This document shows, piece by piece, positions 1-35,425 of a stretch of DNA of 35,425 nucleotides. How positions within the stretch are numbered: position 1 is the stretch's first letter; every line of letters starts with the position of its first letter. The notes beneath the pieces were generated by a model. The model was not told the DNA's origin. It did not search any database and was given only the letters and a program-made list of their open reading frames with translations. The translations under genes and the position numbers were made by a program. The stretch covers positions 1 through 35,425 of the forward strand of contig JAGQIK010000218.1 of assembly GCA_020431405.1 (NCBI GenBank), given 5' to 3'. This stretch comes from Myxococcales bacterium. GTDB taxonomy: Bacteria > Myxococcota_A > Polyangia > GCA-2747355.

Positions 1-2256
1 CCACCGTCGGCCGCCATCGCGCGCGCGTCGAGCGCGCCACAGGCGCGCCACGCCGCGTTGCAGCCGCCGCCGCCGCCGGCGTACGAGCCGACGCCATCGC
101 CGGAGATCCTCGACGCCGATCAGCTCGACTTCGAGGAGGTCGACGCCTACGAGGGCTCCGCCTACGATCCCCATCGCAAGCCCACCGGCCAGGCGCCTGC
201 GCTGATGGCGCCGGAGACGTTGGCGCCGGAGATGCTGGCGCCGGAGTCGTTCGACGAGCCGCTGCAGCAGGCGGCGACCGCCGCCGACGAGCTCTACTCG
301 AGCGGCCCGCAGCAGCGCTACGACTCGCAGTCGGGCTACGCGCCGGACGGTCACGACCACGGCAGCGGATACGAAGCGAGCTACCAGTCTCATCCGAGCC
401 AGGCTCATCCCGGCCAGGCTCACCCCGGCCAGCACGCACCGCCGGAATACGTCGGGTACGAGGGGGAGGAGGAAGACCTCGAGGACGAGGTCGCACGCGT
501 GCTCACCGAGGCGGACGTCTACATCAAGTACGGTCTGCACGACAAAGCGATCGACCACCTGCGGCAGATCTTCGAGCGCGACCCGGCCAACGTCGAGGTG
601 CGGCTCAAGCTGCGCGATCTGCACCTCCAACTCGGCCGCTTCGCCGACGCCTCCACCGAGCTATACGCGCTGGCGCAAGGGTTGGCGCAGACCGACCGCC
701 GCTCCGCCGCCGGCTATCTCAACGAGGCGCTCGAGCTCGACCAGAACAACGTTCCGGCGCGCGAGCTGCTCGGCATGCTCGAGAGCGGGCTGCAGCCGGT
801 GGTCGATCTGCCGCTGGGGCCCTCGCGCACGCACGCCGGCGGCTACCGCGAAGACTCCGGCCTCGACGAGTTCGACGAGAACTCGGCGATCAACCTCGAC
901 GCCGGCGACATCGTCGAGGAGATCGCGCTCGAGCCCGACCAGGACTTCGGCTCGACCGCGGTCGGCGGACCGAGCATGCTGCGCAACCCGTCGCCGGGGT
1001 CGAGCGCCTACCGCGGTAGTGGCGACTTCTCTCGCGGCAGTGGCGACTTCTCTCGCGGCAGTGGCGACTTCGCCCGCGGCAGTGGCGACTTCTCCCGCGG
1101 CAGTGGCGAGTTCGCTCGCGGCAGTGGCGAGCTCGCGCGCGGCAGTGGCGAGTTCGCTCGCGGCAGTGGCGAGCTCTCGCGAACGCCTTCGGGCGAGCTC
1201 GATCAGCTCGCCGACCTGGCGCAAGCCTCGTCGCCGCACGGCTATCGCGAAGACCCCTACGGCGTGCGCGAGTCGGGTGTGCTCGAGCTATCGGGCCAGG
1301 CCACCGACACGCTTGGCGGCTCGATGCCCTCGCAGGACGTCATCCCGCTGCCTGCGGAGCAGCACCCGAGCGCGTCGCACGCGCGCATTCGGCAGGAAGA
1401 AGAGGCCGGCAGCGGTATCGAGGACGATCTCGAGGAGGCGGACTTCTTCATCCAGCAGCACCTCTTCGCCGAGGCACGCTCGATCCTCGATGACCTCGAG
1501 AGCCGCTATCCAGGTCATCCGCTGGTGGCGGCGAAGGTCGCCGACCTGCAGGAGTCGGAGCGCCGCGCCGACAGCTTCAACGACGGCACGATCCCGGGCG
1601 ACAGCCAGGTCGATCTCGCCGCCGAGCTCGCTGACTCGCTCGACGAGCCCGTGCCGCCGCTGCCCGGGACCAACGAAGGCGCCGACTACAGCGTCGAGGA
1701 CGTCTTCAACGAGTTCAAGCGCGGCGTGGACAACCAGGTCAGCGACGAGGACTCCGACACGCACTACGACCTGGGCATCGCCTATCGCGAGATGGGGCTT
1801 CTCGACGACGCCATCGCCGAGTTCAAGGTCGCCATGCGATCGCGCGAGAAAGAGGTGCTCTGCCACATGATGATCGGCCTCTGCTACGCCGAGAAGAGCA
1901 TGATGTCGGAGGCCATCAGCCAGTTCAAAACCGGGCTCTACGTCGAAGGGATCACCGAGCGCGAGACGATCGCGCTCTACTTCGAGCTAGGCCAGGCCTA
2001 CGAGCATCTCGACGACCTGCGCGAGGCGCTCTACTACTACGAGAAGGTCGGCAAGAAAGACCCCAAGTTCCGCGACGTGGCGACACGCATCGAGCGCATT
2101 CGTCGGCTCAGCGGCGGCGGCAACGGGGCGCCAGGTGGCGGCGGAAGCGGCGGCGCCGGCTCCTCGGGGGGCGGCCATTCCGCGCGCAGCTCGCGCCAGT
2201 ATCACGATTCTGACGTCGTCGAGCTAGCCGACGAACACACGCCGGCCACCGTTTGA
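1..2256 (+). CDS. TPR-repeat protein, 5'-truncated by window edge
   Basis: The frame is open from base 1, so the real start lies upstream; the TTG at 58 is only the first in-window start-like codon. At least 751 residues are visible. The N-terminal part is low-complexity and acidic (Pro, Glu, Tyr, Gly, and a His/Pro/Gly/Gln stretch). A first group of tetratricopeptide-like helices follows (about 480-800, with A..YIKYGLHDKAIDHLRQI), then a Ser/Gly-rich linker carrying eight heptapeptide repeats (1012-1179), a second helical group (about 1430-1560), and a C-terminal TPR block (about 1750-2090, HYDLGIAYREMGLLDDAIAEF). The end is Gly/Ser-rich. TPRs mediate protein-protein contacts, so a scaffold role is likely, but the partner is unknown. 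It is followed after 35 bases by the RsbW-like gene, which makes a link to that signalling cassette possible. No catalytic domain was seen. Confidence 0.85.
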   Translation, partial: PPSAAIARASSAPQARHAALQPPPPPAYEPTPSPEILDADQLDFEEVDAYEGSAYDPHRKPTGQAPALMAPETLAPEMLAPESFDEPLQQAATAADELYSSGPQQRYDSQSGYAPDGHDHGSGYEASYQSHPSQAHPGQAHPGQHAPPEYVGYEGEEEDLEDEVARVLTEADVYIKYGLHDKAIDHLRQIFERDPANVEVRLKLRDLHLQLGRFADASTELYALAQGLAQTDRRSAAGYLNEALELDQNNVPARELLGMLESGLQPVVDLPLGPSRTHAGGYREDSGLDEFDENSAINLDAGDIVEEIALEPDQDFGSTAVGGPSMLRNPSPGSSAYRGSGDFSRGSGDFSRGSGDFARGSGDFSRGSGEFARGSGELARGSGEFARGSGELSRTPSGELDQLADLAQASSPHGYREDPYGVRESGVLELSGQATDTLGGSMPSQDVIPLPAEQHPSASHARIRQEEEAGSGIEDDLEEADFFIQQHLFAEARSILDDLESRYPGHPLVAAKVADLQESERRADSFNDGTIPGDSQVDLAAELADSLDEPVPPLPGTNEGADYSVEDVFNEFKRGVDNQVSDEDSDTHYDLGIAYREMGLLDDAIAEFKVAMRSREKEVLCHMMIGLCYAEKSMMSEAISQFKTGLYVEGITERETIALYFELGQAYEHLDDLREALYYYEKVGKKDPKFRDVATRIERIRRLSGGGNGAPGGGGSGGAGSSGGGHSARSSRQYHDSDVVELADEHTPATV
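1012..1179 (+). repeat. 8 x 21-bp in-frame minisatellite (RGSGD/E-F/L-S/A)
   Basis: Eight tandem 21-base units encode the heptapeptide R-G-S-G-[DE]-[FL]-[SA]. The repeat is in phase with the reading frame, so changes in copy number would lengthen or shorten the linker without a frameshift. The first four units use Asp-Phe and the last four alternate Glu-Phe and Glu-Leu, which suggests duplication in blocks. Confidence 0.95.
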
Positions 2257-2282
2257 CCTATGGTTCGGCACGCCAGTAGAAT
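2253..2282 (+). promoter_or_regulatory. Candidate sigma70-type promoter for the RsbW-like gene
   Basis: TTGACC (2253-2258) and TAGAAT (2277-2282) are separated by 18 bases. The -35 box overlaps the stop codon of the TPR gene. Transcription would be expected to start within a few bases of the ATG at 2292, giving a leaderless or near-leaderless message; the bases before the ATG contain only a weak GGCGGG. This is a motif match by eye in a GC-rich genome, where AT-rich hexamers are uncommon. Confidence 0.4.
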
Positions 2283-2291
2283 CGGCGGGAT

Positions 2292-2738
2292 ATGACGGAT
2301 CGAAGCTTCAAGGCGACGGTGCCGTGCGACATCACGTTCCGCGATGGAATCGGGACGATGCTGCACGCCATCTGCCATGGAGCCAACGAGAAGGTGATGT
2401 TCGAGGTGGTGTCGGCGTACAACGAGGCCTTCAACAACGTCGTGCATCACTCGAAGCTGCCCGATGACGCGCCAGTCGTGGTAGAGGTGTCGCGTCGCGG
2501 AGACGAGCTGACGATCCGCATCGAAGATCAAGGCATTGGCTACGAGGTCGATCACAACCCCGACGATGACGTGATCGCGAGCCTGCCCGACGGTGATATT
2601 CCGGACAGTGGGATGGGCCTCTTCATCATGAGCCGCTGTATGGACGACGTGTCGTACAAGCGCGATGGGCAAGCGCGAACCGCGCGCAACGAGCTGACGA
2701 TGGTGAGAGACCTCTCGCGGCCAGCAGGCAGCGACTAG
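2292..2738 (+). CDS. RsbW/SpoIIAB-like anti-sigma factor serine kinase (HATPase_c)
   Basis: This 148-residue protein has the GHKL ATPase signatures: an N-box (YNEAFNNVVHHS, about 45-56), a G1 box (DQGIGY, about 80) and a G2 box (GMGLFIM, about 109). Length and layout match RsbW/SpoIIAB-type kinases, which bind a sigma factor and phosphorylate a STAS-domain antagonist. The STAS gene follows directly, and a PP2C phosphatase that would reverse the phosphorylation comes after it. The sigma factor it controls is not adjacent; the ECF-like sigma gene at 23083 is not an obvious target, because RsbW proteins usually bind sigma-B/F types. It could instead regulate a non-sigma output, as many deltaproteobacterial homologues may. 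Confidence 0.85.
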   Translation: MTDRSFKATVPCDITFRDGIGTMLHAICHGANEKVMFEVVSAYNEAFNNVVHHSKLPDDAPVVVEVSRRGDELTIRIEDQGIGYEVDHNPDDDVIASLPDGDIPDSGMGLFIMSRCMDDVSYKRDGQARTARNELTMVRDLSRPAGSD

Positions 2739-2766
2739 GTCGTTTCAACCACAGGTAAACGAGACG

Positions 2767-3114
2767 ATGGCCAACATAGAGTTTGACGTTACCGATCGAA
2801 GCGACGACCTCAAGGTGATCACCATCGGCGGGCGCCTCGACGCGACCACCGCGGCGGAGGTGCGGCCGAAGATGATCGAGCTCGCGCAGGGCCCGACCAA
2901 GTTCGTGCTCGATCTCTCGAAGCTCGAGTGGATCGACAGCTCGGGCGTCGGCGCGCTCGTCACGCTCTACAAGCGCGCGCGCACCGGCGGCGGCGACGTC
3001 AAGGTCGCGGGCCTGCAACGTCAGCCGAAAGAGATCTTCCGCCTGCTGCGACTCGAAGCCGCGCTCGAGACCTTCGACACCGTCGACGACGCCGCGGCGA
3101 AGCTCGCCGGCTGA
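2767..3114 (+). CDS. STAS-domain anti-anti-sigma factor (RsbV/SpoIIAA-like)
   Basis: This 115-residue single-domain STAS protein carries the phosphorylation motif IDSSGVGALV, with Asp57-Ser58-Ser59. The first serine falls at the same position as the phosphorylated Ser58 of SpoIIAA. When unphosphorylated, such proteins sequester the kinase and free its target. The gene lies 28 bases after the RsbW-like gene and 47 bases before the phosphatase gene, in the same direction, so the three are probably one operon. Length is typical for the family and all key residues are present. Confidence 0.9.
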   Translation: MANIEFDVTDRSDDLKVITIGGRLDATTAAEVRPKMIELAQGPTKFVLDLSKLEWIDSSGVGALVTLYKRARTGGGDVKVAGLQRQPKEIFRLLRLEAALETFDTVDDAAAKLAG

Positions 3115-3161
3115 CCGGCGAAGGCCCGAGTACGGACGGCTTCTAGCTTCAGCATCGAGTC

Positions 3162-4982
3162 ATGGGACACCTAGTCGCCATCTCCGGTCCGAGCGCGGGC
3201 AAGCGATACGAGCTCGAGAAGGAGTGCGTCCTCGGGCGCTCCTTCAACAGCGACATCTATATCGGCGACCTCAACGTGTCGCGCCGTCACGCGCGTATCA
3301 TGAACGCCGAGGGCTCGCACATCCTCGAGGACCTCGGCAGCGGCAACGGCACCTTCGTCAACGATCGGCAGATCACCCGTCACACGCTCAACGGGCGCGA
3401 CGTGATCCGCATCGGCGGCTCGTCATTTCGCTACGAGCAAGAGGTCAAGAAGCCGCGCTGGGGTGCCGAGGTGCAGACCGTCATCGCTGACCTGATGCAC
3501 CACGCGCCAGGCGCCGATCCGCTCACGCAGACGCTGACGCAGACGCTGACACTCGACCCGCTCGCCGCTGCGGCGCGCAAGCAGGCCGAGGCGAAGGCGG
3601 CGGCCGCCGCGGCGGGCTCGGCCGGCACCGGGCTGGGTCCGGCGATGACGGGGCCGATCCTCAAGACCGACTCGGCGCCCGAGCTGACCGGTCTTCCTGA
3701 AGGCCGCGCCACCAAGATGCTCGAGGCGATGTACGCCGTCGCCGACGCGATCGGCAGCGAGCTTCACCTCGACAAGCTGCTCGAGAAGGTGCTGACCCAC
3801 CTGTTCGAGGTCTTCCCGCAGGCCGAGCGCGGCTTCGTGCTGATGATCAACGACAAGAGCGGGCAGCTGGTGCCCGAGGCGGTGATGCAGCGGCCAGGCA
3901 GCGCGCCGAGCAGCGGCGGCTTGAGCTTCTCGCAGACGATGGTCGACCAGGTGATGGAGCAGGGCGCCGTCATCCGCGGCACGCCGTCGGGCACGCGCCC
4001 GGCGCGCCCGCGCGGTCCGGCCGAGCCGCCCGCGGCGACGCCCAAGATCGGCGCGCCGCTGATCTGCCGCAACGAAGCGTTCGGCACGCTGCACCTCGAA
4101 GGACGCTCCGGCGCGGCGGCCTTTTCGCAGGACGATCTCGCGCTGCTGTCGGCCATCGCGCGTCAGGCAGGCGTGGCCATCGCCAACGCGCGCACCGGCC
4201 AGCAGCTTTTGACGCAGCAGCGGCTCGAGGCCGACCTGCAGCTGGCGCGCAAGATCCAGCAGAGCTTTCTGCCACAGCACCTGCCGCAGGTCGCCGGGCT
4301 GCGCTTCGAGACGCACTACCTGCCGGCGCTGCACGTCGGCGGCGACTTCTACGACATCATCGAGATCTGGCCAGGAGACGACGGGCAGCGCCGCGGCAAG
4401 CCGCGCATCGGCATCCTCGTCGGCGACATCTCGGGCAAGGGCGTCAGCGCGGCGCTGCTGATGGCGAAGGTCACTAGCGACATCCGCCTCTTTTCGCGCT
4501 CGCTGTCGTCGCCGGGCAAGATCCTCTCGGCGGCCAATCGCACGCTGATGGAGTCAGGCCAGGACGCGATGTTCGCCACCGTGCTCTACATCATGCTCGA
4601 CCTCGAGGCGCGCACCTTCACGGTGGCCAACGCGGGCCACCAGCCGCCGATGGTCTGCAGCAGCCGCTTCGCAGGCATCTCGGAGCTCGACGACGCCACG
4701 GCCGTGGCGCTCGGCGTGGTGCCCGAGATGGAGTATCCGCAAGAGGTCTACGAGCTGGTCGCAGGCGACGTGGTGCTGCTCTACACCGACGGCATCAACG
4801 AGGCGATGAACCGCCACGCGCAGGAGTACAACATGCAGCGCCTGCGCAACGCGGTGGTCAGCGGACCGGCCGAGCCGTCGCAGGTGGTACAGCGCGTGGT
4901 GGCCGATGTGCGGCGCTTCGTCGGCAACGCGCAGCAGAGCGACGACCAGACGCTCGTCGCTTTTGGCGTGACCGCCGAGTAG
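3162..4982 (+). CDS. FHA-GAF-PP2C (SpoIIE/RsbU-like) serine phosphatase
   Basis: This 606-residue protein has three domains. An FHA domain (about 3-93) has the phosphothreonine-binding residues GRS, SRRHA and NGTFVN. A linker with short QTLT repeats and an Ala-rich stretch (about 115-155) leads to a GAF domain (about 185-345). A PP2C/SpoIIE phosphatase domain (about 352-605) has metal-ligand motifs GGDFYD, GDISGKG, LYTDGINEA and DDQT. By family logic it dephosphorylates the STAS protein encoded just upstream. The FHA domain would let a Ser/Thr kinase signal recruit or control it, and the GAF domain suggests a small-molecule or redox input. Last gene of the signalling cassette; convergent with terC-like gene. 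Confidence 0.92.
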   Translation: MGHLVAISGPSAGKRYELEKECVLGRSFNSDIYIGDLNVSRRHARIMNAEGSHILEDLGSGNGTFVNDRQITRHTLNGRDVIRIGGSSFRYEQEVKKPRWGAEVQTVIADLMHHAPGADPLTQTLTQTLTLDPLAAAARKQAEAKAAAAAAGSAGTGLGPAMTGPILKTDSAPELTGLPEGRATKMLEAMYAVADAIGSELHLDKLLEKVLTHLFEVFPQAERGFVLMINDKSGQLVPEAVMQRPGSAPSSGGLSFSQTMVDQVMEQGAVIRGTPSGTRPARPRGPAEPPAATPKIGAPLICRNEAFGTLHLEGRSGAAAFSQDDLALLSAIARQAGVAIANARTGQQLLTQQRLEADLQLARKIQQSFLPQHLPQVAGLRFETHYLPALHVGGDFYDIIEIWPGDDGQRRGKPRIGILVGDISGKGVSAALLMAKVTSDIRLFSRSLSSPGKILSAANRTLMESGQDAMFATVLYIMLDLEARTFTVANAGHQPPMVCSSRFAGISELDDATAVALGVVPEMEYPQEVYELVAGDVVLLYTDGINEAMNRHAQEYNMQRLRNAVVSGPAEPSQVVQRVVADVRRFVGNAQQSDDQTLVAFGVTAE

Positions 4983-5066
4983 CTGGGGCGGCAAGGCCGC
5001 ATCACCGCGAAGCGCGAAGCGCGAGCCTACGGTGCGACCTGAGGCCCGAGGCCCGAGGCCTGAGGC
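4983..5066. other. Convergent intergenic region with weak hairpin
   Basis: This 84-base gap separates the convergent phosphatase and TerC genes. It holds a short perfect hairpin (GCGGC-AAG-GCCGC, 4988-5000) without a T-tract and a heptamer tandem repeat at its right edge. No convincing intrinsic terminator was seen. Confidence 0.5.
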
Positions 5067-5068
5067 CT
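5041..5068. repeat. 4 x 7-bp tandem repeat GAGGCC(C/T)
   Basis: Four consecutive heptamers, GAGGCCC twice then GAGGCCT twice. The last one runs into the stop codon (5067-5069) of the TerC gene on the minus strand. Self-complementary AGGCCT is present within the array, so short hairpins are possible on either strand. Confidence 0.85.
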
Positions 5069-6197
5069 ACTCGCCCTTGCCACGCGTTTCGCTCGGGACG
5101 TCTGCTTCGCCGTCGGCCGAAGGGGCGGCTACGTCCTCGTTAGCGGCTGGGGCTGCGTCGTCGGCCTTGCTCTCTTCGAGCTCGACGTCGAGCTTCGGTG
5201 CGCGGTTGGCCATCAGCGAGGCCGTGATGCCGAGCGCGAGGATGCTGCCGATGCCGATCAGTGACCAGCTGGTGGGGATGTCGTAGACGTTGTGCAGGAA
5301 CATCTTGGTGCCGATCACCACGAGCACGATGGCGAGCGCGATCTGCAGATAGCGAAACTTGTCGAGCATCGTCGCCAGCACGAAGTACATCGCGCGCAGG
5401 CCGAGGATCGCGAAGATGTTCGAGGTCAGCACGATGAACGAGTCGGTGGTGATGGCTAGGACCGCGGGCACCGAGTCGAGCGCGAAGATCACGTCGGTGA
5501 GCTCGATGACGACGAGCGCCAGGCCGAGCTTGGTGATGTGCAGCTTGCCGTTCTCGCGCGCCGTGAGCCGCGCGCCGTGGGGATCGCGGGCGATCGGGAT
5601 CACGCGCCCGACGATGCGCATGATGAGGCTCTTGTCGGGGTCGAACTGCTCGTCTTCGTCGTCGTCTTCGTCGGTGAAGACCATCTTCACACCGGCGAAG
5701 GCGAGGTAGGCGCCGAAGACGTAGAACAGCCACGAGAAGCGCGTCACCAGCCACACGCCGACGAAGATCATGATACTGCGGCTGATGATCGCGCCGATGA
5801 TGCCCCAGAAGAGGACGCGGTGCTGGTAGGCCGGCTCGACGCGGAACTGGCGAAAGAGCATCGCCATCACGAAGATGTTGTCGACGCTGAGCGCCTTCTC
5901 GAGCAGGTAGCCAGTGAAGAACGCTTCGGCGGCCTCGAAGCCGCCGGCGAGCACGCGCCCGCCGAAGAATGTCGCGATGTCACGACGTGTGCCAGTGTCG
6001 AGCGTGACACCGAACCAGTGATATTCGTATATGAAGTATATCAGGCCATTCATGCAGAGCGAGATGGTGACCCATACGCAGCTCCAGATGACGGCCTCGC
6101 GAAAGCGGATGGCGTGCGCCTGGCGGTGAAAGACGCCCAGATCGAGGGCGAGCAGAAACGCGATGATCGCGAAGAAGCCGATCCAGAGATAGATCAT
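5067..6197 (-). CDS. TerC/Alx-family integral membrane protein
   Basis: This 376-residue polytopic inner-membrane protein has an N-terminal helix (IYLWIGFFAIIAFLLALDLGVF) and the family signatures ALSVDNIFVMAMLF and ALDSVPAVLAITTDSFIVLTSNIFAILGLRA. TerC/Alx proteins are linked to tellurite resistance and, more generally, to manganese export; the substrate cannot be read here. A cytoplasmic-type loop is very acidic (EDDDEDEQFDPD), and the C-terminus has a roughly 40-residue acidic Ala-rich extension beyond the last membrane segment. The gene starts 22 bases after the pepF stop codon in the same direction, so the two are likely cotranscribed. Confidence 0.92.
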   Translation of the reverse strand: MIYLWIGFFAIIAFLLALDLGVFHRQAHAIRFREAVIWSCVWVTISLCMNGLIYFIYEYHWFGVTLDTGTRRDIATFFGGRVLAGGFEAAEAFFTGYLLEKALSVDNIFVMAMLFRQFRVEPAYQHRVLFWGIIGAIISRSIMIFVGVWLVTRFSWLFYVFGAYLAFAGVKMVFTDEDDDEDEQFDPDKSLIMRIVGRVIPIARDPHGARLTARENGKLHITKLGLALVVIELTDVIFALDSVPAVLAITTDSFIVLTSNIFAILGLRAMYFVLATMLDKFRYLQIALAIVLVVIGTKMFLHNVYDIPTSWSLIGIGSILALGITASLMANRAPKLDVELEESKADDAAPAANEDVAAPSADGEADVPSETRGKGE

Positions 6198-6219
6198 CGC
6201 GTGGCCGAGAGACCGCGGG

Positions 6220-8067
6220 TCAGCTCGCGACGGCGTGCCCGCCGCGGGCTCCCGCTGTGACCGCTTCTGCTTGGTCGAGTGTGCGCTCGAAGACCGACAT
6301 GGCCACGTCGTAGGGGGCCGTGGTCGTGAGGTCTACGCCTGCTGCGGCGAGGATGTCGATCGGCGCGGCGCGACACCCCGCGTAGAGCAGATTCTCGATG
6401 TAGCGATCGCGCGCGGGCGCGCCGTGCGCGAGGATGCCCTCGGCGAGCGCGGTGGCTGCCGTGATGCCCGTTACGTACTGGAACACGTAGAAATTGTAAT
6501 AGAAGTGCGGGATGTATGCCCACTCCATGCCGTACGCGTCGTCGACGGTGACGACACCCTCGTCGTGGCCGTAGTAGCGGCGGGCGACGGCGAGGTAGCG
6601 CTCGCTGAGCGCGTCGGCGGTGATCGCCTCGCCGGCCTCGGCGAGTCGGTACACGTCGAGCTCGAACTCGGCGAACATCGCTTGGCGAAAGAACGTCTGC
6701 CGAAAGCCCTCGAGCTGCTCGCCGAGCAGGAACAGCCGGCGCTTGCCTTTCAGCTCGGCGAGCAAGTGCTCTGCGAGCAGGTGCTCGTTGAGCGTCGAGG
6801 CGACTTCGGCGACGAAGATCGAGTAGTCCGCCTTGGGGTAGGGCTGCTGCTGGTTGGAGTAGTAGGAGTGCATGGCGTGGCCCATCTCGTGGGCCATCAT
6901 GCTCAGCGAGTTGAAGTCTTCGAGGTAGTTGCCGAGCACGTAGGGGTGGACGTCGTAGGCGCTGCCGTCCATGTAGGCGCCGCTGCGCTTGCCCTTGTTG
7001 GGCAGCGCGTCGATCCAGCCGCTCTTGGGCTGCAGGCCGCGTTCGAGGGCGCGCGCATAGTCGCTGCCCAGCGGGGCCATCGCCTCGACCAGCGTGCGGC
7101 ATCCTTTGTCGTACGGGAACTTGAGCCGGACCTTCTCTACGATCGGCGGATAGAGATCGTAGTAGCGCAGCGAGTCGAGGCCGAGCAGATCGCGGCGCAG
7201 CGCGAGGTAGCGGTGCAGCTTGGGCAGGTGCTTGTTCACCGCCGAGATCATGTTGGTGTAGACGTCGACCGGGATCTCGTCGGGATCGAGCGCGGCTTCG
7301 AGCGCGCTGTCGTAGCGGCGCGCGCGCGCGTAGATCAGGTTCGCGTTGACCTGCGCGCCGAGCAGCGAGGCGAAGGTGTTTTTGAAGCCGGCGAAGGTGC
7401 TGAAGAAGGCGTCGAAGGTTCGTTTGCGCACGGCGCGGTCGGCGCTGGCGCGATAGCGCGCGAAGAGCGCCTGCGAGAGCTGCACCTCGCGGCCCTTCTC
7501 GTCGGTGATGCGCGGAAACGTCAGGTCGGCGCCGGTGAAGGCCGAGTAGGTGTTGTGTCCGGCGTCCTGCATCAGCGACGTGCGGGCGAGCAGCGCCTCC
7601 TCTTTGGGCGACAGCACGTGCTTCTTCTGGCGCAGCAGCTCGCGGAGGTAGCGATCGTAGTCGGCAAAGCGCGGGTCAGCGATGTAGTCGCGGATCGTTT
7701 TGGTGGGCAGCGCGAGCAGCTGCGGCTCGATGAACGCGCTGGTGGCGCGCAGATCGGCGCCGACCTTGTCGATCACCTCGCGCATCGCTTGATAGGTGGT
7801 GACGCGCGTGTCCTCGTCGTTGCGGCGCGCGGCGTAGCTCTCGAGGCGCCCTAGTCGGCGATTGGCCTCGAAGAGCGTTTGCAGGCACGTCAGCACGGCC
7901 TCGGCGCCGTTGCCGAGCGTGCCGCGGAGCGCGGCGAGGGTGCTGAAGCTCGCCGCGAGCGCCTCGCGCTCGGCGTGCCAGGCCTTGTCGTTCTTGAAGA
8001 GATGGCGCGTATTCCAGCGGCGCTCTTCAGGGATGGTGCTGCGCTCGGGGACGGTGCTCTTGGCCAT
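6220..8067 (-). CDS. pepF: Oligoendopeptidase F (M3 family zinc peptidase)
   Basis: This 615-residue cytoplasmic metallopeptidase cleaves short peptides. The zinc motif HEMGH lies at about 393-397 (AHEMGHAMHSYYS), and downstream family motifs are present (FVAEVASTLNEHLL, YGMEWAYIPHFYYNFYVFQY). The length equals that of PepF. The frame stays open to 8244, but the ATG at 8067 is preferred: it has a GGAG ribosome-binding site 7 bases upstream, it gives the standard PepF N-terminus (PEERRWNTRHLF), and the longer form would overlap the divergent tetR gene. The intergenic region has inverted repeats that may bind the neighbouring TetR regulator. Confidence 0.93.
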   Translation of the reverse strand: MAKSTVPERSTIPEERRWNTRHLFKNDKAWHAEREALAASFSTLAALRGTLGNGAEAVLTCLQTLFEANRRLGRLESYAARRNDEDTRVTTYQAMREVIDKVGADLRATSAFIEPQLLALPTKTIRDYIADPRFADYDRYLRELLRQKKHVLSPKEEALLARTSLMQDAGHNTYSAFTGADLTFPRITDEKGREVQLSQALFARYRASADRAVRKRTFDAFFSTFAGFKNTFASLLGAQVNANLIYARARRYDSALEAALDPDEIPVDVYTNMISAVNKHLPKLHRYLALRRDLLGLDSLRYYDLYPPIVEKVRLKFPYDKGCRTLVEAMAPLGSDYARALERGLQPKSGWIDALPNKGKRSGAYMDGSAYDVHPYVLGNYLEDFNSLSMMAHEMGHAMHSYYSNQQQPYPKADYSIFVAEVASTLNEHLLAEHLLAELKGKRRLFLLGEQLEGFRQTFFRQAMFAEFELDVYRLAEAGEAITADALSERYLAVARRYYGHDEGVVTVDDAYGMEWAYIPHFYYNFYVFQYVTGITAATALAEGILAHGAPARDRYIENLLYAGCRAAPIDILAAAGVDLTTTAPYDVAMSVFERTLDQAEAVTAGARGGHAVAS

Positions 8068-8117
8068 CGGCGCTCCAGGGACGCGTTGGGAAGGTTCGTG
8101 ATCTTGCGGGTAAGTAC

Positions 8118-8140
8118 GGGACAGATCAACTGCCTGTCCC
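8118..8140. promoter_or_regulatory. Inverted repeat GGGACAG-N9-CTGTCCC, candidate TetR operator
   Basis: Perfect 7-base arms with a 9-base spacer lie between the divergent pepF and tetR genes, about 50 bases upstream of the pepF ATG. On the minus strand the spacer contains TTGATC, followed 17 bases later by CAAGAT, a poor but correctly spaced promoter. Binding here would block pepF transcription. TetR regulators commonly bind palindromes in such divergent regions. Confidence 0.45.
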
Positions 8141-8167
8141 TTTCGCTTGACTGTCGGGCGCAGATGC

Positions 8168-8183
8168 TCCAACAAACGTTGGA
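8168..8183. promoter_or_regulatory. Inverted repeat TCCAAC-AAAC-GTTGGA at tetR start
   Basis: Perfect 6-base arms with a 4-base spacer overlap the first base of the proposed tetR ATG (8183). It could be an autoregulatory operator or a translational hairpin hiding the start codon. Its sequence differs from the repeat at 8118-8140, so one protein is unlikely to recognise both in the same way. Confidence 0.35.
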
Positions 8184-8803
8184 TGGCGCAGCGCGACACC
8201 AAGGCGGCGATCCTCGAGGCGGCGGGGCGGCACTTCGCGCGCAAGGGCTATCACGCCACGGCGATCCGCGATATCGCCGCCGACGCAGCCATCGACGTCA
8301 AGACGCTCTACTACCACTGGTCGTCCAAGCAGACGCTCTTCGAGGCGGTGGTCGCCGCGCGGCAGGCCAAGCTCGAGCGCCAGCTCGACAGCTTCATGAC
8401 GCGTACGCGTGGCATGAACCTCGGTCGGAGCATCGAGGTCATGATCGACACGCTGATCCCGGCGCTGGTGGCCGATCCCGATACGTCGCGGATCATGCTC
8501 TTCTCCATGGCGGACTTCGCCGTGGAGGACGCCGACTGGGACGTGCGCTACATGCCGCTGTTCATCTCGACCATCCGGCGCTTCGTGCTCGAGCGCACCG
8601 GGCGGCGCACGCTGCCGCGTGACTTCGATCTGACGATGCTGGGCCTGATCAACATGCTCGTGATCTTCTGCGGCACGCGCGTCTATCAGGCGCGGGTGCT
8701 CGGCATCGACGCCGACTCGCAGGCCTATGTCGACGCCATGAAGCGCATGGCCAAGGCGGCGCTGGCGCCGCAGATCGACCTGCTCGCAGAGCTTTCCGAC
8801 TGA
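8183..8803 (+). CDS. TetR/AcrR-family transcriptional regulator
   Basis: This 206-residue protein has an N-terminal helix-turn-helix (AAILEAAGRHFARKGYHATAI, then DIAADAAIDVKTLYYHWSSKQTLF), the standard TetR DNA-binding pattern, followed by an all-helical ligand/dimer domain. The start is placed at the ATG at 8183. A TTG at 8147 would add 12 residues, and neither has a strong ribosome-binding site. It is divergent from pepF and 79 bases upstream of an acyl-CoA synthetase in the same direction. TetR proteins beside fatty-acid genes often sense acyl-CoA, so control of fatty-acid use is plausible but inferred only from position. Confidence 0.88.
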   Translation: MAQRDTKAAILEAAGRHFARKGYHATAIRDIAADAAIDVKTLYYHWSSKQTLFEAVVAARQAKLERQLDSFMTRTRGMNLGRSIEVMIDTLIPALVADPDTSRIMLFSMADFAVEDADWDVRYMPLFISTIRRFVLERTGRRTLPRDFDLTMLGLINMLVIFCGTRVYQARVLGIDADSQAYVDAMKRMAKAALAPQIDLLAELSD

Positions 8804-8882
8804 CATCTGTCGGGCCTCTCCACTGGCCCCGAAATCCCCCCGCTTCTGGTAGGATGCCCCGACCTTGCGTCGAGGAGGGATG

Positions 8883-10700
8883 ATGACCACCGCCCAGTTC
8901 AGCTCCGTTCCTGACATGTTCTTCAAGCGCGTCAGCGAGACGCCCGATCGTCCTGCCTACCAGTACCCCAAGGGAGACGATGGCTGGGCGAAGCTCACGT
9001 GGCAGCAGTCCGCCGACCGCGTGCGCGCGATCGCGTCGGGCTTGCTCTCGCTCGGCATCGAGCTCGAACAGCGCGTGGCGATCCTCGCGTCGACGCGCAT
9101 GGAGTGGGTGCTCGCCGACCTCGGCATCCTCAGCGCCGGCGGCGCGACGACGACGGTCTATCCGTCCAACACGCCGGCCGAGTGTCAGTACATCCTCGCC
9201 GATTCGGACACGCGCGCGATCTTCGCCGAGGACGAAGGGCAGGTCGCCAAGCTCGTCGAGGTCAAAGACCAGCTGCCGAACCTCAAGAAGGTGATCATCT
9301 TCGACGGCAGCGGCGGACACGACGGCTGGGTGATCACGCTCGCCGAGCTGGAAGAGATCGGCAGGAAGCGCCTCGCCGAGAAGGCCGACGAGCTCGACGG
9401 CGTGCTCGCGTCGCTCAAGCCCGATCACCTCGCGACCTTGATCTACACCTCGGGCACGACGGGGCAGCCCAAGGGCGTCGAGCTGGTTCACGACTGCTGG
9501 ATCTTCACCGGAACGGCAGTGGCCGAGACGGGCATCCTCAACATCGAGGACCATCAGTATCTTTGGCTGCCGCTCTCGCACAGCTTCGGCAAGGTGCTCG
9601 AGGCGGTGCAGCTGGTGGTTGGCTTCGAGACGACCGTCGATGGGCGCATCCCCAAGCTCGTCGAAAACCTCGCGGTGGTGAAGCCGACGTTCATGGCGGC
9701 GGCGCCGCGCATCTTCGAGAAGGTCTACAACAAGGTGATCACCGGCGCGCAGGACGCCGGCGGCATGAAGTACAAGATCTTCACCTGGGCGATGCGCGTC
9801 GGGCGCGAGGTCTCGCAGGTCAAGCAGCAGGGCAAAGACCCGGCTGGTCTGCTCGGCCTGAAGTACCGCTGGGCCAACAAGCTGGTGTTCAGCAAGCTGA
9901 AGAACCTCTTCGGCGGGCGGGTGCGCTTCTTCATCTCCGGCAGCGCGCCGCTGTCGCGCGACATCGCCGAGTTCTTCCACGCCGCGGGCGTGCTGATCCT
10001 CGAAGGCTACGGGCTGACCGAGTCGAGCGCGGCGTCGTTCGTCAACCGGCCCGAGGCGTTCAAGTTCGGCACGGTGGGCAAGGCGGTGGGAACGACCGAG
10101 CTGCGCATCGCGCCCGAGGACGGCGAGATCCTGATGCGCGGGCGCGGCATCATGCGCGGCTATCACAACAAGCCGGACATGACCAAAGAGGTGCTCGCCG
10201 ACGACGGCTGGTTCGCGACGGGCGACATCGGCGAGGTGGACGACGAGGGCTTCCTCAAGATCACCGACCGCAAGAAGGACCTCATCAAGACGTCCGGCGG
10301 TAAGTACGTCGCGCCGCAGATGCTCGAGGGCAAGCTCAAGGCGCTCTGCCCCTACGTCAGCCAGGTCATCGTGCACGGCGACAAGCGCAACTTCTGTACG
10401 GCGCTGATCACCATCGACGAGGAGTCGATCCAGAAGTGGGCGCAGGACTCGGGGCTGGGCAGTCTGTCCTACGCCGACCTGACCCAGCACGCTAAGGTGC
10501 GCGAGATCGTCCAGCACAGCGTCGATGACCTCAACAGCCAGCTCGCGAGCTACGAGACGATCAAGAAGTTCGCCATCCTCGACAAGGACCTCTCGATCGA
10601 GGAGGGCGAGCTGACGCCGAGCCTCAAGGTCAAGCGCAAGGTCGTCGAGAAGAAGCACGTCGAGATCCTCGACGGTTTCTACGCAGGCGCCCTCAAGTAG
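8883..10700 (+). CDS. Long-chain fatty acid-CoA ligase (AMP-forming)
   Basis: This 605-residue adenylate-forming enzyme activates fatty acids with ATP and CoA. Motifs: the phosphate loop YTSGTTGQPKG (about 188-198), EGYGLTESSA, the hinge region GWFATGDIGEVDDEGFLKITDRKKDLIKTSGGK, and a C-terminal domain with SLKVKRK. The FAA1-like layout (COG1022 type) and length fit long-chain substrates. The start is the second ATG of an ATGATG pair, because AGGAGG (8873-8878) is 4 bases from 8883 and only 1 base from 8880. It is probably controlled with, or by, the upstream TetR gene. Chain-length preference cannot be read from sequence. Confidence 0.93.
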   Translation: MTTAQFSSVPDMFFKRVSETPDRPAYQYPKGDDGWAKLTWQQSADRVRAIASGLLSLGIELEQRVAILASTRMEWVLADLGILSAGGATTTVYPSNTPAECQYILADSDTRAIFAEDEGQVAKLVEVKDQLPNLKKVIIFDGSGGHDGWVITLAELEEIGRKRLAEKADELDGVLASLKPDHLATLIYTSGTTGQPKGVELVHDCWIFTGTAVAETGILNIEDHQYLWLPLSHSFGKVLEAVQLVVGFETTVDGRIPKLVENLAVVKPTFMAAAPRIFEKVYNKVITGAQDAGGMKYKIFTWAMRVGREVSQVKQQGKDPAGLLGLKYRWANKLVFSKLKNLFGGRVRFFISGSAPLSRDIAEFFHAAGVLILEGYGLTESSAASFVNRPEAFKFGTVGKAVGTTELRIAPEDGEILMRGRGIMRGYHNKPDMTKEVLADDGWFATGDIGEVDDEGFLKITDRKKDLIKTSGGKYVAPQMLEGKLKALCPYVSQVIVHGDKRNFCTALITIDEESIQKWAQDSGLGSLSYADLTQHAKVREIVQHSVDDLNSQLASYETIKKFAILDKDLSIEEGELTPSLKVKRKVVEKKHVEILDGFYAGALK

Positions 10701-10734
10701 CGCGCTCGAGCAGCGCGGCTCACAGCGGGCAAGA

Positions 10735-10750
10735 GCCCCCGAGCGGGGGC
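10735..10750 (+). terminator. Weak hairpin after acyl-CoA synthetase gene
   Basis: GCCCCC-GAGC-GGGGGC forms a perfect 6-bp all-GC stem 34 bases after the stop codon. No T-tract follows, so it would be an atypical terminator. Confidence 0.3.
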
Positions 10751-10824
10751 GCCATCCCCGGGCCACGGCGGCCCATGCTCAACGATATCAACGGCATGAA
10801 GGTGGCACGTACCTCGCTATGTAG

Positions 10825-11880
10825 GTGTATGTGCCGCCGAAACGCCTACAGCTATTCGCCCTCCTCGCCGCGTTTGGTGTGCTGACCGTCGCCTGCGGTC
10901 CTGGCAGCGCGCAGCCCGATCCGCCGCGGCCCAACATCAACCTCGTCGACAGCTCGCCGCCGCCGCCGCCTGGCGTCGAAGCGGGCGTGCTGCCGCCCGA
11001 CTTCACGGTCGACATCGGGCCGCCGCCGCCGCGCAACGATGCGGGCGTGCGACCCGACCTGCCGTCGCTGATGCCGGACACGGTCTCACCGCCGCCGCCC
11101 CAGCAGGACAGCGGCACGCCGCCGCCGCCGCCGGGCGACTACGACTATCGCAAGCACCTCAGCTTCGTCAGCATCAGCAAGCGCAACGCTTCGTGTCCCA
11201 CGTCCTACGGCACCTACTACTGCGACGTGCTGCTTCACACGCAGCAGCCGTACATGTCTGCCGACGTGATGACCAACATCCACGAGACGCAGCACTTCAT
11301 GGCGCACGAGCACGACTCGTCGACCGCGGCGGCCGACAAGTTCATCTACCTCTCGGGTGGACAGGGCGCGTTCTTCCCGGAGCCGCCGCTGGTGACGAGC
11401 GACATCTACAGCTCGATCAAGTGGCAGGGCTCAGTGCACAGCACGTACATCTCGGGGCGGCCGAGCCAGGCGCTGGGCGAAAACATCGTCGACGAGTGGC
11501 GCGCCTACATCACCGAGGAGATCGTCGCCATCGAATGGTGCGCGATCAAAAACCAGACCTCGGGCTTCTCCGGCCTCGTGCTCGGCGGCATCCAGTTTCT
11601 CTACTACAACGCCGCCATGCTGCACGCCGTCGACACCAAGAAGCCCGGTTGGCTGCAACAAAACCCAGCCGCACCCGCCATCTTCGCCATGCTCGCCGAA
11701 GAGACCAAACGCTACACCATCGACCGCGGCGTCAAGGTCGGCCTATTCACCAGCATCACCAACCAGAAGATGCTCGACCTGCTCAACCGCCTGCGCACCG
11801 ATCCCGCAGAAGCGCACATCCGCCAGACGCTCACCAAGCTCTTCGGTTCCGTCTGGACCCAACGCGTCCTCGGCTTCTAG
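10825..11880 (+). CDS. Putative zinc-metalloprotease-like lipoprotein (HETQH)
   Basis: This 351-residue protein starts at a GTG (10825; a second GTG at 10831 is equally possible). A signal peptide ends in the lipobox LTVAC with Cys24. A linker rich in Pro, Asp and Gly (about 28-105) contains several runs of five prolines and DAG/DSG motifs typical of myxobacterial lipoproteins. The globular domain has NIHETQHFMAHE, an HExxH zinc-binding motif with His153, Glu154 and His157. About 65 residues later, NIVDEWRAYITEE could give the third ligand (Glu224 or Glu231/232), as in gluzincins. Four cysteines (124, 133, 239 and the lipid-bearing one) are visible. No known family is recognised with confidence, so protease activity is an inference. 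The RAYT element begins at the last base of its stop codon. Confidence 0.72.
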   Translation: MYVPPKRLQLFALLAAFGVLTVACGPGSAQPDPPRPNINLVDSSPPPPPGVEAGVLPPDFTVDIGPPPPRNDAGVRPDLPSLMPDTVSPPPPQQDSGTPPPPPGDYDYRKHLSFVSISKRNASCPTSYGTYYCDVLLHTQQPYMSADVMTNIHETQHFMAHEHDSSTAAADKFIYLSGGQGAFFPEPPLVTSDIYSSIKWQGSVHSTYISGRPSQALGENIVDEWRAYITEEIVAIEWCAIKNQTSGFSGLVLGGIQFLYYNAAMLHAVDTKKPGWLQQNPAAPAIFAMLAEETKRYTIDRGVKVGLFTSITNQKMLDLLNRLRTDPAEAHIRQTLTKLFGSVWTQRVLGF

Positions 11881-11939
11881 GGGTCACTCTCTGGTCCGCA
11901 CACGCCTGAAATCAAAGGGCGCAAAACCCACAATGACAT
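11880..11939 (+). repeat. Left inverted end of RAYT element
   Basis: This 60-base arm is the partner of 12677-12736. The first 11 bases (GGGGTCACTCT) and last 13 bases (CCCACAATGACAT) are identical to the other arm. An internal short stem (CGCC at 11903-11906 with GGCG at 11918-11921) is possible. Confidence 0.85.
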
Positions 11940-11972
11940 TTCCGCTTATCGGAGCAGCATCCGCGACGAATT

Positions 11973-12629
11973 CTACTTCGCGGACGTGCCGTCAGGCCGC
12001 CGCAGGCGCAGCGTGTATTGGTCGGGCGAGAGCTCCTCTGCAGCCGCGGTACGAGTCTGCGGCGGGGTGGCTTCGTCGCGTTCGTGCAGGCAGCACGCGT
12101 AGCATGCGGCGCGTTCGCCGATGGTGTAACCCAGCTGAGCGTACCAGCGGCTCGGGTGCCAGATGCGAGGCAGGTCACCTGGTATCGGGACGCCGAGATG
12201 GTAGCGCGCAGTCGACCAGGTGTAGTCCTCTGGCGCCTCGACAAGACCTGCCCGTACTGGGTTGAGGTCAACGTAGACAGTTATCTCGGCCAGCGCCCGC
12301 TCGTCCGCGACGGGCTCCGACCAGAAACGCTGCTCGAACAGCTTGCCTGTTGCTCGACGCGCGCGGTTGCGCCGCTGCGCGTAGCGTTGCGCGATGTACT
12401 TGACGAACTTGCTCAGCTCCTCGGCCGTGCGAGGCGTAGCGACGAGATGAACGTGGTTGGTCATCAACGCGTAGGCGTGCACGTCGGTGCAGTGCTCGTG
12501 CGAGGCGGCAGCTGCGAGCCTCAGGAAGAGGCGGTAGTCGCGTGGATACGAGAAGAGTCGTCGACGGTTGTTTCCGCGCAGAATGACATGATGGGGTGCG
12601 CCGGCGATGACGATGCGACGTTGTCTCAT
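11973..12629 (-). CDS. REP-associated tyrosine transposase (Y1/HUH family)
   Basis: This 218-residue single-domain HUH nuclease is of the TnpA-REP type. The metal-binding HUH motif is in ALMTNHVHLV (His59 and His61). The catalytic tyrosine is probably Tyr83 in QRYAQRRNRARR, followed by the family motifs GKLFEQRF and YVDLNPVRAGLV, then a C-terminal tail. These enzymes nick and rejoin single-stranded DNA at REP hairpins. The frame appears intact with no frameshift, and length is normal. The gene occupies nearly all of an 857-bp element with 60-bp inverted ends. No passenger gene is present. Confidence 0.92.
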   Translation of the reverse strand: MRQRRIVIAGAPHHVILRGNNRRRLFSYPRDYRLFLRLAAAASHEHCTDVHAYALMTNHVHLVATPRTAEELSKFVKYIAQRYAQRRNRARRATGKLFEQRFWSEPVADERALAEITVYVDLNPVRAGLVEAPEDYTWSTARYHLGVPIPGDLPRIWHPSRWYAQLGYTIGERAACYACCLHERDEATPPQTRTAAAEELSPDQYTLRLRRPDGTSAK

Positions 12630-12676
12630 GCGCCACTTGTCGGCGCAGGGGGCGAGACGTTGCGTTATTTTGGGTT

Positions 12677-12736
12677 ATGTCATTGTGGGCTAGGAGCGCT
12701 TTGATCTCGAGCGCTTGCGGAGCATAGAGTGACCCC
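12677..12736 (-). repeat. Right inverted end of RAYT element, partly coding
   Basis: Reverse complement of the left arm with 12 mismatches in 60. Bases 12690-12736 are also the 3' end of the beta-helix gene. The arm contains AGCGCT-N9-AGCGCT (12695-12715), a 6-bp stem with a 9-base loop that resembles a REP hairpin. Confidence 0.85.
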
Positions 12737-14402
12737 AGAGGAGGAGGAGGGGTAGCGCCGGCAATCCGTTGCTGATGGGGGCGCCGCTGGTGTTGCAGCC
12801 GCCTTTCATTTCGCCGCCGTTGTTGTTGTTGTTGTTGTTGCTGTTGTTGGGCGCGGTGGCGGTGTCGCCGGTGGCGGTGCTGTCGGAGGCGGGTGCGGTG
12901 AGGGTGTCGTCGCTGGTGCCGGCGTCGGGGGCGGGGGCGATGGTGTCGGAGCTGGCGCCGCTGTCGGCGCTCGGCGACGTGCTGTCGACGGTGGCGTCGG
13001 GTGCGGGCGGCGGTGGTGGTGGCGGCGTTGTGGAGTATTCGTAGGCGCCGACGTCGACGCCGGCGCCTTGCGGGCGCGCCACGCCGAGGATGTCGGTGGC
13101 GGGGGCGTACTGCGCGGCGCCTTGGTCGATGGCGGCGGCGGTGGGCAGCAGGCGCACGTCGTAGTTGGCGACGTCGACGAAGAGCTTGCTCGGGTCCGTG
13201 ATCTTGATGTTGTGGTCTTCGGTGACGCCGGACGCGGCGCTGCTGAAGTCGGTGGCGAGGTTGTTGCGCACGACGCAGCCTTGCGGCGCGGTGCCGTTCT
13301 TGTGGTTGGTGATGCGGATCCACGGTGGGCCGGGCGTGCTGTTGTTGGGGTCGAGCACGGTGTTGTTGACGATGCGTACGTTCTTGGCGCCGTAAACCGA
13401 GATGCCGTGCCAGTGGTCGGTGATGATGACGTTGTTCTCGATGACCCAGTCGACGAAAGTGCCGTCGAACATGCCGATGCCTTGCAGCGTGCAGCGCAGT
13501 TTCTGGTTGGGGTCGGTGTAGTTGATGATGCGGTTGCCGCGCAGCACGACGCCGGTGACGGTGCCGGTGCCGACCTTGCCATCGCTGCCGCGCGACCACG
13601 ACTGGAAGCCGTCGTCGTGGTTGTCGTTGACGTCGTAGCAGTTGCGCACGGTGTTGTTCTCGAAGACGGTGTAGTCGCCGAGCCCGCGCAGGCCGTCGCC
13701 GGAGAAGTTCTCGACGGTGTTGCCGATGACCAGCGACTTGCTGGCGCCGACGCTGATGCCGAAGTTGATGTTGCGCACGAGGTTGTCGCGCAGCGTGATC
13801 TCGCTGCCGCTGGCGCTGATGCCGTTAGCCGCCTTGGTGTCCCAGTCGTTGGCGCTCCAGGCGGAGATGTCGGCGATGGTGCTGATGGTGCAGCCCTCGA
13901 CGGTGACCTTGGAGGTCGGGCCGCTGTAGTTGTGCGACTCGACGGCGACGATGGCGGCGCGCGAGCTGCTCGCGGCGTGCGCCGGGCTGACGTCGAAGCC
14001 CTTGATGTGCCAGTTGCTGCTCGAGGTCACCACCACGCGCGAAAGCCGCGGCTTGGCGCTGGGCGCCGCGGCGATGGTGATGTCGCTGGCGTTGTAGTAG
14101 CCCGTGAAGCTCAGCTCGCCGTAGAAGCCGTCGGCGACGACGATCGTGTCGCCGGCTTTGAGCAGCGCGCCGGCGTTGCGCGCCGCTAGCTGTGCGCCGC
14201 TGGCGTAGGGCAGGCTGGCCCAGTTGCGGCTCTCGATCTTGTTCTGGTCGAAGAGATGCTTCAGCGATTTCCACGGCTTGGCCACGCTGCCATCGTTCGT
14301 GTCCGCGCCCGTCTGCGCGTCGACGTAGTAGGTCTTGGCCTCGGCGAGGCCGGCGGCGGCGGTCAGCGTTGCCACGAGCGTGGCGGCGAGCAGCGGTCGC
14401 AT
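12690..14402 (-). CDS. Secreted right-handed beta-helix protein with MYXO-CTERM-like tail
   Basis: This 570-residue protein starts at the ATG at 14402, with GGAGGG 7 bases upstream. A Sec signal peptide (MRPLLAATLVATLTAAAGLAEA) is followed by KTYYVDAQTGADTNDGS, the usual entry to a parallel beta-helix, and then PbH1-type repeats (VIGNTVENF, VFENNTVRNC, VIENNVII, VRIVNNTVLD). A Pro-rich, then Asp/Ser/Thr-rich, linker ends in an Asn run. The tail has Gly-Gly-Cys, a hydrophobic stretch (LPALPLLLLW) and a basic cluster (RKRSRSKRS), the layout of MYXO-CTERM sorting signals. Such folds are often polysaccharide lyases or adhesins; no catalytic residues can be assigned. The frame continues upstream into pbpC without a stop, but that part is antisense-free shadow. 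The basic cluster is encoded by the RAYT end. Confidence 0.82.
   Translation of the reverse strand: MRPLLAATLVATLTAAAGLAEAKTYYVDAQTGADTNDGSVAKPWKSLKHLFDQNKIESRNWASLPYASGAQLAARNAGALLKAGDTIVVADGFYGELSFTGYYNASDITIAAAPSAKPRLSRVVVTSSSNWHIKGFDVSPAHAASSSRAAIVAVESHNYSGPTSKVTVEGCTISTIADISAWSANDWDTKAANGISASGSEITLRDNLVRNINFGISVGASKSLVIGNTVENFSGDGLRGLGDYTVFENNTVRNCYDVNDNHDDGFQSWSRGSDGKVGTGTVTGVVLRGNRIINYTDPNQKLRCTLQGIGMFDGTFVDWVIENNVIITDHWHGISVYGAKNVRIVNNTVLDPNNSTPGPPWIRITNHKNGTAPQGCVVRNNLATDFSSAASGVTEDHNIKITDPSKLFVDVANYDVRLLPTAAAIDQGAAQYAPATDILGVARPQGAGVDVGAYEYSTTPPPPPPPAPDATVDSTSPSADSGASSDTIAPAPDAGTSDDTLTAPASDSTATGDTATAPNNSNNNNNNNGGEMKGGCNTSGAPISNGLPALPLLLLWGHSMLRKRSRSKRS
12820..12849. repeat. Trinucleotide repeat (TTG)7-CTG-(TTG)2
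   Basis: It encodes the Asn-rich stretch (one Ser among nine Asn) before the sorting tail of the beta-helix protein. Slippage here would change linker length in frame. Confidence 0.9.
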
Positions 14403-14473
14403 GAGTCGTCCCTCCGCTCGATCGATGTCGGCGCGAGGGCGGCTATGCAGGGGCGTCCGCTCTTTTTTTTGCG

Positions 14474-16945
14474 CTAGCGCACCGTGATGCGAACTGGCGT
14501 CGAGCGCGAGCCGTCGGGCAGCCTGGCCTCGATGGTGTGACGACCGCGGCGCAGCCGCCAGCTGGCGCTGTAGGGAAAGGACGCGCTGGCGATGGCCTTG
14601 CCGTCGACGAGCCAGCGCACGCGCGCGGCGTCGCCGTTGACGCTCGCCTCGAGCGGCAGCTGCTGGTAGCGCCGCGCCAGATCGGGGTCGACGTAGTAGC
14701 GGTCGCCCTGCACTGGGAAGCGGATCGTCACGCGCTCGCGCGATCGCTTCCGTTCGGGTGTCGCCACGTGCGTGGCGGCGGGGCAGTGTGGGCTGTAGGT
14801 CGTGGGCGCTTGCGCGATGCCGCGCGCGTGCGCCCAGGCGCGATAGGTCGGCGGGAAGCGCAGCATCACGCGCTGCTCGACGTGCTCGTGCGCGCAGCCA
14901 GGCCCGGCGAGCAGCCCGTTGCGCCGATCGATGGCGACGTCTACGTGGTGGTCGCACTCGGCCGTCGGCGCGTGGCCAGTGATGAACTCGGCGTCGATGG
15001 CACCCTCGCAGCGCGCGCTGGCGAGCTTGCCCGAGTGCGGACAGATGCGCCGCTCGACCACGCCGCGCGGCCGCGAAAAGCCGCGCCGCGCGTGCCCGTC
15101 GCGATCGTAGCGACGCTGCGCCGCGATGATCACTTCGGCCCACAGCGGGCCCGCGCCGGTGATGCCCGAGACACGCCGCATGGGCTTGCCGTCGAAGTTG
15201 CCGACCCACACGGCGACCGTCACGTCGCGCGTGAAGCCCACCGTCCAGTTGTCGCGAAAGTCCTTCGACGTGCCGGTCTTGACCGCGGCCGGAAAGCCCC
15301 CAGTCAGAGACTCGACGTCGAGCGGCGTGTCGCGCCCGAAGCCCGGGATACGGGCCATCGCGTCGCTCAGCACGCGCGTGATGAGGTACGCCGCGCGCGC
15401 GTCGAAGACCCGCTGCGCCTTGGGCCGCGCGGGCTTCGTCCAACGCCCGCGAGGATCGCGCACCGCGCGCACCAGCGACAGTGGCCGGTACATGCCGCCG
15501 TTGGCGAGCGCCACGTAAGCCGCCGCCAGCTGCTGCAGCGTGACCTCGCCGTTGCCCAGCGTCAGCCCCAGCCCGTAGTGGCGCGCGGTCTTGTCGAGGT
15601 TTTCGAAGCCCAGCGCGCGCAGCCGCTCGAGCAGCCGCTCGCTGCCGACGTACTCGGCGACGCGCACGGCGGGCACGTTGTACGAGCTCGCCAGCGCCAC
15701 GGCCAGCCGCACCGGGCCGTGGAAGCGGCGGTCGTAGTTCTTCGGCGCGTAGTCGCCCTCGGGCGTGGTGAAGTGCGCCGGCAGATCCTCGAGCAGCGTC
15801 GACACCGTCAGCCCCTGCTCGATGCCCATCGCGTAGGTGAACGGCTTGAGCGTCGAGCCCGGCTGGCGCAGCGCCTGCGTGCCGTCCACCTGCCCGGCGT
15901 GATCGGCGTCGCCGAAGTCAGCCGAGCCGACGTACGCCAGCACCTCGCCGCTGTGATTGTCGACCACCAGCGCCGCCGCATTGCTCACGCCGTGGTCGGC
16001 GAGGCGCTTGACCGTCTGCGAGGCCAGCGTCTGCACCTGGCGCTGCAGCTCGAGATCGATGCTGCTCTTGATCGCCGCCGCGTCATCACCGGCCACCGAG
16101 ACCAGCGCGCGCGCCAGGTGCGGCGCGCGAAAGGGTCGCCGCGCGCCGCGGTAGCGGATCGGCTCGCCGAGCGCCATGCGCAGCTGCTCGTCGCTGCACA
16201 TGCCGAGCTCGCGCATGCGCCGCAGCAAGAAGCGCTGGCGCGCAACCAGCCGCGCGCGTCCGCCGCGAAACGGATCGTATCCGCGCGGGCTGCGTGGGAG
16301 CGCCGCCAGCAGCGCCGCCTCGGCGAGGCTCAGCGCCGACGCCGGCTTGTCGAAGTAGCGCCGCGCCGCAGCCTGCACGCCGAACGTGCCGTTGCCGTAG
16401 GGCGCGCGGTTGAGGTACTGCCACAAGATCTCGTCTTTGCTCAGCGCGCGCTCGAGGCGCAGCGCGAGCACCGTCTGGCGCACCTTGCTCCACAGGTCGC
16501 GCCGCCTGGCGTGCTGCGCGCTGTCCACCAGCCGCGCGAGCTGCATCGTCAGCGTCGACGCCCCCGAGACCACGTGCCGCCGCGCCAACAGCTGCGCGAA
16601 CGCACGCCCCACCGCGCGCCGGTCGATGCCGTCGTGCTGATAGAAGCGGCGGTCTTCGCCGGCGAGCGTGGCGTCGATGACGTGCCGCGCGATCTGCTCG
16701 AGAGGCACCCAGTTGGCGCGCCCGTCGGGACGCGAGAGCACCTCGCGCAGCAGCGTTCCGTCGCGGTCGCTGATGCGCAGCGCCTGCACGTTCTTGGGCG
16801 CCAGCGCGCTCGCCGGCACGTCGATGTCCCACAGGAGGTCGAGCGCCGAGACGCACAGCGCCCCGAGCAGCAGACACGCCACCGCCCCGCCGACCACGCC
16901 GTCGGCTTTCGGGCAGTAGCGCCGCGTCTGCTGCGAACGAGCCAC
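14474..16945 (-). CDS. pbpC: Penicillin-binding protein 1C
   Basis: This 823-residue inner-membrane peptidoglycan synthase has an N-terminal membrane helix (about 17-38). The glycosyltransferase 51 domain has EDRRFYQHDGID with Glu97 and GASTLTMQLARL. The transpeptidase domain has the three penicillin-binding motifs: PGSTLKPF with Ser364 and Lys367, SSYN, and KTGTSKD. A C-terminal beta-sandwich typical of PBP1C (BiPBP_C) follows. The GTG start at 16945 lies 2 bases after the alpha-2-macroglobulin stop codon (16948), so translation is probably coupled. Pairing with A2M is the standard context for PBP1C and is thought to link wall repair with trapping of invading proteases. Confidence 0.95.
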   Translation of the reverse strand: MARSQQTRRYCPKADGVVGGAVACLLLGALCVSALDLLWDIDVPASALAPKNVQALRISDRDGTLLREVLSRPDGRANWVPLEQIARHVIDATLAGEDRRFYQHDGIDRRAVGRAFAQLLARRHVVSGASTLTMQLARLVDSAQHARRRDLWSKVRQTVLALRLERALSKDEILWQYLNRAPYGNGTFGVQAAARRYFDKPASALSLAEAALLAALPRSPRGYDPFRGGRARLVARQRFLLRRMRELGMCSDEQLRMALGEPIRYRGARRPFRAPHLARALVSVAGDDAAAIKSSIDLELQRQVQTLASQTVKRLADHGVSNAAALVVDNHSGEVLAYVGSADFGDADHAGQVDGTQALRQPGSTLKPFTYAMGIEQGLTVSTLLEDLPAHFTTPEGDYAPKNYDRRFHGPVRLAVALASSYNVPAVRVAEYVGSERLLERLRALGFENLDKTARHYGLGLTLGNGEVTLQQLAAAYVALANGGMYRPLSLVRAVRDPRGRWTKPARPKAQRVFDARAAYLITRVLSDAMARIPGFGRDTPLDVESLTGGFPAAVKTGTSKDFRDNWTVGFTRDVTVAVWVGNFDGKPMRRVSGITGAGPLWAEVIIAAQRRYDRDGHARRGFSRPRGVVERRICPHSGKLASARCEGAIDAEFITGHAPTAECDHHVDVAIDRRNGLLAGPGCAHEHVEQRVMLRFPPTYRAWAHARGIAQAPTTYSPHCPAATHVATPERKRSRERVTIRFPVQGDRYYVDPDLARRYQQLPLEASVNGDAARVRWLVDGKAIASASFPYSASWRLRRGRHTIEARLPDGSRSTPVRITVR

Positions 16946-16947
16946 CG

Positions 16948-19900
16948 CTAGCGCGCCTTGACCGTGAAGCCCACCGCGCCGGTGCGGCCGAAAACCTCCG
17001 GCGCGTACATCTGCTCGGCGTGCGTCGGCGGCGCGATGAACTTGCCGATGGTCGTCGCACGCGCGAGGTAGACGTACGTGTAGCTGCCGGCCGGCAGGCT
17101 GTCGGCGAACAGCTGCACGCGGTCATCGCGGATCTCGCGGTGATAGAACGGCGTGTACCAGGTCGAACGACGGATGCGCCGGCCGTAGCGGCTGCGGTAG
17201 CCATAGCGCAGCGCGCTCGAGTAGCTGCGCGTGGCCGTCATCAGCTTCATATTGACCGCCTCGAGCCCCGCCGGCAGCGGGTCCTCGACCGCGACGAAGT
17301 GCATCTGCTGCGGCACCACGATGCGCAGGGTGATGCGCACCAGGTCGCCGGCTTTGACCTTGAAGATGCCCTGCGGCTTGTTGCCGCGCTGACCGCGCAG
17401 CGCCGACACCGAGCCGGCGTCCTCGTCGATGCGCTCGTAGGTGCGGGTGACGAAGAAGCCCTCGTCCCAGCCCTTGCTCGGCAGCGTCTTGCGCGCGTAG
17501 CGCAGCGACGCGGTGTAGTGCAGCGTGCCGCTGCCGCTCTTGACGAAGCCGAACGTGCCGCGCCCGGCGCCGAGCAGCGTCTTCATCGGGACGTTTGCCT
17601 TCTTCACCGACAGCGAGCGCCCCTTGAACGTCTGGCGCACCAGCACGTCACGATTGAGCACGGCCTTGCCGATGAAGTCGGGCGGGTCCTTCTCGCGCAC
17701 CTTGTAGTAGTCGTGCAGCGCGAGCAGCGCGTAGACGGTCTCTTGCGTGTTGCGCCAGCGGCCCTTGCTGCGCTGGTCGAGCACGAAGCGCACCAGCTTG
17801 TCGACCAAGTGGTGGTTGGGGTCAGCCGCGAGCAGCGCCGACAGCACCATCGCCGTCGAGCGCATGTCGGAGTGAAACAGCGGCGCGAAGCTGTAGCCGA
17901 GGTTCTCTTCGACCTTGGCCGACTTGCCCGTCTGGTGCACGGCGTTGCTCAGCTCCTGCTTGAGCGTGGCCATCGCCTTGCTGTCGCTCTCGCACTTCTT
18001 GCATTGCACCATCGCCTTGAGCAGCATCGCCTTGGCGAAGACGGTCAGCATCTCGCGGTCGCCGTAGAGCCCGTTGATGTACGAGGCCGGCGCCTCGCCC
18101 ATCTGCACCAGCACGTACGCGGCGTAGGCTGCCGTGGCGAGCCCGGGGCCGACCTCGTCGATGAGCTTGCCGAGCTCGTCCTTCTTGCGGGTTGCCGCGT
18201 TCTTGGGGCGATAGCGCCCGTGGCGCCGCTTGAGGTAACCCAGCAGGTAGCGCTTGGCCTTGTCGAGCACGGCCTTGCTGACGCGGTAGTTGTGCTTCTT
18301 GGCCTGCAGAAGCCCCCACGCCGCGTACGCCGACGACCATGGCGCCACGTAGTACGACGACGGCCAGTAGGAAAAGCCGCCGTTGTAGCGCTGCAGCTTC
18401 TGCAGCCGCGCCACCAGCTTGCTCACGATCGGCTTGGGATCCTTGGCGCCCTTCAGCGCGAACGCGCGGCTGAGGTCGTAGAGCGTCACCAGCGGCACCA
18501 GCCGGCTGGTGGTCTGCTCGACGCACTCGTAGGGGTAATGCAGCAGGTAGTCCATGCCGCCCTTGAGGCCGACCAGCGCCGACGAGGCCATCGTCACGCG
18601 CAGGCCGCCGACATCGCTGCGTACGTCGCTCGACGGCACGATGCCCTCGGCGATGCTGCTGTTGGTCGAGCCGCTGGTGGCCACCGTCTCGATGACCAGC
18701 GGCAGCTTCACCGGCCGCACAAGCTTGAGCCCGTCCTCGAAGTCGCCGAAGCGCGCGCGGAACGAGAACGTCGCCTTGCCGGGCGACGTCGCCTTGAAGC
18801 GGAAGCGCGCCTCGACCGCGCCGCCGTCCTTGACCGTCTCTTGCGTGCTGCTGCTGCCGAGCAGCGTCACGCCCTGCGCGCTGGCGCTGATCGTCACCGC
18901 GCCGTCGCGCCCGGCGTGGTTGTGGATCACCACGCCCGCCTCGAACTGGTCGCCGACGCGCACCAGGCGCGGCAGCGTGGGCAGAAGCAGCAGCGGCTTG
19001 CTCACCGTGACTTTGCTCTGCGCGCTGCCGAACTGCGCGCCCTTGGACGCCGCCACGACCATCACACGGAAGGTGGTCAGGTTGTCGGGCAGCTTGAAGC
19101 TGACGTGCGCCTTGCCGTCGGCGCCGGTGATGACGCTCGGGTTGAAGTACGGCGTCGAGACGAAGCGGCTGCGCACCTTGCCGCCGCCGGGCAGCGCCGC
19201 CGCGCCGCGCGCGAAGCCGCCGCCGCCAGGATTTCCCTTCTGGCCGAAGATGCCGGGGCTGATCAGCTGATTGCGATTGTCCGCGGTGCGCACCGAGAGC
19301 CCGCGCTCGGCGTAGAACACGCTCATCGGGTCGGGCGTCTTGTGGCCGATGAGGCTCAGCACGCCCTCGTCGGCGACCATCACCGTCAGCTCGGCGATCA
19401 TCGCGCGGCCCTTGGCGTCGCGCACGTCGAGCGCCACGTTGACCGTTTCGCCGGGGCGGTACTTCTCCCGCTCCGGCTTGACCGTGACGGCGAGCCGGCG
19501 CGCCTTCTGCGAGACGACGATCTTGGCGTAGCCCGCCTTGAACACCGGCTTGCCGGGGTCTGCGGTGGGGTCCTTCTTGTCGCGGCGGTAGCCTTTGACA
19601 CGGCCGCGCACCATCAGCACCGAGACAAACGCGTTGGGCAGCATGCGCCCCGTCACCGGGATCTCGACGAAGGTCGCCGTGCGCTTGATCAGCAGCTTGC
19701 GCCTGAGCAGGATGCCGTTGCTCTCGACGGTGAGCAGCGCGTGCGCTTTGGTGAACGGCGACTTGATCATCACGCGCGCCTTCTGGCCGACCTTGTAGCG
19801 CTTGCGATCGAGCACCAGCTCGACCTTGCTCTCGCCCTTGCGCCGCCAAGGCACGTAGTCGGCGCCCGAGACGTACGCCGAAAACGACGCGCTGATCGGG

Positions 19901-22713
19901 TTGCCGCGCTTGTCCTTGGTCGTCAGGCGCAGCACGTAGTAGCCGGCCTTGGCGATCTTGATGTCGCAGGCGACGCCTTTCTTGCTGCGGTCGCTCTTGA
20001 CGCTGCACGAGCCGGCGGGCGTTTCGAACAGGCGCGTCACGAAGTAGGTGTGGCCCTTCATGCCGCGCTTGCGCACCTGGCGCCACTCGCGCCGCATCAG
20101 CTGTCCGGCGACGGCGACGCCCGCGACGCGCTTGCCGTTGGGCTTGGTGGTGATGATGCGCGTGGCGAGCGTCTCGCCCGCGATGATGAACGTCTCTTTG
20201 GGTTTGGCGCCGATGTAGATCTCGCCCGGATGAACCAGCGGCGCCGTACGCGAGGCCACCGTCTGGCGCGAGACGTCGGTGACGGTCATCTCGAGCCGCC
20301 AGCGCTCGGGGCGCGTCATCTTGGCGGGCTTTATCGCGGTGATGCCGCTGGCGGCGCCCTTGGCGTCGAGGCGGCCGCTGCCGCGCGTCACCATGCCGTA
20401 GCGCGGGCCGCCTTTGCCGTACCAATAGCTCTCGTCGCTGAAGACGAAGCCGGGGTGGCCGGGCGGACTGTAGTACGCGCTCGAACGATAGATCGTGTAG
20501 CGGTGCTTGGCGCGGCGCATCGGCGCGCCGAAGAGGTAGCGGCCGCTGGCGTTCCAGCGCAGCGAGTCGCCGCGGATGTACTGCGGGCGCTCCGAGCTGA
20601 CCTTGACCTCGAACTCCGCTGGCCGATACTCCTCGACGCGGAAGCTGCCGTAGACAGTGCCGCCGCCCGGCGCCGCAGCGCGCACGCTGTAGCGACCGAG
20701 AGACGCCGCCCGCGGCAGCTCGAGCGCCATGTGCAGGCCGCCGAACTCGCTCAGCTGTACCGTGGTCTCCTTGAGCTTCTCTCCGCGCGCGTCGGAGATC
20801 GACAGCTTGACCTCGCCCGAGATCGGCGTCAGGCCGCCCTTGTCGCGCTTGCGCAGGATGCCCTTGAGCCGCACGGTCTCGCCGGGGCGGTAGATGCCGC
20901 GGTCGGAGAAGACCATGCCGAGCAGCGCGCCGGCGCCAGCGTCCCACGTCGAGTTGTATCCGAAGACCCACGGCCCGAGGTTCTCGGTGCTCGTCGAGAC
21001 GACGAAGCTCTCGTCGCCGCGATGGCGCGCGAAGAACAGCAGCGTGCGCTCCTTGTCGCCGAGGCCGAGCCCGAGCGTGCCGGGCGCCACGGCGAGGCCA
21101 TCCTTGTTGGTCTTGCCGCGCCAGATCGGCTTTTCGCCGCCCGGGCGCCAGATCGCCACGTCCGCGCCGGACACCGGCTTGCCGCTGGCCAGCGAGGTGA
21201 TCCACACCAGCGAGCTGTGCGGCGAGTATTTGGCCGTCATCGCCATGTCGGTGATGCGCACGACCGCGCGGCGCACTACCGGCTTCTTTTCGCCGATGTC
21301 GCTCACGAGCTCGACCGCGAGCACGCCGCGGCCGCTGTTGCCGCCGACGAGCCCCTTGAGGTTGACGTGTTTGACCACGCGCCGGTTGGCGCGGCCGCCC
21401 ACGGGCAGCGTCTTCTTGCGCGCGCCCGACAGCGTGCTGATCAGCGGCTCGGCGCCGTAGCGCGAGCGCAGCTCGGAGTTGGCGTAGAGCTTGGCCAGCT
21501 CGGCCGCGTCGAGGCGCTTGCTGTAAAACGCCGCGGCCTTGGCGTTACGAAAGACCAGCGGCAGCAGCTTGCTGCCCGACGCCTCGGCCACGCCCGAGCC
21601 GAGCGGTAGGCGCGCGTAGGGATCGTAGTCGCGCGTGGTGAAGGTCAGCTTGCGCGAGCCGGTCAGCGACTGGCCGAACTTGTCGGTGACGTTGCCGACG
21701 AGCGTGATCGCGTAGGTGCGGCGCGGCTTGAAGCCGCCGTTGACGTACACCGACGTGCTCTCGTAGCGACTGCGCCCGACCTTGAGCGCGCGGCCGCTGA
21801 CGCGGATCGCGGCGCGCGAAATGTTGCGGCGCACGGGGTTGCTGAACGTCAGTCGGATCGAGCTGTCCGGGTCGCACTTGGTCTTGCAGCTCTGCGCTGT
21901 GATCTTGAGCGGGCCGTAGGTCTTGTAGCGCACGCCGTAGTCGCGCTTCATCGGCAGCGGGCCCTCTTCGCCGCGCAGGCCGTCGCCGACGTGCAGCGTG
22001 ACGTGCGCGTCGAGCGGCAGCGGCGTCTTGGGCTTGACCCACACGGCGCGCGGGTTGCGGCGGCCGTAGCGCGAGACGTACGGCGTGACGACGGCGCCGA
22101 CGGCGCTCTTGCTCTGACCATCGTCGACTCTGAACGTCACGTGCTTGGCGACGCGCCCGGCGCTGACATCTTGGTTGAAGTAGAGCTGCACCTTGTGCGA
22201 CGGCGACAGCCAACGGTAGCCGCCGTACGGATACGAGCGCACCACGCGCAGGCGCGCCGTGGTGAAGGTCCAGCGCTTGCCTTTGGACAGCGTCTTGCCG
22301 GAGATCGACTTGACGCCCTCGGGAACCGAGAGCGTGAACTTGGTCGAGCCGGGCAGCGGCTTGTCGGGCACGAACGCGAGCGTGCGCGCGCCGAGCCAGC
22401 GCTGCTTGCCGGCGACGGCCGGCTCGATGCGCAGCGGCGCATTCTCGGCGCGCTTTTCGACCTTGGTCAGCGGCACGATCGGCTGATTGAACGTGACGGT
22501 GATCTGGAAGTGCTGCCGCGTGAGCTGGCCCTTGGGCGTGACGTGGCTGATCTCGAGCGGCTTGTTGCTCTTGAGCCCAGGGCCGCCGCCGGACTTGGCG
22601 CCCGGCACTTCCAGCGGTGGCCCCTTCACCGGCGGCAGGTTGACTTGGTCGCGGCAACTGAAGCTGAAGAAAAGGACGGCGAGCAGGGGCAGCGCGACGC
22701 GCGCTCCGGACAT
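16948..22713 (-). CDS. Bacterial alpha-2-macroglobulin lipoprotein (thioester type)
   Basis: This roughly 1,921-residue protein traps proteases in the periplasm. The ATG at 22713 is chosen over the open frame to 22797, because it has GGAG 6 bases upstream and yields a lipoprotein signal (ARVALPLLAVLFFSFSC, Cys18). Visible parts: a Big/Invasin-like N-terminal region (HVTPKGQL..QITVTFNQPIVPL), MG2-type domains (GIYRPGETVRLKGILRK), the bait-containing middle, a macroglobulin C-terminal domain (VSFKLPDNLTTFRVMVVA), and the thioester motif CVEQ (about 1397-1400) at the start of a helical TED domain (FSYWPSSYY, AYAAYVLVQMGEAP). The presence of CVEQ points to an active type able to bind targets covalently. 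It is first in the A2M-pbpC-beta-helix row. Confidence 0.95.
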   Translation of the reverse strand: MSGARVALPLLAVLFFSFSCRDQVNLPPVKGPPLEVPGAKSGGGPGLKSNKPLEISHVTPKGQLTRQHFQITVTFNQPIVPLTKVEKRAENAPLRIEPAVAGKQRWLGARTLAFVPDKPLPGSTKFTLSVPEGVKSISGKTLSKGKRWTFTTARLRVVRSYPYGGYRWLSPSHKVQLYFNQDVSAGRVAKHVTFRVDDGQSKSAVGAVVTPYVSRYGRRNPRAVWVKPKTPLPLDAHVTLHVGDGLRGEEGPLPMKRDYGVRYKTYGPLKITAQSCKTKCDPDSSIRLTFSNPVRRNISRAAIRVSGRALKVGRSRYESTSVYVNGGFKPRRTYAITLVGNVTDKFGQSLTGSRKLTFTTRDYDPYARLPLGSGVAEASGSKLLPLVFRNAKAAAFYSKRLDAAELAKLYANSELRSRYGAEPLISTLSGARKKTLPVGGRANRRVVKHVNLKGLVGGNSGRGVLAVELVSDIGEKKPVVRRAVVRITDMAMTAKYSPHSSLVWITSLASGKPVSGADVAIWRPGGEKPIWRGKTNKDGLAVAPGTLGLGLGDKERTLLFFARHRGDESFVVSTSTENLGPWVFGYNSTWDAGAGALLGMVFSDRGIYRPGETVRLKGILRKRDKGGLTPISGEVKLSISDARGEKLKETTVQLSEFGGLHMALELPRAASLGRYSVRAAAPGGGTVYGSFRVEEYRPAEFEVKVSSERPQYIRGDSLRWNASGRYLFGAPMRRAKHRYTIYRSSAYYSPPGHPGFVFSDESYWYGKGGPRYGMVTRGSGRLDAKGAASGITAIKPAKMTRPERWRLEMTVTDVSRQTVASRTAPLVHPGEIYIGAKPKETFIIAGETLATRIITTKPNGKRVAGVAVAGQLMRREWRQVRKRGMKGHTYFVTRLFETPAGSCSVKSDRSKKGVACDIKIAKAGYYVLRLTTKDKRGNPISASFSAYVSGADYVPWRRKGESKVELVLDRKRYKVGQKARVMIKSPFTKAHALLTVESNGILLRRKLLIKRTATFVEIPVTGRMLPNAFVSVLMVRGRVKGYRRDKKDPTADPGKPVFKAGYAKIVVSQKARRLAVTVKPEREKYRPGETVNVALDVRDAKGRAMIAELTVMVADEGVLSLIGHKTPDPMSVFYAERGLSVRTADNRNQLISPGIFGQKGNPGGGGFARGAAALPGGGKVRSRFVSTPYFNPSVITGADGKAHVSFKLPDNLTTFRVMVVAASKGAQFGSAQSKVTVSKPLLLLPTLPRLVRVGDQFEAGVVIHNHAGRDGAVTISASAQGVTLLGSSSTQETVKDGGAVEARFRFKATSPGKATFSFRARFGDFEDGLKLVRPVKLPLVIETVATSGSTNSSIAEGIVPSSDVRSDVGGLRVTMASSALVGLKGGMDYLLHYPYECVEQTTSRLVPLVTLYDLSRAFALKGAKDPKPIVSKLVARLQKLQRYNGGFSYWPSSYYVAPWSSAYAAWGLLQAKKHNYRVSKAVLDKAKRYLLGYLKRRHGRYRPKNAATRKKDELGKLIDEVGPGLATAAYAAYVLVQMGEAPASYINGLYGDREMLTVFAKAMLLKAMVQCKKCESDSKAMATLKQELSNAVHQTGKSAKVEENLGYSFAPLFHSDMRSTAMVLSALLAADPNHHLVDKLVRFVLDQRSKGRWRNTQETVYALLALHDYYKVREKDPPDFIGKAVLNRDVLVRQTFKGRSLSVKKANVPMKTLLGAGRGTFGFVKSGSGTLHYTASLRYARKTLPSKGWDEGFFVTRTYERIDEDAGSVSALRGQRGNKPQGIFKVKAGDLVRITLRIVVPQQMHFVAVEDPLPAGLEAVNMKLMTATRSYSSALRYGYRSRYGRRIRRSTWYTPFYHREIRDDRVQLFADSLPAGSYTYVYLARATTIGKFIAPPTHAEQMYAPEVFGRTGAVGFTVKAR

Positions 22714-23082
22714 GGGACGCTCCGTGGTGTCAGTGTGCGAGACCGACAGCCTTGATACGGCGAGGTGGGCTGTAAGTTGGCGCCGCGATGGTGCCATAGC
22801 CCCGCCAAGGCGATCTACCGCAGCGCCGATCCGCTGGACGCTCTAGAGGCCGTGTCTTCGAAAATCGGAGACCCGTGGGGGCTCGGCGCCACGCCTGTTG
22901 CAGCGCTGCAGCACGGTGTAAGTCGCTGTAGGTACGAAGCATTTGGAGGCAGCGGGGCGTGCCTTGGGGGATCGGCGCCGCGCCGCGTGCGGAGGCGGCT
23001 AGCGATTTCGCCACCCTGTGGTCGGGGTGTCGCCGTGGCCCTGCGTTTGCACTTCCAACGCCACGCAGAAGACGTCCCACGC
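22714..23082. other. Divergent intergenic region (A2M / sigma factor)
   Basis: This 369-base gap lies between divergent starts. An open frame on the plus strand runs from 22765 into the sigma gene, but its residues are Arg/Cys-rich and unlike a sigma N-terminus, so it is treated as non-coding. The gap holds a perfect 12-base palindrome TGCAGCGCTGCA (22899-22910). No clear -35/-10 pair was seen for either gene. Confidence 0.5.
22899..22910. promoter_or_regulatory. 12-bp perfect palindrome TGCAGCGCTGCA
   Basis: Located in the A2M/sigma-factor divergent region, about 190 bases from either start codon. It could be a binding site for a dimeric regulator. Being GC-rich, it could also arise by chance in this genome. 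Confidence 0.25.
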
Positions 23083-23778
23083 ATGCCTGAAACGCACCTA
23101 ACCACCAAACGCCTCGAGATCGCCAGCAGCAGCGCTGCCACCCCGGCGCCAATCGCGCCCGATCGGCTCGAAGAGCTGGACCTGCTCGCGTCGGTGATCG
23201 ACGGCGACCGCATCGCTGCCGAGCGCCTGGTCGACCGCTACAACGACCTCATTGAGATGTCCGTACGTCGCGTGTTTCGCCGCGCCGGCCTCAACGCGAG
23301 CGATGACGAGGTGCGCGACGCTGTCGCCGATATCTGGCTCTTCCTGCTCGAGAACGACATGCGCTGCTTGCGGCGCTTCGAGCCGGAGCGCAACGTGCGG
23401 CTCGGCACGTGGCTGGGGCTGCTCGCGCGCAACAAGACCATCGATCGCCTGCGCACCCAGCACGGCCGCTTCGTCTCGCTCGACGTGGCGGGGCCGCTCG
23501 ATGATCGCGCCGCGCGCTCGCCCACACCGAGCGAGGTCATCGAGGCCGCCGAGCGCTCGCGTCTCGCCAGCCGCGCGCTGGCCGAGCTGTCGGCCTCCGA
23601 TCGTCGCTTCATCGAGGCTTGGTACATCGATGGCCGCGAGCCCGACCAGCTCGCCGACGAGTTCGGCATCGCTGTCGGCACCGTCTACAGTCGGCGCTAC
23701 AAGATCCAAGAGAAGCTCGCGCGCCTCGTGCATCGCATGACGCGGCCGCCGCTTCGCTCCCACCGCACCCTGCACTAG
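23083..23778 (+). CDS. ECF-like RNA polymerase sigma factor
   Basis: This protein has 231 residues from the ATG at 23083. A sigma region 2 is visible at about 30-125 (LVDRYNDLIEMSVRRVFRRA, DEVRDAVADIWLFLLENDMRCLRRFEPERNVRLGTWLGLLARNKTIDRLR), as is region 4 with its helix-turn-helix at about 165-220 (LSASDRRFIEAWYIDGREPDQLADEFGIAVGTVYSRRYKIQEKLARL). There is no region 1 or region 3, as in ECF sigmas. The frame extends 106 codons upstream, but that part does not look like protein. A small membrane protein gene follows after 11 bases, as is common for sigma/anti-sigma pairs. Confidence 0.88.
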   Translation: MPETHLTTKRLEIASSSAATPAPIAPDRLEELDLLASVIDGDRIAAERLVDRYNDLIEMSVRRVFRRAGLNASDDEVRDAVADIWLFLLENDMRCLRRFEPERNVRLGTWLGLLARNKTIDRLRTQHGRFVSLDVAGPLDDRAARSPTPSEVIEAAERSRLASRALAELSASDRRFIEAWYIDGREPDQLADEFGIAVGTVYSRRYKIQEKLARLVHRMTRPPLRSHRTLH

Positions 23779-23789
23779 AGCGGTTCTTC

Positions 23790-24248
23790 GTGTGGAGACG
23801 CCCCGGAGGCATCGCCGTCAGCGCCGCGCTGCTCGTGCTGCTGCTGCTCGGCGTGGCGTGGAGCCTCGGTTGGCTCGACGGGCTGACGGTCGATCTCGGT
23901 GACAGCGGCGAGCCCGAACGGCGCAGCGCCGAGCGACGCGCGCGGGCGGCGCGCTTCATCGCGATCGGCGAGCCGCGCAGCGAGCGCGCCACGCCGAGCG
24001 TCACGCTGAGCCTTCCCTTCGACGACAAGCACTGCTACGCGCTCGCGCTCGGCTCGGGACGGCGGCTGCGCCGCGTGGTGCTCGAGCGGCTCGGCGTGCG
24101 CGCCTTCGACGACGAGGTCGCCCGACGCTGGGCGCTGACGACCTACTGTCCGCGCATCCCCGGGCGCTACAGCGCGCGCGTCACGCTCGAGCAGCCGGGC
24201 TGGCTCAACTGGCGCCTGATGGAGCGGCCGCGGCGCGCCAAGAAGTAG
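23790..24248 (+). CDS. Single-pass membrane protein downstream of sigma factor
   Basis: With the GTG at 23790 as start it has 152 residues: a short basic cytoplasmic end (MWRRPGG), one membrane helix (IAVSAALLVLLLLGVAWSLGW) and an exported domain of about 115 residues with two cysteines. The open frame continues upstream, overlapping the sigma gene in another frame, but that part is Arg/His-rich shadow. The position 11 bases after the sigma stop suggests an accessory or anti-sigma role. However, the cytoplasmic part is too short for a normal anti-sigma domain, so it may instead be a sensor partner. No known family is recognised. Confidence 0.6.
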   Translation: MWRRPGGIAVSAALLVLLLLGVAWSLGWLDGLTVDLGDSGEPERRSAERRARAARFIAIGEPRSERATPSVTLSLPFDDKHCYALALGSGRRLRRVVLERLGVRAFDDEVARRWALTTYCPRIPGRYSARVTLEQPGWLNWRLMERPRRAKK

Positions 24249-24257
24249 GCGCTTCGG

Positions 24258-25133
24258 CTAGCGGCAGGCTTGCGTTCCCGGGTTGGAGCGTTTGCGGCAG
24301 CTGCTGAACAAGATCCGCTGGCAGTAGCTCAACGTGCCCGGATCGCCGCACGCCGGCACGGCGCCCTCCCACGCGGGCGGCGTGGGACAGCCCACCGTCC
24401 CCGACGTCGGACACGACGTGAAGAGGTCCGTGTTCTCCTGCGTCTCGTTGCCGTCGCAGTCGAAGTCGTATCCGCCGCCCTTGCGCGGCGTGCTCGAGAA
24501 CTGCGTCTGGCCGGGATGCGCCTTGGCGTCGCTGTCGTCGCAGTCCGTGCTGTCGGTGACGTAGCCCGAGGTCGGCGGCGTGCAGAGCGATACGCCGGTC
24601 GCCGGGTCGCCGTAGCTGTCGCCGTCGGTGTCGCGATAGTAGGTCAGCGGCGTGCAGCCGACGCAGTCGCCGGCGAGACAGCCGCTCTGACACTGCTCGG
24701 TGAAGCGCTCGCCGTCGCCGCTGCAGCTCTCGCGCGTCACGCCGTTGCAGGTCGGTGGCGTTGCCGGGTCGCAGAGGTTGCAGCGCTGCGCCTTGGCGTT
24801 GCACAGGTAGGGCGCGCAGCTGACCATCACCAGGCCGTCGCCGCTGCTGTTGCAGCGAAGCAGGGTCGTGCCGGCGTGGCAGCCGATGAACTCGTCCGGG
24901 CTGCATGACGAGACGTCGGGCAGCTGCGCCGGCGCGTCGGGTGGCGGCAGGTCGGGGGCGGCCACGTCGCCGTCAGCGGGCGCGTCGAGCGCCGGGCCGT
25001 CGCTGAACGTGATGCCTTCGCCGCTGCTGCGCTCGTTGACGCCGCCATCGGACGGCGCGCCATGGCTGTCCGAGCAGGCGCCGACCACCAGTGGTGCGAG
25101 CACGACCAGCCGCCACAGCGCGCGCAGCCTCAT
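24258..25133 (-). CDS. Cys-rich lipoprotein with MopE-like metal-binding motif
   Basis: This 291-residue protein has a signal peptide with lipobox VVGAC (Cys20) and an Asp/Pro/Ala-rich linker. A cysteine-rich region (about 80-160, CNLCDPATPPTCNGV and similar) precedes a MopE-type motif (YYRDTDGDSYGDP... STDCDDSDAKAHPG ... DFDCDGNE), which is repeated in many myxobacterial surface proteins and resembles calcium- or copper-binding repeats. Its ATG overlaps the stop codon of the upstream MORN lipoprotein (ATGA), so the two are translationally coupled. Predicted outer-membrane or cell-surface location; the substrate is unknown. Confidence 0.8.
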   Translation of the reverse strand: MRLRALWRLVVLAPLVVGACSDSHGAPSDGGVNERSSGEGITFSDGPALDAPADGDVAAPDLPPPDAPAQLPDVSSCSPDEFIGCHAGTTLLRCNSSGDGLVMVSCAPYLCNAKAQRCNLCDPATPPTCNGVTRESCSGDGERFTEQCQSGCLAGDCVGCTPLTYYRDTDGDSYGDPATGVSLCTPPTSGYVTDSTDCDDSDAKAHPGQTQFSSTPRKGGGYDFDCDGNETQENTDLFTSCPTSGTVGCPTPPAWEGAVPACGDPGTLSYCQRILFSSCRKRSNPGTQACR

Positions 25134-26719
25134 CGCTTGCGCCTGCGTCGGCTGCGGCGACGCCGCTTGCGCCGTCGGTGTCGCCTGCGTCGCGGTGCTG
25201 CGTCGACCGCCTGCACGGCGCCGTCTTGCGGCTCGGCGCCTGCGTCAGCGCTCGCGCCGTCTGTGGGCGTCGCGGGCGTCAGCGGGCAGGCGCCGCGCGA
25301 CGGCACGGAGACCGGCTTGACGCTGCGATCGTCGTCGCTCGACTTGTGCTCGATCTCGACCTGCCGCGTGGTGCCGCTGCCGGTGACACGCACCTTGTCG
25401 CCCTGCGCGATGCGCGCCATCAGGTTGACGCACGGCAGCGCGACGATGAACTCGGGCGCGTCCTTGCCCAGCGCCTTGTAGCTGAGGCGCACCACGACCG
25501 CCTCGCGACCCGAGGTGTCGAGCGGATCGGCTGTGATCTTGGGCGCCGTGTTGGACGGCTCGAGGTCGGTCTTGTGAACGACCTTCCAGAGCTGCTCGAA
25601 CAGCGGCGCCGCGCGCTTGGCCGAGGCGATGTAGAAGCGGCCGCTCTTCGAGCGCGGCCTGCGGCCAGCGAGCGCCTTTTCGGGGGCGTTGTCGCGCAGC
25701 AAGTAGATCACGTCGCTGGCGTTCTCGAGCCGTAGGCGCGCGTGCACGAGCAGGTTCTTGCGCGCGATCTTCGCCACGGAGAGGGCGGGGTGCACGGTGG
25801 CGGGCGGCGGGCCCATGGTCGTGCGTTGCCCGTTTTCGTCGAAACGCTCCTCGACGTGCAGCCGGTCGTTGGAGCGGCGCCAGATGCCTTGCTTGCGGCC
25901 GTGATCGTAGTTGCCTTCCGCGATCAAGTTGCCGTCGGCGTAGGTGCGCGTGCGCCCGTGCGGCTTGCCGTGCTCGAGCGAGCCGCGCGACAGCAGGTTG
26001 CCGTCGCTGCGGCGCCAGGCAACGTACGGGCCGTGGCCCCTCTTCTTGTCGTCGATGCACGAGACGCGCACCTCGCTGCCCTGCATCGTCGGTGGGGTCG
26101 CCGTCGCGCCCTCGGGGCACGACAGCCGCGGCAGCTTGCCTTCGAGCGTCATCGGCGTGTGAGGGGCCTTGCGACGTCCGGCCGCCGGTGCCTCGCCGCG
26201 CATAGCGAGCTGGCGAACGCAGCCGGTGAGACCTTCGACGACGAGCTCGAGCAGGTCGCCGCCCTTGATCGGCTTGGCGAGCGCGATGCGCACGCCCTTT
26301 TCGGCTTGCTTGGCGCCGATGGTGTGTTTGAGCAGATCGAGCGAGCCGCCGCGCAGGGTCAGCTTCGCGCCCTCGATGTCGGGTGACTTGGTGCCGATGG
26401 CGAAGTCGAGGTCCACGCGTTGGATGCGGACGCCCTCGGGCAGCAGCAGCCAGATGTGCGAGGCGCGCTTGGCCGTGGCGAAGCAGTGCGACGTCTTGCC
26501 GTCGCCATCGAACATCTTGCGCAGCTGGTCGTGCTTTTCGCCGGCGACGAAGGCGGCTTCGACGATGCGCAGCAGGTCGGGTGGCGGCGGCTTCGGCTTG
26601 GCGCGCGCGTCCTTGCGCACGGCGGCGTCGAGCTTCTTGTTCGCCTTGCCCTTGCAGCCAGCGAGCGGCGGCGCGAGCGACAGCGCCAGCATAGCGATGG
26701 CGGCGAGGCGAGCGATCAT
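25130..26719 (-). CDS. Lipoprotein with MORN-like repeats and Arg/Lys-rich tail
   Basis: This 529-residue protein starts at the ATG at 26719 (a TTG at 26737 would add six residues). A signal peptide ends in LAGC (Cys22), followed by a Lys/Pro-rich stretch. The middle (about 235-300) has MORN-like units: GPYVAWRRSDGNLLSRGSL, HGRTRTYADGNLIAEGNY, QGIWRRSNDRLHVEERF. The rest has no recognised domain. The last 21 residues are almost entirely Arg and Lys with one Ser and a His, preceded by an Asp/Ala/Gly-rich linker. Such a tail on an exported lipoprotein might bind anionic polymers, DNA or LPS; this is inference. It is the first gene of a two-gene unit with the MopE-like lipoprotein (4-base overlap). 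Confidence 0.75.
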   Translation of the reverse strand: MIARLAAIAMLALSLAPPLAGCKGKANKKLDAAVRKDARAKPKPPPPDLLRIVEAAFVAGEKHDQLRKMFDGDGKTSHCFATAKRASHIWLLLPEGVRIQRVDLDFAIGTKSPDIEGAKLTLRGGSLDLLKHTIGAKQAEKGVRIALAKPIKGGDLLELVVEGLTGCVRQLAMRGEAPAAGRRKAPHTPMTLEGKLPRLSCPEGATATPPTMQGSEVRVSCIDDKKRGHGPYVAWRRSDGNLLSRGSLEHGKPHGRTRTYADGNLIAEGNYDHGRKQGIWRRSNDRLHVEERFDENGQRTTMGPPPATVHPALSVAKIARKNLLVHARLRLENASDVIYLLRDNAPEKALAGRRPRSKSGRFYIASAKRAAPLFEQLWKVVHKTDLEPSNTAPKITADPLDTSGREAVVVRLSYKALGKDAPEFIVALPCVNLMARIAQGDKVRVTGSGTTRQVEIEHKSSDDDRSVKPVSVPSRGACPLTPATPTDGASADAGAEPQDGAVQAVDAAPRRRRHRRRKRRRRSRRRRKR

Positions 26720-26884
26720 GCGGCGAGTATACGCCAAGGCGTCTCGGCGGTTGGTGGCCGCTCCAGTTGCGCGCCATGGTGCCGAGGGCCCCCACCGCGA
26801 GTCGCTGTCACGAGCACGCGTATTTGAAATCGCAGAAGAAATGCGGGTCCGAGCGCCGGCCCGGTGCTTGCTTCAGCAGAGCTC
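26720..26884. other. Divergent intergenic region (MORN lipoprotein / HAD)
   Basis: About 165 bases between divergent starts. AT content is locally higher around 26819-26845 (TATTTGAAAT, AGAAGAAATG), the best place for a promoter of the HAD gene, but no clear paired boxes were seen. Confidence 0.4.
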
Positions 26885-27724
26885 GTGATCCTCCGTCGAC
26901 GTCTGGCTGCGCTCGTGATGATGGCGCTGCTGTGCGCGGCAGCCGCCGCCACGGCCGCGCCGAAGAAAGACCCCACGCCGACAGCGCACGCGCAGCGCGC
27001 CGGGCTGACGCACATCGTCGAGCAGGTGCAGCACGCGGCGCAGCGCGGCGAGCGCCCCGTGGTGATCGTCGATATCGACGACACGGTGCTCGACCGCAGC
27101 GTCCTGCATCGCCTGGCCACGGGCAACGGCAAGGACGGTCTGCTCGCCTCGCGGCGCGGGCACAGCTCGGCGTTCGACGCGATGCTGAGCCGATTCGAGG
27201 CCGGCGAGAAGAAGCTCGAGCGCGACCTTTACTACCTGCTCGGCGCGCGCGGCATGTTCAGCAGCCGCGTGCGCGGCGTGCACGGCTACCTGCGCGCCAT
27301 CGAGGCGGCCGGAGGTCAGGTCATCTTCGTCACGGCGCGACAGGCGAGCTGGCGAGCCGACACGCACGTCGCCCTCGACAAGGCCGGGCTTCTGCGCGGG
27401 CTCGGGCGGCGCCAGCGCCCGCTGGTGATGCGCCCCGACGGGTTCAACGGCAGCTCGCGCTTCAAAGAGCAGGTCGTTCGCCGCATCGGCGGCAAGCGTC
27501 GCGTCGTGGCGCTCTTCGACGACAAGCCGAAGAACCTGCGCAGCATGAAGCGCGCGGTGCCCGAGGCCATCGCCGTGCAGGTGACGTTCAAGCCCGACCG
27601 CGGCACACACGTCGGCGGCGACATGCTCGTGGTCGACTTCAAGCACACGCGTCCGCTGTTTCGCAAGCTGATGATCCGGCGCAGCAAGACGCCGGTGCGA
27701 CGCCAGCTGCTGCGCCGGCGCTAG
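26885..27724 (+). CDS. Secreted HAD-superfamily acid phosphatase-like protein
   Basis: This 279-residue protein starts at the GTG at 26885, which gives a compact signal peptide (ILRRRLAALVMMALLCAAAAATA); a GTG at 26864 would add seven residues. HAD motifs are present: DIDDTVLD (nucleophile Asp63, acid Asp65), VTAR (motif II Thr) and LFDDKPKN (motif IV), with a lysine expected between them. This fits subclass III phosphatases that act on nucleotides or small phosphates outside the cytoplasm. The tail is basic. Its stop codon (27722-27724) overlaps the stop of the convergent flavoprotein gene in the sequence CTAG. Confidence 0.8.
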   Translation: MILRRRLAALVMMALLCAAAAATAAPKKDPTPTAHAQRAGLTHIVEQVQHAAQRGERPVVIVDIDDTVLDRSVLHRLATGNGKDGLLASRRGHSSAFDAMLSRFEAGEKKLERDLYYLLGARGMFSSRVRGVHGYLRAIEAAGGQVIFVTARQASWRADTHVALDKAGLLRGLGRRQRPLVMRPDGFNGSSRFKEQVVRRIGGKRRVVALFDDKPKNLRSMKRAVPEAIAVQVTFKPDRGTHVGGDMLVVDFKHTRPLFRKLMIRRSKTPVRRQLLRRR

Positions 27725-29319
27725 ATCGGCATCAGGTCGCGCACGCTGCGCAGCGTCGAGCGCCAGCCGCCGCGCGATGCGCTCTGCTCGTCGAGCTCGC
27801 GCAGCGCCAGGCGTCCGGCGAGCACGCCTGACTTGGTGCACGGCATCACGCCGCAGCCGATCACAGACGCGCCGCACAGGTAGAGGCCGTCGAGCGGGGT
27901 CTTCGCCGGGAAGCGCCCCAGCAGCACCTGGCTCGGCGTGTGCGCCGGCCCGTAGATCTGGCCCGAGTCGTTCTGCACGTAGTGCGCGTTGGTCGCCGGG
28001 GTGGCGACCTCCTGGATGACCACGCGCGACGAGACGCCGGGGATGTACTGCTCGGCGAGCTCGAGGAACGGCTCGGCGAGGCGCTGCTTGAGCGCGTCGT
28101 ACTCGGCGCCGCGTTTGAGCGTGGGCATCCCGAACCAGCGGCGAAACGGCTCGGGCGAGGCGAGCGTGACCAGCTCGACGATGTGATGGCCCTCCGGCGC
28201 CTTGCGCTGCGCGCGCGGGCGATCGGGCCAGTCGGGGTCTTTGAGCGACGGGATGGTGATGAAGCAGGCGTCGGGCGATGGCAGCTCGTCGCGCGCGACG
28301 CGGGCGTAGAGCGCGTCGATGTCGGCGCTGGCGTAGTGCCAGACATTGTTGTCGCCGATGCGGTTGCCGGCGAGGTCGCCCTCGACGCCGAGAAAGACCA
28401 TGAACGAGCCGTGCGAAGGCTCGACCTTCTGCAGCTTGGGCGCGAGCATCCCCGAGCGCCGGATGCCCGCCATGCGGTAGGTGGCGACGCCTTCGAGGTT
28501 GCTGACGATCACGCGCGCGCGATGCAGATGCCCGTCGCGGGTGCGCACGCCGACGGCGCGACCGCCCTCGACCTCGATCTCGGCGACCGCCGCGTTGCGG
28601 TGCAGCTCGGCGCCGTGCTCGGCGAGGCGTTCGAGGTAGGCGTCGCGGATGGCGCCGGCGCCGCCCTTGGGATAGAAGCCGCCGCCGAGGTAGTGCGCGA
28701 GCAGCGCGAGGTGGTAGAGGCCGGAGAGGCGCGACGGGGGCAGGCCGAGATCGCCGCACGGGCCGGCGAAGGCGTTCTTGAGGCGCTGGTCGCGCAAGTA
28801 GTGATCGAGCAGCTGAGCCAGCGTGGCGCGGCCCCAGCGCACCAGCGCGGGCAGGTGCGGCAGCGCGCGACCCAACGAGACCGGGCCGCGAATGCGCGAT
28901 AGCGTGCGCAGCGCGGTCTCGACCTCGGTGATGAGCGCGAAGACCGAGGCGATGCCGTCGCGCTCGGCGGGGAAGTCGTCGCTCAGGCGCTGCTGGAAGC
29001 GCTCGCGCCCCTTGCAGAGCTTGACCTCGTAGTCGGGGAACACGTACCAGTCGAAGCCGTCCGGCGTGAGCTCGTTCCACTCGATGCCGAGCTCGAAGCG
29101 CTCGAAGGTGCGCGACAGCGAGCCGCCCGGATAGGCCTCGCCGACGTAGTGCACGCCGGTGTCGAAGTGGAACTTCTTGCGCGCGAAGGGGTTGAGAAAG
29201 CCGCCGAACTGCTTGCAGGCTTCGAGCACCAGCACCGATCGGCCGGCCTGGGCGAGGGTTAGCGCGGCGGCGAGGCCGCCGGCGCCGCTGCCGATTACGA
29301 TGGCGTCGTGCATGGTCAT
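27721..29319 (-). CDS. CrtI/RetSat-like FAD-dependent oxidoreductase
   Basis: This 532-residue protein has an N-terminal dinucleotide-binding fold (AIVIGSGAGGLAAALTLAQAG with acidic VLEA) and FGGFLNPF, followed by FHFDTGVHYVG. The C-terminal FAD motif is GLYLCGASVIGCGVMPCTKSGVLAG. The pattern fits the phytoene desaturase / carotene isomerase / all-trans-retinol 13,14-reductase group, acting on carotenoid- or polyene-like lipids. No other carotenoid gene is in the window, so the substrate is open. The ATG at 29319 and a second ATG two codons later are both possible; neither has a clear ribosome-binding site. Confidence 0.85.
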   Translation of the reverse strand: MTMHDAIVIGSGAGGLAAALTLAQAGRSVLVLEACKQFGGFLNPFARKKFHFDTGVHYVGEAYPGGSLSRTFERFELGIEWNELTPDGFDWYVFPDYEVKLCKGRERFQQRLSDDFPAERDGIASVFALITEVETALRTLSRIRGPVSLGRALPHLPALVRWGRATLAQLLDHYLRDQRLKNAFAGPCGDLGLPPSRLSGLYHLALLAHYLGGGFYPKGGAGAIRDAYLERLAEHGAELHRNAAVAEIEVEGGRAVGVRTRDGHLHRARVIVSNLEGVATYRMAGIRRSGMLAPKLQKVEPSHGSFMVFLGVEGDLAGNRIGDNNVWHYASADIDALYARVARDELPSPDACFITIPSLKDPDWPDRPRAQRKAPEGHHIVELVTLASPEPFRRWFGMPTLKRGAEYDALKQRLAEPFLELAEQYIPGVSSRVVIQEVATPATNAHYVQNDSGQIYGPAHTPSQVLLGRFPAKTPLDGLYLCGASVIGCGVMPCTKSGVLAGRLALRELDEQSASRGGWRSTLRSVRDLMPI

Positions 29320-29346
29320 GACTGTGAACGATCGACGCGTTCGCGG

Positions 29347-29877
29347 CTACCGGTTAGCGGGGGCGGCTCGTTTCAGTCGGCCGCGCGGAGGCAGCAGATC
29401 GGCGTCGGCCAGATAGTCGTGAAGCTCGATGGGGCTGCGGAAGGTGATGTCTTTGCGCAGCTCGCGGACGTCGAGCCCGTCGAGCATCGCGCGCGAAAAT
29501 CCTTCGCGCAGCAGGCCGAGCATGCGCGGCGCCGCGGCGATGATCAGCGCGTTGCAGCCGATCTCGTCGCAAATCGCGGCGGTGCGCTCGCAGACGTCGG
29601 CGGCGTAGCGCCGGTCTTCGTCGGCGCGGTGGGCGTCGCGCCGATCGTCGACGCCGTGGCGTGCACCGAGGCGCGCGCGCGCACCGCTGCCGAGCACGCG
29701 GCGTAGACCGGGGCGCGAGTCGCTGAAGATGCGCGCGTCCTGCAGGCGCCGGGCGGGGTTTACGACACCGGCGCGCTCGTCGAGGTGCGCGAGGGTGTCG
29801 TGTTGCTGTGAGCTGCCCGTGTCGAGCACGAACAGGCGGGCACGTCCGAGATCGGCGCAGACGACACAGTACTTCAT
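29347..29877 (-). CDS. Host attachment family protein (AtsE-like)
   Basis: This 176-residue protein starts at the ATG at 29877, which is backed by a near-perfect AAGGAGGT five bases away. The N-terminus (KYCVVCADLGRARLFVLD) and C-terminal block (LIIAAAPRMLGLLREGFSRAML...LRKDITFRSPIELHDYL) match the Host_attach family (PF10116), named after a plant-attachment gene of Agrobacterium; most members have no known biochemical role. The family resembles release-factor-like domains with a conserved 'PR-LG-LR' core. Its start codon overlaps the stop of the cation ATPase gene (ATGA), indicating coupled translation. Confidence 0.85.
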   Translation of the reverse strand: MKYCVVCADLGRARLFVLDTGSSQQHDTLAHLDERAGVVNPARRLQDARIFSDSRPGLRRVLGSGARARLGARHGVDDRRDAHRADEDRRYAADVCERTAAICDEIGCNALIIAAAPRMLGLLREGFSRAMLDGLDVRELRKDITFRSPIELHDYLADADLLPPRGRLKRAAPANR

Positions 29878-32597
29878 GACAGACCTCCTTCTCGGGTGGG
29901 TTCGAGCGGCGCGCGCCGCGCGAGGGCTGCGCGCGCGCCGAGTGTGATCAGAAGCGGCGCCAGGCTGGCGGCCAGCACCAGCAGCCAGCCGTCGAGGCCC
30001 GGCGCGCTCGCGTGCATGATGGTCTTCAGGCCAGGCAGATACGCCGCGGCGAGCAGCAGCAGCGTGCACCACGCCGCCGCGGCCCAGAGCCAGGCGTTGC
30101 CCGTCACCTCGTTGCGCAGCGGCGCGGTGCGTGCGCTGCTCATCGCGAAGGCGAAGCAGACCTGCGAGAGGCCAGCCACGAGAAACGAGATCGTGACGGC
30201 CTGGCGCTCGGGTAGATGCAGCGGGCCGAGGGCGACGCCGAGCGCGCCGAGCGTCGCCGCGGTGAGCAGCAGGCCGAAGAGCACGATCAGCAACCAATGG
30301 TGGCGCGTCAGCACGGGCTCGCGCGCGTCGCGCGGCGGGCGGCGCATGATGTCGCGCTCGCCTTCGCTGACGCCGAGCGCGAGGGCCGGAAAGACATCGG
30401 TGACGAGGTTGAGAAAGAGGATCTGCAGCGGCAGGATCGGCTGCACCGTGCCGAGCAGCGCCGCCGTGCCGACGATGGCGATCTCGCTCAGGTTGCAGGA
30501 CAGCAGGTAGAGCACGAAGCGGCGGATGTTGTCGAAGATCACGCGTCCCTGCTCGATGGCGATGGTCACGCTGCGCAGGCGGTCGTCCTGCAGCACCATG
30601 TCGGCGGCTTCGCGCGCGACCTGGGTGCCGCGCCGGCCCATGGCGACGCCGATGTCAGCGGCGACGAGGGCGGGCGCGTCGTTGACGCCATCGCCGAGCA
30701 TGGCGGCGACCTGGCCGGAGCGCTTGTAGAGCTCGACGAGGCGTAGCTTCTGCTCGGGGCTGGTGCGCGCGACGACGGTGGCGTCGAGCAGCCGGCGCGT
30801 GGCCTGTTCGTCGAGCGGCCCTTCGAGGGCGCTGCCGAGCGCCACCCGTTGATCTCGCTCTACGGGTAGCTTGGTGCTGGCCGCGTCGTCGCGAAGCAGT
30901 CCGACGGCGCGTGCAACGTAGCGCGCGGTGGTCGGCAGGTCGCCGGTGACCATCACCACGCGCACGCCGGCTCGGTGACAGCGCGCGATGGCGTCGCGCA
31001 CCTCGGCGCGCGGGGGATCGACGAGGCACACGAAGCCGAGCAGCGTCAGCCGTTCGTAGGGCGGCTCGCTGATGTCGGCGGCGTGGCGCTCGGCGACAGC
31101 GAGCAGACGCAGCCCTTCGTCGCCGAGGGCGGCCGCGCGCGCGGCCCACTGCTCGCGGGCGCGCTCGTCGAGCGGCCGCGTGCCGGCGTCGAGCGCCACA
31201 CGAACGCAGCGCGAGAGCACCGCCTCGGGCGCGCCTTTGACGGCGACGAGCAGCTGGCCTTGGCGGCCGGCGTGGCCGTGAAACGTGGCCATCAACTTGA
31301 CGCGCGGATCGAAGGCTTCCTCGCGCAGCTCGGGGTAGGCGGCGCGCAGCGCGCCGATGTCGAGGCCGGCGCGCTCGGCGGCGGCGAGCAGGCTCAGCTC
31401 GGTGGGGTCGCCGACGTCGGCCGCGGCGCCGCGGGTCAGCGACGCGTCCGTGCACAACGCCGCGGCGCGCAGCACGCGCGCCAGCAGCGCGTCGTCGGGC
31501 GCGGCGGAGGAGTCGAGCGAGACGGTGCGGCCGGCGAGGGCCACGCGCGCGACGGACATTCTGTTCTCGGTGAGCGTGCCGGTCTTGTCGGTGAGGATCA
31601 CGCTGGTGGAGCCGAGCGTCTCGACGGCGGCGAGCTTGTGCAGCAGCGCGCTGTGGCGAGCCATGCGCCACATGCCGCGCGCCAGCGCGATGGTGGCGAC
31701 GATCGGCAGGCCCTCGGGCACGGCGGCGACGGCCAGCGCGAGCGCGGTCTCGATGACGAGCAGCGGCGCCTTGCCGGACAGCAAGCCGACGGCACCCACG
31801 ACGACCACGAACGCGACGGAGATCAGCGCCACGGTGCGGCCGAAGCGATCGAGGCGCCGCTCGAGCGGTGTGTCGTCGTCGTCGCTGCGCTGCACCAGCG
31901 CGGTGATGCGACCGAGCTCGGTGCGCATGCCGGTGGCGACCACGACACCTTCACCGGCGCCGACCGCGATCGAGGTGCCCTTGTAGAGCATGTTGCGGCG
32001 CTCGGCGAGCGGCGTGGTGGATGGCAGCGCGGCGGTGTCTTTGCGCACCGGCGCCGACTCGCCGGTGAGCGCGGCCTCGTTGACCGAGATGCGGGAGCAG
32101 TCGACGAGGCGCAGGTCGGCGGTGACGACGTCGCCGCCCTCGACCAACACGATGTCGCCGACGACGAGATCCTGGGCGCTGACGCGCGTTAGCTCGCCGT
32201 CACGGCGAACGGTCGCTTCGACGCTGCCGAGCTGGCGCAGCGCTTCCATCGAGCGCACGGCACGAAGCTCGGTAAAGAAGCCGAGGGCGGCGTTGATTAC
32301 GATCACGGCGACCACCGCCGCACCTTCGACGAGGTGACCAAAGGCGAAGGCCACGATGGCTGCCACCGCCAGCAGCGCGACGATGAAGCTCTCGAGCTGC
32401 GCGACGGCGATCGACAGCGCGCCGCGGCGCTTGGCGGCGCGCAGCGTGTTGGGGCCGTGCGCGCGGCGGCGCGCCAGCACCTCGGATACCGATAGACCCC
32501 GGTCTGCGTCGACCTGAGCGAGCTCGAGAACGTCGCGCGTCGAGTGTGACCAAGCGCCGCCGACACGAGGGTCGGGCGACGACGATGCGCGCGTCAC
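29874..32597 (-). CDS. P2-type cation-transporting ATPase
   Basis: This 907-residue inner-membrane pump has all core motifs: TGES (actuator), DKTGTLT with the phosphorylated Asp337, KGAPE, MVTGD, and MLGDGVNDAPAL. The M4 segment has AAVPEGLP and M6 has NLVTDVFPALALG, the P2A pattern of Ca2+ pumps; Mn2+ or Mg2+ remain possible. The frame extends to 32660, but the GTG at 32597 has GGAGGG ending 4 bases upstream and is preferred. It carries an N-terminal cation-ATPase domain (STRDVLELAQVDADRGLS) and about ten membrane helices. It is cotranscribed with the host-attachment gene, whose ribosome-binding site lies in its last codons. Confidence 0.92.
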   Translation of the reverse strand: MTRASSSPDPRVGGAWSHSTRDVLELAQVDADRGLSVSEVLARRRAHGPNTLRAAKRRGALSIAVAQLESFIVALLAVAAIVAFAFGHLVEGAAVVAVIVINAALGFFTELRAVRSMEALRQLGSVEATVRRDGELTRVSAQDLVVGDIVLVEGGDVVTADLRLVDCSRISVNEAALTGESAPVRKDTAALPSTTPLAERRNMLYKGTSIAVGAGEGVVVATGMRTELGRITALVQRSDDDDTPLERRLDRFGRTVALISVAFVVVVGAVGLLSGKAPLLVIETALALAVAAVPEGLPIVATIALARGMWRMARHSALLHKLAAVETLGSTSVILTDKTGTLTENRMSVARVALAGRTVSLDSSAAPDDALLARVLRAAALCTDASLTRGAAADVGDPTELSLLAAAERAGLDIGALRAAYPELREEAFDPRVKLMATFHGHAGRQGQLLVAVKGAPEAVLSRCVRVALDAGTRPLDERAREQWAARAAALGDEGLRLLAVAERHAADISEPPYERLTLLGFVCLVDPPRAEVRDAIARCHRAGVRVVMVTGDLPTTARYVARAVGLLRDDAASTKLPVERDQRVALGSALEGPLDEQATRRLLDATVVARTSPEQKLRLVELYKRSGQVAAMLGDGVNDAPALVAADIGVAMGRRGTQVAREAADMVLQDDRLRSVTIAIEQGRVIFDNIRRFVLYLLSCNLSEIAIVGTAALLGTVQPILPLQILFLNLVTDVFPALALGVSEGERDIMRRPPRDAREPVLTRHHWLLIVLFGLLLTAATLGALGVALGPLHLPERQAVTISFLVAGLSQVCFAFAMSSARTAPLRNEVTGNAWLWAAAAWCTLLLLAAAYLPGLKTIMHASAPGLDGWLLVLAASLAPLLITLGARAALARRAPLEPTREGGLS
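29883..29890 (-). promoter_or_regulatory. Strong ribosome-binding site inside ATPase 3' end
   Basis: AAGGAGGT on the minus strand, 5 bases before the ATG at 29877. It lies in the last codons of the ATPase gene (Glu-Gly-Gly-Leu) and fixes the start of the host-attachment gene. Confidence 0.85.
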
Positions 32598-32796
32598 GCT
32601 TCCCTCCAACCGCGATGCTAGAAAAGCAAGGCGCGCGCCACGGGGGATGCTCGTGCGCACGCGGCGATAGCCGCGCGATGCGCGCGCGCGAGAGTCAGAA
32701 CGGCAACCTGTGTGCGTGGCGCGCGCGTGGGGCGGTCAAGTTGGCCCGCGTGATTTCGAGCGCCCGGGCTTCGAGCATGACTTCGAGTGACAGGGA
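32598..32796. other. Intergenic region upstream of P2 ATPase
   Basis: 199 bases between the RecQ stop and the ATPase start, both on the minus strand. A TTGACC box (minus strand, 32734-32739) could be a -35 element, but no good -10 element follows. A run of CG alternations (around 32690 and 32720) is typical of this genome. No RNA gene was recognised. Confidence 0.4.

Positions 32797-35425
<2,629 letters not shown>

Follow-up and report, generated by a model that had tools for sequence, protein, structure and literature searches.

In one draft myxobacterial genome, the arms of a dispersed mobile element encode the C-terminal ends of six secreted proteins, each of which has a Cys motif and a hydrophobic stretch of the MYXO-CTERM kind just upstream of the arm. 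We consider it fairly probable that arms of this TIRYT/TIRtron family replaced the native ends of sorting tails and that the arms at such genes were kept or shaped for charge. The window, that is, the whole stretch of DNA that was analyzed (35,425 nucleotides, contig JAGQIK010000218.1), holds one of these genes, together with the element that cuts it (Table 1).

Table 1. Features of the window element and its flanks, and the re-tailed genes elsewhere in the genome
Feature	Location	Position	Strand	Remark
Secreted beta-helix protein (choice-of-anchor Q), 570 aa; re-tailed gene	window	12690..14402	-	3' end inside right arm
Element-encoded C-terminal residues GHSMLRKRSRSKRS and stop TAG	window	12690..12734	-	from the sequence
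Native part of MYXO-CTERM-like tail, GGCNTSGAPISNGLPALPLLLL	window	12738..12803	-	from the sequence; orthologues share the layout
Right arm (terminal inverted repeat), GGGGTCAC outermost	window	12677..12736	-	beta-helix gene reads through
Left arm of the same element	window	11880..11939	+	first G (11880) completes the neighbor's TAG stop
RAYT-type Y1 transposase, 218 aa	window	11973..12629	-	Pfam Y1_Tnp and NF047646
Convergent neighbor gene, ending TA|G at left arm	window	10825..11880	+	probable insertion-target side
Re-tailed gene, beta-helix protein	C21			
Re-tailed gene, trypsin	C547			
Re-tailed gene, phosphodiester glycosidase (NAGPA)	C548			
Re-tailed genes on both flanks of one element	C589		plus and minus	

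The window copy of the element is 855 bp long and carries the only full-length RAYT gene detected in the genome. The predicted enzyme falls within the RAYT subfamily of Y1 (HUH) transposases, with 39.8 bits for Pfam Y1_Tnp and 80.7 bits for NF047646, the latter only just above the cut-off of 80. The two 60-nt arms are 80% complementary and lie 737 nt apart. On the minus strand, the beta-helix reading frame runs into the right arm and ends at 12690 (...LPLLLL-W-GHSMLRKRSRSKRS-TAG): the W codon straddles the element boundary (12737/12736), and the following 14 residues (12734-12693) and the stop (12692-12690) lie within the arm. The earlier note had described this double role of the right arm, and its coordinates are correct. 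It had also observed that the codons differing between the two arms are all non-synonymous, which holds for 8/8 codons with the stop included, and had concluded that the right arm gained charge and a stop codon. Nothing follows from this comparison: the right arm is close to the family consensus (87% identity) and its TAG stop, like several of its basic residues, belongs to that consensus; the collected genomic copies identify the left arm (AAAACCC), which had been taken as the reference, as the deviant one. Moreover, once two arms have diverged, most of the codons that differ will be non-synonymous in any case.

The arm is a dispersed repeat and not a sequence captured from the beta-helix gene. 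Indeed, a 141-bp query gave 55 matches in the host genome (11.2 Mb in 733 contigs), and the pattern GTCACTC-N40-ACAATGACA gave 70 exact arm matches of 56 nt, against 0 for the reversed control, which places the overlap of arm and tail beyond chance. A profile search recovered 95 arms in 55 fetched loci, and the placement and tail analyses used 93 arms from about 55 elements. These are mostly 149 bp long, nearly all paired elements measuring 148-150 bp. The element ends fit the GGGGWSAS motif of published TIRtrons, and the combination of a RAYT-like gene, long inverted repeats with such ends and a family of dispersed copies corresponds to the TIRtron/TIRYT definition. We rejected the REP label, which denotes imperfect palindromes of 20-40 bp with a GTAG-type tag, because the arms are 60-bp inverted repeats with no such tag and no conserved internal stem: only 4 near-invariant pairs (-0.4 kcal/mol) were found across the 70 arms.

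The strict element pattern had 0 matches among the GTDB contigs from outside the host genome, and 58 relatives yielded no true copy, the single hit having a shorter spacing and reading as chance. No matching long inverted repeat surrounds the gene for the nearest RAYT relatives (45%, G051). Three genomes of one family (G011, G019 and G027) contain other paired GGGGTCA element families with an inner TTGACA or similar sequence. At two loci of the host genome, a gene 3' end is directly duplicated along with the initial 25-28 bp of an element end, over about 47 bp in L097 (G000:C73, about 10257-10303) and about 37 bp in L126 (G000:C489, about 6229-6265).

Gene calls made around the arms with a codon model trained on the host genome placed the elements mostly at gene 3' ends. 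For 75/93 arms, a convergent gene ends within positions -50 to +53 relative to the arm; divergent genes were seen at 10/93, and the remainder are unclear or farther off. Among the 93 arms, the gene ends at -2 in 13 cases, the stop then consisting of TA and the first G of the element, and at -3 in 19. A TA flank is present on one side in 19 elements, on both sides in 4 and on neither in 13. A second placement class has a TGA or TAA stop, then YCG, then GGGTCAC (L096, L107, L112, L115, L132 and L137). Y1 enzymes of the IS200/IS605 type insert 3' of their target without duplicating it, and the placement observed here fits insertion of this kind 3' of a presumed TA-containing target. In the window, the neighbor gene lies on the probable target side, and insertion cut the convergent beta-helix gene on the opposite side.

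Such placement between convergent stops could mean that the elements serve the host at gene ends, for instance as a two-way transcription terminator or an mRNA 3'-end structure, with tail coding as a by-product. By inspection, many elements also have a GC-rich hairpin at their center flanked by AAAA/TTTT. We regard this explanation as very improbable: it accounts neither for the charge bias nor for the excess of MYXO-CTERM-type genes described below, the arms lack a conserved stem, and no maintained pairing was found between the two arms of one element, whose similarity does not exceed that of arms from different elements (P = 0.2).

In total, 22 genes read into an arm. A native GGC...LLLL part was found in 6/22 of them, compared with about 1-2% of genes, and in 6/6 of these the basic tail is supplied by the arm. 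The six genes were chosen by this native part (a GC-motif and a Leu-rich stretch) and not by their tails; they represent five elements of one draft genome and are thus a small sample. All six have N-terminal signal peptides, as judged by eye, and by inspection 6/6 present a Cys, a hydrophobic stretch and a basic end on a secreted protein. The tail reads ...GVTL[R/C]... in five and ...WGHSMLRKR... in one. Both tails of one convergent pair of secreted-protein genes come from the single element (L134, G000:C589:6307-6506) that separates them. The TIGR03901 cut-off (20 bits) was passed by 3/6 proteins (C21, 30.7; C547, 22.7; C589 minus, 24.6) and failed by the other three (C548, 11.7; C589 plus; the window protein). 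For the window protein, TIGR03901 gave no match and TIGR03382 gave 10.4 bits, below its cut-off of 15.85; the protein is accordingly not filed as a TIGR03901 member, and the MYXO-CTERM label is weak in this case.

Orthologues of the window gene that lack the element end in native tails such as GGCVMTDAGRIGGVGLWLLLALLLGRRRRHSRR in a genome of the same family (G002) and GGCACRTTPRPGSGPWLLALAALALAQLRRRRR in an uncultured Myxococcales genome; the WGHSMLRKR tail, whose presence in such orthologues would have spoken against the earlier note, was absent from them. Other homologues have no such tail: L034 ends after a hydrophobic stretch, and in L225, L226 and L229 the protein stops immediately behind the beta-helix domain. 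Native Arg-rich tails were also seen in orthologues of the minus-strand gene on C589; those of the C548 gene have MYXO-CTERM-like tails in part, which is weak evidence as several run past the fetched stretch. The collections searched yielded no close relative in which the site is empty. Empty sites were rebuilt from the flanks of three elements; joined one way, the window flanks give ...LPLLLLSRSRGRVGSRRNRRAW, which is suggestive only given a one-base ambiguity at the junction, and the rejoined C548 flanks gave no convincing tail. Since element-free orthologues of 2/6 genes have native Arg-rich tails, the simplest reading of these sequences is that the element replaced a native tail and did not create one. 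Hence, the proposal that a mobile end was the source of the basic part of a sorting signal stands in so far as the arm encodes that part, here and in five more genes with unusually basic arms; what it supplied would have taken the place of a basic tail that relatives still have, the signal itself not being its creation.

The tests reported below were devised after the data had been seen. A peptide that carries a net charge of +3 or more and ends within 20 codons is encoded by 37% of the arms in frame VTL, 18% in frame GHS and none in the third frame. Tails read from random DNA of the same genome are long (mean 43 aa), and 7.5% of them are both short and basic. In the frames used, the six genes have tail charges of 6, 7, 7, 2, 3 and 3, above those of random arms in the same frames (permutation P = 6e-5) and of the other 16 read-in genes (P = 3e-4). 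All six are among the read-in arms and none among the stop-preserving arms (P = 4e-4). Insertions are 4- to 8-fold enriched in MYXO-CTERM-type genes, a figure sensitive to the count of such genes, which was bracketed by TIGR03901 counts: assuming 9000 genes in total, P = 8e-5 with 86 such genes and 6e-3 with 200, and P = 0.03 when the count is limited to the three tails that pass TIGR03901 and is set against 86 genes.

These figures bear on a simpler account, in which insertion at gene ends is merely tolerated, GC-rich tails are Arg-rich by chance, MYXO-CTERM tails are cleaved off anyway so that replacement is forgiven, and no selection on the arm has to be invoked. Over 17 codons, random genomic DNA averages a net charge of +1.95, which the arms do not exceed, and a host MYXO-CTERM model trained on 29 native tails from the same genome gives 8-16 bits for the native part by itself. 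Nonetheless, random tails are rarely both short and basic, and the actual tails scored better than 92-99.8% of them; the arms read by MYXO-CTERM-type genes are also more basic than other arms. Among 279 arm-frame chimeras scored with the host model, the actual tails rank 1, 3, 23, 19, 5 and 16 (combined P = 1.3e-5). We therefore judge plain tolerance to be unlikely. A different pattern was seen in the third frame, where read-in genes meet a stop within 11 codons in 8/8 cases, against 14/85 other arms (P = 3e-6); these arms (L092, L109, L110, L114, L118, L119, L139 and L145) look as if edited for early gene termination. As the six tails are basic and other kinds of read-in gene show the opposite, early stops, the arms seem to fit their host gene.

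The re-tailed signals may instead be decaying, non-functional anchors, their tails having been destroyed by insertion and the genes drifting toward loss of anchoring, with secreted or misplaced proteins as the result. The host model gives them 10-23 bits, compared with 31-52 for native tails (which built the model and are hence favored), half of them fall under the TIGR03901 cut-off, and the C548 tail has a charge of just +2. On the other hand, the reading frames are intact, the tails show elevated, not neutral, charge, and the early stop after VTL, found in about a third of arms, occurs in 0/5 of the VTL-frame tails. We find decay a rather doubtful explanation.

We thus favor replacement followed by retention or shaping for charge, which could have proceeded as follows. 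A tyrosine-transposase element of the TIRYT/TIRtron kind, presumably mobilized by the window RAYT, would have given rise in this one genome to about 55 mostly 149-bp derivatives with paired arms and GGGGTCACTCT outermost. They now sit mainly at the 3' ends of genes; in many cases they immediately follow the TA of a stop codon, and TAG is restored by the first G of the element. A convergent gene that was cut by the insertion now has its end inside an arm. Such cuts may have survived in secreted MYXO-CTERM-type proteins because two of the three arm frames encode a short, often basic and soon-terminated peptide, which would stand in for the original terminus of the sorting tail. The arms at such genes would then have been retained or modified for their positive charge, with selection as the presumed source of the bias, and the re-tailed proteins would still be sorted correctly. 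A more far-reaching version, to which we give little credence, makes the element end a portable C-terminal tag, exchangeable for surface-anchored proteins and selected at the level of the element or the host; under it, the family could invade MYXO-CTERM genes cheaply because two arm frames encode a short basic peptide.

That element ends supply stops or C-termini is already known. The TIRtrons or TIRYTs, TIR-associated RAYT-like transposases with GGGGWSAS ends described in 2013 (PMC3733652), share with the present family a RAYT-like Y1 gene, long TIRs beginning GGGGTCAC and dispersed copies, often dimers, whereas here the dimers are non-autonomous, of nearly fixed length (149 bp) and provide tails for secreted proteins. 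In the text available of that source, sorting signals are not mentioned, and the term Myxo is absent from its main text. According to the same text, GTAG REPs supply TAG stops or lie at ORF ends, and some encode C-terminal residues, as the termini described here do; they differ in being 20-40 bp palindromes with a GTAG tag, and the arms have neither conserved hairpin nor GTAG (PMC3733652). The Coxiella MITEs QMITE1 and QMITE2, with about 50 copies each, are likewise small, often overlap gene 3' ends and add or end C-termini, with pI changes tabulated; they differ in having direct repeats at insertion sites, and no link to protein-sorting tails is made in the portion of PMC5896051 at hand. The MYXO-CTERM/myxosortase system (TIGR03901, MrtX) has the same tripartite layout of Cys motif, hydrophobic stretch and basic end (PMC11980579), while in the six genes an arm of a mobile element encodes the basic end and, in five of them, also contributes GVTL to the hydrophobic stretch. 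We found no description in the literature of recurrent sorting-tail replacement apparently selected for charge.

The sorting tails of MYXO-CTERM, LPXTG and PEP-CTERM proteins show little sequence conservation outside the motif. The six gene ends, with tails rewritten by known DNA, constitute a natural experiment on which substitute tails persist, and they make the minimal requirement for the basic end directly testable. They also present a mobile element whose ends are seemingly near-harmless at gene 3' ends.
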